Positions 1-64,000 of a stretch of DNA of 64,000 nt are shown piece after piece. Location of the stretch: the NCBI RefSeq assembly GCF_000832985.1, contig NZ_CP009920.1, forward strand, positions 2,722,501-2,786,500, in the 5' to 3' direction. The notes beneath the pieces were generated by a model. The model worked only from the letters and a program-made list of their open reading frames with translations. It made no database searches and was not told where the DNA came from. Position 1 is the first letter of the stretch; every line of letters begins with the position of its first letter. The DNA is from Priestia megaterium NBRC 15308 = ATCC 14581. GTDB lineage: Bacteria; Bacillota; Bacilli; Bacillales; Bacillaceae_H. A program made the position numbers and the translations under genes.

Positions 1-1629
<1,629 letters not shown>

Positions 1630-1691
1630 ACTTTTAAAAGCGTAAGCTTTACTCAGCGAACTGTTATCTAGTTTTGAGAGAGCAATCTCTT

Positions 1692-1807
1692 GTCTGGTGG
1701 CGATAGCGAAGAGGTCACACCCGTTCCCATACCGAACACGGAAGTTAAGCTCTTTAGCGCCAATGGTAGTTGGGACTTTGTCCCTGTGAGAGTAGGACGT
1801 TGCCAGG
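1692..1807 (+). rRNA. 5S ribosomal RNA
   Basis: A 116-nt 5S rRNA lies about 60 nt after the 23S 3' end. It begins TGTCTGGTGGCGATAG, contains the conserved CCGAACACGGAAGTTAAG segment, and ends in TTGCCAGGC, which pairs with the 5' end. It is co-transcribed with the 23S rRNA and is followed by its own hairpin. Confidence 0.97.
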
Positions 1808-1816
1808 CAATGAATA

Positions 1817-1859
1817 AGACCCCTTTTTATGCTCTTATAAAAGAGTCTAGGGGTTTTTT
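1817..1859 (+). terminator. Rho-independent terminator after 5S rRNA
   Basis: ACCCCT pairs with AGGGGT around an inner paired segment (CTCTT/AAGAG), followed by a T run. It separates the 5S gene from the tRNA cluster, so the tRNAs may have read-through or separate transcription. Confidence 0.8.
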
Positions 1860-1912
1860 ATTTGGCTCATTTATAAAAATCTTTTATACAATGAATATTG
1901 TGTATGATACAC

Positions 1913-1988
1913 GGAGGATTAGCTCAGCTGGGAGAGCACCTGCCTTACAAGCAGGGGGTCGGCGGTTCGATCCCGTCATCCTCCACCA
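1913..1988 (+). tRNA. tRNA-Val (anticodon UAC)
   Basis: 76-nt cloverleaf with a 7-bp acceptor stem (GGAGGAT), anticodon loop CTTACAA, a TTCGATC T-loop and encoded CCA. It is the first of 19 same-strand tRNAs behind the rRNA genes. Confidence 0.96.
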
Positions 1989-1992
1989 CCGT

Positions 1993-2068
<76 letters not shown>

Positions 2069-2076
2069 TTTATATC

Positions 2077-2160
2077 GGAGGGGTAGCGAAGTGGCTAAAC
2101 GCGGCGGACTGTAAATCCGCTCCTTCGGGTTCGGCAGTTCGAATCTGCCCCCCTCCACCA
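2077..2160 (+). tRNA. tRNA-Tyr (anticodon GUA)
   Basis: 84-nt class II tRNA with a long variable arm (CTCCTTCGGGTTCGG region), anticodon loop CTGTAAA and encoded CCA. Confidence 0.95.
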
Positions 2161-2167
2161 TTTTTAT

Positions 2168-2242
2168 TGGGCTATCGCCAAGCGGTAAGGCAACGGATTT
2201 TGATTCCGTCATGCGTTGGTTCGAATCCAGCTAGCCCAGCCA
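2168..2242 (+). tRNA. tRNA-Gln (anticodon UUG)
   Basis: 75-nt tRNA beginning TGGGCTA, with anticodon loop TTTTGAT, the usual U1-A72 type Gln acceptor and encoded CCA. Confidence 0.95.
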
Positions 2243-2246
2243 TAGA

Positions 2247-2319
2247 GAGCCATTAGCTCAGTTGGTAGAGCATCTGACTTTTAATCAGAGGGTCGAAGGT
2301 TCGAGTCCTTCATGGCTCA
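2247..2319 (+). tRNA. tRNA-Lys (anticodon UUU), CCA not encoded
   Basis: 73-nt tRNA with GAGCCAT/ATGGCTC acceptor and anticodon loop CTTTTAA. The discriminator A is followed by TTTT, so the CCA end must be added after transcription. Confidence 0.95.
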
Positions 2320-2328
2320 TTTTAATAA

Positions 2329-2403
2329 GCGGAAGTAGTTCAGTGGTAGAACACCACCTTGCCAAGGTGGGGGTCGCGAGTTCGAACCTCGTCTTCCGCT
2401 CCA
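2329..2403 (+). tRNA. tRNA-Gly (anticodon GCC)
   Basis: 75-nt tRNA with GCGGAAG acceptor, anticodon loop TTGCCAA and encoded CCA. It is one of two Gly isoacceptors in the cluster. Confidence 0.95.
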
Positions 2404-2409
2404 TATAAA

Positions 2410-2486
2410 GCGCCCGTAGCTCAATTGGATAGAGCGTTTGACTACGGATCAAAAGGTTAGGGGTTCGACTCCTCTCGGGCGCGCCA
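2410..2486 (+). tRNA. tRNA-Arg (anticodon ACG)
   Basis: 77-nt tRNA with GCGCCCG acceptor, anticodon loop CTACGGA and encoded CCA. A34 is presumably edited to inosine, as is usual for this isoacceptor. Confidence 0.95.
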
Positions 2487-2490
2487 TAAA

Positions 2491-2567
2491 CGGGAAGTAG
2501 CTCAGCTTGGTAGAGCACTTGGTTTGGGACCAAGGGGTCGCAGGTTCGAATCCTGTCTTCCCGACCA
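2491..2567 (+). tRNA. tRNA-Pro (anticodon UGG)
   Basis: 77-nt tRNA with CGGGAAG acceptor, anticodon loop TTTGGGA and encoded CCA. Confidence 0.95.
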
Positions 2568-2572
2568 TTTAT

Positions 2573-2648
2573 GGGGCCTTAGCTCAGCTGGGAGAGCGCC
2601 TGCCTTGCACGCAGGAGGTCAGCGGTTCGATCCCGCTAGGCTCCACCA
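2573..2648 (+). tRNA. tRNA-Ala (anticodon UGC)
   Basis: 76-nt tRNA with anticodon loop CTTGCAC, the G3-U70 type Ala acceptor region and encoded CCA. Confidence 0.95.
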
Positions 2649-2678
2649 ATTAAACTGAATAATTGTAACAAATAATAT

Positions 2679-2755
2679 GGCGGTGTAGCTCAGCTGGCTA
2701 GAGCGTACGGTTCATACCCGTGAGGTCGTGGGTTCGACTCCCTCCGCCGCTACCA
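2679..2755 (+). tRNA. tRNA-Met, elongator (anticodon CAU)
   Basis: 77-nt tRNA with GGCGGTG/ acceptor and anticodon loop TTCATAC. Its body matches the Bacillus elongator Met type and it lacks the GGG/CCC anticodon-stem pairs of the initiator found at 2901. CCA is encoded. Confidence 0.94.
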
Positions 2756-2782
2756 TATAAGTTACGTTTGTTATAAATATAC

Positions 2783-2875
2783 GGAGGAATACCCAAGTCC
2801 GGCTGAAGGGATCGGTCTTGAAAACCGACAGGGGTGTTAAAGCCCGCGGGGGTTCGAATCCCTCTTCCTCCGCCA
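2783..2875 (+). tRNA. tRNA-Ser (anticodon UGA)
   Basis: 93-nt class II tRNA with a long variable arm, anticodon loop CTTGAAA and encoded CCA. Confidence 0.95.
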
Positions 2876-2900
2876 TTTATTTATATCATATTCATATCAT

Positions 2901-2977
<77 letters not shown>

Positions 2978-2981
2978 AAGT

Positions 2982-3057
2982 GGTCCCGTGGTGTAGCGGT
3001 TAACATGCCTGCCTGTCACGCAGGAGATCGCGGGTTCGATTCCCGTCGGGACCGCCA
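2982..3057 (+). tRNA. tRNA-Asp (anticodon GUC)
   Basis: 76-nt tRNA with GGTCCCG/CGGGACC acceptor, anticodon loop CTGTCAC and encoded CCA. Confidence 0.95.
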
Positions 3058-3065
3058 TTTTGTTT

Positions 3066-3141
3066 GGCTCGGTAGCTCAGTTGGTAGAGCAAAGGACTGA
3101 AAATCCTTGTGTCGGCGGTTCGATTCCGTCCCGAGCCACCA
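3066..3141 (+). tRNA. tRNA-Phe (anticodon GAA)
   Basis: 76-nt tRNA with GGCTCGG/CCGAGCC acceptor, anticodon loop CTGAAAA and encoded CCA. Confidence 0.95.
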
Positions 3142-3150
3142 TTTTAAGAC

Positions 3151-3227
3151 GGCGATTGTGGCGAAGTGGTTAACGCACCGGATTGTGGTTCCGGCATTCG
3201 TGGGTTCGATTCCCATCAGTCGCCCCA
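3151..3227 (+). tRNA. tRNA-His (anticodon GUG), encoded G-1
   Basis: 77 nt counting an encoded G-1 at 3151 that pairs with the C discriminator, the identity feature of His tRNAs. The anticodon loop is TTGTGGT and CCA is encoded. Confidence 0.95.
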
Positions 3228-3238
3228 TCTTAAGTAAC

Positions 3239-3312
3239 GCGGGTGTAGTTTAGTGGTAAAACCTCAGCCTTCCAAGCTGATGTCGTGAGTTCGATTCTCA
3301 TCACCCGCTCCA
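3239..3312 (+). tRNA. tRNA-Gly (anticodon UCC)
   Basis: 74-nt tRNA with GCGGGTG/CACCCGC acceptor, anticodon loop CTTCCAA and encoded CCA. Confidence 0.95.
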
Positions 3313-3318
3313 AATGAA

Positions 3319-3395
<77 letters not shown>

Positions 3396-3398
3396 TAT

Positions 3399-3473
3399 TC
3401 CACAGTAGCTCAGTGGTAGAGCTATCGGCTGTTAACCGATCGGTCGTAGGTTCGAGTCCTACCTGTGGAGCCA
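3399..3473 (+). tRNA. tRNA-Asn (anticodon GUU)
   Basis: 75-nt tRNA with TCCACAG/CTGTGGA acceptor, anticodon loop CTGTTAA and encoded CCA. Confidence 0.95.
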
Positions 3474-3477
3474 TACT

Positions 3478-3549
3478 GGCCCGTTGGTCAAGCGGTTAAG
3501 ACACCGCCCTTTCACGGCGGTAACACGGGTTCGAATCCCGTACGGGTCA
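3478..3549 (+). tRNA. tRNA-Glu (anticodon UUC), CCA not encoded
   Basis: 72-nt tRNA with GGCCCGT/ACGGGTC acceptor and anticodon loop CTTTCAC. It is the last tRNA of the cluster. The discriminator A is followed by TCTT, so CCA is added post-transcriptionally. Confidence 0.95.
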
Positions 3550-3553
3550 TCTT

Positions 3554-3587
3554 AAAAGCAGTTTGCATATGCAAACTGCTTTTTTTG
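3554..3587 (+). terminator. Terminator of the rRNA-tRNA cluster
   Basis: AAAGCAGTTTGC pairs with GCAAACTGCTTT around an ATAT loop, followed by a long T run. It closes the stable-RNA transcription unit. Confidence 0.92.
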
Positions 3588-3758
3588 TTTGTAAACAGAG
3601 TTTATTCTTTTGTCTAAACTCTATTTTCCGTTTTTCTATGATTTCCTCGCCCCAAATTGCATTTCTTATAGCATATCTATAAACGCTTGTTCTAAATTTC
3701 GAAAAAAAACCTACAATAGTAATAACGGCATACTGTTTGTACAAAAGGAGGGGAATGC

Positions 3759-5018
3759 GTGAAAAAAATTTTTTGGTGGTCCATCGGAGTTTTTCTTGTG
3801 TATGGAGCGTGTATTTGGGTGTATTTATTCTATATAAGCGATACCTCTATTCCACAATCATTAAAAGGCACCAGCGTAGACCCAGCTACGTTTATGAATG
3901 CACGAGAACTTATGTTGACCGAAAAATATTCAAAAATTAGAGATGCGCTCTTTTTTATCCGAATTCCATATGAGTGGCTAGGGTTTATCTTAATTTTAGT
4001 GTTAGGTGTGTCTAAGAAAGTTAATAAGTGGTCTAAAGACGTCAGCCGTTTCAGTCTTCTCCAAACTGCTATTTATGTATTTTGGTTATCTGTTCTGCTG
4101 CTGATCTATTCTTTCCCTATGGACTGGATTAGCTATAAGCTTTCAAAGGCTTATCATATTACGACGCAACCTTTCCAAGGATGGATGAAAGATCTTTTTA
4201 CAGATTTTTGGGTAAACTATGCCACCATGTTTTTAGTGATTGCTGTGTTATATGCATTCATTCGTAAGTTTTCAAAAAGATGGTGGCTGTATGCGTGGCT
4301 AGTATCTATTCCATTTACGCTATTTTTGACGTTTATTCAACCGGTGGTTATCGATCCGTTATATAACGATTTTTATCCATTAAAGAATAAAGAGCTGGAG
4401 ACGAAAATTTTACATTTAGCAGACGAAGCTCATATACCTGCTAAGCATGTATATGAAGTAAACATGTCTGAAAAAACGAACTCCCTTAATGCATATGTGA
4501 CGGGAATAGGTTCTAATTCAAGAATTGTGTTATGGGATACCACTCTTAATAAATTAACGGAACGTGAAATTTTGTTTATCATGGCGCATGAAATGGGTCA
4601 TTATGTAAAGAAACATATTTATGTGGGGATTGCTTCAGCATTAGTTTTATCGATCGTAGGCTTATGGCTAACGAAACATTTAGCCAGCTTTGTGATTAAG
4701 AGATGGGGGAAAGCATTAAAAATTACTTCTCTTAGTGATTTAAATTCTTTACCGCTTATTTTACTTATTTTTTCTATTCTTACATTTGCTGTGAGTCCGT
4801 TAACAAATATGCAGTCGCGTCATCATGAACTTCAATCTGACACGTACGCTATGGACCTAACAGGAGATAAGCAAGCTGCTATTAAAACGTTTCAGGACTT
4901 AACGAAATCAGGACTATCTCAGGTAAATCCGCCGTATTTAGTGAAGATTTTCCGATATGGTCACCCAACAATACTGGAAAGAATTTCATTTGTCGAGAAG
5001 TATGAAAGAAATGAATAA
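3759..5018 (+). CDS. M48 family (Ste24-like) membrane metallopeptidase
   Basis: A 419-residue integral membrane zinc protease of the M48 (CAAX prenyl protease/Ste24) family. The zinc motif HEMGH lies at about residues 274-278 in the context IMAHEMGHYVKKH, and the downstream Glu ligand sits in the HELQSDTYA segment near residue 350. Several hydrophobic segments occupy the first 185 residues and two more flank the region after the HExxH motif, as in Ste24. The GTG start is chosen because AGGAGGGG ends 5 nt upstream and the next codons encode a lysine-rich membrane start. Substrates in bacteria are not defined for this subfamily; a membrane quality-control role is plausible but is inference. It stands alone between the tRNA cluster and aceA. 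Confidence 0.88.
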   Translation: MKKIFWWSIGVFLVYGACIWVYLFYISDTSIPQSLKGTSVDPATFMNARELMLTEKYSKIRDALFFIRIPYEWLGFILILVLGVSKKVNKWSKDVSRFSLLQTAIYVFWLSVLLLIYSFPMDWISYKLSKAYHITTQPFQGWMKDLFTDFWVNYATMFLVIAVLYAFIRKFSKRWWLYAWLVSIPFTLFLTFIQPVVIDPLYNDFYPLKNKELETKILHLADEAHIPAKHVYEVNMSEKTNSLNAYVTGIGSNSRIVLWDTTLNKLTEREILFIMAHEMGHYVKKHIYVGIASALVLSIVGLWLTKHLASFVIKRWGKALKITSLSDLNSLPLILLIFSILTFAVSPLTNMQSRHHELQSDTYAMDLTGDKQAAIKTFQDLTKSGLSQVNPPYLVKIFRYGHPTILERISFVEKYERNE

Positions 5019-5410
5019 GTGATATAAGAAAAAGTAAAGGATATATGAAGCCTTTTATACGTAGGTATTAATAGAAAAGCCTCCTTGCGAGTAGGAAAAA
5101 AATTCTAAAAGGAGGTTTCATTTTCGAAAGTACTGTTATATAATAACGTATGTAAAATAAAAACTGTTTTATAACAATAGGGAGGAATAGTTATTTGTGA
5201 TTGAAAAGATAGCAGTCTAAATTCTCAGCGTATATTCACCTCAGCTAAGTCTTACTACATGTCCTTCAACTACTTACTTATTTCATCTACGTTCTTGCTC
5301 ATATTATGGCAAGCTGCTAATTTACTTCATCATGAAACAGACATATTCTAACTGCTGCGTTTTATATTTTTATGAATATAGAATTTTAAATTTATTAGGG
5401 GGTATAAAGA
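5019..5410. other. Intergenic region upstream of aceA
   Basis: This stretch of 392 bp carries no convincing gene. A weak hairpin (GCCTCCT pairing with AGGAGGT over a long loop, about 5080-5120) may end the protease transcript. A GGAGG at 5181 precedes only an 8-codon frame that ends at 5220. No clear CcpA site or strong promoter could be assigned for aceA. Confidence 0.5.
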
Positions 5411-6694
5411 ATGAAAGACATTCGTGTAAAAAACCTTGAAGAGAACTGGAAAAGCGATGAGCGTTGGAAAGGAATTGAACGTCCATATTCTGCAGAAAAA
5501 GTCATTGGGCTAAGAGGGTCCATTGATATTGAACATACGCTTGCTAGAAGAGGAGCCGAAAAGTTCTGGAACTTATTAAAAACAGAGCCATACGTTCATG
5601 CCTTAGGAGCTTTAACAGGGAATCAAGCAGTACAACAGGTAAAAGCAGGGTTAAAAGCAATTTACTTAAGCGGATGGCAAGTAGCTGCAGATGCAAATCT
5701 TTCAGGAAACATGTATCCTGATCAAAGTTTATACCCGGCAAACAGCGTGCCGCATGTTGTGAAACGAATCAATCAAGCGCTGCAGCGTGCCGATCAAATT
5801 CAGCATTTAGAAGGAGAAGGGGATATCGATTACTTTGCTCCAATTGTAGCAGATGCAGAAGCAGGGTTTGGAGGACAGTTAAACGTATTTGAACTCATGA
5901 AAGGAATGATTGAGTCGGGAGCATCTGCCGTACACTTTGAAGATCAATTATCCTCTGAGAAAAAGTGTGGTCATCTCGGCGGCAAGGTATTGCTTCCAAC
6001 TCAAACCGCTGTGAAAAATTTGATTGCTGCTCGTTTAGCTGCTGATGTAATGGGTGTTCCAACACTTCTGATTGCTCGTACCGATGCTGATGCCGCTGAT
6101 TTAATTACAAGTGATGTTGATCCTGTAGATCGCCAGTTTATTACAGGTGAACGCACTGCTGAAGGTTTTTATCGCACGAGAGCCGGAATCGATCAAGCTA
6201 TTGCTCGTGGCTTAGCATATGCGCCATATGCGGATCTAGTATGGTGTGAGACGTCTGAACCAAACTTGGAACAAGCACAAAAATTTGCAGATGCTATTCA
6301 TGAAAAATTCCCAGGTAAAATGCTTGCTTATAACTGTTCACCATCTTTCAACTGGAAGAAAAAGTTAGATAAGAAAACGATTGAAAAATTCCAAAGAGAA
6401 ATTGCAACAATGGGCTACAAGTTCCAATTTGTTACGCTTGCTGGCTTCCACGCTTTAAACCACAGCATGTTTGAGCTGGCACGAGGATATAAAACAAGAG
6501 GAATGGCAGCTTATTCAGAGTTACAAGAAAGAGAGTTTGCTAGTGAAGTAAATGGATATACAGCTACAAGACATCAGCGTGAAGTAGGAACGGGCTATTT
6601 TGATGAAGTGGCACAAGTAGTTTCTGGTGGGACTTCTTCTACAACAGCTTTAAAAGGTTCCACAGAAGAAGAGCAGTTTCAGACGCATAAATAA
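5411..6694 (+). CDS. aceA: Isocitrate lyase
   Basis: A 427-residue isocitrate lyase, which splits isocitrate to glyoxylate and succinate in the glyoxylate bypass. The catalytic motif KKCGHLGGK places the active-site Cys at residue 186. Other family signatures include the WQVAADAN segment, the AEAGFGG Mg-binding segment and the NCSPSFNW motif. Length matches bacterial AceA. The ATG follows an AGGGGGT ribosome site. No malate synthase gene is adjacent, unlike the aceBA pairs of many bacteria, so the partner enzyme must be encoded elsewhere. B. subtilis lacks this gene, whereas P. megaterium and the B. cereus group have it. Confidence 0.96.
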
Positions 6695-6702
6695 CAAAAA
6701 AA

Positions 6703-6739
6703 CCTATGAGTGGAATGGTCGGTTACGTCCACTCATAGG
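6703..6739 (+). terminator. Hairpin downstream of aceA
   Basis: CCTATGAGTGG pairs perfectly with CCACTCATAGG over a 15-nt loop just after the aceA stop. It lacks a good T tract and is followed by a second, canonical terminator at 6753. Confidence 0.6.
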
Positions 6740-6752
6740 AAAGATTCTACTA

Positions 6753-6788
6753 AAAAAGATTCTTACAGGTGTAAGAATCTTTTTTTAT
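6753..6788 (+). terminator. Rho-independent terminator of aceA
   Basis: AAGATTCTTAC pairs with GTAAGAATCTT around AGGT and is followed by seven T residues. Confidence 0.85.
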
Positions 6789-6890
6789 GTAGTAAACACG
6801 ATTTAACAGACAGCTGTTCTTCCTGAGAAGAAAGGATCTGCCTGTTAAACGTACATATAAATCATTAACATGAATTAAGTTCTTAAAATA

Positions 6891-7127
6891 TTAAGTAGAT
6901 GTTTGAAGCAGGGATTGGTACTGTGCTGATAGCTCATAGAAAGCAATTTCATCACGTTGATCTAATGCCGTGTTAATGTTTGTTTCTAACAGTTCTTTTT
7001 GACGCTTAAAAAGCGATTCATCAATTACCATTTCGATATAAACATCCAACATACTCACAGTATCAATTATTTTTTTCTTGCGAGCGAGGGACTTCATCAT
7101 TTCCGTGTACGATTTTTCATTGTTCAT
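6891..7127 (-). CDS. Small IDEAL-domain protein
   Basis: A 78-residue protein whose C-terminal half (LLETNINTALDQRDEIAFYELSAQYQSL in pieces, residues about 44-72) fits the IDEAL domain, a roughly 40-residue module found in small Bacillaceae proteins. The N-terminal half is basic and possibly helical. GAGGTGATGAGGT lies just upstream of the ATG. The domain's role is not well established, so no function is assigned. It stands alone between the convergent aceA and the divergent S9 peptidase gene. Confidence 0.75.
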   Translation of the reverse strand: MNNEKSYTEMMKSLARKKKIIDTVSMLDVYIEMVIDESLFKRQKELLETNINTALDQRDEIAFYELSAQYQSLLQTST

Positions 7128-7303
7128 ACCTCATCACCTCTGCACCCTTTTTATTATTATATAGATTAAAAGAAGAAAAAACAACTAATTTTCTAAATTT
7201 TTAGATTTTTATTTTTAGAAATGATAAAGTAAGAGGGAAACGCTACTTTCGTTTTTATCGATTGACTATTTGGTTTAAAAATGAGTGCTTGGGGGCGAAG
7301 AAA

Positions 7304-9283
7304 TTGAATCATTTAAAAAAGCGTACGGTAACGATAGAGGATTTGTATGAATTGAAGTCTGTTTATAATCCTCAGATTTCTCCAGATGGAAAAAGTGTAG
7401 TTTATACGGTTCGAGAAACGAAGAAAATAGAGAACGCGTATGAAACGCAGCTGTTTATGCTAGATATTGAAACGAAAGAAACTAAGCAATTAACGTACTA
7501 CAAAGGAAATAATCATTCTCCCGCCTGGTCCCCGGACGGCAAGTGGATTGCTTTTTTATCCGATCGCAGTCAAGCTGTTCAGCTATACCTATTAGCAGTG
7601 GCAGGAGGAGAAGCAGAAGCACTCACAGATCTTGAAAAAGGCGTTAGTAATCCGGTGTGGTCTCCTTATAGTGACGAAATTATGTTTTCTACAAAAGTAG
7701 GAGAAAAAGCTGTAAGAGTTGAACAAAATTATGAATATCCTCAGCCTTACGAAGTGGAGCGTCTATTGTACAAATCCGATGCCAGCGGTTATTTAAAAGG
7801 TGAATATGCTCAAGTTGCTGTCGTTAAACTTAAAAACAAAGAAGTGACGTTTTTAACGGATGGACCTTATCATCACTCTGTTGGGTGCTGGTCCCCTGAT
7901 ACAAACTCAATTGTATTTTGCAGCAGCCGAGGAGAGAATCCGGATTTATCATTAACTATGGACGTGTTTATTTTGCATCGCGATACTAAAAAAGTAACAT
8001 CTATTACAGGAGAAACAGGATATTTTCATCAAGTTTCGTGGTCACCGGATGGGTCATACATAGCATACATTGGAAATGAACGTACATATGGATCAGCTTC
8101 AATGAATGACATATACATTTATCAGATCTCTAACCAAAAAACAGCTTGTATCACTGCTGGCATAGACTTAGAAGTAGGAGATATGGTAGCAGGAGATTTT
8201 CACTTTGGAAGAACCGCAGCGGGAATTATGTGGGGCCGTAATGAAGAATTTTATTTTGTCGTAAGTGAAAAGGGGTCTGTAGGCATATATAAAGGAAATG
8301 TGAATGGAAAGTTAGACCCTGTATTTATGGATAATGCTCACGTATATGGGATATCTGTTCTTCCAAATTGTGAGGAAGCTATCGTGGCAATCAGTACATT
8401 TACACATCCCGGAGATCTTTATTCTCTAAATTTAAAAACAGAGGAATTAGTGAAGCTGACAAACGTTAATGATTCATTTTTAAAGCATGTGCAGTTAACG
8501 GAAGCAGAATCTTTTTACGCGACTTCTACGGACGGTATACATATCCACAGTTGGGTCGTAAAAGCGGCTGCTACCAATGATGTATCTCCAACCATTTTAG
8601 AAATTCACGGAGGTCCGCATCTTATGTATGGTCATACATTTATGTTTGAATTCCAAGTACTTGCATCAAAAGGGTTCAATATCCTCTTTTCTAATCCAAG
8701 AGGCGGCAGAGGATATGGTCAAGCATTTACAGATGCGGTTCGAGGGGATTACGGAGGCATGGATTATACGGATTTGATGGCAGTGACCGACGAAGCAGTT
8801 AAGCGCTACTCTTATATTAATGAAGATAAGCTTGGCGTAACAGGAGGAAGCTACGGAGGGTTTATGACAAACTGGATTGTAGGAAGTACAAATCGATTTA
8901 AAGCAGCGGTAACGCAACGGTCTATTTCAAATTGGACAAGTTTTTACGGCGTTAGTGATATTGGCTATTATTTTACCGAATGGGAATTAAAAGCTGATAT
9001 TTATGAAAATCCGGAAAAACTTTGGAACCACTCGCCGCTTCGTTTAGCGGAGAACGTTAAAACACCGCTGTTAATCTTGCATAGCGAACAGGATTATAGA
9101 TGTCCAATTGAACAAGCTGAACAGCTTTATGTGGCACTGAAAAGAAAAGACAAGGAAGTAGAATTTATTCGTTTTCCCCAGTCTAATCATGAACTTTCTA
9201 GAAGCGGTAAGCCTAATTTACGAACGGCAAGACTAAAATATCTAACAAGCTGGTTTAAACGTTATTTAAAACAGTCTCAGTAA
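7304..9283 (+). CDS. S9 family prolyl-oligopeptidase-type serine peptidase (YuxL-like)
   Basis: A cytoplasmic alpha/beta-hydrolase peptidase of about 659 residues. The N-terminal two thirds carry WD40-like beta-propeller repeats with recurrent WSPDG motifs. The C-terminal catalytic domain contains EIHGGP, the nucleophile elbow GGSYGG, the Asp region HSEQDYRCP and the His in SNHELSRSG. Closest in architecture to B. subtilis YuxL (657 aa). I place the start at TTG 7304, which has GGGGGCG about 7 nt upstream; an upstream TTG at 7262 has no ribosome site and gives 14 extra residues. Substrates are likely short peptides, as in the family. Confidence 0.88.
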   Translation: MNHLKKRTVTIEDLYELKSVYNPQISPDGKSVVYTVRETKKIENAYETQLFMLDIETKETKQLTYYKGNNHSPAWSPDGKWIAFLSDRSQAVQLYLLAVAGGEAEALTDLEKGVSNPVWSPYSDEIMFSTKVGEKAVRVEQNYEYPQPYEVERLLYKSDASGYLKGEYAQVAVVKLKNKEVTFLTDGPYHHSVGCWSPDTNSIVFCSSRGENPDLSLTMDVFILHRDTKKVTSITGETGYFHQVSWSPDGSYIAYIGNERTYGSASMNDIYIYQISNQKTACITAGIDLEVGDMVAGDFHFGRTAAGIMWGRNEEFYFVVSEKGSVGIYKGNVNGKLDPVFMDNAHVYGISVLPNCEEAIVAISTFTHPGDLYSLNLKTEELVKLTNVNDSFLKHVQLTEAESFYATSTDGIHIHSWVVKAAATNDVSPTILEIHGGPHLMYGHTFMFEFQVLASKGFNILFSNPRGGRGYGQAFTDAVRGDYGGMDYTDLMAVTDEAVKRYSYINEDKLGVTGGSYGGFMTNWIVGSTNRFKAAVTQRSISNWTSFYGVSDIGYYFTEWELKADIYENPEKLWNHSPLRLAENVKTPLLILHSEQDYRCPIEQAEQLYVALKRKDKEVEFIRFPQSNHELSRSGKPNLRTARLKYLTSWFKRYLKQSQ

Positions 9284-9445
9284 AAAGTGCATGGCTGTTC
9301 AACCAAAAATGTGTGTGCAAATAAAGGCTGTATGGCAAACGTAAAAGAACAGGAAAGGTAAAACGCTGTAAAACTTTTGTTTGGTAAAGGAAAGTAGTAC
9401 AATAAGTGAAAAGTAGCACAGTTGTTTAAATAAGGAGAACATTCG

Positions 9446-10063
9446 ATGGATTTTGAAACATTAAAGCATTATTTGACATTAGACGGCGTCCTCGAGTTAT
9501 TAAAACAATATCAATCATTTGGAATCATTCCAGGGCTGCTGTTGCCTATTTTAGAAGCGTTCATCCCCATCTTGCCGCTTTTTGCGTTTGTAATGGCCAA
9601 TGCTGCTGCTTTTGGCTTATGGTTAGGTTTTTTAATTTCATGGGTTGGCAGCTGCGTTGGATCACTGCTTGTCTTTTTGATTTTTAGAAAATATGGACAG
9701 GCGAGGTTTTTACATTTCATCAGCCGGCATGCGCAAATTCGAAAGATTATGATTTGGGTAGAAAGACACGGGTTCGGACCGCTGTTTATTATGCTTTGTT
9801 TCCCTTTTACCCCGTCTTCGGCAATTAATGTAGTAGCAGGACTATCACGTGTTAGTATGGCTCAGTTTATGCTTGCTGTATTAGCCGGTAAAATGGTGAT
9901 GATATTTATGATGAGCTTTATTGGGGCCGATTTTGTTTCATTTGTGAAACAGCCTCTAAAAGCAGTACTTGTTTTAGTCATCATTTTTGTTCTATGGCTT
10001 GTTGGAAAACAAATTGAACGAAGATTAAATGAAAAATCTAAAGTGAAACAGTATGACAAATAG
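9446..10063 (+). CDS. TVP38/TMEM64 (VTT/DedA-like) membrane protein
   Basis: A 205-residue protein with about five membrane segments and the VTT-domain core: an amphipathic re-entrant region near residues 35-60, then GFGPLFIMLCFPFTPSSAIN and VVAGLSRVS at about 111-141. The conserved Arg, Pro and Asn residues of the family are present. The C-terminal tail is basic. Family members are implicated in lipid transport or membrane homeostasis, so the exact role here is inference. It has an AAGGAGA ribosome site and its own terminator. Confidence 0.85.
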   Translation: MDFETLKHYLTLDGVLELLKQYQSFGIIPGLLLPILEAFIPILPLFAFVMANAAAFGLWLGFLISWVGSCVGSLLVFLIFRKYGQARFLHFISRHAQIRKIMIWVERHGFGPLFIMLCFPFTPSSAINVVAGLSRVSMAQFMLAVLAGKMVMIFMMSFIGADFVSFVKQPLKAVLVLVIIFVLWLVGKQIERRLNEKSKVKQYDK

Positions 10064-10089
10064 TTTGTTTATATATAACAAATAGTGAT

Positions 10090-10120
10090 GAAAGACTGCT
10101 TTTTAATAGGCAGTCTTTTG
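10090..10120 (+). terminator. Terminator after the VTT-domain gene
   Basis: AAAGACTGC pairs with GCAGTCTTT over a TTTTAATAG loop, with a short T run. Confidence 0.8.
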
Positions 10121-10480
10121 TTATACATACAGCCAAAAGGGGTATTGTAAACTATAGAAAAGCCTTTTCTTATAGGGATACAACAGCATTTTTGAAAGGA
10201 TCTTAAAATTTTTCTTAAAGAAGTTATTTGTCTGTTTATTCGGTTGGCAGAACAATGCATATACAGAGTATCTGTCCAGTAATGAACAAGTTTTTTGTTT
10301 ATCAATTGTGAGAAATATGCTAAAGTAAAAGAAAAAACTGGGAATAAATTAGACGTCTATTCCTAGTTGCACCTAAGTAATGAACCCTTTGTTTTCTAGA
10401 AATATACATGTTTTTTCTCAACATGTATTATCACCTCATGTATTTCAAAACGTTTTCTTAAAAATTATATGAATGATTTT
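10121..10480. other. Non-coding stretch before the reductase leader
   Basis: No gene is seen here. It holds a hairpin (GGGAATA with TATTCCT, about 10340-10363), an ATACATGT/ACATGTAT inverted repeat near 10405-10430, and TCAAAACGTTTTCT at 10445-10458, which matches 12 of 14 positions of the CcpA cre consensus. The promoter of the downstream reductase gene probably lies in this stretch but I could not fix it. Confidence 0.4.
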
Positions 10481-10488
10481 TGAGCTTG

Positions 10489-10643
10489 GCTACTAAGATG
10501 TAAGTAGAGGGATCATTACTAGAAAAGCACCGAATGATCATTAAGACGTGCTTGGCGTCGTTTTGAGGAGGGGAATGCGCTACTAAGATTCAAGCGACTT
10601 GCTGATTAATCGTTGTTAGTAAGCATCTTATAGCGCGGGTGAC
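10489..10643 (+). promoter_or_regulatory. Structured 5' leader of the FabG-like gene
   Basis: The 11-mer GCTACTAAGAT occurs twice, at 10489-10499 and 10579-10589. Both copies can pair with ATCTTATAGC at 10625-10634; the second copy forms a longer helix (GCGCTA, one bulged C, TAAGAT against ATCTTATAGCGC), which ends at 10636, directly before the GGGTGA ribosome site and the ATG at 10644. A second hairpin (GATCATT/AATGATC, about 10512-10541) lies between. A strong GAGGAGGGG at 10565-10573 precedes a 3-codon frame ATG CGC TAC TAA. The arrangement looks like an attenuator or translational switch. That function is inference; no known riboswitch family was recognised. Confidence 0.45.
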
Positions 10644-11384
10644 ATGAGATTAAAAGATAAAGTGGCAATTATTACGGGTGCAGCAAATGGATTAGGGTTC
10701 GAAGCTTCTCGAATATTCGCACAAGAGGGTGCAAAGGTCGCTATGGTTGACTACGATGCAAAAACTGGAGAAGAACGAGCAGCTCAGCTAAAAGAAGAAG
10801 GCGGAGATGTAGCATTTTTTCAAGTGAACGTAGCGGATCGAGACAGTGTAGATGCAATGGTAGAAGAAGTAGTGAAACACTACTCTAAAATAGATATTTT
10901 AATTAACAATGCAGGTATCACCAGAGATGGAATGCTAACCAAATTATCAGTTGAAAATTTTCAAGCAGTAATCAACGTAAACCTTACAGGCGTTTTTCAC
11001 TGTACACAAGCAGTGGTACCGCATATGATTGCTCAAGGTAAAGGGAAAATTATTAGCACATCTTCGGTATCTGGCGTATATGGAAATGTTGGTCAAACAA
11101 ACTATGCGGCGACAAAGGCAGGCGTAGTAGGAATGACAAAAACATGGGCTAAAGAGCTTGGACGAAAAGGGATTAATGTAAACGCTGTAGCTCCCGGGTT
11201 TATTGAGACAGATATGGTGAAGGCGATGCCAGACAAAATCATTGATCAAATGAAATCCACTATTCCTTTACAAAGATTAGGTCAGCCTTCTGACATTGGT
11301 TATGCTTATCTGTATTTAGCATCTGATGAGTCCAACTATATTAACGGTACAACACTTCATGTAGATGGTGGAATCATGATGTAA
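10644..11384 (+). CDS. SDR-family 3-oxoacyl-ACP reductase-like (FabG-type) oxidoreductase
   Basis: A 246-residue classical short-chain dehydrogenase. It shows the Rossmann motif GAANGLG (residues 12-18), NNAG at about 89-92, the catalytic Ser in STSSVSG, YAATK (Tyr-x-x-x-Lys) near 153-157 and the VNAVAPGFIETDM segment typical of FabG and acetoacetyl-CoA reductases. Residues and length fit reduction of 3-oxoacyl thioesters with NAD(P)H. It is a single gene rather than part of a fab operon, so acetoacetyl-CoA reductase or another substrate is possible. It follows an unusually structured leader and has only a GGGTGA ribosome site. Confidence 0.85.
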   Translation: MRLKDKVAIITGAANGLGFEASRIFAQEGAKVAMVDYDAKTGEERAAQLKEEGGDVAFFQVNVADRDSVDAMVEEVVKHYSKIDILINNAGITRDGMLTKLSVENFQAVINVNLTGVFHCTQAVVPHMIAQGKGKIISTSSVSGVYGNVGQTNYAATKAGVVGMTKTWAKELGRKGINVNAVAPGFIETDMVKAMPDKIIDQMKSTIPLQRLGQPSDIGYAYLYLASDESNYINGTTLHVDGGIMM

Positions 11385-11408
11385 AAGTAGAAAATAATTC
11401 GCTTTTCT

Positions 11409-11450
11409 AAAACTTTTCAGCGGTCTTTTGACTACTGAAAAGTTTTTTTG
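11409..11450 (+). terminator. Terminator after the FabG-like gene
   Basis: AAACTTTTCAG pairs with CTGAAAAGTTT across a 14-nt loop, followed by T7. Confidence 0.88.
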
Positions 11451-11646
11451 TTGCATCCAGCATTTCACATATCGGCAAAGTGGAATTTTGTCTGCAAGTT
11501 CAGTAAAATAATAAGGAGAGAGATAGAGAGATTTAGATGATGATCACTATAAAATTTTGACGACTGCGTCACGTGTTTACGTGGCGTTTATCCATTTTGT
11601 ACTTAAACAAATGAAAACATAGAGAAAAAAATGAAGGGGTGAAAAC

Positions 11647-14600
11647 GTGGGGCTACAGTTTTTATTAGGACGTTCAGGAAGCGGGAAAACGGAATATCTT
11701 TTAAATAGCATGCGCCAAGAGCTGTTAAATGCTCCGCTTGGGCATCCACTTATTTATATTGTACCTGAACAGATGACATTTCAGTCGGAGTATGCGCTTG
11801 TTCAAACACCTGGGTTAGAAGGCATGATGCGTGCTCAAGTTTATAGTTTTACACGTCTTGCATGGCGTATCCTGCAAGAAGTGGGAGGTATTAGCCGCTA
11901 TCATGTGGATCAAACAGGTATTCATATGATGCTTAAAAAAATTATCGAACATCAAAAAGAAGAGCTTCGACTGTTTGCGAATTCTTCAGAACAAGCAGGG
12001 TTTATTGAAGAACTAGAAAAAATGGTTAAAGAATTTAAACAGTACACAGTAGATGCCCCGTCTCTCGAAGAGATGAAGAAAAAGCTTCAAGCAGAAGATG
12101 AGAAAGTTCTTGCTGATAAATTACATGATTTACATCTCATTTACGGAGAATTAGAAAAACAGCTGATGACGAAATATGTAGATGGGGAAGATTATTTGAA
12201 GCTGCTGAGTGAAAAAGTAGCGTCTTCTGCCTACCTTACTCAAGCAACAATTTATGTGGATGGATTTCATCACTATACTCCTCAAGAATTAACCGTATTA
12301 GTAGAGCTGATGAAAGTTTGTAGAGAAGTAAAAATAGCGGTGACTTCTGATTATTCATATCAAGATTTTATTCCAAATGACTTGCACTTGTTTCGATTAA
12401 CGAGCGAAACGTACCAAGAACTAATGGGCCTTGCGGCTGAAAACGGGATAGAGATTCAAGAGCCAATCGTATTTAACGAACAAAAAAGACATCAAAACAG
12501 TCCAGAGCTTGCCTATTTAGAACGATATTATGATGAACGGCCAACGCCGGAATTTCAGTCAGAGCCCGAGAACATTCAGCTTCTGCCGGCTGTTAGCCGA
12601 AGAGCAGAAGTTGAAGGGATTGCAAGAGAAGTGCTTTCACTTGTGCGCGATCGCGGCTATCGCTATCGTGATATTGCCTTGATTGTTAGAAATGCAGAAG
12701 ACTACCATGACTTGCTTCAAACCATTTTTCAAGATTATGAAATTCCGTACTTTATTGACCAAAAGCGAGCGATGTTTCACCATCCACTCGTTGAATTTAT
12801 TCGCTCAGTCTTAGAAGTGGTAAGCGGGTCATGGCGATATGAAACCATCTTTCGAGCAGTGAAAACAGATCTTTTATTTCCTTTGTCATCTGATGTGCAC
12901 CAGCTTCGCGAAGAGATGGATGAATTAGAAAACTATGTACTTGCTTACGGTATTCAAGGATCTAAGTGGACGAGCAAGGAACCATTTACCTACAGAAAAT
13001 ATCGTTCACTTGAAGACATGAACCTTGGGAAAACGGACGAAGAGCTTGCTTTTGAGCAAAAAATAAATGAATTAAAAAATATGATTGTTCCTCCTATTTA
13101 TTCGCTTCAGCAAAAATTAAAACAAGGGAAAATAGGAAAAGAAAAAGCAGAAGCGCTCTATCGTTTTTTAACGAATTTAGATATTCCACAAAAGATAGAA
13201 GCGCTGCGCAATCGATGTGAAGAAGAAGGAAAGCTTCAGGAAGCCAGAGAGCACGAGCAGGTATGGAAAGCAATTCTTCACTTATTTGATCAGTTTGTTG
13301 AAATGATGGGAGAAGAGAAAGTATCGATTTCTTTGTTCGCAGATCTATTTGAGACAGGGCTTGACAGCATGCAGTTTGCACTTGTTCCGCCTGCACTGGA
13401 TCAAGTGGTTGTGGCAAGTTTTGAGCGTTCGCGTTTATCCGATATCAAAGCAAGCTTTGTGTTAGGTGTAAATGACGGTGTGATTCCAGCTAAACCAAAA
13501 AGCGATGGCCTGTTATCTGAGAAGGAGAGAGAGCAGCTGCTTGAATCAGGTTTATTACTTGCGCCAACCGGAAAACAAAAGCTGTTTGACGAACAATTTC
13601 TCATTTATTTAGCACTTTCCAGCTCTTCGGAAAAACTTTATGTTTCGTATCCTCTTGCCAATGAGGAAGGGAAGACCCTGCTGCCTTCACTCGTTATTAA
13701 TCGAGTAAAAGAGCTATTTCCGCTCCTGCAGGAAAAGCTGTTAATGACGGAACCTACAGATTTAGAAGAAGAAAAGCAAGTTGATTATATCACAAATCCT
13801 TTAACGAGCATCGCGCATTTAGCCAGCCAGCTGCAAGGATGGAAACGCCATTATCCGATGAGTTCCACTTGGTGGGATGTGTATAATTTTTATGTGGAAA
13901 ATCCAGATTGGAACTCATACAGTGGGAAAGTACTAAGCAGCTTATTTTATAAAAATGAAGCAAAACGGTTAACAAAGAAAACGAGTCAGCGTCTGTATGG
14001 AAAGCATATTCAAGCAAGCGTATCAAGAATGGAAAAATTTGAAGCCTGTCCATATGCGCATTTTGCTTCTCACGGGCTCAAGCTTAAAGAACGAAAAGTT
14101 TTCAAATTGGCGGCTCCTGACATAGGCGAGTTATTTCACGCGGCGTTGAAAATGATTTCAGACGAACTTCGCGGCGGTCAAAAAGAATGGAAGAACTTAA
14201 CGAGAAAAGACTGTCAGCAGCTTTCTACGGCTGCAGTGCATGAACTTGCTCCGCGCTTGCAAAATGAGATTTTATTGAGCTCGAATCGCCACCACTATTT
14301 AACACATAAGCTGCAGCAAATTATTGAACGTGCGTCGCTTGTGTTAAGTGAGCACGCTAAGATGAGCGGCTTTGTTCCTGTTGGATTGGAGCTTGGATTT
14401 GGACCTAGTGCAGAGCTGCCTTCTATGCAGTTCACACTGCCAAATGGCCATACGATGGAACTCGTTGGACGAATTGACAGGGTAGATAAAGCGGAAAGCT
14501 CAAAAGGACTTTTACTGCGTATTGTCGACTATAAATCAAGCGATAAAGCATTAAACCTAGTGGAAGTGTACTACGGTTTATCTCTTCAAATTTTAGCTTA

Positions 14601-15147
14601 CTTAGACATAGTTGTGACGTATGCTGAACAGCTTCTTCATGATAATAGAGGAGCATTGCCTGCTGGCGTTCTTTATTTCCACGTTCATAATCCAATGATC
14701 AACAGTACTAAAGCATTACAGCCTGATCAAATTGAAGCTGAAATCTTTAAGAAGTTTAAAATGAAAGGACTGCTTTTAGGAGACGAGGAAGCAGTAAGGT
14801 TAATGGACGAAACGTTAGAATCAGGACACTCACAGGTTATATCAGCTGGCATTAAAAAGACAGGGGGCTTTTATTCCAATTCTTCGGTTGCGAGCGAAGA
14901 AGATTTTACACATCTCCGTCAGTATGTGCGAGGTAAATTTGTGGAGGCAGGTACAGAGATTACAAATGGGAAAATTGATATTTCGCCTTATAAACTAAAA
15001 GATAAAACACCATGTGCGTTTTGTGAATACCGCTCAATTTGTCAGTTCGATGAATCAATGGAAAACAACGAATATCGTCAGCTTAGTACAGAGAGTCAAA
15101 GTGTTATTTTAGATAAAATTCGAGAGGAGGCCAAACGAGATGAGTGA
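11647..15147 (+). CDS. addB: ATP-dependent helicase/nuclease subunit B
   Basis: AddB, 1166 residues, forms with AddA the helicase-nuclease that resects double-strand breaks for RecA loading. It has a Walker A motif GRSGSGKTEYLL near residues 8-19 and a C-terminal RecB-type nuclease region with GRIDRVD and IVDYKSS (about residues 940-965). The four Fe-S cysteines C801, C1123, C1126 and C1132 are present in the spacing Cx(n)CxxCx5C known for AddB. The start is GTG at 11647 after AAGGGGTG; the length matches B. subtilis AddB. It is the first gene of the repair block and overlaps addA by 8 nt, which suggests translational coupling. Confidence 0.97.
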   Translation: MGLQFLLGRSGSGKTEYLLNSMRQELLNAPLGHPLIYIVPEQMTFQSEYALVQTPGLEGMMRAQVYSFTRLAWRILQEVGGISRYHVDQTGIHMMLKKIIEHQKEELRLFANSSEQAGFIEELEKMVKEFKQYTVDAPSLEEMKKKLQAEDEKVLADKLHDLHLIYGELEKQLMTKYVDGEDYLKLLSEKVASSAYLTQATIYVDGFHHYTPQELTVLVELMKVCREVKIAVTSDYSYQDFIPNDLHLFRLTSETYQELMGLAAENGIEIQEPIVFNEQKRHQNSPELAYLERYYDERPTPEFQSEPENIQLLPAVSRRAEVEGIAREVLSLVRDRGYRYRDIALIVRNAEDYHDLLQTIFQDYEIPYFIDQKRAMFHHPLVEFIRSVLEVVSGSWRYETIFRAVKTDLLFPLSSDVHQLREEMDELENYVLAYGIQGSKWTSKEPFTYRKYRSLEDMNLGKTDEELAFEQKINELKNMIVPPIYSLQQKLKQGKIGKEKAEALYRFLTNLDIPQKIEALRNRCEEEGKLQEAREHEQVWKAILHLFDQFVEMMGEEKVSISLFADLFETGLDSMQFALVPPALDQVVVASFERSRLSDIKASFVLGVNDGVIPAKPKSDGLLSEKEREQLLESGLLLAPTGKQKLFDEQFLIYLALSSSSEKLYVSYPLANEEGKTLLPSLVINRVKELFPLLQEKLLMTEPTDLEEEKQVDYITNPLTSIAHLASQLQGWKRHYPMSSTWWDVYNFYVENPDWNSYSGKVLSSLFYKNEAKRLTKKTSQRLYGKHIQASVSRMEKFEACPYAHFASHGLKLKERKVFKLAAPDIGELFHAALKMISDELRGGQKEWKNLTRKDCQQLSTAAVHELAPRLQNEILLSSNRHHYLTHKLQQIIERASLVLSEHAKMSGFVPVGLELGFGPSAELPSMQFTLPNGHTMELVGRIDRVDKAESSKGLLLRIVDYKSSDKALNLVEVYYGLSLQILAYLDIVVTYAEQLLHDNRGALPAGVLYFHVHNPMINSTKALQPDQIEAEIFKKFKMKGLLLGDEEAVRLMDETLESGHSQVISAGIKKTGGFYSNSSVASEEDFTHLRQYVRGKFVEAGTEITNGKIDISPYKLKDKTPCAFCEYRSICQFDESMENNEYRQLSTESQSVILDKIREEAKRDE

Positions 15148-18100
15148 AGATATACACGTAAAACCGGCCGACTCCCAGTGGACGGATGATCAGTGGAACG
15201 CCATTGTTTCATCCGGTCAAGATATATTAGTAGCCGCGGCGGCTGGCTCAGGAAAAACAGCGGTTTTAGTTGAACGTATTATTAAAAAGATTACGATGGG
15301 TGATGAGCCAATCGATGTTGATAGATTACTCGTTGCTACGTTCACAAATGCTTCTGCAGCCGAAATGAGAAATCGAATTGGAGAAGCATTGGAAAAAGAG
15401 TTAAAAAAGAATCCATCTTCTTTGCACTTGCGCAGACAGCTTAATTTATTAAACCGTGCGTCGATTTCTACGCTCCATTCTTTTTGTTTAGAAGTCATTC
15501 GAACGTATTATTATTTGATCGATGTAGACCCTGGTTTTCGGATTGCAGATGATACGGAAGCGGATCTTCTGCGTGAAGAAGTATTAGAAGAATTGTTTGA
15601 AGAACAGTACAGTATTGAACAGAACGAGCGATTCTTTGATTTAATTGATCGTTATACAAGTGACAGAAATGACTTAGATATTCAGCTTATGGTAAGAAAG
15701 CTGTATGACTTTGCAAGATCTAACCCTGACCCAAACGGCTGGCTTGAAATGATCGTGAGTCAATATGATGTGACAGAAGAATCTTCTATTGATTCACTTC
15801 CGTTTCTATCTTTTCTTTTACAAGAAGTAACAACGCAGCTGATGGGCATTGAGTCGATTTTAAAACAGGGCTTAGAGTTAACAAAGCTGCCAGGAGGGCC
15901 TGCTCCTCGCGCCGTTAATGCAGAGGAAGACCTGGCTCAAATTCATCGGCTGATCAGCGCTTCTAAGCATTCTTTTGCTGATTTGCATGAGGAAATGCAG
16001 AATTTGAATTTTACTCGTTTAAAGCCATGTAAAGGAGAAGCATACGACTCGCAGCTTTTAGATGATTTCGGAGAGCTTCGCAAAAAAGCTAAAACAAGTC
16101 TTGAAAAACTTCATGCTGATTTGTTTTCTAGGCCTTTGCACGGCTACATGGCTGATTTTGAGAAAATGAAACCCGTTATTGAAACGCTAATCTTTTTAGT
16201 TCAGCGCTTCGGTGAACGATATGAAAATATGAAAAAAGAGAAAGGGTTAGTGGACTTTTCTGATTTAGAACATTATTGCCTGCAAATCTTGAGTGTAAAA
16301 GAAGATGGAGTGCTTAAGCCTTCGTCCATTGCCCAAAAATATCGTACTCAGTTTGAAGAGGTGCTTGTTGACGAATATCAAGATACAAATATGGTTCAAG
16401 AAACACTGATTAAATTAGTGACGAGAGATAGTGAAGAACAAGGGAATTTATTTATGGTTGGAGATGTAAAACAATCCATTTACCGCTTTCGTTTAGCGGA
16501 GCCATTTTTGTTTTTAACAAAGTACAAGCGCTTTACACAAGATGGTCGCCAGTTCGGAAAACGTATCGATTTGAATAAAAACTTCCGTAGTCGTTCTCAA
16601 GTGCTTGATGCTACAAACTTCATTTTTAATCAGCTGATGGATGAAGAAGTAGGAGAAATTGCATATGACGATGATGCTTCTTTAAAATTAGGAGCATCGT
16701 ATCCAAAAGTGGAAGGAATGGAAACGGAGCTTCTGCTCATTGCAAAAGAAAATGCAGAAGAAGGAGGGGAAGAAGAATCGGATTCTTCTCTCGTGGCTTT
16801 TTCAGAAGCAGAGCTTGAAACGGCTCAGTTAGAGGCAAGAGCAATGGCGCGTAAAATTAAAGAACTCGTTCAAAACCGCTTTCAAATATATGATCGCAAG
16901 CTCGATATCATGAGAAATGTGACGTATCGTGACTTTGTTATTTTGCTTCGTTCCATGCCTTGGGCTGCGCAGATTATGGATGAATTTAAGCAAGAAGGCG
17001 TGCCCATTTATGCCGATTTATCAACAGGTTATTTTGATGCTACTGAAGTGATGATTATGATGTCTTTATTAAAAGTAGTAGATAACCCACATCAAGACAT
17101 TCCGTTAGCTTCTGTTCTTCGCTCACCGGTAGTAGGGCTTTCAGATGAAGAGTTAGCTACACTGAGAGCAGAGCAAAAGAAAGGAACGTATTACGATGCG
17201 TTAAAAACGTACTTAGCGGTTTCAGATGATGAAGAACTTCGCGATAAAGTAAAGTATTTCTATGAGCAGTTAAAAGCATGGAGAACACAAGCTAGACAAA
17301 GCTCTTTGTCAGAACTGGTATGGCAAATTTACCGCGATACGGGTTTCTTTGAATTTGTTGGCGGACTTCCTGGCGGGAAACAGCGTCAAGCCAATTTACG
17401 TGCTCTTTACGATCGCGCTCGCCAGTACGAGGCAACTTCATTTAGAGGTCTGTTTCGATTTTTACGCTTTATTGAACGCATGCAGGACCGAGGGAACGAT
17501 TTAGGAGCTGCTCGAGCACTGGGAGAACAAGAAGATGTGGTGCGTTTGATGACGATCCACAGCAGTAAAGGTCTTGAGTTTCCTGTTGTTTTTGTAGCTG
17601 GTCTTGCTCGTCAGTTTAACTTAATGGACTTGAATAAAGCATATTTACTCGATAAAGAACTAGGTTTTGGATCTAAATATATTGATCCAAAACTGCGTAT
17701 TACGTACCCTACTCTTCTTCAGCAGACCATGAAGAAAAAAATGAAAAAAGAAAGCATGGCAGAGGAAATGCGGGTATTATACGTAGCTTTGACGCGTGCG
17801 AAAGAAAAACTTATTTTAGTTGGAACAGTAAAAGATGCAACAGAAAAGCTCAGACAATGGAGCTCCGTTATGGCACATGAAGATTGGACGCTTCCAGCTC
17901 ACGTGAGAAGAGATGCAAAATGTTATTTAGACTGGATTGGACCTTCTTTAATTCGTCACCAAAATGTTAGTCATATGGTTGAAGGAGAGGTCCAGCCGGC
18001 TGAGATGATTCATCAGCATGCTTCAAGATGGAAACTTTCAACGTTATTAGCAGGTGATTTAGCCGAACAGCCTCTTGAAGAGCAGCAGCATCATGAAGAG

Positions 18101-18877
18101 CTTTTAAACGCTCTTCAAAAGCATGAGCTAGTTTCAGAATCGAGCGATTATAAAGACGAAGTGTATAGACGCTTAAATTGGTCTTATGATTATCGTGTAG
18201 CTTCCGTTCATCGTTCGAAGCAATCTGTTTCTGAACTAAAAAGGCAGCAGCAGCTGACGGACGCAGGTGGAAGCGACGATCTCGTTCGGGGATCTAAAGC
18301 ACCTCTTGAAAATCGTCCGCTGTTTCTTCAAGAGAAATCTCTGACAGGAGCTGAAAGAGGAACAGCTACACATGCCGTTATGCAGCAGCTTCCATTAAAT
18401 AAAGCTTATACCCTTGAAATGGTTCAAGACTTTATTCAATCAATGGTTACCAAAGAATTATTGACGCAAGAACAAGCGGATGCTGTTGATGCAAATGATG
18501 TAGCAGACTTTTTAGACAGTGACATTGCACAAGGTATTCGAACGGCTCGCACGGTTTATAGAGAGATGCCTTTTAGTTTAGGTGTCTCCGCTAAAGAAAT
18601 CTATGATCATTGGGAGCAGGAAGACGAAACAATTTTAGTGCAAGGTATTATTGATTGTTTGTATGAAACGGAAGAAGGCCTCGTTTTACTTGATTTTAAA
18701 ACCGATAACATTTCAGATCGTTTTCAAGGGGATTTTGAACGAGCAAAACCATTTCTAATTGACAGATACCGCATTCAGTTAGAGCTTTACGCAAAGGCCA
18801 TTGAGCGGATTGTAAAACAACCTGTGCAGCATCGCTATCTGTACTTTTTAGATGGTGGATATGCTGTTGAAATATAA
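15140..18877 (+). CDS. addA: ATP-dependent helicase/nuclease subunit A
   Basis: AddA, 1245 residues, is the UvrD-like motor and nuclease subunit of AddAB. Motifs seen are Walker A AAAGSGKTAVL (about residues 32-42), VDEYQDTN (motif II, near 412), VGDVKQSIYRFR (motif III), the LMTIHSSKGLEFPVVFV motif near 806, ALTRAKEKL (motif VI), and the C-terminal nuclease core with GIIDCLY and LLDFKTD (about 1165-1190). The ATG sits inside the addB end in an ATGAGTGA overlap and is preceded by GAGAGGAGG. A hairpin follows before sbcD. Confidence 0.97.
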   Translation: MSEDIHVKPADSQWTDDQWNAIVSSGQDILVAAAAGSGKTAVLVERIIKKITMGDEPIDVDRLLVATFTNASAAEMRNRIGEALEKELKKNPSSLHLRRQLNLLNRASISTLHSFCLEVIRTYYYLIDVDPGFRIADDTEADLLREEVLEELFEEQYSIEQNERFFDLIDRYTSDRNDLDIQLMVRKLYDFARSNPDPNGWLEMIVSQYDVTEESSIDSLPFLSFLLQEVTTQLMGIESILKQGLELTKLPGGPAPRAVNAEEDLAQIHRLISASKHSFADLHEEMQNLNFTRLKPCKGEAYDSQLLDDFGELRKKAKTSLEKLHADLFSRPLHGYMADFEKMKPVIETLIFLVQRFGERYENMKKEKGLVDFSDLEHYCLQILSVKEDGVLKPSSIAQKYRTQFEEVLVDEYQDTNMVQETLIKLVTRDSEEQGNLFMVGDVKQSIYRFRLAEPFLFLTKYKRFTQDGRQFGKRIDLNKNFRSRSQVLDATNFIFNQLMDEEVGEIAYDDDASLKLGASYPKVEGMETELLLIAKENAEEGGEEESDSSLVAFSEAELETAQLEARAMARKIKELVQNRFQIYDRKLDIMRNVTYRDFVILLRSMPWAAQIMDEFKQEGVPIYADLSTGYFDATEVMIMMSLLKVVDNPHQDIPLASVLRSPVVGLSDEELATLRAEQKKGTYYDALKTYLAVSDDEELRDKVKYFYEQLKAWRTQARQSSLSELVWQIYRDTGFFEFVGGLPGGKQRQANLRALYDRARQYEATSFRGLFRFLRFIERMQDRGNDLGAARALGEQEDVVRLMTIHSSKGLEFPVVFVAGLARQFNLMDLNKAYLLDKELGFGSKYIDPKLRITYPTLLQQTMKKKMKKESMAEEMRVLYVALTRAKEKLILVGTVKDATEKLRQWSSVMAHEDWTLPAHVRRDAKCYLDWIGPSLIRHQNVSHMVEGEVQPAEMIHQHASRWKLSTLLAGDLAEQPLEEQQHHEELLNALQKHELVSESSDYKDEVYRRLNWSYDYRVASVHRSKQSVSELKRQQQLTDAGGSDDLVRGSKAPLENRPLFLQEKSLTGAERGTATHAVMQQLPLNKAYTLEMVQDFIQSMVTKELLTQEQADAVDANDVADFLDSDIAQGIRTARTVYREMPFSLGVSAKEIYDHWEQEDETILVQGIIDCLYETEEGLVLLDFKTDNISDRFQGDFERAKPFLIDRYRIQLELYAKAIERIVKQPVQHRYLYFLDGGYAVEI

Positions 18878-18910
18878 AAAAAGAAGAAGGCGATAGTCTT
18901 CTTCTTTTTC
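18876..18910 (+). terminator. Hairpin between addA and sbcD
   Basis: AAAAAGAAGAAG pairs with CTTCTTCTTTTT around GCGATAGT directly after the addA stop. It resembles a rho-independent terminator, so sbcD may be transcribed by partial read-through. Confidence 0.7.
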
Positions 18911-18930
18911 ACCAATAAGGAGAGAGTGAC

Positions 18931-20115
18931 ATGCGTTTATTACATACAGCGGATTGGCATTTGGGGCGAACGTTAGAAGGTCGAAGCCGCCTGGCTGAGC
19001 AAGCACAGTTTTTAGATGAACTGGCAGACATTGTGGAAGAAGAAAAGATAGATGCTATTCTTATGGCGGGAGATGCCTTTGATACGGTTAACCCTCCAGC
19101 AGCGGCAGAGCAGCTTTTTTACGAAAGTATGTCTAGGTTGAGCAACAATGGAAAACGTCCGATTATTGTTATTGCAGGTAATCATGATAACCCAGATCGG
19201 CTGTCGGCGGCTTCTCCATTAGCTGTTCATCAAAATATTACGCTTCTTGGTTTGCCTACTACCGATGTAGAGAGCATTTACATTCCTACATCAGATGAAA
19301 TGTTAAAGGTTGCGGCTCTTCCTTACCCATCTGAATCAAGGTTAAAGGAACTGTTAGCAGAAGAAAATGATGAGCTGGCTCTTCGAAACTCATATGATGC
19401 CAGAGTAAAAGGTATTTTCGACAAAATGAGTGAGCAGTTCACCACAGATAGCGTTAATATTGCCATGAGTCATATTTACGTAGCAGGCGGAAGTTCAACG
19501 GACTCAGAACGTCCAATTGAAGTAGGAGGAGCTTATACGGTGGCGGCAACTAGTTTACCTGCTAATGCTCAATATGTAGCATTAGGACATTTGCATCGCC
19601 CGCAAATGATCAATCGCGCCAGCACCTTTGCAAGATATTCCGGTTCACCTCTTGCCTATAGTTTTTCAGAGTCAGGCTATGCAAAGTCCGTTACCATTTT
19701 AGATGCTAAGCCAGGAAAAGAGATCGAGATGACTGAAATTCCATTATCCAGCGGAAAGCCTTTGACACGTTGGAAAGCGAAAAACGGATTGTCAGAAGTA
19801 TATACGTGGCTTGATGAGCAAAAAGATACGCAGGCATGGGTTGATTTAGAAGTTCACGTAGAAGATGCACTTTCACTAGAAGAAATCCATCGCCTTCGCA
19901 AGCTTCATCCAGGCTTTATTCATATCCGTCCGGTATTCAAAGCAGAAGAACTAGCGCTTGAAACAAGTTCACAGCGCGAAGTGCCGATCGAAGAACTGTT
20001 TACAAAGTTCTACAGCAGGCAAACCGGCGGAGGGGCACCTGATACTGAATTAGTCAAACTGTTTTTAACCTTGATTAACGATGAAGAAGTATCGGAAAAG
20101 GAGGATGAAAAATGA
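18931..20115 (+). CDS. sbcD: DNA double-strand break nuclease subunit SbcD
   Basis: A 394-residue Mre11-type metallophosphoesterase. The metal-binding motifs appear in order: TADWHLG (residues 6-12), AGDAFD (46-51), AGNHDNPDR (near 83-91), MSHIYVAGG and LGHLHRPQ. With SbcC it cleaves hairpins and protein-blocked DNA ends. AAGGAGAGAG precedes the ATG. It overlaps sbcC by 4 nt (ATGA). Confidence 0.96.
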   Translation: MRLLHTADWHLGRTLEGRSRLAEQAQFLDELADIVEEEKIDAILMAGDAFDTVNPPAAAEQLFYESMSRLSNNGKRPIIVIAGNHDNPDRLSAASPLAVHQNITLLGLPTTDVESIYIPTSDEMLKVAALPYPSESRLKELLAEENDELALRNSYDARVKGIFDKMSEQFTTDSVNIAMSHIYVAGGSSTDSERPIEVGGAYTVAATSLPANAQYVALGHLHRPQMINRASTFARYSGSPLAYSFSESGYAKSVTILDAKPGKEIEMTEIPLSSGKPLTRWKAKNGLSEVYTWLDEQKDTQAWVDLEVHVEDALSLEEIHRLRKLHPGFIHIRPVFKAEELALETSSQREVPIEELFTKFYSRQTGGGAPDTELVKLFLTLINDEEVSEKEDEK

Positions 20116-23100
20116 AACCTATTAACTTGACCGTTTCGGGGCTTCACAGTTTTAGAGAAAAACAAACTGTCGATTTTGAAGCGCTGTGTTCAGGCGGTGT
20201 GTTTGGAATATTTGGTCCTACAGGAAGCGGGAAATCCTCCATTTTGGATGCCATTACACTAGCTTTATATGGAAAAGTAGAGCGTGCAGCCAATAATACA
20301 CAAGGAATTTTAAATCACGGGGAAAATGAACTGAAAGTATCGTTTACGTTCGAGCTGGAAAACGCTAGTCATAAAAAACGCTATACTGTTGAACGAAGCT
20401 TTAAACGGACTGATGAGCTTCGTGTAAAATCAGCTTCAAGTCGATTGATTGAAATCGAAGATGAAACGTACGTATTAGCAGATAAAACAAATGATGTAAA
20501 CCAGCAGGTACAGGAGCTTCTTGGTTTAACAATTGATGATTTTACAAGAGCTGTTGTATTACCGCAAGGAAAATTTGCGGAGTTTTTATCGTTAAAAGGA
20601 ACGGAGCGTCGTCAAATGCTTCAGCGTCTTTTTAATCTCGAGCAGTACGGAGATCAGCTTAGTAAGAAAATACGCTATCAAGTTCAGCAGCTAAAGACAG
20701 ACCTAGATAAAATCACGGCAGAACAAACGGGATTAGGTGAGGCTTCAACAGAGAAAGTAACGGAAGCGGAGCAGCTTGTAAGTGATAGCATTATACTTTT
20801 GGAAAAACGAGAAAAAGAAGCGTCTGATTTGCAGGAAAGATACGATCAGCAGGCGTCTCTTTGGAAAGCGCAGCAGGAAAAAGCACTGATAGAAGAAAAA
20901 CTAGTACATGCTTCTAAGCAGGAAGAGGAGATTAGACAAAAGCAAGATGTGGTGACGAAAGCTCAGCAGGCAGAACGTCTTTTTCCCTATTTAGAAACAT
21001 TTGAACAAGCTGAAAAGCAGCAGAAGCTTTACGAAGATAAAGTAGAAAAATTAAAAGCACAAATTGTTCAAAAAAGTGAGGAATATAAGCGATCAAATAA
21101 TTTATATGAGCAGGCTCGCTTACAAAAAAATGAACAGCAGCCCAAATTAGTTGTTCAAAAAGAACAGCTTCAACAAGCTTCTGATCTTCAAAAACAAATT
21201 AAAGAAGGACAGCAAGAAATAAAAGAAGCGGAAGTTTCTCTTCAGCAAAAGCAGCAGGCACTTCAAGCGAAAAATGATGAATTAATGGAAGCAGATAAGC
21301 GGTATCAGCAAGGCTTGACTCTTCAAAAAGAGTTAAAAGAAGCATTAACAAAAGTGGAAATTCAACCTGATTATCGGCAGGCTGTTCAGCAAGCATTTTA
21401 TCGTTATCAAGTATGGAATAACGATAAAAAAAATCTAGATGAAGGTCAAAAAACGTATAAAGAAAAAGCCGAACAGCTTAAGCATTTGCACACACAAAAA
21501 CAAACACACCAAGAGAGATATCAGCAAACAATAGAACAAAGTAAAGGGTTATTTGCAGATATTCAAGGCTTGTATCACACCGTATGTGAGCGTGAAAAAG
21601 AGTTTCAGCAGCTTTTTCAACAAGCAGATCGTTTAATGAGCGATCTAAAAAGACGCAAAGAAAAAGAATGGTCACGCCGCCTGGCTCATCAATTAGCTGA
21701 GCAGCTGACCCAAGGTGAGCCTTGTCCAGTTTGTGGCTCTGAGAATCACCCTAACCCCGTATTACACCAACAAGAAGATGACATCACAACTGAATCAGCG
21801 GATCAGTTCGAAGATCAAGTTAATCAATTGCGTGAACAGCGATTTAGCTATTCGTCGCTCAAAATGCAGCTTGAACAGCTAGCTAAACCTCTTGTTGAAA
21901 AAATACCTGAGTTAGCTGAGTTTATGAACGAAGCTGGCGAAGTTCCTGCTTTAGGAGAAATGGATACAGATGCCTTTGGGCATTATGCTAAGAAAATAGA
22001 AGTTGAAATCAAATCTCTTGAGCAGGATTATTTGCAGGTAAGTGAAAAACAGCAAGCAATTCTCGGGCAGATACAAAAGGTCCAGCAAAGTCTTGAAAAG
22101 ATTGAATTAGAGCTTGCTCATTATCAAAAAGAACAAGCTGAATTAGAAGGAAAAGTAAATCAGCAAAAACAGGTGCTACAAGCAGGAAAAGAAGCTTTTC
22201 AACAAGACTATCCTTCCTTTGTATTTAAAGAGATGGAAAAAATTAATGAAAGGCTGACTGAAAGAGAAAAAGAAGAGCAGACAATAAAGGCTCGAATTGA
22301 AAAAAGCAGCGTATTTTTTGAAAATCAGCAAAAGAAAATCGAACGTCTAAAAGAAGAGAAATATGCGGGCGAAAAAGAATTTACAGAATTAAAAGCAATG
22401 CTGTCTCATAAACAATCTCTTGTTCACTCGCAAATTGAACGCTTGCGTACGCTTACAGATCAAGAAGATATTGAACAGGCGTTGCAAAAAACACTTCTTT
22501 TACTTGCGGAGTTAGAGACGAATGAACAGCAGGCATATCAACATTGGCAGACTGTTCAAAAAGCGTATCAAACGCTGCAAATGGATGAAAAAGCAGCGAG
22601 CGAATCTCTAGAAACAGCTTATATGCAGTATAAAAAAGCAGCTGAAAAATGGGAAGAAGCGGTAGGGAATTCTTTATTCAGCGAAGGAAAAGAAGTTCAG
22701 CAAGCTTTGTTATCACATGATGAGATGAAATTGTTGGATGAAACTGTTCAGGCTTATTGGGACAATATAAAACAGATGAAGTCATCAATTGAACAGTTAA
22801 ATATTCAGCTGAATCACCGGTCCATAGAAGAGCACCAATTTGAAGAAACTCAGCAGCTGCTTCATGATATAAAAGCGGCTGTGAAAGAAGCGGTTCAGCT
22901 CAAGGGAGCAGCTGAGCAAACGTTAAAAAGCGTCAAAGAACGGCATGAGCGATTTTTAGTGCTTGAACAGGACCGTGAAGAAAAACAAGCGTTATTTGAA
23001 CAGTATCAAAAGCTTCAAACAGTATTTAAAGGAAATGCTTTCGTGGAATATATTGCTGAAGAACAGCTGATGTCCGTTAGCCGAGATGCTTCAGAGCGTC

Positions 23101-23504
23101 TGGGTATATTAACACGTCAGCGCTATGCGATTGAAGTTGATTCCCAAGGCGGCTTTATTATGAGAGATGATGCAAATGGAGGAGTAAAACGTCCGGTTTC
23201 AACTTTATCTGGTGGAGAGACGTTTTTAACTTCCCTGGCTTTGGCCCTTTCATTATCTGCACAAATTCAGCTAAGAGGAGAGTATCCGCTGCAGTTTTTC
23301 TTTTTAGATGAAGGATTTGGAACGCTTGATGGAGAGCTTCTTGATACCGTGGTAACAGCGCTTGAAAAACTTCAGTCCAATAATTTATCAATTGGAGTCA
23401 TCAGTCACGTGCAAGAACTTCGCGCTCGTCTGCCAAAACGTTTGATTGTTGAGCCGTCCGAGCCTTCTGGCAAAGGAACTAGTGTAAGAGTAGAAACTTT
23501 ATAG
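20112..23504 (+). CDS. sbcC: DNA repair ATPase SbcC (Rad50-like)
   Basis: An SMC-like ATPase of 1130 residues. The Walker A segment FGPTGSGKSS lies near residues 34-43. Two long Gln/Glu/Lys-rich coiled coils flank a zinc hook CPVCGSENHP (Cys 538 and Cys 541). The C-terminal half carries the signature STLSGGETFLTSL, Walker B FFFLDEGFGTLD and the D-loop. It partners SbcD, whose gene overlaps its start. The stretches rich in CAG-type glutamine codons are ordinary for SbcC coiled coils. Confidence 0.96.
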   Translation: MKPINLTVSGLHSFREKQTVDFEALCSGGVFGIFGPTGSGKSSILDAITLALYGKVERAANNTQGILNHGENELKVSFTFELENASHKKRYTVERSFKRTDELRVKSASSRLIEIEDETYVLADKTNDVNQQVQELLGLTIDDFTRAVVLPQGKFAEFLSLKGTERRQMLQRLFNLEQYGDQLSKKIRYQVQQLKTDLDKITAEQTGLGEASTEKVTEAEQLVSDSIILLEKREKEASDLQERYDQQASLWKAQQEKALIEEKLVHASKQEEEIRQKQDVVTKAQQAERLFPYLETFEQAEKQQKLYEDKVEKLKAQIVQKSEEYKRSNNLYEQARLQKNEQQPKLVVQKEQLQQASDLQKQIKEGQQEIKEAEVSLQQKQQALQAKNDELMEADKRYQQGLTLQKELKEALTKVEIQPDYRQAVQQAFYRYQVWNNDKKNLDEGQKTYKEKAEQLKHLHTQKQTHQERYQQTIEQSKGLFADIQGLYHTVCEREKEFQQLFQQADRLMSDLKRRKEKEWSRRLAHQLAEQLTQGEPCPVCGSENHPNPVLHQQEDDITTESADQFEDQVNQLREQRFSYSSLKMQLEQLAKPLVEKIPELAEFMNEAGEVPALGEMDTDAFGHYAKKIEVEIKSLEQDYLQVSEKQQAILGQIQKVQQSLEKIELELAHYQKEQAELEGKVNQQKQVLQAGKEAFQQDYPSFVFKEMEKINERLTEREKEEQTIKARIEKSSVFFENQQKKIERLKEEKYAGEKEFTELKAMLSHKQSLVHSQIERLRTLTDQEDIEQALQKTLLLLAELETNEQQAYQHWQTVQKAYQTLQMDEKAASESLETAYMQYKKAAEKWEEAVGNSLFSEGKEVQQALLSHDEMKLLDETVQAYWDNIKQMKSSIEQLNIQLNHRSIEEHQFEETQQLLHDIKAAVKEAVQLKGAAEQTLKSVKERHERFLVLEQDREEKQALFEQYQKLQTVFKGNAFVEYIAEEQLMSVSRDASERLGILTRQRYAIEVDSQGGFIMRDDANGGVKRPVSTLSGGETFLTSLALALSLSAQIQLRGEYPLQFFFLDEGFGTLDGELLDTVVTALEKLQSNNLSIGVISHVQELRARLPKRLIVEPSEPSGKGTSVRVETL

Positions 23505-23518
23505 GGAAGGAAATCTAT

Positions 23519-23824
23519 ATGAAGAAAAAAGACAGGCGGATAGGAACATGCGAATTATGCGGAAGGCAGGATGTCTTGACGACCGTACATCATTTAACGC
23601 CAAAGGAAATGGGCGGAGCATTTGAACCAACAGCAAACTTATGTATTCCGTGTCATAAACAAATTCATGCGTTATACACAAATGATGAATTAGCCATTCG
23701 TCTTAATACGATTTCTTTATTACAAGCTGATTCTAAAATTAGCTCTTTTATTAAATGGATTCGTAAACAGCCTTCTTCTAAATTACCTAAAACTAAGAAA
23801 TCAAACAGCCGAAAATCCAAGTGA
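23519..23824 (+). CDS. yisB: HNH-like DNA repair protein (YisB/HlpB family)
   Basis: A 101-residue basic protein with an HNH-type zinc module: CELCGR at residues 11-16, VHHLTPKEMGG at 24-34, and LCIPCHKQIH at 41-50. The C-terminus is a Lys/Ser-rich tail. In B. subtilis the orthologue at the same place, after sbcC, is yisB (hlpB), reported to act in DNA repair alongside AddAB. It starts 14 nt after sbcC with GGGAAGG as ribosome site, so it belongs to the repair operon. Whether it cleaves DNA is not evident from the sequence. Confidence 0.88.
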   Translation: MKKKDRRIGTCELCGRQDVLTTVHHLTPKEMGGAFEPTANLCIPCHKQIHALYTNDELAIRLNTISLLQADSKISSFIKWIRKQPSSKLPKTKKSNSRKSK

Positions 23825-23825
23825 A

Positions 23826-23873
23826 TAAAAAACCCCTTATCTGCTTTAATAGCAAAGATAAGGGGTTTTTTTA
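23826..23873. terminator. Bidirectional terminator between yisB and gerPF
   Basis: AAAAACCCCTTATCT pairs with AGATAAGGGGTTTTT over a 13-nt loop, with A and T tracts on both sides. It serves the two convergent operons. Confidence 0.93.
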
Positions 23874-24089
23874 AGCATTTGCTGCTATATTTTGATCGAA
23901 TAAATCTGGATCTAACGTATTTGTTCCTGAAATGCCGTTATTAGTATTAACAAAGTTACCTGTATTTAAAGAACCAGAGCCTGACGCTGTTTTAGCGGCA
24001 CTTTTTGGAGAAACATAAAACGTATCTCCAAACGTTACGACACCGCCTCCGACGCTCATGATACTAACGGGTCCAATTATTGCTGGCAT
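23871..24089 (-). CDS. gerPF: Spore germination protein GerPF
   Basis: GerPF, 72 residues counted from MPAIIGPVSI. It is a small paralogue of GerPA with a GPVxIxSVGGG N-terminus, the FGDTFYVSPKSAAKT core and a GSGSLNTGN segment. An upstream GTG at 24098 would add three residues, but GGGTGTG is better spaced for the ATG at 24089. GerP proteins are needed for normal permeability of the spore coat to germinants. It is the last gene of the six-gene cluster and ends at a bidirectional terminator. Confidence 0.93.
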   Translation of the reverse strand: MPAIIGPVSIMSVGGGVVTFGDTFYVSPKSAAKTASGSGSLNTGNFVNTNNGISGTNTLDPDLFDQNIAANA

Positions 24090-24148
24090 GAGATTCACAC
24101 CCTTTTTTCATGATATTAATTTAGTATATGAGCAGCTTTTTAAAAGGT

Positions 24149-24580
24149 TCACTCACTGCTGCTAGCTTGTGAAGAAGCACTACTTGATGTTCCTGTTTCA
24201 GCTTCCTTTGAAAGTTCATCGTTGATCAGTTCTCGAATATGCTTAATGCGGGCTTCTGCATAAACATTGCACGTTGATCCAATATGAATAACTGATGAGA
24301 ATGAGCACCCTTTTATATCAATTCTGTTAACGCGGATCAAAGGTATTTCATTCCATGTTTGAACGGGAATAGGTTCGTAATCGCCATGAGGAATAGGCTC
24401 ATTAAAGATAGCGTAATCATCAAAGTTTCCTTCTCGACCGTAGAAAAACGGATACTGTCTCCGATCAGCTAAAGCTTTATTAAGTAGATGAATTTCTGTT
24501 GAATCTCCAATTTGGCAAAAGGAGCTCGCCGACAAGGAATTAATTTCTATATAATTAACAGAAGATGTGCGTGAAAGCAT
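24149..24580 (-). CDS. gerPE: Spore germination protein GerPE
   Basis: A 143-residue protein starting MLSRTSSVNYIEINSLS, with the SFCQIGDS motif shared by GerP proteins, a central tyrosine-rich part and a Ser/Ala-rich C-terminal tail. Its place between gerPD and gerPF and its length match GerPE of Bacillus. GGAGCTT lies upstream of the ATG. It is expected in the mother cell during late sporulation, like the rest of the cluster. Confidence 0.92.
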   Translation of the reverse strand: MLSRTSSVNYIEINSLSASSFCQIGDSTEIHLLNKALADRRQYPFFYGREGNFDDYAIFNEPIPHGDYEPIPVQTWNEIPLIRVNRIDIKGCSFSSVIHIGSTCNVYAEARIKHIRELINDELSKEAETGTSSSASSQASSSE

Positions 24581-24592
24581 AGGTAAGCTCCT

Positions 24593-24769
24593 TTATGATA
24601 ACGATAGTGGCACATAAGGTCCGATAATCAATGATTCAGCCGGCGTATCAAATGTTGAGGATAGAGAGATGTAATTGGCATCACCAATTAAAAAAAGAGA
24701 AGAAGAAGATACGCCTGTAATACTAACGTCTCCAACAAGCAATTCGCGGTTTACAACGTTAAAGTTCAT
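24593..24769 (-). CDS. gerPD: Spore germination protein GerPD
   Basis: A 58-residue frame running from ATG at 24769 to TAA at 24593. It encodes MNFNVVNRELLVGDVSITG followed by SSSSLFLIGDANYISLS, then FDTPAESLIIGP and a short PLSLS end. Family length and the VVNR..VGD, FxIGD and FDTP.ESLIIGP features match GerPD. The start overlaps the gerPC stop by 4 nt, and gerPE begins 12 nt after its stop. It is short enough to be missed by gene finders with a 60-residue limit. Confidence 0.93.
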   Translation of the reverse strand: MNFNVVNRELLVGDVSITGVSSSSLFLIGDANYISLSSTFDTPAESLIIGPYVPLSLS

Positions 24770-25482
24770 GAAGGGGGTCCACCTTTCTTTAAAGATTCAG
24801 GTAAATACGTTAAAAATGCATCAATTCCTTTTTTCATATCTTCATAAAGTTTACCGATAATTTGAGGTTTAATTTGTTCAAAATTTCGTTCCATTTCTTC
24901 CGGCTGAACTTGCTGTATATAAAAAGTAATCCGCTGCTGCAGCTGCTTTTTAATATCTTCTAAAATAAACTCGTAGTACGATTCATCAATCATCATCGAG
25001 CGCTCATCAAGCACATGTTGAACTATAGAAAATCCATATTGATTAAGCTCAGCTAAAATCGTTTCGTGGATATCAGAGACCCACTGTTTTTCTAGCTGGC
25101 GGTCCAATGGTTTTAAGCTAGGATTTTGTGGTCCAGGACCTCCGGGTTGTCCCGGCTGCTCACCTTGAGGCGGCTGCCCTTGTGGCTGAGCTCCTTGCGA
25201 AAACGTTACTTCTGGTTTCTCATTGATAATGATATCTTCTAAATTATCAGGCGTAAGAGGGTTTAATCCAATATTTAATGTTCCATCTAATGAATCAATT
25301 TTTAACTGTTCAAATTTATATTCAATTTTATCAATTTTAATAGGTGGCTGTTCACCTAACTCTTTTATTTTTTTCTGAAGTTCTTGTACGTTTTTTTCAA
25401 GCTGAGCAATGCGTCCTTCTTGCTGCTGAATATACGAAGACATTTGCTGAACATACTGATGTACCTGCTGAATATAGTCCAT
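24766..25482 (-). CDS. gerPC: Spore germination protein GerPC
   Basis: GerPC of 238 residues from the ATG at 25482 (MDYIQQVHQYV), which has AAGGTGG 5 nt upstream. A TTG at 25497 would add five residues but is less well placed. Residues about 1-50 form a coiled coil. After that comes an IDKIEYKFEQLKIDSLDGTLNIG segment typical of GerPC. A Pro/Gln/Gly-rich insert (about residues 93-125, with PQGQPPQGEQPGQPGGPG) precedes a helical C-terminal domain. The insert makes it longer than the roughly 205 residues of B. subtilis GerPC. Confidence 0.92.
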   Translation of the reverse strand: MDYIQQVHQYVQQMSSYIQQQEGRIAQLEKNVQELQKKIKELGEQPPIKIDKIEYKFEQLKIDSLDGTLNIGLNPLTPDNLEDIIINEKPEVTFSQGAQPQGQPPQGEQPGQPGGPGPQNPSLKPLDRQLEKQWVSDIHETILAELNQYGFSIVQHVLDERSMMIDESYYEFILEDIKKQLQQRITFYIQQVQPEEMERNFEQIKPQIIGKLYEDMKKGIDAFLTYLPESLKKGGPPS

Positions 25483-25571
25483 GTTATCCACCTTCAATCA
25501 CCTTGATTCCCTTATCTTCTGATAAAGAAAATAGTTATATATATACATATGGCGATGAAGGTTGTAACATG

Positions 25572-25847
25572 TCAGTCGTTGTCTCGAACTGGGGGAGTTA
25601 ACGACTGTGAGAAAGGAGCTGGGGCAGTGCCCGCGCCGGTTCCGGGAATAAAGGTAGAAGGGGAAACAGATCCAAGAATGCCTTTTTTTGTTTCAGTAGG
25701 TGCAGCGCCTGTAAACCCTCCTGTATTAAAGAGATTTGAGTTTGGTTTAATAACACCGACACTTCCAATTTGAAGTACCGAAGAGTTACTTACAGCACTG
25801 ATTTTCATACTTTGAATACAGATACTTTGATTCACATAAAAGTTCAT
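25572..25847 (-). CDS. gerPB: Spore germination protein GerPB
   Basis: A 91-residue protein beginning MNFYVNQSICIQSMKISAV, followed by SNSSVLQIGSVGVI and a Pro/Thr/Gly-rich tail, as in GerPB. The start at 25847 is chosen because AGGAGG lies 6 nt upstream and because family members begin MNFY. A gap of 89 bp separates it from gerPC. Confidence 0.92.
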   Translation of the reverse strand: MNFYVNQSICIQSMKISAVSNSSVLQIGSVGVIKPNSNLFNTGGFTGAAPTETKKGILGSVSPSTFIPGTGAGTAPAPFSQSLTPPVRDND

Positions 25848-25877
25848 AAGCATCCTCCTGTATGAGCTTCATTTCTA

Positions 25878-26099
25878 TTATAGATTTCCAGCGACATTTT
25901 GATCATTTACGTCATTGTCTGACGTATTGGTTGAGCTCTGCTGATTCACAACATATAATCCGTCACCTGTATTAAACGAACCTGCGCCAGCAAATGTTTT
26001 AGCAGTGGAAATAGGGGCTATTGTATAAACATCTCCAATATGAAAGACGCTGGCTGAACCAACACTGTTAAGATTAACAACACCAACAATGGCAGGCAT
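25878..26099 (-). CDS. gerPA: Spore germination protein GerPA
   Basis: A 73-residue protein beginning MPAIVGVVNLNSVG, with the SVFHIGDVYTIAP core and a GSFNTGD segment, closely related to GerPF. The ATG at 26099 follows AAGGGTG; the TTG two codons upstream is not needed. It is the first gene of the gerP cluster. Upstream on the - strand, CATATGCTGTTA at about 26128-26139 loosely resembles a sigma-K -10 element (CATANNNTA), in line with the known sigma-K control of gerP, but the match is imperfect. Confidence 0.93.
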   Translation of the reverse strand: MPAIVGVVNLNSVGSASVFHIGDVYTIAPISTAKTFAGAGSFNTGDGLYVVNQQSSTNTSDNDVNDQNVAGNL

Positions 26100-26297
26100 A
26101 GGCAAACACCCTTTTAATTTAGTCTAGTAACAGCATATGAAGCCTAGACAAAAAGGTGATTAATGCTTTTTTCTTATCTATATGCCGAGAGTAAGCAAAA
26201 CATTAAAGAGAGGAATGGAAATAGTAAACATTGAAGAAAAACTTTTGCGTTCGATATAATGTGAAAGCAATAATGAAATAATGTAAGGTGTGAAAGA

Positions 26298-27470
26298 ATG
26301 AAACGTTTCAAAATGAACGCAGCTGATAAAGAACAGCGCATTGAGGCAGCAGATGTATTAAAAGGAATCGCGCTTATTGGTATTTTGCTCATGAACATGC
26401 CGAATTTTTATTCACCTGCTTCCTATTACGACCATAATTTGTTGGACGGTTCAAGAATGAATTATGTTGCTAATGGATTGGTTGATGTAGTTGTAGGGCA
26501 GACAGGCTACGCGCTGCTCGCTATTTTGTTTGGATTTGGTTTTATGAAAATGTTCCAGCGTACATACGAAAGGCAAGTAAGCTTTACTCCTTTTTATGTA
26601 CGAAGAATCACGGCTTTGCTTCTTGTTGGTGCTATTCATGCTTTATTTATTTGGCACGGTGATATGATTGTGATGTACAGCTTCTTCGCTTTGATGATGC
26701 TATTTTTTCAAGAAGCAAAGAAAGAAGTGTTATTAGCGTGGGGAATCGGAATATTTAGCATTTATGCTGTGATTATGATTGTTATTTTAACAGCAGCGGC
26801 TTTTGTTAACGAAGGAGAGACAGCAGCGGGAATTCACCAGCCTATTATTGACCAGGCGCTTCAAGCATATGGACACGGAAGTCTTGTGTCAATCTTTCAT
26901 CAGCGCTTGCTTGATTGGTACTACGCGTATAATTTAAATACGGTTCCTTTTCTGTTTTTATCGCTATTTCCACTGTTTTTATTAGGCGGTTTTATGGCAA
27001 AAAGCGAGTGGTTCGAAGAAATAGAAGAATATATAGTGGAGACAAAGTGGCTTTGTCTTATTTCATTCATCGTGTATGCAGCATCATCTGTATTGCCGTA
27101 TGTTTTAGATCACAATGTAGCGACATCGTATATTCACGATACAATCGGAGGAACGGCAGGAGCAATTTTTATTGTAACGTTGGTCACATTAGCTATGCGA
27201 AGTGTATCTATTCAAAAAGTCATGCAGCCATTTGCCCTTTTGGGGAGAATGATTTTAACTAATTATATTGTCCAGTCCATTGTATGCACATTTCTTTTTT
27301 ACTCATATGGGTTAGGATACTACGGACATATTTCAATTGTAGAAGGCTTGGCTATTGCGGGGATTATCATTTTTATTCAACTGCTGGGAAGCCGGATATG
27401 GATGAGCCTATTTTCAGATGGACCCCTTGAAAAACTCATTCGGTATGCTACTTATGGACGCAGCCGCTAA
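26298..27470 (+). CDS. DUF418 (YeiB-type) multi-pass membrane protein
   Basis: A 390-residue membrane protein with about nine to ten hydrophobic segments. It starts with the family pattern RIEAADVLKGIALIGILLMN and contains an internal RRITALLLVGAIHALFIWHGD and a C-terminal GRMILTNYIVQS, both typical of DUF418/YeiB proteins. The family is thought to be related to acyltransferase or heparan-acetyltransferase-like membrane proteins, but the substrate is unknown. AAGGTG precedes the ATG. It stands divergently from gerPA. Confidence 0.85.
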   Translation: MKRFKMNAADKEQRIEAADVLKGIALIGILLMNMPNFYSPASYYDHNLLDGSRMNYVANGLVDVVVGQTGYALLAILFGFGFMKMFQRTYERQVSFTPFYVRRITALLLVGAIHALFIWHGDMIVMYSFFALMMLFFQEAKKEVLLAWGIGIFSIYAVIMIVILTAAAFVNEGETAAGIHQPIIDQALQAYGHGSLVSIFHQRLLDWYYAYNLNTVPFLFLSLFPLFLLGGFMAKSEWFEEIEEYIVETKWLCLISFIVYAASSVLPYVLDHNVATSYIHDTIGGTAGAIFIVTLVTLAMRSVSIQKVMQPFALLGRMILTNYIVQSIVCTFLFYSYGLGYYGHISIVEGLAIAGIIIFIQLLGSRIWMSLFSDGPLEKLIRYATYGRSR

Positions 27471-27515
27471 AAATCCTTTTCCTTCCTTATATTATTGGTG
27501 AAGGAAAGGTTTTCA
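27471..27515 (+). terminator. Terminator after the DUF418 gene
   Basis: CCTTTTCCTTC pairs with GAAGGAAAGG, with one bulged T, followed by TTTTC. Confidence 0.7.
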
Positions 27516-27548
27516 TGATATGATATTTTCAGAAAGGACGTGAGATGA

Positions 27549-27896
27549 ATGGCTCCACTACATATTCATGTAACGCTTTGGACATTATTAATTATCTCGT
27601 TTGTGGTTTCGTTGATTTTACATCGAGCAGGTAAAGCTAAAGGTCAAAAAATCCTACATATGGTGGCGAGACTCCTATACTTATTAGTATTAGTATCAGG
27701 TCTGCATATGTTAGCGGCTTGGTACCATTTTCAAGGCGCAGCGCTCATTAAAGGAATTGCCGGAGTGTTAGTGCTTGTGGGAATGGAAATGGTACTTGTT
27801 CGTACTGAAAAAAGAAAGCGTACAGGCGTTGCTTGGGGAGTACTTGTAATTGCGCTTATCTTAGTATTCTATTACGGATATGTCGTACTAGGATAA
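27549..27896 (+). CDS. yisL: YisL family (DUF1516) membrane protein
   Basis: A 115-residue protein with four predicted membrane helices, starting MAPLHIHVTLWTLLIISFVV. Length, helix number and its place just before yisN and asnO match B. subtilis YisL (UPF0344). AAAGGACGTGAG provides the ribosome site. The function is unknown. Confidence 0.88.
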   Translation: MAPLHIHVTLWTLLIISFVVSLILHRAGKAKGQKILHMVARLLYLLVLVSGLHMLAAWYHFQGAALIKGIAGVLVLVGMEMVLVRTEKRKRTGVAWGVLVIALILVFYYGYVVLG

Positions 27897-27932
27897 GAAA
27901 AAAGCTATCTTGGATAAGATAGCTTTTTTCTT
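27896..27932. terminator. Bidirectional terminator between yisL and yisN
   Basis: AAAAAAGCTATCTT pairs with AAGATAGCTTTTTT around a GGAT loop, between two convergent genes. Confidence 0.92.
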
Positions 27933-27937
27933 TTGCT

Positions 27938-28498
27938 TTAATCTAAAAAAAGATTCATTGAACGTTCTCCATCATTAACGGTATATTCAAATCGATCTAG
28001 GTGATGTGTGCCTCGTTCGAATAAATGCTGAACGGCACAAATTTTTTCCTCATTGTCATAAATGATAAAATTAGCACCTTTTGTATCACCGTCTGTCGGT
28101 AAAAAACATAATGTGTTGTGACAGTAAATACAATCATAAAGAGAGAATTTTAATGAATTTAAGTGCTGAGTGAATGATAAAAAGGTCTCTTTCGGTAGTG
28201 ATTGAAGAAGCTGTTCGTATGCATAAGGTAGCTTTTTAGTCAGTCTTAGCTTATCCCCATTTCGCAATAAATACGTTCCATCGTGAAGCTTTATTTGACG
28301 GTCATCAACCATAATGGCTTTTTCCCAGCGTGTATCAATAAGAAGTTCTAAGGTATCATCCATTACTTCATGGAGCATGGAAGCTTCGTCACTTTCATCT
28401 TCAAAGAAAATCCACTGTGAATCAACACATTCAACCGTACCAATCACGAAGGAACGCGGCTGATTGTTCAGAGCTTGTTGTTTAGAATAATGATTCAT
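27938..28498 (-). CDS. yisN: YisN family (DUF2777) protein
   Basis: A soluble protein of 186 residues from the ATG at 28498, which has GGAGG about 7 nt upstream; a TTG at 28504 would add two residues. It contains a CIYCHNTLCF segment near residue 128 with two closely spaced cysteines and a His, which might bind a metal. Its position between yisL and asnO and its length identify it with B. subtilis YisN. No function is known. Confidence 0.8.
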   Translation of the reverse strand: MNHYSKQQALNNQPRSFVIGTVECVDSQWIFFEDESDEASMLHEVMDDTLELLIDTRWEKAIMVDDRQIKLHDGTYLLRNGDKLRLTKKLPYAYEQLLQSLPKETFLSFTQHLNSLKFSLYDCIYCHNTLCFLPTDGDTKGANFIIYDNEEKICAVQHLFERGTHHLDRFEYTVNDGERSMNLFLD

Positions 28499-28669
28499 AA
28501 TCAAACCTCCGTGTGAAATTTATCCATATTTTTTTATTGCCTAAAAAAGCTCTCTTTATAACTCGAAAGTGAAAATAAAATATAAGGACAATTCAACTGT
28601 AACTATTGCGTGCATACAATGGCATTATTTCATTCATAAACAAGAGCGTGAAAGAAAGGATGATAAACG

Positions 28670-30517
28670 ATGTGTGGTATAACGGGTTGGGTCGACTTAA
28701 AGCGATCGCTTTTAAATGAAACAGCAACAATAACAAAAATGGCTGACACTTTATCGAAAAGAGGTCCTGATGACACCAACGTATGGACACAGCAGCATGT
28801 TGCTTTTGGGCACAAACGCTTAGTTGTAGTAGATCCTCAAGGCGGAAGACAGCCCATGACAAGAGAAAAAAATGAACAGCTCTATACGCTTTGCTATAAT
28901 GGAGAGCTTTACAACACGGAAGATATTCGGAAAGAATTACTAAAAAGAGGTTATCAATTTCAGGGACATTCAGATACGGAAGTACTTTTAACATCTTATA
29001 TAGAATGGAAAGAATCATGCGTAGATCATTTTAACGGTATCTTTGCTTTTTCAATCTGGGATGAAGCCAATGAAAAGTTATTTATAGCACGCGACAGAAT
29101 GGGAGTGAAGCCCTTATTCTATCGATCTTATGAAGGTGGAATTCAATTTGCATCGGAATTAAAAGCGATATTAGCTCATCCTGAGGTGAAAGCGGAAGTA
29201 GGATTAGATGGATTAGCAGAAGTGTTTGGCTTAGGACCTTCTCGTTCTCCCGGCCACGGCGTATTTAAAGAAATAAATGAATTACGCCCGGCTCACGCGC
29301 TCACGCTTACTCGTAACGGGTTGAAAATTTGGCGATACTGGAACGTGAAAAGTGAGCAGCATACAGATGATTTAGGTGAAACTACAGAAAAAGTTAAATT
29401 TTTAGTGCAAGACGCGATTGTAAGACAGCTAGTGTCGGATGTCCCGGTTTGTACATTTTTATCAGGTGGAGTAGATTCAAGTGCCATTACAGCAATTGCT
29501 GCAAATGCGTTCAAAGAAAGCGGCAAGGGCTCTCTTCATACGTATTCTATCGATTATGAAGATAATGATAAATTTTTTAAAGCAAATGAGTTTCAGCCAA
29601 ATTCTGATGGAACTTATATCAAGCTCATGTCGGATACGTTTCAAACAAATCATCACCGCTGCATTATTTCAACGGAGGACCTTGTGCAGCATTTAACAGA
29701 GGCTGTAGAGGTGAGAGACCTTCCTGGAATGGCTGATGTAGATTCATCGCTGCTTTGGTTTTGCCGTGAAATCAAACAAGATTTTGTTGTGAGCTTATCA
29801 GGAGAATGTGCGGATGAAATTTTTGGAGGATATCCGTGGTTTCACCGAAAACATGATTTGTCTTCGGATACCTTCCCGTGGATGCGTTCATTAGACGCTC
29901 GAATTGATTTGCTGCAAAGTTCATGGAGAAAGAAATTACAGTTAGAAGATTATGTGCGTGCAAGATATGAAGAAACATTAAAGGAAGTGCCTGAATTAGA
30001 AGGTGAATCGTTAGAAGATGCGCAGCGGAGAAAGCTGTTTTATTTAAATCAGATTTGGTTTATGACAACTTTATTAGATCGTAAAGATCGTATGAGCATG
30101 GGCGCGAGCTTAGAAGTACGCGTACCTTTTGCAGATCATCGTCTTGTGGAATATGCATGGAATATTCCGTGGGAGATGAAAATGACGGGCAATAAAGAGA
30201 AGGGGATTTTACGAAAAGCGCTTGAAGGAATTTTGCCTCATGACGTTCTTTATCGCAAGAAAAGCCCTTATCCTAAAACGCATAACCCAGCTTATACAAA
30301 AGCTGTAACTGTATGGCTTCAATCTCTTTTACAAGATAAACAGTCACCTCTTCATGAATTTTTTGATAAGCAACAGTTAAAGCATATTATTGATACAGGC
30401 GGAGAAGGATTTAAAGCACCGTGGTTTGGTCAATTAATGACAGGACCTCAGCTGCTAGCTCATCTAGCTCAAATTCACGTCTGGTTTAATCACAATAATA
30501 TTCAAATTGTGGAATGA
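28670..30517 (+). CDS. asnO: Asparagine synthetase (glutamine-hydrolysing)
   Basis: A 615-residue class II asparagine synthetase. The glutaminase nucleophile Cys2 is exposed after removal of Met1 (MCGITGWV), and GELYN and SDTEVLL mark the glutamine site. The synthetase domain has the ATP pyrophosphatase loop LSGGVDSSA (about residues 263-271), SGECADEIFGGYPW and MSMGASLEVRVPF. It matches asnO (yisO) by position after yisN and by length. In B. subtilis asnO is a sporulation-linked paralogue of asnB. A terminator follows. Confidence 0.94.
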   Translation: MCGITGWVDLKRSLLNETATITKMADTLSKRGPDDTNVWTQQHVAFGHKRLVVVDPQGGRQPMTREKNEQLYTLCYNGELYNTEDIRKELLKRGYQFQGHSDTEVLLTSYIEWKESCVDHFNGIFAFSIWDEANEKLFIARDRMGVKPLFYRSYEGGIQFASELKAILAHPEVKAEVGLDGLAEVFGLGPSRSPGHGVFKEINELRPAHALTLTRNGLKIWRYWNVKSEQHTDDLGETTEKVKFLVQDAIVRQLVSDVPVCTFLSGGVDSSAITAIAANAFKESGKGSLHTYSIDYEDNDKFFKANEFQPNSDGTYIKLMSDTFQTNHHRCIISTEDLVQHLTEAVEVRDLPGMADVDSSLLWFCREIKQDFVVSLSGECADEIFGGYPWFHRKHDLSSDTFPWMRSLDARIDLLQSSWRKKLQLEDYVRARYEETLKEVPELEGESLEDAQRRKLFYLNQIWFMTTLLDRKDRMSMGASLEVRVPFADHRLVEYAWNIPWEMKMTGNKEKGILRKALEGILPHDVLYRKKSPYPKTHNPAYTKAVTVWLQSLLQDKQSPLHEFFDKQQLKHIIDTGGEGFKAPWFGQLMTGPQLLAHLAQIHVWFNHNNIQIVE

Positions 30518-30519
30518 CA

Positions 30520-30550
30520 GGACCCTCTCAGTACAGAGGGTTTTTTTTAT
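30520..30550 (+). terminator. Terminator of asnO
   Basis: ACCCTCT pairs with AGAGGGT around CAGTAC, followed by T8. Confidence 0.9.
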
Positions 30551-30767
30551 GAAATAAAGTCATCTGTTTCTCTTTTTTGTACGTTTAACTAGAGAAGAAG
30601 ACCGCAGTCTATTTTTGTATAACTTTACATAGATATAAAATAAAAGCTTGAAAGCACCGAATAAAGGGAAAGTGTACTGAAACTCTGGAAAAATGGTACA
30701 AATGTCATATTTTAATGGTTTAGTTATTGGTAATTTTATGATTCGAATAAAGACAAGCAGTTTATCG

Positions 30768-30796
30768 TTGTGTTTAATAATAAAGATTTGTATAAT
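30768..30796 (+). promoter_or_regulatory. Predicted sigma-A promoter of the crt operon
   Basis: A TTGTGT -35 (30768-30773) and a perfect TATAAT -10 (30791-30796) are separated by 17 bp, about 38 bp before the crtN start. The -10 overlaps the first of three direct repeats, as expected for a repressed promoter. Confidence 0.65.
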
Positions 30797-30816
30797 GTTT
30801 GTATAACTATTGTATA
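30788..30816 (+). promoter_or_regulatory. Three 11-bp direct repeats (TTGTATA): probable CarH/LitR-type operator
   Basis: TTGTATA occurs at 30788, 30799 and 30810, exactly one 11-bp step apart. It covers the -10 region and start point of the crt promoter. MerR-family, adenosylcobalamin-dependent photoreceptors of the CarH/LitR group bind tandem 11-bp direct repeats of TGTACA-like sequence and repress carotenoid genes in the dark, and light-induced carotenoid synthesis under LitR has been described for B. megaterium. Assignment of this site to such a regulator is inference; no litR or carH gene lies in the window. Confidence 0.7.
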
Positions 30817-30833
30817 GGGTTAGGAGTGTATGT

Positions 30834-32366
30834 ATGCAAAAAAACGTAATCGTGATTGGAGCAGGTCCAGGAGGACTAGCGGCAGCGATGCTGTTAGCAA
30901 GTCATGGCTATAAAGTAGATGTATATGAAAAGCAAGGATACGTGGGCGGGCGAAATTCAGCGATTAAAATGTCGGGTTATACGTTTGATATGGGTCCTAC
31001 ATTTTTGAGCATGCCACAGATTTTTGAAGAATTATTTCAAGCTGCTAATCGCAATGCGCATGATTATATGGACTTAAAGCGTCTAAATCTCATGTATGAG
31101 CTTATTTTCGATGATGCGCAGATTCAGATGACGGATAACCATAAAAAGATGAAAGAAGAAATCGAACGTTTATACCCAGGAAACGGAGAAGGCTATGAGC
31201 GCTTTATGAAAGACACCGAAGCAAAGATGGCGGCTTTGCTGCCTTTATTGCAGGGCGAGATGGATCGTTTTCATCACTATTTAAAGCCTGAAGCAATTCG
31301 AGCACTGCCGCATTTATCCTTAGGTAAAACGCTCTATGATGTACTTGGCAAGTATTTCACTGATGAGAAATTGAAATTAGCTTTTACTTTTCAATCGAAG
31401 TACTTGGGAATGTCCCCTTGGGAATGTCCAGGAGCCTTTTCTATTTTATCGTTTATGGAACACGCTTACGGTATCTTCCATCCAATAGGAGGAGTAAACC
31501 AACTATCTCAAGCAATGGCAAAAGTAGTGGAAGAACATCAAGGGCACATCCACTTAAACCAAGGGGTCCAAAAACTATGGATTGAAAATAAGAGAGTAAA
31601 AGGAATTATTCTAGAAAATGGAGAGCGAATAGGGGCAGACGACGTCATTATCAATGGAGATTTTGCTCATGCCATGACGAATTTAATAGATGAAGGTACC
31701 CTTAAAAAATATGCAGTTAAAAAACTTGAAAAGAAAAAATACTCTTGTTCTACTTTCATGATTTATCTAGGCATAGACAAACAGTACAAAGACCTGCCTC
31801 ATCACACGATTGTGTTCGCTGAAGATTATAAAAAAAATGTAGAAGAGATCACAAAAACGCTAGCTCTTTCAGAGGACCCTTCTATCTACATCCAAAACCC
31901 AGGTGTAACAGACCCAACTTTAGCACCGGAAGGAAAGTCTGCTCTTTATATTTTAGCGCCGGTTCCAAATAATTTCAGCGGTGTAAACTGGGATGAAAAA
32001 CAAAAAGATTTTCGGGATGCAGTATTAAAAATTGTAGAAAAGAAAACGGGTTTCAAGGATTTAGAGAGTCATATTGAAGTTGAAAAAATCATTTCACCAA
32101 AGCAGTGGGAAGAAGACGTGCTGGTCTATAAAGGAGCGACATTTAACCTTGGACATCAGCTCACTCAAATGATGGTGCTGCGTCCGCATAATAAATTTGA
32201 AGAATTAGAAAACTGCTGGCTAGTTGGAGGAGGAACTCATCCAGGAAGCGGTCTACCAACTATTCTGGAATCATCTCGCATTACGACAAAGCTCATCTTA
32301 AAAAGAGACGGACAATTACTGAATGAGCCGTTTAAAACCATGAAGGAAATGGAGAGTGCATTATGA
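30834..32366 (+). CDS. crtN: CrtN-type carotenoid (dehydrosqualene) desaturase
   Basis: A 510-residue FAD-dependent desaturase of the phytoene/diapophytoene family. The dinucleotide motif is VIGAGPGGLAAAMLLASHG (residues 6-24), followed by VYEK..VGGRNS and the GPTFLSMP segment. The C-terminal family motif GGGTHPGSGLPTILESSRIT is near residue 464. It probably introduces the double bonds of 4,4'-diapolycopene or diaponeurosporene. The ATG at 30834 has TTAGGAGTG upstream; an earlier ATG at 30810 lies within the operator repeats and lacks a ribosome site. It overlaps the next gene by 4 nt and is the first gene of the crt operon. Confidence 0.88.
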   Translation: MQKNVIVIGAGPGGLAAAMLLASHGYKVDVYEKQGYVGGRNSAIKMSGYTFDMGPTFLSMPQIFEELFQAANRNAHDYMDLKRLNLMYELIFDDAQIQMTDNHKKMKEEIERLYPGNGEGYERFMKDTEAKMAALLPLLQGEMDRFHHYLKPEAIRALPHLSLGKTLYDVLGKYFTDEKLKLAFTFQSKYLGMSPWECPGAFSILSFMEHAYGIFHPIGGVNQLSQAMAKVVEEHQGHIHLNQGVQKLWIENKRVKGIILENGERIGADDVIINGDFAHAMTNLIDEGTLKKYAVKKLEKKKYSCSTFMIYLGIDKQYKDLPHHTIVFAEDYKKNVEEITKTLALSEDPSIYIQNPGVTDPTLAPEGKSALYILAPVPNNFSGVNWDEKQKDFRDAVLKIVEKKTGFKDLESHIEVEKIISPKQWEEDVLVYKGATFNLGHQLTQMMVLRPHNKFEELENCWLVGGGTHPGSGLPTILESSRITTKLILKRDGQLLNEPFKTMKEMESAL

Positions 32367-33820
32367 GAACAGCAATTGTTGGAGGCGGCATAGGCGGTTT
32401 GATTACCGCTTTGTTATTAAGCAAACGAGGATTTTCTGTTGATATTTTCGAAAAAGAAAACAAGCTTGGCGGCCGGTTGGCGTTTGTAGAAAAAGACGGT
32501 TATAAAATTGATGAAGGTCCCACGATTGTCTTACTGCCTTTAATGCTTGAACGTATTTTAGATGAAGCAGGCATTTCCGCTTCTCAATATGAACTAATAC
32601 GCTGTGATCCACTTTATGATATTCATTTTCCAGACGGTACGACCTATACAAAAAAAGCGATTGAAAAAGATCAGTTAGAGGAAATTAGCCGTTTGTTCCC
32701 AGGCGAACAGCAAAACTACCGGCGTTTTATGACTGAATTAAAAAAGCGATTTGAATTAGGAAGTAAGGCATTTTTGGAAAAAACATTTGTAAATAAACGA
32801 GATTTTTGGACATGGCAAAACATCAAGGCATTAAAAAAAATGGATGCAAATAAATCAATGAGAAAATTTGTTTCAACGTATTTCCGTGATGAACGTCTAG
32901 TAGATGCCTATTCCCTGCAATCTCTCTATATTGGAGGAAATCCTTATTCGGCGCCAGCTATTTATTCCCTTGTTCCTTACAGTGAGCATGCTCATGGCAT
33001 CTATTACGTAAAAGGCGGATACGCAAGTCTTGTGCCACTTCTTGAAAAGGCGCTGATAGAGCAAGGTGTAAACATTCATTTGAATAAAGCGGTTCAAGAG
33101 CTTTCTATATCAGGAGACAAAACGGAAGGGGTTATTGTTGACGAAAAACTTTATTCATTTGATCAAGTTGTTTTAAATGGCGACTTTCCTAATATGGCGA
33201 AAATTGCTCGAAAAAAAGAAAAGAAGTATGTGCCTTCGTCCAGCTGTTTACTGCTTTATCTTGGTTTGAAGAGAAAATATGATCATCACAATGTACATCA
33301 ATACTTTATGGGCAATGATTTAGCTAAACATATGGAAGCAGTGTTTAAGCATAAAACGATTCCTGAAGATCCCGCTATTTATACATTTAATCCCTCTGTT
33401 ATTGATCCATCGTTAGCCCCTGAAGGGAAAAGTGTGCTATATGCACTTATACCGGTTCCATCAGGTGGCCACATTGATTGGAGCAATCAGCAAGATTTTG
33501 TTGATGGAATCATTCGAACTTTAGAAGAAAAAGGGTTTGATGAGCTTCGTAAAAAAATAGAGTGGGTAAAAGTACGCACGCCAAATGATGCTCAAGAATT
33601 TGGACTTTACGAAGGAGGAAGCTTTGGTATTGCTCCTGAGCTATTTCAATCAGGCGTATTCAGACCCCAGTACCAGCCGTACGAATATAAAAATGTTTTT
33701 GCGGTCGGAGCATCTATTCATCCAGGCGGAGGCGTGCCAATTGTTATGCAAGGAGCAAAAATGTTAGCTGATCATCTTATTGAACAATCATCTGTTCAAA
33801 CGGTTGCAAAGCTTTCTTAA
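32363..33820 (+). CDS. CrtN/CrtP-like carotenoid oxidoreductase (second paralogue)
   Basis: A 485-residue FAD oxidoreductase of the same family as its upstream neighbour. The N-terminal motif is VGGGIGGLITALLLSKRG (residues 5-22), with IFEKENKLGGRL and DEGPTIVLLP. The C-terminal motif is GASIHPGGGVPIVMQGAK. In other Bacillaceae, C30 carotenoid clusters carry a desaturase (CrtNa) and a second paralogue (CrtNb/CrtP) that oxidises the terminal methyl group. This gene may be that oxygenase or a second desaturase; sequence alone does not decide. Translation is coupled through an ATGA overlap. Confidence 0.82.
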   Translation: MRTAIVGGGIGGLITALLLSKRGFSVDIFEKENKLGGRLAFVEKDGYKIDEGPTIVLLPLMLERILDEAGISASQYELIRCDPLYDIHFPDGTTYTKKAIEKDQLEEISRLFPGEQQNYRRFMTELKKRFELGSKAFLEKTFVNKRDFWTWQNIKALKKMDANKSMRKFVSTYFRDERLVDAYSLQSLYIGGNPYSAPAIYSLVPYSEHAHGIYYVKGGYASLVPLLEKALIEQGVNIHLNKAVQELSISGDKTEGVIVDEKLYSFDQVVLNGDFPNMAKIARKKEKKYVPSSSCLLLYLGLKRKYDHHNVHQYFMGNDLAKHMEAVFKHKTIPEDPAIYTFNPSVIDPSLAPEGKSVLYALIPVPSGGHIDWSNQQDFVDGIIRTLEEKGFDELRKKIEWVKVRTPNDAQEFGLYEGGSFGIAPELFQSGVFRPQYQPYEYKNVFAVGASIHPGGGVPIVMQGAKMLADHLIEQSSVQTVAKLS

Positions 33821-33878
33821 GATCTTGTAAGCCATAAGGAAATGATGGTTTATCCTTTAATAGAGAAAGGGGTCCTAT

Positions 33879-34727
33879 ATGATGAACATTTCGTTAGACA
33901 AAGCGTACAATCAGTGTGAAGAAATTATTAAAGAAAACTCAAAAACGTTTTACAAAGCTTTTTCCATGCTGCCGTCAAAACAAAGAAAGGCAGTATGGGC
34001 AGTATATGCATTTTGCCGTCAAGTCGATGATATTGTAGATGAAGGATGCAACCCTGAAATAGAGCTGCAGCAATTCGAATCAGAATTTGCCCGATTTAAA
34101 AATGGAGAACTATTAAACGAAAGCGCCATGTGGGTAGCTCTGCGCAATGTATTTGAACAATATGAGATGAATGTTCAAGCGTTTGATGATATGATTACCG
34201 GCCAGAGAATGGATTTAGTAAAAAAAGAATACGATACGCTTGATGAAGTGAAAACATACTCTTATCATGTAGCGAGTACGGTAGGGTTAATGCTTTTACC
34301 GATTTTAGCTCCAACTACTCATAAAGAATTAGAAGAAGAAGCAATTGCATTAGGCATTGCGATGCAGCTGACCAACATTTTAAGAGACGTTGGGGAAGAC
34401 TTAGAGCGAGGGCGCATTTATTTACCGAAAGATCTTATGAATTCTTACGGATATACGCGCATGCTATTAGAGAACCGGTGGGTCACTTCTGAATTTATAG
34501 AGATGTGGGAGCACCTGGCCAAAGAAGCGGAGATGTATTATATAAAAGGACTTCAGTCGATTCATAAATATCCGGTCGCTTCTCGTTTGCCTCTTACAGG
34601 AGCGGCGCATCTATACCGAGCGATTCTTGATAAAATTCGAAAAGAAAATTATGACGTATTTACAGAAAAGCACTTTGTCACAAGTCAAGTGAAAAAGAAA
34701 ATTATGACATCTATTTCTACGGGGTAA
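33879..34727 (+). CDS. crtM: Squalene/phytoene synthase family: probable dehydrosqualene synthase
   Basis: A 282-residue all-helical prenyl synthase that would condense two farnesyl diphosphates. Both Asp-rich motifs are intact: DDIVDE (about residues 50-55) and the second NILRDVGEDLERGRIYLP (about 165-182). The YSYHVASTVGLML segment is typical. It is encoded where B. subtilis has yisP, a family relative known as a farnesyl diphosphate phosphatase. The intact motifs and the two adjacent crtN genes favour a true C30 carotenoid synthase here. AAAGGGG precedes the start; a second ATG follows immediately. Confidence 0.87.
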   Translation: MMNISLDKAYNQCEEIIKENSKTFYKAFSMLPSKQRKAVWAVYAFCRQVDDIVDEGCNPEIELQQFESEFARFKNGELLNESAMWVALRNVFEQYEMNVQAFDDMITGQRMDLVKKEYDTLDEVKTYSYHVASTVGLMLLPILAPTTHKELEEEAIALGIAMQLTNILRDVGEDLERGRIYLPKDLMNSYGYTRMLLENRWVTSEFIEMWEHLAKEAEMYYIKGLQSIHKYPVASRLPLTGAAHLYRAILDKIRKENYDVFTEKHFVTSQVKKKIMTSISTG

Positions 34728-34765
34728 CGCAAAGGAATTACTTTTCCTTTGCGTTACTTTTTTTT
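34724..34765 (+). terminator. Terminator of the crt operon
   Basis: GTAACGCAAAGGA pairs with TCCTTTGCGTTAC over a short loop, followed by T8. The hairpin starts at the crtM stop codon. Confidence 0.92.
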
Positions 34766-34801
34766 GAAAAGATATGAAAACGTTAACTATTATGTAAATA
34801 A

Positions 34802-35005
34802 GAAAAAAGTCTCAGCCAAGAAGAAATTGCTGGTTTAGATTTTGCTGAACACGGTTCATCCGCATACGAATTTCGTGAAAGTTTCGTAGCGACAGAAGAT
34901 GGTAACCTTCATCCTGAATTTGGTGTTGGATTGATTGATCGATTAAATAAAGTTGGTAAAGTATCGGATAAACCTCATATCTCGAACGTAAATGAGACGG
35001 TATAG
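34802..35005 (+). pseudogene. 3' remnant of an ammonium transporter gene (amt/nrgA-like)
   Basis: A frame that starts directly after a stop codon (TAA at 34799) and has no start codon encodes about 67 residues ending at TAG 35005. It contains SLSQEEIAGLDFAEHGSSAY, which resembles the cytosolic C-terminal tail of Amt transporters (the EExxGLDxxEHG.xAY pattern). The membrane part is wholly absent. The following hairpin at 35020 would be the original terminator. Upstream lies only the crt terminator. It looks like the deletion scar of a full amt gene, or a fragment brought in by recombination. Confidence 0.75.
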
Positions 35006-35019
35006 CAGTATATAGATGG

Positions 35020-35061
35020 AAAAAAGTGATTAAAAGTAAAAACTTTTAATCACTTTTTTTG
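35020..35061 (+). terminator. Terminator after the amt remnant
   Basis: AAAAAGTGATTAAAAG pairs with CTTTTAATCACTTTTT around a small A-rich loop, followed by a T run. It is fully intact although the gene before it is not. Confidence 0.9.
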
Positions 35062-35076
35062 TTTTTATCAACTTAT

Positions 35077-35107
35077 TTAACAATAATGTAAGCGTTAACG
35101 TTATAAT
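35077..35107 (+). promoter_or_regulatory. Predicted promoter and LacI/CcpA-type operator of the GH13 gene
   Basis: TGTAAGCGTTAACG at 35087-35100 matches 13 of 14 positions of the catabolite-response consensus TGWAANCGNTNWCA, and it is also a plausible operator for the MalR-like regulator encoded downstream. It lies just upstream of a perfect TATAAT at 35102-35107. A TTAACA at 35077 could serve as -35, although the 19-bp spacing is long. Binding here would block RNA polymerase, so repression is expected. Confidence 0.6.
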
Positions 35108-35154
35108 GGAAACAAAAGTGAGTTTGAAACAGTTCGTCTATAGGAGGGGAATAG

Positions 35155-36669
35155 ATGAAATGGAAAAGGACAAGTATGCTGCTTATACTATTATTGCTTT
35201 TTGGAAGCAGTGCCTCAGCGCAAGATCATAAAGATATACGTGATGAGGTAATATACTCATTGATGATCAACCGTTTTTATAACGGAAGTGAACAGAATGA
35301 TCGAAATGTTAACTATGAACGTTCAGATGCCTATTATGGAGGCGATTTACAGGGAATAGCACAAAAGTTAGGCTATATTCAAGAGATGGGATTTACCGCT
35401 GTTTTATTAACTCCTTTTATAGAAAATGATGAGACAGGCTATCATGGATATGCGGTGACCGACCATTATAAAATAGACGATCATTTTGGAACGTTAAAAG
35501 ACTTACAAAATCTTGTGAAGAAAGCACATGAGCGCAATATAAAAATTATGGTTGAATTTCCTTTGACAATCAGTAACAATCATCCCTGGGTAGCAGATAA
35601 AGAAAAACAAACATGGATAAGTAATGAATCCGGTACAGATAACGAAGTAATTAAAGCATTGCCTCACCTTAATTTAAAAGAAAGCGCTGTGCAGAAATAC
35701 CTTATTAAAAATGCTGCTTGGTGGAGCAAACAAGCAGATATTGACGGATATTACGTTAAAGATATCGATCAAGCTCCTTCTGCATTTATTTCATCCTTTT
35801 CTAAGACGCTAAAAAGCATGGATCCTTCTTTTCTATTAATAGGAGAAATAAACGGGCAACCATTAAAAAAAAATGAGCAGGCTGATTCATTAGGAGTAGA
35901 TTTGCTTGTAGATAGAACGCTAGCCGAAGCCACTGCTGCTACGTTTAGCGGTACTAGTCTTCCGCAAAAAATGTTGTATGACAAGTGGGGAAAAGAAAGT
36001 AATCAGCCTTTAGCCAATTTTTTAGATGATGTTCATAGCACACGTTTTACAGCACAAGCATTAAAGAGTGAAAATCATCCTGGAGCCCGAACAAAGCAAG
36101 GGCTTTCCTATCTTTATACTTCGCCGAGTGTACCAATCGTTTTTTATGGAACGGAAATTGCGCTGAATGGGGGAAAGGGAGCAGAAAATTATGGCATGAT
36201 GAATTTTTTAGCTAATCCCGATATTATAGATCATTTAAAAAAACTGTCTGAACTTAGAGCAAAGTCGCCTTCTCTTCGAAAAGGAAGCTTTACCCTTGTG
36301 TCTGAGCAAAAAGGTGTGGCTGTATACAAGAGAAGGTATAAGGACGAAACGACGTTTGTTGTGATTAATAATACAAAGGAAACGTCGGCCATTAATGTTC
36401 CGCTTAAAAAAGTTGGAAAAGAAAATGAACTAAGAGGGTTAATAACGGAAGGAATTATACGACCCGTTGACGATGTATACAACATTTCATTGGAGCCTGA
36501 GACCACAAATGTATATAAAGTAGTGAAAAAGTCAGGGTTTAATATTGGATATATCGCAGCGGTTGCTGCTGTTTATACGGGATTTGGCATCTTTTTGTAC
36601 AAAGCATCTTCAAAAAGAAGAAAAGAAAAGAAAATTTCTCAATCTCGTAAAAAGGACAGCGCGTCGTAG
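35155..36669 (+). CDS. Membrane-anchored GH13 (alpha-amylase family) protein, probably catalytically inactive
   Basis: A 504-residue protein with a signal peptide (about residues 1-22, cut near ASA), a GH13 TIM-barrel and a C-terminal membrane helix (about 462-482) followed by a very basic tail, so it would be displayed outside the membrane. Fold-level features of GH13 are clear: DEVIYSLMINRFYNG, YYGGDLQGI, TDHYKIDDHFGT, HPWV. The catalytic regions are not intact. Region II reads DGYYVKD, so the Arg is Tyr200 and the nucleophile Asp is Lys202. Region IV reads FLDDVH, so the Asp is His294. Region I lacks the usual NH pair after Glu134. Only the acid Glu231 (LIGEING) remains. A binding or sensory role is possible but is inference. 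It precedes a MalR-like regulator by 57 nt. Confidence 0.85.
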   Translation: MKWKRTSMLLILLLLFGSSASAQDHKDIRDEVIYSLMINRFYNGSEQNDRNVNYERSDAYYGGDLQGIAQKLGYIQEMGFTAVLLTPFIENDETGYHGYAVTDHYKIDDHFGTLKDLQNLVKKAHERNIKIMVEFPLTISNNHPWVADKEKQTWISNESGTDNEVIKALPHLNLKESAVQKYLIKNAAWWSKQADIDGYYVKDIDQAPSAFISSFSKTLKSMDPSFLLIGEINGQPLKKNEQADSLGVDLLVDRTLAEATAATFSGTSLPQKMLYDKWGKESNQPLANFLDDVHSTRFTAQALKSENHPGARTKQGLSYLYTSPSVPIVFYGTEIALNGGKGAENYGMMNFLANPDIIDHLKKLSELRAKSPSLRKGSFTLVSEQKGVAVYKRRYKDETTFVVINNTKETSAINVPLKKVGKENELRGLITEGIIRPVDDVYNISLEPETTNVYKVVKKSGFNIGYIAAVAAVYTGFGIFLYKASSKRRKEKKISQSRKKDSAS

Positions 36670-36726
36670 TTGTCAAATTATATTGGATAAGTATTAATGA
36701 AGAAAACATAATTAAGAGGTGGAATT

Positions 36727-37761
36727 ATGGGTGTAACAATAAAAGATGTGGCAAATTTAGCAAATGTAGCCCCTTCGACGGTATCTCGCGTCATTGCAGA
36801 CAGCTCAAGAATTAGTGAAAAAACAAAACAGCGCGTGCGATCGGCTATGAAAGAACTTGGTTATCACCCAAATATTATTGCGCGAAGTCTAGCAAATCAA
36901 ACGACAGAGGCAGTCGGCCTAGTGATGCCGAGCTCAGCAGACAAGGTGTTTCAGAATCCATTCTTTCCCGAAGTGCTAAGAGGAATCAGCACCGGAGCTC
37001 ACGAAAACAAAAGAGCGATTTATATGTCCACTGGAGAAACGGAAGAAGAGATTTTTGCAGAAGTTGTTCAAATGGTACAGGGAAGACGAGTGGATGGATT
37101 AATTTTGCTGTACTCCAAAGTTGATGATCAAGTACTTTCTTATTTGCAAGAACAGAGCGTGCCGTTTGTAGTTATTGGAAAGCCGTTTAAACATAGTGAA
37201 AGCATCACGTTTGTTGATAATGATAATTTTAAAGCTGGAAAAGAAGCGACGGAATATTTAATTGAATCTGGACATGAACGTATTGCTTTCATTGGCGGAA
37301 GTCTTGAATTAGTCGTTACCATTGACCGTTTAACAGGCTATGATAAAGCGATTCAAAAAGCAAACATTCCTTACCGGGACGAGTATGTAATTCATGAAGA
37401 ATTTCTACAGAAGGGAGGAAAAGAAGCTGTTTGCGAACTTTTATCTCTAAAAGAACGTCCAACGGCTTTGGTAGTAGCAGACGATCTAATGGCATTAGGC
37501 GTTTTAAATACATTGGATGAAATGGGGATTTCGGTTCCTGAAGACATTTCGATTGTCAGTTTTAATAATGTTCTGATCGCCGAAATGGCTAGACCTGCTC
37601 TCACATCTATTGATATTAATATTTTTGAACTTGGTTATCAGGCTGTACGCTGCTTGATTAAGCAGATTGAAACGCCATATGCTGTTGCAGAACAAGTGCG
37701 CGTTCCTCACAAAATGATTAAAAGGCAATCCTGTAAAACCATTCAAATGACGAAGAGATAA
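36727..37761 (+). CDS. LacI family transcriptional regulator, MalR-like
   Basis: A 344-residue repressor. The N-terminal LacI helix-turn-helix TIKDVANLANVAPSTVSRVI (residues 4-23) and hinge helix NIIARSLANQ are followed by a periplasmic-binding-protein-like effector domain with VVGL-type start, QNPFFPEVLRGIS, RRVDGLILLY and ESGHERIAFIGGS. The QNPFFPEVLRGIS and FVDNDNFKAG segments are like the maltose-operon repressor MalR of streptococci and other Firmicutes. In B. subtilis a LacI gene, degA, occupies the comparable place after yisP-yisR, so it could instead be the degA counterpart. It is probably co-transcribed with the GH13 gene and may bind the operator at 35087. Confidence 0.85.
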   Translation: MGVTIKDVANLANVAPSTVSRVIADSSRISEKTKQRVRSAMKELGYHPNIIARSLANQTTEAVGLVMPSSADKVFQNPFFPEVLRGISTGAHENKRAIYMSTGETEEEIFAEVVQMVQGRRVDGLILLYSKVDDQVLSYLQEQSVPFVVIGKPFKHSESITFVDNDNFKAGKEATEYLIESGHERIAFIGGSLELVVTIDRLTGYDKAIQKANIPYRDEYVIHEEFLQKGGKEAVCELLSLKERPTALVVADDLMALGVLNTLDEMGISVPEDISIVSFNNVLIAEMARPALTSIDINIFELGYQAVRCLIKQIETPYAVAEQVRVPHKMIKRQSCKTIQMTKR

Positions 37762-37779
37762 CTTTATAAACGAATAGAA

Positions 37780-37867
37780 AGAGGCTGGAACAAAAGTATT
37801 GTAGTTGAAGGAAGATCCGAACGAGTTTGATTCTTGATGGAGAATCAAACTCGTTCGGATTTTTTCG
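37780..37867 (+). terminator. Long perfect hairpin terminator with a GAGGCTGGAACAAAAG lead-in
   Basis: ATCCGAACGAGTTTGATTCT (37815-37834) pairs over all 20 bases with 37841-37860 around TGATGG, followed by TTTTTTCG. The preceding GAGGCTGGAACAAAAG resembles a lead-in (GAGRCTGGGACA) that occurs at many gene ends in Firmicutes genomes, so the unit may be a dispersed repeat as well as a terminator. Confidence 0.85.
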
Positions 37868-37933
37868 TTTGTAGGGTAAACGTAGGTAGCTGCTTCTTAG
37901 CTGTTGATTTAGGTATGTCTTAATATATTCTTA

Positions 37934-37995
37934 TGCAAAATATATTGGCGTTTGAAGTGCAAAAAAAATAAACACCTGCAAATTATTTTTCCCTT
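37934..37995 (+). promoter_or_regulatory. Possible RocR upstream activating region
   Basis: TGCAAA half-sites occur at 37934, 37958 and 37977, between about 90 and 135 bp upstream of the sigma-54 promoter. The first and third are followed by T-rich inverted halves. RocR sites in B. subtilis are palindromes of the TGCAAAA-N3-TTTTGCA kind. None here is a perfect palindrome, so the exact sites are uncertain. Confidence 0.45.
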
Positions 37996-38067
37996 TATCA
38001 AAAAGAAAGAATGATACAAGTGGTGAAAACCTTGATGACAAATAGGCCGTAAAGTTTTATTAAAAGT

Positions 38068-38083
38068 TGGCACGCTATTTGCA
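38068..38083 (+). promoter_or_regulatory. Sigma-54 (SigL) promoter of rocA
   Basis: TGGCAC-N5-TTGCA at 38068-38083 matches the -24/-12 consensus exactly. It lies 45 bp before the rocA ATG and fits activation by the sigma-54 activator RocR encoded at the end of this locus. Confidence 0.93.
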
Positions 38084-38128
38084 TAACTATAAAGTAAACA
38101 AAGATTTGCATACTAGGAGGTATATATC

Positions 38129-39676
38129 ATGGTAGTTTCTTATTCTCATGAACCATTTACAAATTTTAAGGACGAAAACAATAAAAAGGAATTTCAAGAA
38201 GCATTAACATATGTAAATACACAGCTTGGCAAAACATACCCGCTTGTGATCGACGGTGAAAAAGTGGAAACTGAAGAGAAAATTACGTCTGTTAACCCAG
38301 CGAATATAAAAGAAGTGATTGGATATGTCTCTACAGTAAATAAAGATCTAGCAGAGCAAGCGATGCAGTCAGCTTTAAAAGCTTTTGAAACGTGGAAAAA
38401 ATGGAAAGTAGAACATCGCGCGGATATTCTTTTCCGTGCAGCGGCCATCATCCGTCGCAGAAAGCATGAATTTTCTAGTTATCTTGTAAAAGAAGCAGGA
38501 AAGCCTTGGAACGAAGCAGATGCTGATACAGCAGAAGCAATTGATTTTTTAGAGTACTATGCACGTCAAGTCCTGACGTTAAAAGATGGTTCTCCAGTAC
38601 AGAGTCGAGACGGTGAGTATAATCAGTACAATTATATTCCGCTTGGCGTAGGTATTATTATTTCACCATTTAACTTCCCGTTAGCTATCATGGCTGGAAC
38701 AGCAGTAGCAGCTATCGTAACAGGCAACACGATTTTATTAAAGCCAGCTGATGCCACTCCTGTAGTAGCAGCGAAATTTGTAGAAGTAATGGAAGAAGCA
38801 GGTTTACCGAAAGGCGTATTAAACTTTATTCCTGGTGCTACACCTGAAATCGGTGACTACTTAGTTGAACATCCAAAAACACGTTTTGTTTCGTTTACCG
38901 GCTCGCGCGCAGTAGGTTGCCGCATTTACGAAAGAGCAGCAAAAGTACAGCCGGGCCAAAAATGGCTAAAACGCGTTATTGCTGAAATGGGCGGAAAAGA
39001 TACGGTGGTTGTAGACAAAGATGCGGATCTGGATTTAGCTGCTTCTTCAATTGTATATTCTGCATTTGGTTTTGCAGGGCAAAAGTGCTCCGCTGGTTCT
39101 CGTGCTGTTGTGCATCAAGATGTGTATGATGAAGTGCTTGAAAAAGCAGTTGCGCTAACAAAAACATTAACCGTTGGAAACCCGGAAGAAGTTTCAACTT
39201 ATATGGGACCTGTTATTCATGAGGCGTCGTATAACAAAGTATTATCGTATATTGAAATTGGAAAAGAAGAAGGACGGCTTGTTGCGGGAGGAGAAGCAGA
39301 CAATTCAACTGGATACTTTATTCAGCCAACTATTTTTGCGGATGTAGATGAAAAAGCTCGTCTCATGCAAGAAGAAATTTTTGGTCCGGTAGTAGCATTC
39401 TCTAAAGCGCGAGATTTTGATCATATGATGGAGATTGCAAACAATACAGAATATGCATTAACAGGCGCTTTATTATCAAACAACCGCGAGCATATTGAGC
39501 GCGCTCGTGAAGAGTTCCATGTTGGAAATCTGTATTTTAACAGAGGATGTACAGGAGCGATTGTTGGTTACCAGCCTTTTGGCGGATTTAATATGTCAGG
39601 AACGGATTCAAAAGCAGGCGGACCGGATTATCTTGTTCTTCACATGCAAGCAAAAACAACATCTGAAACATTCTAA
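38129..39676 (+). CDS. rocA: 1-pyrroline-5-carboxylate dehydrogenase
   Basis: RocA, 515 residues, oxidises pyrroline-5-carboxylate/glutamate semialdehyde to glutamate with NAD+. The aldehyde dehydrogenase fold shows SPFNFPLAI near residue 175, the NAD-binding FTGSRAVG, the catalytic Glu in IAEMGGKD and the nucleophile Cys in [12 protein letters not shown] (about residue 320), plus [15 protein letters not shown] precedes the ATG. It is the first gene behind the sigma-54 promoter and is followed by rocD. Confidence 0.96.
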
Positions 39677-39699
39677 TTAGAAAATAAGGAGGAGTAAAT

Positions 39700-40905
39700 A
39701 TGACAACTGAAACACAAAAAACGGTGAAAATCATTGAGCAAACAGAAAAATTTGGGGCACACAACTATCATCCGCTGCCGATTGTAATTGAAAAGGCAGA
39801 AGGCGTATGGGTACACGATCCAGAAAATAATAAATATATGGATATGCTAAGTGCTTATTCCGCTGTTAACCAAGGACATCGTCATCCAAAAATTATTGAA
39901 GCATTAAAACGTCAAGCTGATAAAGTAACGTTAACGTCACGAGCGTTTCATAATGATCAGCTTGGTCCATGGTATGAAAAGATTTGTAAATTAACAAATA
40001 AAAATATGGCTCTTCCAATGAATACGGGAGCAGAAGCGGTGGAAACAGCCATTAAAGCTGCACGCCGCTGGGCTTACGATGTGAAAGGCGTTGTTGAAAA
40101 TCAAGCACAAATCATCGCATGTGTGGGCAACTTCCACGGTCGTACAATGACAGCTGTTTCCTTATCGTCTGAAGCAGAATATCAACGTGGTTTTGGACCG
40201 ATGCTTCCAGGGCTTCAAACCATTCCTTATGGTGATTTAGAAGCGTTAAAAGCTGCTATTACACCAAATACAGCCGCATTTTTAATTGAGCCAATTCAAG
40301 GTGAAGCAGGTATCGTTTTACCTCCAGAAGGCTTCTTAAAAGCTGCAGCTGATTTATGTAAAGAACATAATGTGCTCTTTATTGCTGATGAAATCCAAGT
40401 TGGCTTAGCGCGTACAGGCAAAATGTTTGCTTGTGATTGGGAAGGTGTAGAACCAGATATGCTGATTTTAGGTAAAGCGCTTGGGGGAGGAGTTTTCCCT
40501 ATTTCTTGCGTAGTTGCTAATGAAGACATTTTAAATGTCTTTAACCCTGGCTCTCATGGTTCAACATTTGGAGGAAACCCGCTTGCTTGTGCCGTATCAT
40601 TAGCTGCTTTGGAAGTAATTGAAGATGAAGAACTTCCAGCGCGTTCATTAGAATTAGGTTCTTATTTCAAGCAGAAGCTCCAAAGCTTAAGCAATCCAGT
40701 TATTAAAGAAGTGCGCGGCCGAGGTCTATTCATTGGGGTAGAATTACACGAAGAAGCTCGTCCTTATTGTGAAAAATTAAAAGACCAAGGTTTGCTTTGT
40801 AAAGAAACGCACAGTACGGTTATTCGTTTTGCTCCGCCGCTAACGATTTCAAAAGAAGAGTTAGACTGGGCAATTGAACGAATTGAAAAAGTATTTGCTG
40901 AGTAA
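39700..40905 (+). CDS. rocD: Ornithine aminotransferase
   Basis: RocD, 401 residues, is a PLP enzyme that moves the delta-amino group of ornithine to 2-oxoglutarate and yields glutamate semialdehyde for RocA. Class-III aminotransferase features include [39 protein letters not shown] and the PLP lysine in ILGKALGGG (about residue 258). It lies 23 nt after rocA with AAGGAGGAG upstream. B. subtilis keeps rocD in a separate rocDEF operon, so pairing with rocA is a rearrangement relative to that species. Confidence 0.95.
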
Positions 40906-40919
40906 TCGGTTTAAAATAA

Positions 40920-40960
40920 ATAAAAATAGTACGATATGTATATATCGTACTATTTTTATT
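40920..40960 (+). terminator. Hairpin between rocD and rocB
   Basis: AAAAATAGTACGATA pairs with TATCGTACTATTTTT around TGTA, with a T-rich tail. No sigma-54 element is found between it and rocB, so rocB probably depends on read-through or on a promoter I could not identify. Confidence 0.8.
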
Positions 40961-41008
40961 CATATGCAGCTAAATGACGTTTTTATTTGATAGGCAGGAG
41001 GAATAGAA

Positions 41009-42688
41009 GTGTATATCCAACTCTCACAGCTAAGCATGGAAGAGCAAGTTGAATGTTTAACAAAAACGTTAGTGAAAATCAAAAGTATCAATGGGACAAG
41101 CGGCGAAGTAAAGATTGCTGATTTCATTAAAAACACGCTTCAAAGTTTTCCTTATTTCAAAGAAAATCCCCTCCACGTTTGGGAACAGAAAATTAATGGC
41201 GATACGCTAGGTAGAAAAAATGTATTTGCTTTTATTCAAGGCAGCAAAAAAAATGCTCAAACAATGATTTATCACGCTCACTTAGATACGGTTGGCATTG
41301 AAGATTTTGGTCCATTAAAAGACATAGCATTAGATCCAGAAGAACTTCAGCGCTATTTCTCTACGCATAACATTAATGAAGATGTACAGCGAGATGCTCG
41401 CTCAGGTGAATGGATGTTTGGAAGAGGAGCCGTTGATATGCAAAGTGGAATTGCTGTACATTTAGCCAATGTGCTGCATTTTACTAAGCATCCAAATAAA
41501 TTAGAAGGAAACGTCCTTTTTATGGTCAACCCAGATGAGGAAAGTCAGCATGCTGGAATTATTTCTGCCGTTTCTGAACTGAACCGTTTGAAAAAAGAAA
41601 AAAATCTTTCATATGTAGCAGCGATTAATACCGACTTTATTACACCTCTTTACGATGGAGATTCCACGCGCTATATTTATACAGGAGCTGCTGGGAAACT
41701 GCTTCCATGTTTTTATATTTACGGAAGGGAGGTACACGTAGGAGATACGCTTGCTGGTATAGATCCTAATTTGATTGCATCTGAGATCACAGGAAGCATC
41801 CATAACAATATTAATCTAACTGAAAATATTGAAGGAGAGCTGGTACTGCCACCTTCCTGTCTGTATCAACGAGATAATAAAGAGGCTTATAATGTGCAAA
41901 CTGCTGTAAGCAGTCATTTGTATTTTAACTATTTCATCTATGAACGAACGGCAAAAGAAGTGATGAGTCAATTAATTGGATTATCAATCGAAGCATGTGA
42001 AAAAGTGGAGAAAAAACTTTCTGATTATTACGAACTTTTTGTTCAGAGAACGAATTTACCAAAGCGAAACTTGTCTTGGAAAGTGGATGTTGTGAGTTTG
42101 GAAGATTACCTGGAAGAATTGGATCAAAAAGGGATAAATGCTCAGGCTTGTATTGAACGAGCTTTCGAACAGTATGCGTATTTAGAACTTAGAACAAGGT
42201 GCTTTAAAGTAATTGAAGAACTTCAAAAGTTAGATCCGCATCAAAGTCCGCGCGTAATTGTCTTTTTTGCACCGCCTTACTTGCCTCATAATCACTTGAA
42301 GAAAGACGAAAGTAGAGATCAGCAGCTTCTTTATCCCTTGCAAGCAGCTGTGGAGAAGGTTGGAAAACAGACGGGAGAGACGTTTCAGTTTAAAAAATTT
42401 TTTCCCTACCTAGCGGATGGCAGCTTTTTATCTCTTCATGAGACAGATGAGGAAATCGATGCTTTTACACGTAACTTTCCGGGGTGGGGGATTGCAGGGG
42501 CGATTCCTTTCCGTGAAATTCGAGAGTTAAATATTCCGTCCATCAATATAGGAGTATATGGGAAAGACGGACATAAGTGGACAGAGCGAGTGTATAAGCC
42601 TTATTCGTTCGGAGTTCTTCCTAAGTTGATTCAAGAAACAACCGTTCAGATGCTAAAAAGTAGGCATGCTTGTACAAACCACATATAA
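41009..42688 (+). CDS. rocB: Arginine utilization protein RocB (M20 peptidase family)
   Basis: A 559-residue M20 metallopeptidase-like protein. The metal-site segments are YHAHLDTVG (about residue 89), GRGAVDMQSG (near 140) and NPDEESQHAG (near 170). Length and architecture match B. subtilis RocB (566 aa), which is needed for arginine use but whose reaction is not firmly defined. The GTG at 41009 is preceded by AGGCAGGAGGAAT. It is followed after 23 nt by the permease gene. Confidence 0.92.
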   Translation: MYIQLSQLSMEEQVECLTKTLVKIKSINGTSGEVKIADFIKNTLQSFPYFKENPLHVWEQKINGDTLGRKNVFAFIQGSKKNAQTMIYHAHLDTVGIEDFGPLKDIALDPEELQRYFSTHNINEDVQRDARSGEWMFGRGAVDMQSGIAVHLANVLHFTKHPNKLEGNVLFMVNPDEESQHAGIISAVSELNRLKKEKNLSYVAAINTDFITPLYDGDSTRYIYTGAAGKLLPCFYIYGREVHVGDTLAGIDPNLIASEITGSIHNNINLTENIEGELVLPPSCLYQRDNKEAYNVQTAVSSHLYFNYFIYERTAKEVMSQLIGLSIEACEKVEKKLSDYYELFVQRTNLPKRNLSWKVDVVSLEDYLEELDQKGINAQACIERAFEQYAYLELRTRCFKVIEELQKLDPHQSPRVIVFFAPPYLPHNHLKKDESRDQQLLYPLQAAVEKVGKQTGETFQFKKFFPYLADGSFLSLHETDEEIDAFTRNFPGWGIAGAIPFREIRELNIPSINIGVYGKDGHKWTERVYKPYSFGVLPKLIQETTVQMLKSRHACTNHI

Positions 42689-42711
42689 GAAAATGAAGAA
42701 CGGAGGTACCG

Positions 42712-44130
42712 ATGAATAGACATACAGAACAAAACCAATTACAGAGAACAATGAAAAGCAGACATTTATTTATGATTGCGTTAGGAGGCGTAATTGGAAC
42801 AGGCCTATTTTTAGGTTCGGGTTTTACTATTAGCCAGGCAGGGCCGGGAGGAGCCATTCTTGCATATATAATAGGCGGCTTCCTCATGTACTTAGTTATG
42901 CTTTGTTTAGGAGAGCTAGCGGTAGCAATGCCGGTTTCAGGTTCCTTTCAAGAATACGCTACAAGGTTTTTAGGACCTTCTACAGGCTTTATGATTGGAT
43001 GGCTGTACTGGTTCAGCTGGGCAAATACGACGGGGCTTGAATTTACGTCAGCAGGAATTTTAATGCAGAGGTGGTTTCCTGATGTACCTATATGGTCATG
43101 GTGCTTGATTTTTGGTGTCATTACATTTTTAATTAACGCTCTTTCTGCTCGAAGCTATGCTGAAACTGAGTTTTGGTTTTCGAGTATTAAAGTTACGGCT
43201 ATTATTCTATTTATTTTAATTGGAGGAGCTGCTGTTTTTGGTTTTATCGATTTCAAGGGAGGAGAACCCGCCCCGTTTCTTTCACATTTCACCCAAGGCG
43301 CAGGTCTTTTTCCAAATGGAATACTGGCAGTTTTATTGACTTTAGTAACGGTTAACTTTTCGTTTCAAGGAACGGAGCTTGTCGGCATTGCAGCAGGAGA
43401 AAGTGAAAGTCCTGAGAAAACGTTGCCGAGATCTATTCGAAACGTCATTTGGAGAACGCTGTTTTTCTTTGTATTAGCTATGTTTGTTTTAGTCTCTATT
43501 CTGCCATACAAAACAGCAGGCGTCATTGAAAGTCCGTTTGTTGCCGTATTAGATCAAATTGGCATTCCATACGCAGCGGATATCATGAACTTTGTCATTT
43601 TAACAGCCGTTCTATCAGTGGCGAACTCCGGCGTTTATGCTGCTTCTCGTATGCTTTGGTCACTGTCAAACAGCAATATGGGGCCAAAACCTTTGAAGAA
43701 ATTATCTACAAAAGGTGTTCCAATTAACGCATTAATTGTGACAATGATTATTTCAGGGTGCTCGTTGATTACAAGTGTCGTGGCTGCTGAAACCGTATAT
43801 CTTTGGTTTATTTCGATTTCAGGAATGGTAACCATTATTGTTTGGATGTCCATTTGTGCCTCTCAATTTATGTTCCGCCGTCGTTTTTTAGCGGAAGGAG
43901 GAGACATAAAGGAATTGAAATTTAAAACGCCACTTTATCCATTCGTTCCTATTCTAGGTTTTTGTTTGTATGGACTTGTATTAATCAGCTTAATTTTTAT
44001 TCCGGATCAACGAATTGGTCTTTACTGTGGTGTCCCTTTAATCATTGTACTCTACGTGTATTATCACGTAGGAATCAAGAAAAATATTGATCAAAAACAA
44101 TCGGATTCACCGGTTTATAAAGCAAAATAA
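42712..44130 (+). CDS. Amino acid permease, RocC/RocE type (arginine/ornithine uptake)
   Basis: A 472-residue APC-superfamily transporter with 12 membrane segments. The first helix carries GGVIGTGLFLGSGFTISQAGPGG (in parts, residues about 24-45), and the conserved FSFQGTELVGIAAGE segment is near residue 220. It resembles the B. subtilis paralogues RocC and RocE so closely that position alone (after rocB, as rocC is) favours rocC without settling it. AACGGAGGTACC precedes the ATG. It is the last gene of the roc operon and ends at a shared terminator with rocR. Confidence 0.88.
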   Translation: MNRHTEQNQLQRTMKSRHLFMIALGGVIGTGLFLGSGFTISQAGPGGAILAYIIGGFLMYLVMLCLGELAVAMPVSGSFQEYATRFLGPSTGFMIGWLYWFSWANTTGLEFTSAGILMQRWFPDVPIWSWCLIFGVITFLINALSARSYAETEFWFSSIKVTAIILFILIGGAAVFGFIDFKGGEPAPFLSHFTQGAGLFPNGILAVLLTLVTVNFSFQGTELVGIAAGESESPEKTLPRSIRNVIWRTLFFFVLAMFVLVSILPYKTAGVIESPFVAVLDQIGIPYAADIMNFVILTAVLSVANSGVYAASRMLWSLSNSNMGPKPLKKLSTKGVPINALIVTMIISGCSLITSVVAAETVYLWFISISGMVTIIVWMSICASQFMFRRRFLAEGGDIKELKFKTPLYPFVPILGFCLYGLVLISLIFIPDQRIGLYCGVPLIIVLYVYYHVGIKKNIDQKQSDSPVYKAK

Positions 44131-44162
44131 AAAAGAAGTGCACTGTGCACTTCTTTTTTATT
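44128..44162. terminator. Bidirectional terminator between the permease gene and rocR
   Basis: AAAAAAGAAGTGCA pairs with TGCACTTCTTTTTT around CTG. It overlaps the rocR stop codon. Confidence 0.92.
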
Positions 44163-45570
44163 TAGAGCGGATGTTTAATCGTTTCATACGATATTGCAAG
44201 CTTTGTCTGGTCAGCCCTAGTATTTTAGCACTTTTTGAGATGTTGTGGCTGTGTTGTTCAAGCGTTTGTTTAATACATTCTGCTTCGAACGCTAACAGCT
44301 GTTCCTTTAAAGGAAGAGAAGGCTGAAAAGCGCTTGGATAAGAAGGTGCGTCACTGCTTGCTTTATTTTCAAAATGTTCATGCTGCTTTAGCTGGAACTT
44401 CGTTCTGTATTGGAAAGGAAGGTGAGAATAGTGAATAACATCTTCGTCCATTACTAAGTTCATTGCACCTTCAATAATGTGTTCTAATTCCCGTACGTTC
44501 CCTGGCCAGTCATAAGAGAGAAAAGAAGACATAACTTGGTGATCTACGGTTTTTACATTCATCTGAAATAAATCATTGTATTTTTTGATGAAAAACTTTG
44601 TTAATTCAATAATATCTTCTTTTCGTTCACGAAGAGGAGGAATAAAAAGCGTCACGACGCCAAGTCGATAATATAAGTCTTTGCGTAATCGGTTTTCTGC
44701 AATTGCATCGATTGGATCTTCATTCATGTTCGCGATCACTCGAACGTTAACCGGTTTGTCCACTGTATCCCCAATTCTTCGTACGGTTTTTTCCTGCAGC
44801 ACTCGAAGAAGCTTAGCCTGAAGATTTGGGTTTAACGAGTTGATTTCATCTAGCAGTAATGTGCCTCCTTGCGCTTGTTCGAAAAGACCAGGATTATCCA
44901 TTGCACCTGTAAAAGCTCCGCGTTTCGTACCGAACAAAAGGCTTTCAATTAAATTATCCGGTAGCGCAGCACAGTTTTGTGAAATAAAAGGCGCAGAAGA
45001 GCGGCTGCTGCCATTATGTATGCTTTGAGCAAACAGTTCTTTTCCCGTGCCTGTTTCTCCAATAATTAAGACATAAGAAGGAGTTCTAGTAGCGCGCTTG
45101 GCGTCTTCAATCACATCATGAACCGCTTGACTGTTTCCGATGATGCTATCAAACGTAAAGCGTGTGTTTCCTTTTTGCCTAATGTTTTGCCGGATTAGAC
45201 GCTCTAGTTTCGTCACGTCCTGAGCAATTTCAACCGCTCCTTGAATGACCCCGTCTTTTAAAATAGGGAAGGTATTATTAATCGTCGTGATTTCTTGTCC
45301 TTGATTGTTGAAATACGTTTGCTTGACGTTAACCGTTTCTTTTCCTTTTTGCAGCGCCTGTACAAGCGTGCTTTGCTGATTTTCTTTGAACATAAACACA
45401 TCTAACAAGTTTTTATGTAAAACGTCTTGTTCATCCATCAGCTCCATCTTTGTCATCTTTTCATTATAAATAATAGTTTTTCCTGTTTCATCGACCGCGT
45501 GGATACCGGCATCGACTTTATTTAAAATGGTTTCGTATATATGTTTAAGAGTGCTTAATGTATCGGTCAT
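44158..45570 (-). CDS. rocR: Sigma-54-dependent activator RocR
   Basis: RocR, 470 residues, is the enhancer-binding activator of arginine catabolism. An N-terminal PAS-type sensor domain (about residues 10-125, presumed to sense ornithine or citrulline) is followed by the AAA+ domain with Walker A GETGTGKELFA, the sigma-54 contact loop GAFTGA, Walker B GTLLLDEIN and the R-finger region. A Fis-type helix-turn-helix near the C-terminus reads SKSAKILGLTRQSLQYRMKR. The gene faces the roc operon across a shared terminator. AGGAGAG lies upstream of the ATG. Confidence 0.95.
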   Translation of the reverse strand: MTDTLSTLKHIYETILNKVDAGIHAVDETGKTIIYNEKMTKMELMDEQDVLHKNLLDVFMFKENQQSTLVQALQKGKETVNVKQTYFNNQGQEITTINNTFPILKDGVIQGAVEIAQDVTKLERLIRQNIRQKGNTRFTFDSIIGNSQAVHDVIEDAKRATRTPSYVLIIGETGTGKELFAQSIHNGSSRSSAPFISQNCAALPDNLIESLLFGTKRGAFTGAMDNPGLFEQAQGGTLLLDEINSLNPNLQAKLLRVLQEKTVRRIGDTVDKPVNVRVIANMNEDPIDAIAENRLRKDLYYRLGVVTLFIPPLRERKEDIIELTKFFIKKYNDLFQMNVKTVDHQVMSSFLSYDWPGNVRELEHIIEGAMNLVMDEDVIHYSHLPFQYRTKFQLKQHEHFENKASSDAPSYPSAFQPSLPLKEQLLAFEAECIKQTLEQHSHNISKSAKILGLTRQSLQYRMKRLNIRSK

Positions 45571-45674
45571 TCAAATACTCTCCTTTAGCGGTGTTCATAT
45601 CTCTATTTAAACAAAAATAGCTGAATTCTGATAGTGTTTCCCCATAAAAATAAATGAATGACCGAAGAGAAATG

Positions 45675-46538
45675 TTATCCGTTTACAATGGATCCCCCAT
45701 TAATGTGTAGAACTTGCCCGGACATATAAGAAGAATCAGAGCTTGCCAAGTATACATAGGCCGGTCCGAGCTCAGAAGGCTGTCCTGCCCGTTTCATAGG
45801 TGTATTAGACCCAAATGTCGCAACTTGCTGTTCGTCGAACGTAGACGGAATAAGAGGTGTCCAAATGGGTCCCGGAGCTACGCCGTTTACGCGAATGCCT
45901 TTTGTTGCGAGCGAAGCTGATAAAGAACGTGTAAAAGCAACGATAGCACCTTTGGTTGAAGAGTAATCAATCAGCTGATCATGTCCATGGTAAGCTGTCA
46001 CAGACGTTGTATTAATAATAGCGCTTCCTTGTTTTAAATGAGGCAATGCAGCTTTGGTCAGATGAAAAATTGAAAAAATATTCGTTTGAAACGTACGAGT
46101 AAGCTGTTCAGTCGTAATATCCGTAATACTTTTTTGAGGATGCTGTTCAGCTGCATTATTGACTAAGATGTCTATTTTTCCGAAAGTCTGAATCGCCTTT
46201 GAGACGACTTCTTGACAAAAATGCTCATCTCCTATATCGCCAGCAAGCAATAAACAAGAAGCTTCCATTCGTTCAACTTGTTTTTTGGTTTCATTTGCAT
46301 CATCGTGTTCATTAAGGTAGGTTATGACAACATTTGCGCCTTCTTTAGCGTAATGATAAGCGACAGAACGTCCGATACCGCTGTCTCCTCCGGTGATAAC
46401 AGCTACTTTGTTCTGTAATTTTCCGCTTGCCTTATAATCTGGAGCGATAGAGGTAGGGATTGGGTGCATATCTTTCTCAATACCTGGCTGAGTTTGCTGA
46501 TGCTGAGGAGGGAAGTTTTGTTTTTGATTTTGATTCAT
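45675..46538 (-). CDS. SDR family oxidoreductase (YhdF/YhxC-like)
   Basis: A 287-residue short-chain dehydrogenase with an unusual Gln/Pro-rich N-terminal extension of about 45 residues before the Rossmann motif TGGDSGIGR. NNAAEQHPQ, the catalytic TTSVTAYHGH and YSSTKGA (Tyr-x-x-x-Lys), and VNGVAPGPIWTPL follow. The extension and the GDSGIG and VAPGPIWTPL signatures mark the family that includes B. subtilis YhdF and YhxC and general stress protein 39. The substrate is unknown. AAGGAGTG precedes the ATG. No sigma-B promoter was recognised upstream. Confidence 0.85.
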   Translation of the reverse strand: MNQNQKQNFPPQHQQTQPGIEKDMHPIPTSIAPDYKASGKLQNKVAVITGGDSGIGRSVAYHYAKEGANVVITYLNEHDDANETKKQVERMEASCLLLAGDIGDEHFCQEVVSKAIQTFGKIDILVNNAAEQHPQKSITDITTEQLTRTFQTNIFSIFHLTKAALPHLKQGSAIINTTSVTAYHGHDQLIDYSSTKGAIVAFTRSLSASLATKGIRVNGVAPGPIWTPLIPSTFDEQQVATFGSNTPMKRAGQPSELGPAYVYLASSDSSYMSGQVLHINGGSIVNG

Positions 46539-46647
46539 TAGTATACACTCCTTAATTAATATGAGTATGTAAGCGTATACTAGTATTTGTTAAGAAAGTG
46601 TATCTATGCATAGGAATAAGTCTGAACGAATAAAAAAAGGCTTTAAA

Positions 46648-46680
46648 AGAAAAAATGAATGCCGTGGCATCCATTTTTTA
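46648..46680 (-). terminator. Terminator of the yajQ gene
   Basis: Read on the - strand, a hairpin of AAAAAATGGATGCC with GGCATTCATTTTTT and a CAC loop ends in a T run directly at the yajQ stop. Confidence 0.82.
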
Positions 46681-47169
46681 GCGGTAATTAATAAATTGTA
46701 CGTCAATAGGTAAATCAGCGCTGCGAATAGCTGAAATAATTTGCTGCAGGTCATCACGATTTTTACCGCTTACGCGAAGCTGATCATCTTGAATCTGGCT
46801 TTTTACTTTTAAACCGGTATTTTTAATAATTGTATTTAGCTTTTTAGCGTTGTCTTTGTCGATACCTTGAATTAGCTTGGCACGTTGTCTAACCGTTCCT
46901 CCAGAGGCGTTCTCAATTTTTCCATATGAGATATTGCGTGTAGGTACGCCGCGTTTAATAAGCTTGGAGATCAGTACGTCTTTTAACTGTTCAAGCTTAA
47001 ATTCATCATCAGAAATAAGAACAAGCTCTTCGTTTTCAAGTGAGATTTCGCTTTTACTGCCTTTAAAATCGTAGCGGGTTTTAATTTCTTTTGTTGCCAT
47101 GGTAATGCCGTTTGTTACCTCTGATAAATCGACTTGTGACACAATGTCAAATGAACTATCTTTAGCCAT
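46678..47169 (-). CDS. yitK: YajQ family nucleotide-binding protein (YitK)
   Basis: A 163-residue UPF0234/YajQ protein made of two RNA-recognition-motif-like halves. It starts [18 protein letters not shown] and has [13 protein letters not shown] and an [17 protein letters not shown] segment. GGAGGTTATT directly precedes the ATG at 47169; a longer upstream frame has no ribosome site. YajQ proteins bind nucleotides (cyclic di-GMP in Xanthomonas), but the role in Bacillus is unknown. It corresponds by place to B. subtilis yitK beside yitL. Confidence 0.93.
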
Positions 47170-47424
47170 AATAACCTCCATATGTAAAGAGTTTGTTCTT
47201 TTATTATAAATAAAACACAAACTGTATACAACTGATATTGAATAGAGAGCCGGTAATTGATACAATACAAGTTATGCTTTTTGTTGTAAGCTATAGAAGC
47301 AGCTTTTTTAAACAATGCATGCATTTAAGTTGATTTGAAATTTAAAATGCTGTTCGATGCAAAGGGAGAAGGTATGTGGTGACGGAATAGTCACTACTAA
47401 TTTATATAAAGGATGGATAGAACG

Positions 47425-48288
47425 ATGAATGTAGAAGCTGGGATGAAAGCGTATTTAACAGTAAACCGGGAAACGCCGATTGGTTATATGTTAGCAGAAG
47501 GTGAAGAAGAAATTTTGCTACATAAAAATGAAACAACAAGAGAACTTGCTGAAGGAGAAGAAGTAGAAGTTTTTCTATACCTTGATCAGCATGACCGTTT
47601 AACGGCAACGATGCACTTACCTCTTGTTGAAGAAGGTGTTTATGAGTGGGTCGAGGTCGTAGATGTTAATCCAGGTTTGGGCGTGTTTGTAAATATCGGC
47701 ATGAACAAAGATATGTTAATTGGTTCAACAGACTTACCTGCGCTAGAAGATCTGTGGCCAGAAGTCGGAAACAAGGTTTACTGTACAATGAAGATTTCAA
47801 AGCGCGGTAAGATGTACGGAAAAATTGCTACAGATGATGTGATGAAAGCAATGGCATTAGATGCTCCGCCCGAACTTTTTAATCGTGAAGTGAGCGGATA
47901 CATCTATCGCGTACTGCGCGTAGGTTCATTTATTATGACAGATGAAGGATATGTTGGATTTATTCATGAAAGCGAGAGACGCAAAGAACCAAAGCTTGGT
48001 ACATATGTAACAGGCCGCGTAATTAATGTAAAAGAAGACGGAACGCTAAACGTATCGCTTCTTCCGCGCAAGCAAGAAAGCATGGATGAAGATGCACAAG
48101 TACTATACGATTACATGGAAAGCCGCGGTGGCGTTATGCCATTTTGGGATAAAAGCTATCCGGAAGATATTCGTGAGCGCTTTAATATGAGTAAAGCTGC
48201 GTTCAAACGTGCGCTTGGTAAACTGATGAAAGAAGGAAAAGTTTATCAAGAAGAAGGATGGACATATTTTAAAAAAGAAGAAAACTAA
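47425..48288 (+). CDS. yitL: S1 RNA-binding domain protein (CvfB/YitL)
   Basis: A 287-residue protein with an N-terminal S1-like domain (GMKAYLTVNRETPIGYML), a second S1 domain (GVYEWVEVVDVNPGLGVFVNIG, in parts, about residues 72-92), a third (VTGRVINVKEDGTLNVSL) and a C-terminal winged-helix (FNMSKAAFKRALGKLMKEGKV). This is the architecture of CvfB, a virulence and RNA-turnover factor in staphylococci, and YitL in B. subtilis. The ATG at 47425 fits best with AAAGGATGG upstream; the ATG at 47413 lies within that site. Confidence 0.9.
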   Translation: MNVEAGMKAYLTVNRETPIGYMLAEGEEEILLHKNETTRELAEGEEVEVFLYLDQHDRLTATMHLPLVEEGVYEWVEVVDVNPGLGVFVNIGMNKDMLIGSTDLPALEDLWPEVGNKVYCTMKISKRGKMYGKIATDDVMKAMALDAPPELFNREVSGYIYRVLRVGSFIMTDEGYVGFIHESERRKEPKLGTYVTGRVINVKEDGTLNVSLLPRKQESMDEDAQVLYDYMESRGGVMPFWDKSYPEDIRERFNMSKAAFKRALGKLMKEGKVYQEEGWTYFKKEEN

Positions 48289-48290
48289 AA

Positions 48291-48325
48291 GGAGAAGCCG
48301 CTGAAAATTCAGCGGCTTCTTTTTA
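48291..48325. terminator. Bidirectional terminator after yitL
   Basis: AGAAGCCGCTGAA pairs with TTCAGCGGCTTCT around AA, followed by T5. It overlaps the stop codon of the convergent 43-codon gene. Confidence 0.88.
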
Positions 48326-48454
48326 TAAGTGATCAGTTTTTTTAGAAAATGAATGTTTTCCAAGCTCACGGTTATGCTTAGCTTGCAGATTCTTTTCGTG
48401 AAGCTTTGCGTTATTATCTTTTGCTTTTTTATCGTTATCGCTCGTTTTTGGCAT
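48323..48454 (-). CDS. Small hydrophilic 43-residue protein (DUF3941-like)
   Basis: A 43-codon frame from ATG 48454 to TAA 48323, with AAAGGGGTG about 8 nt upstream. The product starts MPKTSDNDKKAKDNNAK, is rich in Lys, Asn and His, and ends GKHSFSKKTDHL. Its composition and the SDNDKKAKDNNAK and KKTDHL ends resemble the DUF3941 group of very small Bacillaceae proteins. That family assignment is from memory. No function is known. It is too short for most length cut-offs but has a good ribosome site and a terminator. Confidence 0.65.
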   Translation of the reverse strand: MPKTSDNDKKAKDNNAKLHEKNLQAKHNRELGKHSFSKKTDHL

Positions 48455-48506
48455 CGTGATACACCCCTTTTTGGTCGTACCTTTAGAATGCCCTGACCTC
48501 TTTAAA

Positions 48507-49367
48507 TTATTCGATGTTTTCGTTCAAAAAGAAGACTGCAATCGTCCCTGGGCCAGAGTGAGAACCTATGGCTGCACCAATAATATTAATGATAAAATGT
48601 TTGGTTCCAAAACGTTCTTGAATCATCTCTTTCAGCTGAAGAGCTGTTTCTAAATCATCTCCATGGCTAATTCCAATGGTTTGAGAAGAGAGGTTTTTTC
48701 CTCGCTCTTCCATTACATCAAGCATGCGCTTAAATACTTTTTTACGGCCGCGGATTTTTTCGATTGGAATCAATTTTCCATCTTCCACATGAAGCAGCGG
48801 CTTAATATTAAGCAGACCTCCTACAAAAGCAGAAGCTTTGCTCACGCGTCCTCCTTGAGCAAGAAAATCTAAGTCATCGACCGTAAAAATATGTTCCATA
48901 TGCAGCGCGTATTGTTTTATTTTTTCTGTCATCTCTATTAGTGAGAGGTTTTGTTGTAGTAATTGTGCTGCATAATAAGTAACTACTCCTTGGCCAAGAG
49001 ATGCACATTTCGTATCGATTATCTCTAATTGAAAATCGGGATACTTTTCTAGGAGTTCTTCTCGAATCATCATTGCTGTTTGATATGTACCGGATAATTC
49101 TGAAGAAAAAGCTAAATAAACGCACGAATCACCTGATTTAGCTATGTCTTCAAAGACTTCATACATAGTAGTTGGAGCCGCTTGAGATGTTTTTGGCATC
49201 TTGCCTTTACGGATAGCTTCGTAGACAGAAGCTGGCTCAATCGTTTGTAGATCTAAAAATTCTTGATTATCCAGGCTTACGCGAAGTGGTAAAAAGCCAA
49301 CGTTATTTTCTTGAAAAAAGGATAAAGGCAAATCGCTTGCACTATCGGTTAAAAGTTTAATTGACAT
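48507..49367 (-). CDS. DegV family fatty-acid-binding protein (YitS-like)
   Basis: A 286-residue DegV protein. It starts MSIKLLTDSASDLP, the family's N-terminal signature, followed by TSQAAPTTMYEVFE, FSSELSGTYQTA and FTVDDLDFLAQGGRVSKASAFVGG. DegV proteins bind long-chain fatty acids and in several Firmicutes act as FakB-type partners of a fatty acid kinase. The ATG at 49367 is chosen because GGAAGGTG is 6 nt upstream. Its position next to yitT matches B. subtilis yitS. Confidence 0.92.
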   Translation of the reverse strand: MSIKLLTDSASDLPLSFFQENNVGFLPLRVSLDNQEFLDLQTIEPASVYEAIRKGKMPKTSQAAPTTMYEVFEDIAKSGDSCVYLAFSSELSGTYQTAMMIREELLEKYPDFQLEIIDTKCASLGQGVVTYYAAQLLQQNLSLIEMTEKIKQYALHMEHIFTVDDLDFLAQGGRVSKASAFVGGLLNIKPLLHVEDGKLIPIEKIRGRKKVFKRMLDVMEERGKNLSSQTIGISHGDDLETALQLKEMIQERFGTKHFIINIIGAAIGSHSGPGTIAVFFLNENIE

Positions 49368-49617
49368 AAATGTCACCTTCCTAATTGCATTTATAAAATA
49401 TTAAATGAATTTGATGTATAAACATTGAGAAGCGTTATATACGATATAGTATTAGTGTATAAGCACTTTGAGGAAAATACAATTTTTGAATAAGTTTTTT
49501 TAATTCTGCCAAATCGTACATACTATATGTACTAACTATTTTAAAGATGCTGACTTTATTCATTTTATAAATGGGTATAGGAGAGTAAGAAGTTTTAAAA
49601 AAGCGGAGGTCGGTCAT

Positions 49618-50463
49618 TTGAATATGTGGCTTGAAACAAAAAAAGCGATAGTCGTCTTGGTAGGAGCATTATTGAATGCGCTTGCGCTCAACTTGTTTTT
49701 GATACCTGCTAATGTATATTCGAGCGGCTTTACAGGAGTAGCGCAGCTTGTTTCGAGTATCGTGACAGATTACACCCCTTTTACTATTTCCACGGGAGTG
49801 TTGTTGTTGTTGTTAAATATTCCTGTAACTATTTTAGGGTGGAAAAAAGTTGGGAAGTCATTTACTGTTTACAGCTTTATCAGCGTTGCTGCAACAACTT
49901 TGTTTCTTGGAATTATTCCTATTCAAGCACTTTCTAAAGACATCATCCTTAACGCAGTTTTTGGAGGCGTTATTTTAGCGGTAGGGGTAGGGATTACATT
50001 AAAATTTGGAGCTTCAACTGGTGGGCTCGATATTATTGCCCTGATTTTGTCTCGAGTAAAAGACCGACCAATTGGCACTTATATGTTCATATTAAACGCA
50101 ATTATTATCGTGCTAGCAGGTCTTTTATATGGTGCTGAGAAGTCACTCTATACGCTTGTGACGCTTTATACAACTACTCGCGTCATTGATGTTATTCATA
50201 CGCGTCATGTCAAACTCACAGCAATGATCGTAACAAAAAAAGGAGTGGAGCTAAGAAAGGCGATTCACGCCAAACTCGTGCGAGGGATTACGGCGGTACC
50301 GGCTAAAGGCGGCTTTACAAATGAAGATAAAGAAATGCTGATGATTGTTTTGACCAGATATGAATTATATGACTTGGAACGAGTGATTAAAGAGGTAGAT
50401 CCTAAAGCATTTACCAATATCGTTCAGACAACGGGAATCTTTGGTTTGTTTCGCAAGGATTAA
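49618..50463 (+). CDS. yitT: YitT family (DUF161/DUF2179) membrane protein
   Basis: A 281-residue membrane protein with five to six hydrophobic segments in residues 8-180 and a C-terminal cytosolic DUF2179 domain (VTKKGVELRKAIHAKLVRGIT, in parts). The segment LNLFLIPANVYSSGFTGVAQL is typical of the family. I use TTG at 49618 because GGAGGT lies 7 nt upstream; the ATG two codons later is also possible. The function is unknown. It is divergent from the DegV gene, as in B. subtilis. Confidence 0.88.
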   Translation: MNMWLETKKAIVVLVGALLNALALNLFLIPANVYSSGFTGVAQLVSSIVTDYTPFTISTGVLLLLLNIPVTILGWKKVGKSFTVYSFISVAATTLFLGIIPIQALSKDIILNAVFGGVILAVGVGITLKFGASTGGLDIIALILSRVKDRPIGTYMFILNAIIIVLAGLLYGAEKSLYTLVTLYTTTRVIDVIHTRHVKLTAMIVTKKGVELRKAIHAKLVRGITAVPAKGGFTNEDKEMLMIVLTRYELYDLERVIKEVDPKAFTNIVQTTGIFGLFRKD

Positions 50464-50498
50464 AAAAGGTCCAGGTATTAATTACCTGGACCTTTTGT
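50461..50498. terminator. Bidirectional terminator between yitT and the repeat-protein gene
   Basis: AAAAGGTCCAGGTA pairs with TACCTGGACCTTTT around TTAAT, with T-rich tails in both directions. Confidence 0.92.
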
Positions 50499-50499
50499 A

Positions 50500-51126
50500 T
50501 TAATGTGTACCTTTTAAGTCATTAGAAAGTTCTTGAAGCTGAGCTTGTTCTTCAGGAGAAGCATTTTGCTGCGCATGAGACAGCATATCAGCTGCAATGT
50601 TTTCACCCGAAGCTGCAGACGTATGAGCCTGAGACGTTTGATGATTTTGACCAGCAGCTCCCAATGTATTCTGAAGCTGCTGAAGCTGAGCTTGTTCTTC
50701 AGGAGAAGCGCTTTGCTGTGCATGAGATAATATATCAGCTGCTACGCTTTCACTGGACGTGTGAGCTTTACCGTGAGCGTGAGACTGACCGCCTTCTAAA
50801 GTGTTTTGAAGCTGTTCAAGCTGTGCCTTCTCTTCGGAAGAAGCATTCTGAACGATATGAGACAGCGTATCAGACGTAATGTCTGCGCTTTTCTCTTGTG
50901 AATGTGATTCTCCATCTGTATCGTACGCTTGATGCAATGAGTTTTGGAATTGCTTCAGCTGCTCTTGCTCCTCAGGAGAAGCGTTAGAAGCAATGCTATT
51001 TAATACACCTTCTGAAATATCAAGTTCACCGTTGCCGTGCTTTTGACGGTGAAGCTGATCTTCTGAATGGCCGGATACTGCATTTCGAATCGCATCTTTT
51101 ACTTGACCAAAAAGTGAATTTTTCAT
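50500..51126 (-). CDS. Hydrophilic protein with four internal repeats (unknown function)
   Basis: A 208-residue acidic, Gln/Ser/His-rich protein without membrane segments. Four imperfect repeats share the core (N/S)AS.EE(Q/K).QL.Q(L/F)QN.L: ASPEEQEQLKQFQNSL, ASSEEKAQLEQLQNTL, ASPEEQAQLQQLQNTL and ASPEEQAQLQELSNDL. Each is preceded by a helix-like D(I/M/T)LSHAQQ-type segment and the linkers are rich in His, Ser and Gly. The last two copies are nearly identical also at DNA level. The N-terminus MKNSLFGQVKDAIRNAVSG is different and may be a separate domain. GGAGG lies 10 nt upstream. The gene starts 3 nt after the stop of a 50-residue gene. I do not recognise a function. Confidence 0.75.
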   Translation of the reverse strand: MKNSLFGQVKDAIRNAVSGHSEDQLHRQKHGNGELDISEGVLNSIASNASPEEQEQLKQFQNSLHQAYDTDGESHSQEKSADITSDTLSHIVQNASSEEKAQLEQLQNTLEGGQSHAHGKAHTSSESVAADILSHAQQSASPEEQAQLQQLQNTLGAAGQNHQTSQAHTSAASGENIAADMLSHAQQNASPEEQAQLQELSNDLKGTH

Positions 51127-51129
51127 AAG

Positions 51130-51282
51130 TTACTGTCCTCCATGAGGAGTTTGGCGCTGCTGAGCTTGAAATGCTTCTGCCTCTGCCATAGTCATATGAT
51201 AAGGAATTCGTTCATCATGTTTTTGAACTGCGTCTGCACCTTGTTTCACAAAACGTTTTGATCGATTGCCTCTGCCCATCAT
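51130..51282 (-). CDS. Small basic protein of 50 residues (unknown)
   Basis: A frame from ATG 51282 to TAA 51130, with a strong GAGGAGG 6 nt upstream. The product begins MMGRGNRSKRFVKQGADAV, continues with HDERIPYHMTMAEAEAFQA and ends in a Gln/Pro/Gly tail. It is basic at the N-terminus and acidic in the middle. It lies 3 nt before the repeat-protein gene and is clearly in one operon with it. No family was recognised. Confidence 0.72.
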   Translation of the reverse strand: MMGRGNRSKRFVKQGADAVQKHDERIPYHMTMAEAEAFQAQQRQTPHGGQ

Positions 51283-51306
51283 AAATTCCTCCTCGTAATA
51301 TAAATA

Positions 51307-51335
51307 AAACCGACACCTTAAGAAGTGTCGGTTAT
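51307..51335 (-). terminator. Terminator of yitU (- strand)
   Basis: AACCGACAC pairs with GTGTCGGTT. Read on the - strand it is followed by TTTATTTA, so it serves the HAD gene rather than a + strand transcript. Confidence 0.75.
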
Positions 51336-51400
51336 AGTGTGTACTAAATAAAAAAAATGATAGCGATAAAAATTTACCTTGCTTTTCAAAAAAAGCTAAG

Positions 51401-52213
51401 TTATAAATTTAACGTTTTTTCCAAATAATAAGCAATACCATCATTTTCATTCGATTTTGTTACTTCACGCGCTAGCTGTTTTAATTCGCTAATACCATTT
51501 TCCATGGCGATACCGTGTCCTGCAAATTTAATCATTTCAAAATCATTGTCTTCATCTCCAAACGCAATAATTCGTTCGCGTGGAATTTGATAATGATTAG
51601 CTACGCGCTCAAGACCTACAGCTTTATTAAGTCCTTTTTTTACAATTTCAACGACATGCCAAGGTGCTCCCCAGCGTCTATGTTCTAGTACTTCTGCATG
51701 AACATCTGAAAGGTGAGAGCGTATATCTTGTACATGTTCTTCATCTGCGTGAATTAAAATAGACGTTGGATCGTGCTGCAGCGTATGACGCAAATCACCT
51801 GTTTGTAATTTAGGATCCCCTAGGCTAAGTACATCCATTAATTTTCGATCTTCAAAATGAAGATACACATCATCTTGTACTTCTGCCATGATATTGTTGA
51901 TGCGATAGTCTTGCATAGCTGTCACAATGTCATGGACAGTGCGGCGGTTTAAAGGTTCGTGATGCGTGCCGAAATCAGGCTGAAGGGGGTGATGGACAAG
52001 CGCTCCGTTAAAGTTTACGATAGGCGTGGATAAATCTAATTCGCTGTAATACATAGCACTGGAACGATAAGGTCTTCCAGTTGCAATCATTACAATATGT
52101 CCTTCTTGTTTGGCTTTTTCTAATACCCGTTTCGTTGTAGGTGAAATGGTTTTTTCATTCGTTAACAATGTTCCATCCAGATCTAAGGCGATTAAGTGTT
52201 GATCGTTTCTCAT
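51401..52213 (-). CDS. yitU: Cof-type HAD family phosphatase (YitU)
   Basis: A 270-residue HAD hydrolase of the Cof subfamily. Motif I is ALDLDGTLL (residues 9-17, nucleophile Asp), motif II is IATGRPYR, motif III is the Lys near NKAVGLE and motif IV is FGDEDNDFEM. A C2-type cap lies between residues about 85 and 190. Such enzymes dephosphorylate sugar phosphates or flavin precursors; YitU of B. subtilis has been linked to the riboflavin pathway phosphatase step. AAAGGAGCC precedes the ATG. Confidence 0.9.
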   Translation of the reverse strand: MRNDQHLIALDLDGTLLTNEKTISPTTKRVLEKAKQEGHIVMIATGRPYRSSAMYYSELDLSTPIVNFNGALVHHPLQPDFGTHHEPLNRRTVHDIVTAMQDYRINNIMAEVQDDVYLHFEDRKLMDVLSLGDPKLQTGDLRHTLQHDPTSILIHADEEHVQDIRSHLSDVHAEVLEHRRWGAPWHVVEIVKKGLNKAVGLERVANHYQIPRERIIAFGDEDNDFEMIKFAGHGIAMENGISELKQLAREVTKSNENDGIAYYLEKTLNL

Positions 52214-52448
52214 ATAGGGCTCCTTTTAAATTGAAGTAGTTATACGATTATATTGAATTCTACTAATATTCATGCTTGTATTCCCATATTTTACACAACT
52301 TTTCCTTAGGAGCAAAGCAGAACGATTGACATGCAAAAGCTGTCTTGTTACGGTGTAAGACATAGTTATTGATTGCTTACGATAAATTGTTTAAGGGTAT
52401 ATTTAATACGTGAAGATAATTACGGAAGTAAAAGAAAGGAGAATGAAT

Positions 52449-52757
52449 ATGGATAAACAGTTAGAAGATAAAATCATGGAATCACTAGAAGAAGTAATTG
52501 ATCCAGAGCTTGGCGTTGATATCGTAAATTTAGGCTTAGTGTACGGTGTAGAAATGGAAGAAAACAACACGGTTATCGTGACGATGACGTTAACTTCTAT
52601 CGGCTGCCCGCTGGCTGGTGTGATTGGCGAACAAGTGAAAAAACAATTAATTTCGCTTGAAGAAGTAGAAAATGTAGAAGTGAATATCACATTTAATCCG
52701 CCATGGGATAAAGATCGCATGACGCGCTACGCTAAAATTGCATTAGGTGTTCAATAA
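52449..52757 (+). CDS. yitW: MIP18/SufT family Fe-S assembly protein (YitW)
   Basis: A 102-residue DUF59/MIP18 protein with IDPELGVDIVNLGLVYG (about residues 17-33), the conserved Cys in TSIGCPLAG and a FNPPWDKDRMT end. Family members assist Fe-S cluster delivery, and the orthologue YitW is also called SufT. The start at 52449 follows AAAGGAG with 7-nt spacing; the ATG two codons upstream is too close to it. It ends at a shared terminator with the fnr-like gene. Confidence 0.9.
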   Translation: MDKQLEDKIMESLEEVIDPELGVDIVNLGLVYGVEMEENNTVIVTMTLTSIGCPLAGVIGEQVKKQLISLEEVENVEVNITFNPPWDKDRMTRYAKIALGVQ

Positions 52758-52793
52758 GAAAAAAGCCATCAACGATGGCTTTTTTTCTTATTC
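52757..52793. terminator. Bidirectional terminator between yitW and the fnr-like gene
   Basis: AAGAAAAAAGCCATC pairs with GATGGCTTTTTTTCTT around AAC. It overlaps the fnr-like stop codon. Confidence 0.92.
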
Positions 52794-53485
52794 AATTCTG
52801 CACAATTCCACAGGGCAGTCCTCACAGTCTATTTCTTTCTTTAAAAAAGAAAGCTTATGAATGATGATTTTTCCATCTGCCATTGAAATCACTTCGTTTT
52901 TTCGCAACTCAGCGAGCATGCGATTGACCACTTCTCGAGATGTCCCGCATAGATTGGCGATTTCTTGATTGGTCAACGTTACGTTTAATAAAATACCATC
53001 TGGCTTCATTACTCCAAAGCTATTAGACATGCGGATCAGAGTAGAATAGAGAGCACCTTTTTTCCATTTAGAATTAAGTCTCTAAATTTTGTCTGCATTC
53101 GTTTAATTTGTAGTCCCATCCACTTCATGTACTCCATAGAAAGAGCAGGGTATTGTGCTAGTTCGTTTTCTAACACCCGTTTTTGAATACTGATTGCCGT
53201 ACAAGGTTCAATAGCTTTTGCTTGAAGCATATGGGGAGTAGATCCGCAAAACAGCATGACTTCCCCGACTAAGTCTCCTGAACTCGCCAGCTGAAGCGTC
53301 AGCTCGCGTCCTTCCGGTGTCACTTTACCTACTTGCACGGCCCCTGATGTAATAAAAAATAAATGAGTTGAAGTCGAACCTTCTTGAAAGAGAAAGTCAC
53401 CTTTTTTAAACGAAATTTTATGATCAAAGCTCATAAAAAATTGCTGCAGCTCATTCGAAAAAGAATCCGTTGTGATGTTCATCAT
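52788..53485 (-). pseudogene. fnr: fnr-like Crp/Fnr regulator split by a one-base frameshift
   Basis: The N-terminal frame (53485-53036) encodes a cyclic-nucleotide-binding-type domain and dimer helix up to LILNGKK. It then shifts and stops. The second frame (52788-53030 and beyond) continues with SNSFGVMKPDGILLNVTLTN and a Crp-type helix-turn-helix NQEIANLCGTSREVVNRMLAEL. It ends CEDCPVELC, a Cx2Cx4C triad identical in spacing to the [4Fe-4S] ligands at the C-terminus of B. subtilis Fnr. An Asp at residue 136 in FRDLILNG could be the fourth ligand. One added A in the A6 tract at 53058-53063 restores a single frame of about 232 codons (GKKGALYSTLIRMSNSFG). The intact product would be an oxygen sensor. 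Loss of function, a sequencing error or slippage are all possible. Confidence 0.85.
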
Positions 53486-53765
53486 GTTATCACCTTTTAA
53501 TTAAAATTTTTGCGACTGCTACTTATTAATCTATTAAGTTAGAACAGTCTGTATATGCTGTACGTCCACTAGCCGTATAAAAAAATGTCATACGGATGAT
53601 TTTATCGATATTCTTATTATACACAAAAACAACCAGTGTTTTCCAAAACTATCTGTGAACAATTTCTAAACAAAAATAGAAAGATAGTTATAAAAATAAA
53701 AACTTATGAATAAATAAAAATGTTTAAAAATATAGAATAAAGTGTTGGATTTTTTAAATATTCAT
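53486..53765. other. AT-rich region between the fnr-like gene and argC
   Basis: No gene is seen. It contains TATGAATAAATAAAAATG near 53705-53722, a weak ARG-box-like sequence upstream of the arg promoter, and an imperfect TGTGAACAATTTCTAA near 53654. The promoter of the fnr-like gene was not resolved. Confidence 0.4.
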
Positions 53766-53807
53766 TTGATTTTATTTTTATACGGTATTATAATGATAAA
53801 TAATTCA
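53766..53807 (+). promoter_or_regulatory. Promoter and ARG box of the arginine biosynthesis operon
   Basis: TTGATT (53766-53771) and TATAAT (53789-53794) are 17 bp apart, a good sigma-A promoter. TGATAAATAATTCA at 53794-53807 matches 12 of 14 positions of the ArgR/AhrC half-palindrome TGAATWWWWATTCA and covers the start point, so repression by arginine is expected. Confidence 0.75.
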
Positions 53808-53836
53808 AATAGATACGTGGAAAAAGGAGTTTTAAA

Positions 53837-54880
53837 ATGAAAGAATACAAGGTAGGAATTGTTGGAGCAACAGGGTATGGAGGAGTAGAACTGATTCGTT
53901 TGTTAGCGAATCACCCACATTTTCATGTTTATGCAGTTTATTCATCCTCTCAGGATGGGATGGAACTAGCAGAAGTTTATCCTCACCTTTCTAATACTGT
54001 ATATACACTGCAAGATATAAACCCTAAGAAGATGGCTGAAGAATTAGATTTAGTGTTTACAGCAACTCCGTCCGGTGTTTCTAGCAAACTTGTACCTCAA
54101 TTAATAGAAGAAGGAATAAAAGTGGTAGATCTATCTGGAGATTTTAGATTAAAAACAGAAGCGCTTTATGAAAAATGGTACAAAAAGCCTGCTGCGGATG
54201 GAATATTTTTGCATCAGTCTGTGTATGGATTATCAGAATGGTTTGCAGACGAAGTTGAAAGCAGTACGTTCGTTGCGAATCCGGGTTGTTATCCAACAGC
54301 TACACTGCTTGGGTTAGCTCCCCTCGTTAGTAAACAAATGGTGAAATCAAACTCTATTATCATTGATGCAAAGTCCGGGATCTCAGGAGCAGGACGCGGT
54401 CTTTCGCAAATGGCTCATTATGCTGAAATCAATGAAAATATGAAAATATACAAAGTTAATCACCATCAGCATATCCCAGAAATCGAATCTATTTTAGAAA
54501 AGTGGGATGAAGAAATTGGCCACGTTACGTTCAGTACGCACTTAGTTCCAATGACGCGAGGGATTATGAGTACAATATACGCTGAACTTTCTGAAGAAAG
54601 CTCAGTACAAGAGCTTCATCAGCTATATGTAGATACATATCAAAACTCCCCGTTCGTTCGCGTTCGAAAAGCTGGTGAATTTCCGTCTACTAAAGAAGTA
54701 AGTGCATCAAATTATTGCGATATCGGTGTTGCATTTGACGAACGAACAAAGCGTGTCACGATTGTTTCTGTCATTGATAACTTAGTTAAAGGGGCAGCCG
54801 GCCAGGCCATTCAAAATGCCAATATCATGATGGGATTTGAACAGCAAGCGGGTATCGGGCTACTGCCTGTCTTCCCATAA
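53837..54880 (+). CDS. argC: N-acetyl-gamma-glutamyl-phosphate reductase
   Basis: ArgC, 347 residues, reduces N-acetylglutamyl phosphate to the semialdehyde with NADPH. The N-terminal motif VGIVGATGYGGVELIRLL, the active-site Cys in FVANPGCYPTAT (about residue 153) and KSGISGAGRG are diagnostic. AAAAAGGAG precedes the ATG. It is the first gene of the operon; argJ follows after 46 nt. Confidence 0.96.
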   Translation: MKEYKVGIVGATGYGGVELIRLLANHPHFHVYAVYSSSQDGMELAEVYPHLSNTVYTLQDINPKKMAEELDLVFTATPSGVSSKLVPQLIEEGIKVVDLSGDFRLKTEALYEKWYKKPAADGIFLHQSVYGLSEWFADEVESSTFVANPGCYPTATLLGLAPLVSKQMVKSNSIIIDAKSGISGAGRGLSQMAHYAEINENMKIYKVNHHQHIPEIESILEKWDEEIGHVTFSTHLVPMTRGIMSTIYAELSEESSVQELHQLYVDTYQNSPFVRVRKAGEFPSTKEVSASNYCDIGVAFDERTKRVTIVSVIDNLVKGAAGQAIQNANIMMGFEQQAGIGLLPVFP

Positions 54881-54926
54881 AGTCAACAGCATCACTAATC
54901 ACGATAAAAGCAGGAGGGAACGTATA

Positions 54927-56162
54927 GTGATTACGGTTAAACAAACGAAAGAAAAGATAAAGAAAATAGAGAACGGTACAATTGTAACGCCGCTAGGTTT
55001 TTCAGCAGACGGCGTTCACGCTGGTTTACGTTATGCTAAAAAAGATTTAGGAGTTATTGTAAGCGATGTGCCAGCTAATTGCGCAGCTGTTTACACGCTT
55101 AACGCCTTCCAAGCGGCGCCTTTAGCTGTTACAAAAGAAAGTGTAGCGGTGGAGCAGAAGCTGCAAGCGATCGTTGTGAACAGCGCATGTGCAAATGCAT
55201 GTACTGGAGAACAAGGATTAAAAGATGCATACCAAATGCGAAATACATGTGCAAAAAAGCTTAATATCCTACCTCATCATGTAGCGGTAGCTTCTACAGG
55301 CGTAATTGGAGAGCTTCTAGATATGGAAAAAATCGTGAAAGGCATTGGGTTGTTAAGTCCCTCGTCGAACAAAGAAAAAGCAGAAGAATTTCAAACGGCT
55401 ATTTTAACAACAGATACAGTGATGAAATCAGCTTGCTATGAAACAAAAATTGACGGCAAAGTAGTCACCATTGGCGGCACAGCGAAAGGATCAGGCATGA
55501 TTCACCCAAATATGGCTACGATGCTTAGCTTTATCACAACGGATGCTAAGGTTGAAGCTTCAGTGCTACAAGATGCGCTAGGTTCTATTACAAATAAAAG
55601 CTTTAATCAAATTACAGTGGATGGTGATACGTCCACCAACGATATGGTTGTTGTTTTAGCAAATGGAAAAGCTGATCACCAGTCGCTTACACCAGATCAT
55701 CCTGAATGGAATTCGTTTTATGAAGCACTGCGCTTGACGTGTGAAGATTTAGCCAAACAAATTGCACGCGACGGTGAAGGAGCAACAAAACTAATTGAAG
55801 TAAACGTATCTGGTGCTCATACAAACGAAGAAGCAAATGTGATTGCTAAACAAATTGTGGGCTCGAACCTAGTGAAAACGGCCATGTATGGAGCCGATGC
55901 TAATTGGGGACGAATTATTTGTTCAGTTGGATACAGCGGAGTAGCGCTTAATCCAGAAACAGTGAATGTTTCGTTAGGCAATATCCAGATGTTAGAAAAC
56001 AGTCAGCCTGTTTCATTTAGTGAAGAAGAGGCAAAGGCTTATTTAGAAAATGATACGGTCGAAGTCTATGTGGACTTACAGCAGGGAAGCGGGATCGGCA
56101 AAGCGTGGGGCTGCGATTTGACTTACGATTATGTCAAAATCAATGCCAGTTATCGAACGTAA
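54927..56162 (+). CDS. argJ: Bifunctional glutamate N-acetyltransferase / amino-acid N-acetyltransferase
   Basis: ArgJ, 411 residues, recycles the acetyl group from N-acetylornithine to glutamate and in Bacillus also makes acetylglutamate from acetyl-CoA. The self-cleavage site ATML is present in KGSGMIHPNMATMLSF, with the nucleophile Thr at residue 198. The GTG at 54927 is used because CAGGAGGG lies 8 nt upstream; a longer frame that overlaps argC has no ribosome site. Confidence 0.95.
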   Translation: MITVKQTKEKIKKIENGTIVTPLGFSADGVHAGLRYAKKDLGVIVSDVPANCAAVYTLNAFQAAPLAVTKESVAVEQKLQAIVVNSACANACTGEQGLKDAYQMRNTCAKKLNILPHHVAVASTGVIGELLDMEKIVKGIGLLSPSSNKEKAEEFQTAILTTDTVMKSACYETKIDGKVVTIGGTAKGSGMIHPNMATMLSFITTDAKVEASVLQDALGSITNKSFNQITVDGDTSTNDMVVVLANGKADHQSLTPDHPEWNSFYEALRLTCEDLAKQIARDGEGATKLIEVNVSGAHTNEEANVIAKQIVGSNLVKTAMYGADANWGRIICSVGYSGVALNPETVNVSLGNIQMLENSQPVSFSEEEAKAYLENDTVEVYVDLQQGSGIGKAWGCDLTYDYVKINASYRT

Positions 56163-56174
56163 GGAGAGAGTGAA

Positions 56175-56999
56175 ATGAGCAATGAAAAAATCGTCGTTGT
56201 AAAATGCGGAGGCAGCATTGTCAACCAGTTAACAAGCGCTTTTTTTGAAAGCATTCAGCAGTTAAAAGCAAATGGATATCAGATCATTGTTGTGCACGGA
56301 GGCGGACCTGATATTCAAGATACGCTTACCAAACTTCACATTGAAACGGAATTTGTAGATGGGCTTCGAAAAACGTCCAAAGAAGCATTAGAAGTTGTGA
56401 CGATGGTATTAGCAGGCAAGGTTAATAAGCAGCTTGTAAAAGATCTACAAAAATCGAACTTAAAAGCGGTAGGACTATCAGGAATTGATGGATTATTGCT
56501 TAAAGCAGAGGCAATTGATGTGGAACGTCTAGGTTACGTTGGAGAAGTAAAAGGCGTAAACGATACATTATTAAAACAACTAACTGACAGTAAGTATATT
56601 CCAGTTGTTTCTTCCATTGGAGCAGATGAAGAAGGTAATAGCTATAATATTAATGCTGACGTGGCAGCCGGAGCCGTTGCACAAGCAGTAAATGCTGAAA
56701 AGCTGATGTTTGTAACGGATGTAAAAGGTGTGTTAAAGGATGGAGCATTGCTTCCTGAGCTTACAAAGTCAGAGATTGATGCACTTATTGAAGAAAAAGT
56801 AATTTATGGCGGAATGATTCCGAAAGTAACATCAGCGGTAAATGCGTTATCTCCTTTGCTTGAAGAAGTTCATATTATTAGCGGAACTGATGGATTTTTA
56901 GATAAGGAAGGAAAGCTGATTGGTACAGCAATTAAATATAGTGGGAAAGGTGGAGAAGATAGCGATGAGTTCATTGTTTCCAACATATCAACGGTTTGA
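56175..56999 (+). CDS. argB: Acetylglutamate kinase
   Basis: ArgB, 274 residues, phosphorylates N-acetylglutamate. Amino-acid-kinase motifs are VVKCGGSIV (residues 8-16), [11 protein letters not shown] (near 38), FVDGLRKT and the C-terminal [19 protein letters not shown] is 6 nt before the ATG. The 3' end overlaps argD by 35 nt, and the last residues (about 260-274) extend beyond the usual 258-residue length. Confidence 0.95.
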
Positions 57000-58119
57000 T
57001 ATCCATGTGGAAGAGGCGCAAGGAACAAAATTAATAGATAACAAAGGAAATGAGTATTTAGATTTTATTTCAGGTATCGCTGTTTGTAACGTAGGTCATC
57101 GTCATCCTGATGTTCAAAAAGCGGTCGAAGAGCAGTTAAATAAAGTGTGGCACGTGTCAAATTTATTTCATCAATCGATTCAAGAAGACGTAGCAGGTAA
57201 GCTTGTGGAACGCTCAAACGGTGATGCAGTATTTTTCTGTAACAGCGGTGCAGAAGCCAACGAAGCGGCGATTAAATTAGCGCGCAAGTACACACAAAAA
57301 CACAAAATTATTACGTTTACAAAATCATTTCATGGACGTACATTTGCTACAATGACAGCTACAGGGCAGGCAAAAATTCATGATGGCTTCGGTCCTCTTG
57401 TTAATGAGTTTGTTTACGTGCCCTACAATGATGAAGAAGCATTAAAACAGGAAATGGACGACAGCGTAGCAGCAATTATGGTTGAAGTCATTCAAGGAGA
57501 AGGCGGAGTGGTTCCAGGAACCGAAGCATTTTTATTAACCATTCAAGAGCTATGTAAAAAGCACGAAGCACTGTTTATAGTTGACGAAGTGCAAACTGGA
57601 ATCGGCAGAACTGGAAAACCATTTGCTTATCAGCATTTTAACGTTTCACCAGATATTATTACAGCAGCTAAAGGATTAGGAAGCGGAATGCCGGTTGGTG
57701 CAATGATTGGCAAAGGCTATCTCAAAGAAGCATTTGGACCTGGTACTCACGGAACAACCTTTGGAGGAAACCCAATTGCACTAGCTTCAGCCAAAGCAAC
57801 CTTAAACATTATTTTTAATGAAGCATTTTTGGCAGAGGTTACAGAAAAAAGCCTTTATTTTACCAATGCTTTGAAAAATAGCGTAGCAGATTATTCATTT
57901 GTAACCGATGTTCGTGGAAAAGGTTTTATGATTGGAATTGAATGCGGAGAACATCAGTCAGCATTGCTTGCAGCTATGCGTGAAAAAGGATTGCTAGCAC
58001 TGGGAGCAGGACCGCATGTAGTACGATTGCTGCCGCCTTTAACTGTAACAAAAGAAGAGTTGGACCAAGCGATTCATATCATTGAAGAAGCGTTTAGCCA
58101 AACAAAAATTACTTCATAA
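56965..58119 (+). CDS. argD: Acetylornithine aminotransferase
   Basis: ArgD, 384 residues from the ATG at 56965 ([20 protein letters not shown]). A class-III PLP aminotransferase with [41 protein letters not shown] and the PLP Lys in [15 protein letters not shown]. The start lies inside argB behind GGTGGAG. An earlier in-frame ATG-like start at 56920 lies deeper in argB and lacks a ribosome site. It is related to rocD in this window but acts in synthesis. Confidence 0.94.
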
Positions 58120-58161
58120 TACAAATTTTTTTGAATATGTTTGTATAAAAATTCTGTTTTA

Positions 58162-58175
58162 TAAATAATTATTCG
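58162..58175 (+). promoter_or_regulatory. Second ARG-box-like site, upstream of carA
   Basis: TAAATAATTATTCG matches 12 of 14 positions of TGAATWWWWATTCA in the 70-bp gap between argD and carA, 15 bp before the carA start. It suggests ArgR/AhrC binding inside the operon. A promoter of its own for carA was not firmly identified. Confidence 0.5.
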
Positions 58176-58189
58176 AAGAGGGATGCACA

Positions 58190-59263
58190 ATGAACGGATA
58201 TTTACACTTAGCAAACGGCGATTCGTTCGCCGGACACATTGAACATACAGCAACGCACCAGGCAGAAGGAGAAATTGTTTTCTTTACTGGAATGACTGGT
58301 TATCAAGAAGTTGTGACTGATCCATCTTACAAAGATCAAATTATCGTCTTTACGTACCCTTTGATTGGGAACTATGGTATCAATGAAAAAGATTATGAAA
58401 GCAAAAAGCCTCACGTAGCAGGCGTTGTCGTATACGAATGTTCAGATGAAGGGTTCCATTACGAAGCGATGTACAGCTTTAAACAATATTTAAAGAAATG
58501 GAACATTCCGCTTATTACACATGTGGATACGAGAGCGGTCGTAAAACGAATTCGAAAAGAAGGTACGATGCAATCTGCCTTTTCGACATCTGCTGAACCA
58601 CCAGCATTTACTGCTGAATGCGATGGATATGTAGTAAAAGAAGTATCAACAAAAGAGCCTGTTACTTACGGGAACGGTGAAAAACACGTTGTATTAATGG
58701 ACTTTGGCTATAAAAAATCAATTTTACAAGAGCTGTTAAATCGAGGCTGCAAAGTAACAGTTGTTCCTTATTCTACAAGCTCTTCAAAAGTAAAAGAGCT
58801 GCAGCCGGATGGCATTGTCTTATCAAACGGACCTGGAGATCCAACCCAAGTGAGCAGTCAGCTGGATGAACTAAAAGAAATTATTTCATCGTATCCAACT
58901 TTGGGAATTTGCTTTGGACATCAGTTAATTGGGCTTGCTTTTGGGGCACAAACCAAAAAGCTGGCGTTCGGTCACCGAGGAGCTAATCAGCCTGTAATTG
59001 ATTTAACGAATAACAAAGTGTGTATGACGTCTCAAAACCATAGCTATGTCGTAGATGAACAGACGATTACGTCTACGCCATTAAACGTTCGATTTAAAAA
59101 TGTGAATGACGGATCGGTTGAAGGTTTAATGCATAAAGACCTTCCTGTTATGTCGGTTCAATATCATCCAGAAGCACATCCTGGACCAAGTGACAGCACG
59201 TATATCTTTGATGAATTTATGACGAAAGTACAGCAAGTAGGGAGCGGAAAAGTATATGCCTAA
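58190..59263 (+). CDS. carA: Carbamoyl-phosphate synthase small subunit, arginine-specific
   Basis: CarA, 357 residues, supplies ammonia from glutamine. The N-terminal domain has FTGMTGYQEVVTDPSY and TYPLIGNYG. The C-terminal glutaminase domain has LSNGPGDP, the nucleophile Cys in LGICFGHQL (about residue 242) and the His/Glu pair in QYHPEAHPGP. Its place in the arg operon identifies it as the arginine-regulated enzyme, distinct from the pyrimidine one (pyrAA). It overlaps carB by 8 nt. Confidence 0.95.
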   Translation: MNGYLHLANGDSFAGHIEHTATHQAEGEIVFFTGMTGYQEVVTDPSYKDQIIVFTYPLIGNYGINEKDYESKKPHVAGVVVYECSDEGFHYEAMYSFKQYLKKWNIPLITHVDTRAVVKRIRKEGTMQSAFSTSAEPPAFTAECDGYVVKEVSTKEPVTYGNGEKHVVLMDFGYKKSILQELLNRGCKVTVVPYSTSSSKVKELQPDGIVLSNGPGDPTQVSSQLDELKEIISSYPTLGICFGHQLIGLAFGAQTKKLAFGHRGANQPVIDLTNNKVCMTSQNHSYVVDEQTITSTPLNVRFKNVNDGSVEGLMHKDLPVMSVQYHPEAHPGPSDSTYIFDEFMTKVQQVGSGKVYA

Positions 59264-62200
59264 AGACCAAACGTTAAAAAAGATTTTAGTAATCGGATCA
59301 GGACCAATCGTAATCGGGCAAGCAGCAGAATTTGATTATTCAGGAACTCAGGCATGCTTGTCATTAAAAGAAGAAGGTTATGAAGTTATCTTAATCAATA
59401 ATAATCCAGCTACAATTATGACGGACACTCACGTAGCAGACCGAATCTATTTTGAACCATTAACAGTAGACTGCGTAGAGAAAATTATTGCAAAAGAAAA
59501 GCCGGACGGTTTGTTAGCAACATTAGGTGGACAGACGGGTTTAAACTTAGCACTTGAGCTTCATGAACAAAACATTTTGCCAAAATATGATGTGAAACTT
59601 TTAGGAACGCCGATTGAATCAATCAAAAAAGGTGAAAGTCGTGAAGAGTTCCGCGCATTGATGAATGAACTGAATGAACCGGTGCCGGAAAGTGAAGTTG
59701 TTACAAAAGTAGAAGAAGCGTTAGCTTTTGCCAAGAAAATTGGTTTTCCTGTTATTGTACGTCCTGCTTATACGCTAGGCGGAACGGGCGGAGGAATTGC
59801 TCATTCTATGGAAGAGCTTGAAAAGCTTTCAGCGTCAGGTTTGCGTGAAAGTGCTATTACTCAGTGCTTAATTGAAAAAAGCATCGCCGGATTTAAAGAG
59901 GTTGAGTACGAGGTTATGCGTGACGTAAACAATACGTGCATCACAATTTGTAATATGGAGAACATCGATCCCGTAGGCGTCCATACTGGAGATTCGGTGG
60001 TCGTTGCTCCTTCTCAAACACTAACAGACGTGGAATATCAAATGCTTCGCTCTGCTTCAGTTAAAATTATTTCATCGCTTGGCATTATTGGGGGTTGCAA
60101 CATTCAGTTTGCGCTTGATCCAAAAAGCAAGCAGTACTATTTAATTGAAGTAAATCCGCGTGTGAGCCGTTCGTCTGCTCTTGCATCAAAAGCAACTGGC
60201 TATCCGATTGCCAAAATTGCTGCAAAGCTATCGGTAGGCTACACGCTTCATGAATTATTAAATCCTGTGACAGGAGACACGTATGCAAGCTTTGAACCTG
60301 CTCTTGACTATGTAGTAGTGAAATTTCCAAGATGGCCGTTTGACAAGTTTTTCTACGCTGAAAGAACGCTTGGTACGCAAATGAAAGCAACTGGAGAAGT
60401 AATGGCTATTGACCGTAACTTTACACGTAGCTTCCAAAAAGCATTATCTTCTTTAGAAATTGACTTACAAGGATTAGAAGTAGAAGAACTGCAAGAACTT
60501 TCAACGGATGAATTAAAAAGCAGGCTAGGCGAACAAAGCGATGAGCGTATTTTTGTTATCCTTGAGCTTTTACGCCGCGGCACAACGCCTGAGTATATCC
60601 ATGAAGTAACACAAATTGATTATTTCTATTTAACACACTTTGCACAGCTGATTAAAATGGAAGCATCTTTAAAAGAAGTACGTTTTGATTCGATTACAGC
60701 TGAACAATTCAAGCAAGTGAAGGAACATGGTTTTACAGATGCGTATCTAGCAGACGTATGGAATGTGCCAGAACTTGAGGTAAGAGCGAAACGTAAAGCA
60801 CTACATATTACGCCAAGCTATAAAATGGTGGATACATGTGCAGCGGAGTTTGAATCTTCAACGGCGTATTTCTACTCTAGTTACTACGGCGAAAGTGAGA
60901 TTGAACCATCAACGAATAAAAAAGTTGCGATTATCGGTTCTGGACCAATTCGTATCGGGCAAGGAGTAGAGTTCGACTACAGCTCTGTACACGGTGTGCT
61001 AGCTCTTGAAAAAGAAGGATACGAAACGATTTTAATTAACAATAATCCAGAAACGGTAAGTACAGATTTTGAAGTAGCAGATCGCTTATATTTTGAACCT
61101 GTAACAGTAGAGGACGTATTAAATGTTCTTGATGCTGAAAATGTGACGGATGTAATTGTTCAATACGGAGGTCAAACGGCTATTTCGCTTGTTAAAGGTC
61201 TAGAAGAAGCTGGCGTTAATTTACTAGGGATTACAAATGATGTCATTGATGCACTTGAAGATCGTGACCTGTTTTATAAGCTCTTAGATGACTGTGATAT
61301 TCCGCATATCCCAGGTGAAATGGCGAAGGACGCGAAAGAACTTGTAAAAAAAGCAAAAGATATGGGCTTCCCATTACTTATTCGTCCTTCTTACGTGATT
61401 GGCGGAAAAGGAATGCTGACAATTCAAAACGAAACGGAGCTGCAGGCTTGTTTACCGGCTATTAAAGCTTCTCATTTCCCAATGCTTATTGATGCTTACT
61501 TCCCGGGAAAAGAAGCAGAAGTTGACGTGGTAGCAGATGGAAAAGATGTGTTGATTCCGACAATCGTTGAACATATTGAAAAAGCCGGCGTTCATTCAGG
61601 AGACAGCTATGCGCTTTTACCAGCAAAAACAGTAGAAGCAGCGCATAAAGAAAAAATGGTGAGCTACGCTCAAAAAATTGTAAACAAACTTCAATATAAA
61701 GGGATTATGAATATCCAATATGTTATTTACAACGATGAAGTCTACATGCTGGAAGTTAATCCGCGTGCCAGCCGTACAGTGCCTGTAGTAAGCAAAGTGT
61801 GCAACACGCCGCTTGTTTCGCTATCAACTCAAATATTGCTTGGGAAATCATTGTCGGAAATTAGTGAAAAGCTAGGTTTATTGCCGGATCCGGCTTACAC
61901 AACTATCAAGTTTCCAGTGTTTTCGACAAGTAAATTATCAGGAGTTGATCCACTTGTTGGACCAGAAATGAAGTCAACTGGTGAAGGAATTGCGATTTCT
62001 TCAACGATTGAAGAAGCAGCAAAAAAAGTATTCCATCAGTATGTGTTAAGTAAAAAAGGTGCTGCAGAAGTGTATATCAACGGAGAGGCGCAGGGCCTTG
62101 AAGAGCTTGCGCAAAGCGCGGGATTAACTCTTGTTAAAGATAAAGAAGTTAGTGAATGGGTGAAAACGAAAGAAGCTTTATTATATGTAAGTTTACAGCC

Positions 62201-62366
62201 TGAAGATAAAGAAAGCCGTATGTCAGCATTAAAACACGGTTTAATGGTTATGACGGAGGCAGAAACGGCTTCGCTATTTTTCCAATCGTTCCAAGTCGAT
62301 GAATATCACGTTTCATCACTGCAAGAATGGTTTCAAAAAACTAAAAAGGAAGTGACAGTATCATGA
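59256..62366 (+). CDS. carB: Carbamoyl-phosphate synthase large subunit, arginine-specific
   Basis: CarB, 1036 residues, makes carbamoyl phosphate for argF. It holds two homologous ATP-grasp halves, each starting with a KK(I/V)(L/A)(V/I)IGSGPI.IGQ motif (residues 7 and 549) and containing YGGQT or LGGQTGLN and EVNPR(V/A)SR. The roughly 100-residue C-terminal region is shorter than in PyrAB (about 1070 aa), as known for the arginine-specific enzyme of Bacillus. It overlaps carA and argF. Confidence 0.95.
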
Positions 62367-63313
62367 GTACAGTCTCGGTAAATACGAATTTAAAAGGAAA
62401 AGATTTGCTTACACTTAAAGATTTATCATCAGACGATATTATGTCACTTTTAGAAAGCGCCATTGAACTGAAAGAAAAGCATAAAAATGGTGAAATCGTA
62501 ACATCGTTAAAAGGAAAAACGCTGGGGCTCATTTTTGAAAAATCTTCAACAAGAACAAGAGTCTCATTTGAAGCGGGAATGATGCAGCTTGGAGGAAACG
62601 CCCTCTTTTTAAGCAGCCAAGATTTACAGATTGGACGCGGAGAAACGATTGCTGATACAGCACGCGTACTATCTGAATTCATCGATGCTATAATGATTCG
62701 TACGTTTGAACACAGCAAGATCGAAGAGCTTGCAGATTACGCATCCATTCCCGTTATTAATGGTTTGACAGATGATTATCATCCTTGTCAGGCTCTAGCT
62801 GATTTATTAACGATCTACGAGCACAAGAAATCATTTGAAGGGCTAAAAGTAGCGTATGTTGGAGACGGAAATAATGTAGCGCATTCGTTAATGATTGCCT
62901 GTGCAAAAATGGGGATAGATATTTCAATTGGATGCCCTGATGGATATGAGCCAAAAGACTTTGTAACAGCTTATGTTCATGAAATAGCTGCTACAACAGG
63001 TGCGAAGGTTACGATTACAAAAGATCCTATAGAAGCTGTGAAAAATGCCGATGCTATTTATGCAGACGTATGGACAAGTATGGGACAGGAAGAAGAAGCA
63101 CAGCAACGCTTGAAAATATTTGCTCCTTATCAAGTAAATGAAGAACTAGCTTCCTATGCTAAGTCAGACTATTTATTTCTGCACTGTTTGCCTGCGCATC
63201 GTGAAGAAGAAGTAACAGCAAGCGTTATTGACGGACCAAATTCTGTTGTTTTTCAGCAGGCTGGAAATCGTATGCATGTACAAAAAGCTTTGCTGCAAGC
63301 CATTTTAGCTTAA
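62363..63313 (+). CDS. argF: Ornithine carbamoyltransferase, anabolic
   Basis: ArgF, 316 residues, condenses ornithine and carbamoyl phosphate to citrulline. Motifs are the carbamoyl-phosphate loop [13 protein letters not shown] (about residues 53-65), [29 protein letters not shown] and the Cys in [13 protein letters not shown]. The start overlaps the carB stop by 4 nt. It is the last gene of the operon before a terminator. Confidence 0.96.
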
Positions 63314-63315
63314 GA

Positions 63316-63353
63316 GAAAAACCCTTTCTGAGAATATCAGAAGGGGTTTTTTG
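63316..63353 (+). terminator. Terminator of the arg-car operon
   Basis: AAAACCC(T)TTCTGA pairs with TCAGAAGGGGTTTT around a GAATA loop, followed by T6. Confidence 0.9.
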
Positions 63354-63416
63354 TTTAAAGGGAATTAATTGTGGGAACATCAACTGTATACTAAACAGAA
63401 CGAAAGGTGATTTATG

Positions 63417-64000
63417 ATGAAAGTATTAGTTGTTGGAGCAAACGGAACAACGGGAAAACAAGTGGTAGAAAAAGTTGCAAACAGCAAGCATCACGAAGCT
63501 TATGCGATGATTCGCGACGAAAAGCAAGCAGACGCGTTAAAGAAGCTGGGTGCCAACGTTGTGCTTGGTGACTTGGAGCAAGATGTTTCAGATGCTTTAA
63601 AAGGTATGGACGCTGTCATATTTGCAGCAGGTTCTGGAGGACATACGGGAGACGAAAAAACAATCGCTGTGGATCAAAACGGCGCTAAAAATATCATTGA
63701 TGAAGCAAAAAATCAAGGTGCAAAGCGCTTTGTTATGTTAAGTTCAATGGGAACAGACGCACCTGAACAAGGACCAGAAGGCTTACAGCTTTACCTGCGT
63801 GCGAAAGCGATAGCGGATGAATACTTAAAGCAGTCTAATCTACAGTATACAATTGTACGACCAGGAACTTTATCGAATGATCAAGCTACTGGGAAAATTG
63901 ATATCAATAATGATATTGAAGATAAATCTCAGACGATTCCCCGAGCAGATGTAGCAGCCGTGCTTGTAGAATGTCTAAACGAAGAAGCTACGATAGGAAA
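63417..64000 (+). CDS. Atypical SDR, NAD(P)-binding protein (YhfK-like), 3' end outside window
   Basis: The first 194 codons of an atypical short-chain dehydrogenase. MKVLVVGANGTTGKQVVEKV carries the GxxGxxG NAD(P) motif (residues 7-13), followed by GDLEQD, FAAGSGGHTGDEKT, FVMLSSMGTDAPEQ and TIVRPGTL, typical of NAD(P)H-binding proteins such as B. subtilis YhfK. AAAGGTG lies upstream; an adjacent ATG at 63414 is equally possible. The gene runs off the window edge. Substrate unknown. Confidence 0.85.
   Translation, partial: MKVLVVGANGTTGKQVVEKVANSKHHEAYAMIRDEKQADALKKLGANVVLGDLEQDVSDALKGMDAVIFAAGSGGHTGDEKTIAVDQNGAKNIIDEAKNQGAKRFVMLSSMGTDAPEQGPEGLQLYLRAKAIADEYLKQSNLQYTIVRPGTLSNDQATGKIDINNDIEDKSQTIPRADVAAVLVECLNEEATIG

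Follow-up and report, generated by a model that had tools for sequence, protein, structure and literature searches.

A likely LitR/CarH operator at the crt promoter of Priestia megaterium and similar repeat arrays in front of mgsR in related genomes

Dark binding of DNA by AdoCbl-loaded tetramers and light-driven cleavage of the Co-C bond are established for CarH proteins. The primary studies of CarHBm/LitR from B. megaterium QM B1551 are reportedly those of Takano 2015 and Fernandez-Zapata 2018. MgsR, the other protein of concern here, senses redox state and activates stress genes together with RNA polymerase.

In excerpts of PMC9304148, B. megaterium CarH operators consist of four tandem 11-bp repeats, or of three and a pseudorepeat, over the -35 or the -10 element, and the CarH signature comprises Wx9EH, contacting the Ado group, and D/ExHx2G/P-x41-SxT/V-x22-27-GG, binding B12. 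That CarH repeats carry TnnACA is stated both there and in the excerpts of PMC8156234. As for MgsR, the excerpted part of PMC7235348 describes the B. subtilis protein as a redox-sensitive Spx paralogue with its CxxC at residues 13-16 (10-13 in Spx), and its gene as induced exclusively by sigma-B and positively autoregulated.

The crt promoter array

The features of the locus are listed below by their position in the window, i.e. the whole 64-kb stretch of P. megaterium DNA that was analysed. The gene names crtN and crtM used for the genes downstream of the array, as well as yqgY for the DUF2626 gene beside mgsR, are those that we take to be appropriate.

30768..30773, + strand: weak -35 candidate TTGTGT, with a 17-bp spacer to the -10 element and 3/6 matches to TTGACA
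30778..30783, + strand: possible pseudorepeat core TAATAA, preceding the core of repeat 1 by one step of 11 bp
30788..30794, + strand: putative operator repeat 1, TTGTATA; core TGTATA kept in 7/7 genus genomes with intact crtN, this one included
30791..30796, + strand: perfect -10 element TATAAT, sharing bases with repeat 1 and conserved in the same seven genus sequences
30799..30805, + strand: putative operator repeat 2, TTGTATA; core kept in 7/7
30810..30816, + strand: putative operator repeat 3, TTGTATA; core TGTATA kept in 7/7, the first base being A instead of T in G002
30834..32366, + strand: CrtI-family desaturase gene (crtN type), first gene after the array, ATG at 30834 (TIGR02734 crtI_fam, E 3.8e-148)
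32363..33820, + strand: second CrtI-family desaturase/oxidase gene, with a 4-bp overlap with the first (TIGR02734, E 8.6e-106)
33879..34727, + strand: squalene/phytoene synthase gene (crtM type; PF00494, E 2.2e-71)

The first-pass annotation had reported three TTGTATA copies starting at 30788, 30799 and 30810, at exact 11-bp steps, and reading of the sequence bears this out. Nowhere else in the 64 kb do three copies of a 7-mer follow each other at step 11, no other such trio occurs in the window at steps 8-14, and none of 100 dinucleotide shuffles of the window contains a step-11 trio. The exact TTGTATA trio is unique in the 5.75-Mb genome, where the reversed control of the pattern has no match at up to three mismatches. 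Single TTGTATA copies are in mild excess, with 17 in the window for a shuffle mean of 10.5 and 17 being reached in 5 of 100 shuffles. The same annotation rightly had the first copy sharing bases with the -10 element and all copies preceding crtN.

Judged from the position of the -10 element, the transcription start would fall under repeats 2 and 3. The promoter was not called by the promoter scan because its -35 candidate has three of six matches while the scan needs four; in G005 and G008, TTGTCA stands at this position. Since the reverse complement of TnnACA is TGTnnA, the published core is the one seen at the crt array, and the putative CarH/LitR operator displays tandem 11-bp repeats, a TGTnnA (TnnACA) core and overlap with the -10 element. 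Scored as four repeats from TAATAA at 30778 plus the three full copies, the array reaches 14/16, and we infer that the TAATAA pseudorepeat is used as part of the operator.

Among the 10 genomes of the genus, this one included, LitR is present in all 10 and intact crtN orthologues (75-100% identity) in 7, while G004 has crtN pieces only and G003 and G006 have no crtN orthologue. In all seven genomes with intact crtN, a perfect array of three TGTAYA cores precedes crtN at 17-20 bp from its aligned start, a conservation that favours the operator reading of the first-pass annotation, and a two-mismatch version adjoins the crtN pieces of G004. Looser searches of the 10 genomes were noisy, with 96 matches to the pattern at up to three mismatches against 33 for the reversed control, and 34 against 10 for four repeats with one mismatch.

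Some individual sites of this genome deserve mention. The dnaA-upstream site C6:2120455-2120495 (L126 3956-3996), with three TTGTACA at 9- and 11-bp steps, was rejected as not being a clean array; matches like it occur in G001, G003, G007 and G009, and one lies near a dnaA-like ORF in G006 (dnaA by Pfam). Site C6:4766864 (three mismatches, also seen in three other genus genomes) was dropped as it is located inside coding sequence. Site C1:7997 is a 3-mismatch match in this genome.

The LitR/CarH homologue of P. megaterium

The search of the whole genome for a MerR-family protein with a B12-binding domain, which the first-pass annotation had put forward as a check, gave a LitR/CarH homologue of 303 aa at C6:1175694-1176602 (- strand), with the MerR_1 (PF13411), B12-binding_2 (PF02607) and B12-binding (PF02310) domains all over their Pfam cut-offs and with Thermus CarH as its best matches in the PDB comparison. 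Searching the genome with this protein gave six matches, full-length for LitR itself only. The residues of the CarH signature are in place: in the Wx9EH motif W143, E153 and H154, and in the B12 motif (ExHx2G-x41-SxT-x26-GG) E188, H190, G193, S235 and T237, are invariant in 8/8 aligned homologues, and the GG lies at 264-265, its first G missing in one of the eight (L054). The NCBIfam CarH equivalog NF052513 is the best family for the protein (E 1.5e-38), at 132.7 bits for a cut-off of 400; the protein is therefore designated a CarH/LitR-family homologue by its motifs, and not an NCBIfam CarH equivalog. Our guess is that this model covers a narrower group.

There are eight B12-domain matches in this genome, of which four had their ORFs read, the other four lying in open frames of 589-1147 aa. 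The B12-domain proteins of L004 and L008 were rejected because Pfam finds no MerR domain in them. Together with L005, these loci make up three modules in which a B12-domain protein of 212-221 aa is followed by a partner of 206-274 aa, the partner carrying a STAS domain (Pfam) in L005 and having no Pfam match in L004; the modules are possible further B12-based sensors.

Upstream of litR itself, TGTnnA recurs four times without mismatch in steps of 11 bp (16/16). Among the best 30 of 101 litR upstreams, measured from the aligned start and not from a verified start codon, five have four perfect repeats and 12 reach 14/16, a score attained by 0 of 1200 shuffled litR upstreams. The remaining 18 score below 14, with G002, G005, G006 and G008 inside the shuffle range.

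Arrays at mgsR and across related genomes

Further copies of the three-repeat array had also been proposed as something to look for genome-wide, and one was found. At up to three mismatches, the only other place in the genome that fits the crt trio pattern is C6:1354999-1355038, with one mismatch in its best register, located 44 bp upstream of mgsR and extending further with more repeats. The product of this gene exceeds the TIGR01617 Spx/MgsR cut-off and has its CxxC at residues 12-15. It just passes the Spx subfamily NF002459 (132 vs 123 bits) and fails the SpxA equivalog, whereas a 44%-identical Spx paralogue from the same genome passes both strongly. A DUF2626 gene (Pfam) neighbours mgsR, which presumably fits the gene order of B. 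subtilis. The gene may be the orthologue of B. subtilis mgsR, with which family, CxxC position and this neighbour agree. Within the genus, the mgsR array is found in 9/9 genomes with mgsR (at 17/18 in G004), including G003, which has litR and the mgsR array without a crtN orthologue, while Spx-paralogue upstreams score only 12-13 in 10/10 genus genomes. G006 has neither crtN nor mgsR orthologues; in this genome, a four-to-five-copy TTGTATA-type array adjoins a GntR/FCD regulator gene (L164 from 1501).

The comparison was then extended to 150 related genomes, with LitR presence defined by a homologue at E <= 1e-30 (101/150) and mgsR presence by E <= 1e-36. All 62 mgsR upstreams were scored and no rows were dropped. 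At a cut of 16/18, chosen after seeing scores and shuffles together, an array precedes mgsR in 51 of 57 LitR-positive genomes and in 0 of 5 LitR-negative ones (Fisher 7e-5, uncorrected for shared ancestry), the LitR-negative set consisting of only five genomes from three families; 1 of 1240 shuffles reaches this score. A cut of 17 gives 50/57, 0/5 and 0/1240, respectively. The six LitR-positive genomes that have mgsR without a good array are G014, G015, G052, G060, G097 and G126. By family, at least one mgsR array is found in 19 of 21 LitR-positive families and in none of the three families of the LitR-negative genomes, and within family f44 the LitR-positive G096 has the array (17/18) while the LitR-negative G058 and G125 do not. 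Furthermore, mgsR itself co-occurs with LitR, being present in 57/101 LitR-positive vs 5/49 LitR-negative genomes.

Exact arrays of three TGTAYA cores occur in 49 of the 150 genomes (reversed control, 0/150), and a LitR homologue is present in every one of these 49 (hypergeometric 1.9e-11) as well as in all 37 that lie outside the family of P. megaterium (1.1e-9), both values being uncorrected for shared ancestry. Conversely, 52 of the 101 LitR-positive genomes are without an exact array. Eight of the 49 genomes with exact arrays show a stop within the aligned LitR stretch, the open frame still being of 300-360 aa in seven of them; in the eighth, G118, the open frame of the homologue is split in two. 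The homologue of G049 has 35% identity only.

By row count over the 150 genomes, there are 73 exact sites: 41 at mgsR, one of them beside an mgsR remnant (G013), 22 at crtN and 10 elsewhere. At these ten other sites, the array lies in G033 between divergent genes for a photolyase and a flavin oxidoreductase (L250 1654-1681), and in G043 at a carotenoid-synthesis gene (PF04240) and one encoding PAS-GGDEF. The others are at a litR-like gene in G049, DUF4397 genes in G148 and G101, DegV/Dak2 in G127 and, by likeness, G098, an SDR gene in G129, a GntR gene in G006 and, in G034, a place whose neighbouring ORF is without Pfam match. In the named genome collection, the exact mgsR-type pattern was found in five stretches, from four Bacillus-group genomes and one Arenicellales metagenome-assembled genome. 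Within the genus, a one-mismatch four-repeat array stands just before a DUF4397 gene in G002, G004, G005 and G008 (L127 4050-4100; L031, L084, L090), and in L127 a gene with a sortase domain follows it (both by Pfam).

The mgsR upstreams were also scanned for a sigma-B-like site (GTTT-N13-16-GGG[TA]A). Such a site is found in 4/5 LitR-negative upstreams and in 4/51 LitR-positive upstreams with an array, for 24/3100 shuffles, and in 0/6 LitR-positive mgsR upstreams without an array (1/6 with a looser pattern). These four array-bearing cases are G035, G078, G111 and G139, where the array overlaps a TATAAT close before the start of mgsR as well as the GTTT half of the sigma-B-like site.

Proposed regulation and comparison with described systems

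The arrays lie near gene starts and are conserved, and no exact array was seen in a genome lacking a LitR homologue. We propose that the crt array is a LitR/CarH operator, dark-repressing and released by light, and that the small regulon of the same regulator includes mgsR, a reading to which we give a probability of about 0.85. In the dark, AdoCbl-bound LitR tetramers would occupy the 11-bp repeats that span the -10 element and the expected start and block RNA polymerase; in the light, the Co-C bond would break, the LitR oligomer would fall apart and crt would be transcribed. By homology, the CarH mechanism probably applies to the LitR of P. megaterium. The same arrays would mark the LitR regulon, which would comprise litR itself in several genomes and, as its most frequent member in the order, mgsR. 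Light would then release pigment synthesis and MgsR together. As far as mgsR is concerned, binding by LitR, dark repression and light induction are deduced from the sequences; the new prediction of this work is that in a large part of the order LitR keeps mgsR repressed in darkness.

Among other explanations, the one that survives best, while still unlikely, is that the target of the arrays near mgsR is its divergent neighbour, either the DUF2626 gene yqgY or an intervening HTH gene. The arrays do lie in the intergenic region between divergent genes, but in 40 genomes a perfect array is found 36-121 bp from the aligned mgsR start, which may be off by up to three codons, and the neighbour varies, yqgY being about 0.9 kb away in several genomes. 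The overlap of the array with the sigma-B-like site and TATAAT by mgsR in the four genomes named above likewise speaks for mgsR as the target. In some genomes mgsR and yqgY are separated by an HTH-regulator gene transcribed divergently from mgsR (L035 1642-2340, HTH_20; L157 1651-2346; L158 1596-2342), and in L158 the array is retained beside an mgsR remnant only.

We consider it a shade less probable again that LitR operates at crt (and litR) only and that the mgsR arrays bind another regulator with a similar 11-bp repeat. While the six LitR-positive genomes with mgsR and no good array would fit such a regulator, the core and the 11-bp step are the same at mgsR and crt, every genome with an exact array has a LitR homologue, none of the five LitR-negative genomes has an array at mgsR, and the contrast within family f44 follows LitR. 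Finally, a chance run in an AT-rich promoter, to which the merely mild excess of single TTGTATA copies might have pointed, can be dismissed given the absence of the trio from all shuffles, its conservation in the seven genus genomes with intact crtN and the restriction of exact arrays to genomes with LitR.

The claim of the first-pass annotation that the array is a likely CarH/LitR operator is strengthened by the homologue, the conservation in 7/7 and the co-occurrence in 49/49. We lean, by a small measure, towards a bolder view, namely that in much of the order LitR is first of all an mgsR regulator and only secondly a carotenoid regulator, and that it took the mgsR promoter over from sigma-B. 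The excess of exact sites at mgsR over crtN (41 vs 22) was counted for LitR as the foremost mgsR regulator, and the sigma-B-like sites, frequent in LitR-negative upstreams, rare in those with an array and there overlapped by it, were counted for the takeover, while their absence from the six LitR-positive upstreams without an array was counted against it.

Searches of the open-licence literature gave no match that links MgsR with CarH or LitR, a link that may still be published, and no mention of Spx among the matches listed for CarH. If the mgsR sites are real, LitR/CarH would tie a redox-stress regulator in many families to light and to B12 status, the persistence of LitR in G003, without crtN, would be explained, and the picture of CarH as a switch for pigment would change. 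From the distribution of the arrays, the influence of light in these bacteria may extend beyond pigment.

At crt the operator is nothing unusual, its kind having been described for this species group before, a point absent from the first-pass annotation. Its assignment of tandem 11-bp repeats to CarH/LitR agrees with the TnnACA repeats and CarHBm forms in the excerpts of PMC9304148, and light control of carotenoids by LitR in B. megaterium, which it mentioned, accords with excerpts of PMC9304148, PMC8156234 and PMC6739363. CarHBm/LitR of B. megaterium QM B1551 is, in these same excerpts, a MerR-B12 protein exerting light control of crt, like the protein described here. The operator forms given for it in PMC9304148, with four repeats or with a pseudorepeat beside three and with placement over the -35 or the -10 element, match the present arrays, and crt (14/16, TAATAA and three repeats) and litR (16/16, four repeats) probably represent these two published forms. 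The excerpts of the three papers mention no mgsR target, whereas an mgsR array is found here; the reach of the operator beyond carotenoid genes looks new. CarHTt of Thermus thermophilus, a homologous protein, likewise has three tandem 11-bp repeats with TnnACA (PMC9304148 and PMC8156234, in excerpt), but there the -35 element is included in one repeat (PMC9304148), while here the array covers the -10 element and the bases that follow. B. subtilis MgsR resembles the P. megaterium protein by family and position, both being of the Spx-paralogous ArsC family with CxxC at 13-16 vs 12-15 here (PMC7235348, in excerpt). On the other hand, B. subtilis mgsR is induced by sigma-B only, with positive autoregulation, according to the same excerpt, whereas here a LitR-type array stands in front of mgsR, and of 51 upstreams with such an array four show a sigma-B-like site.
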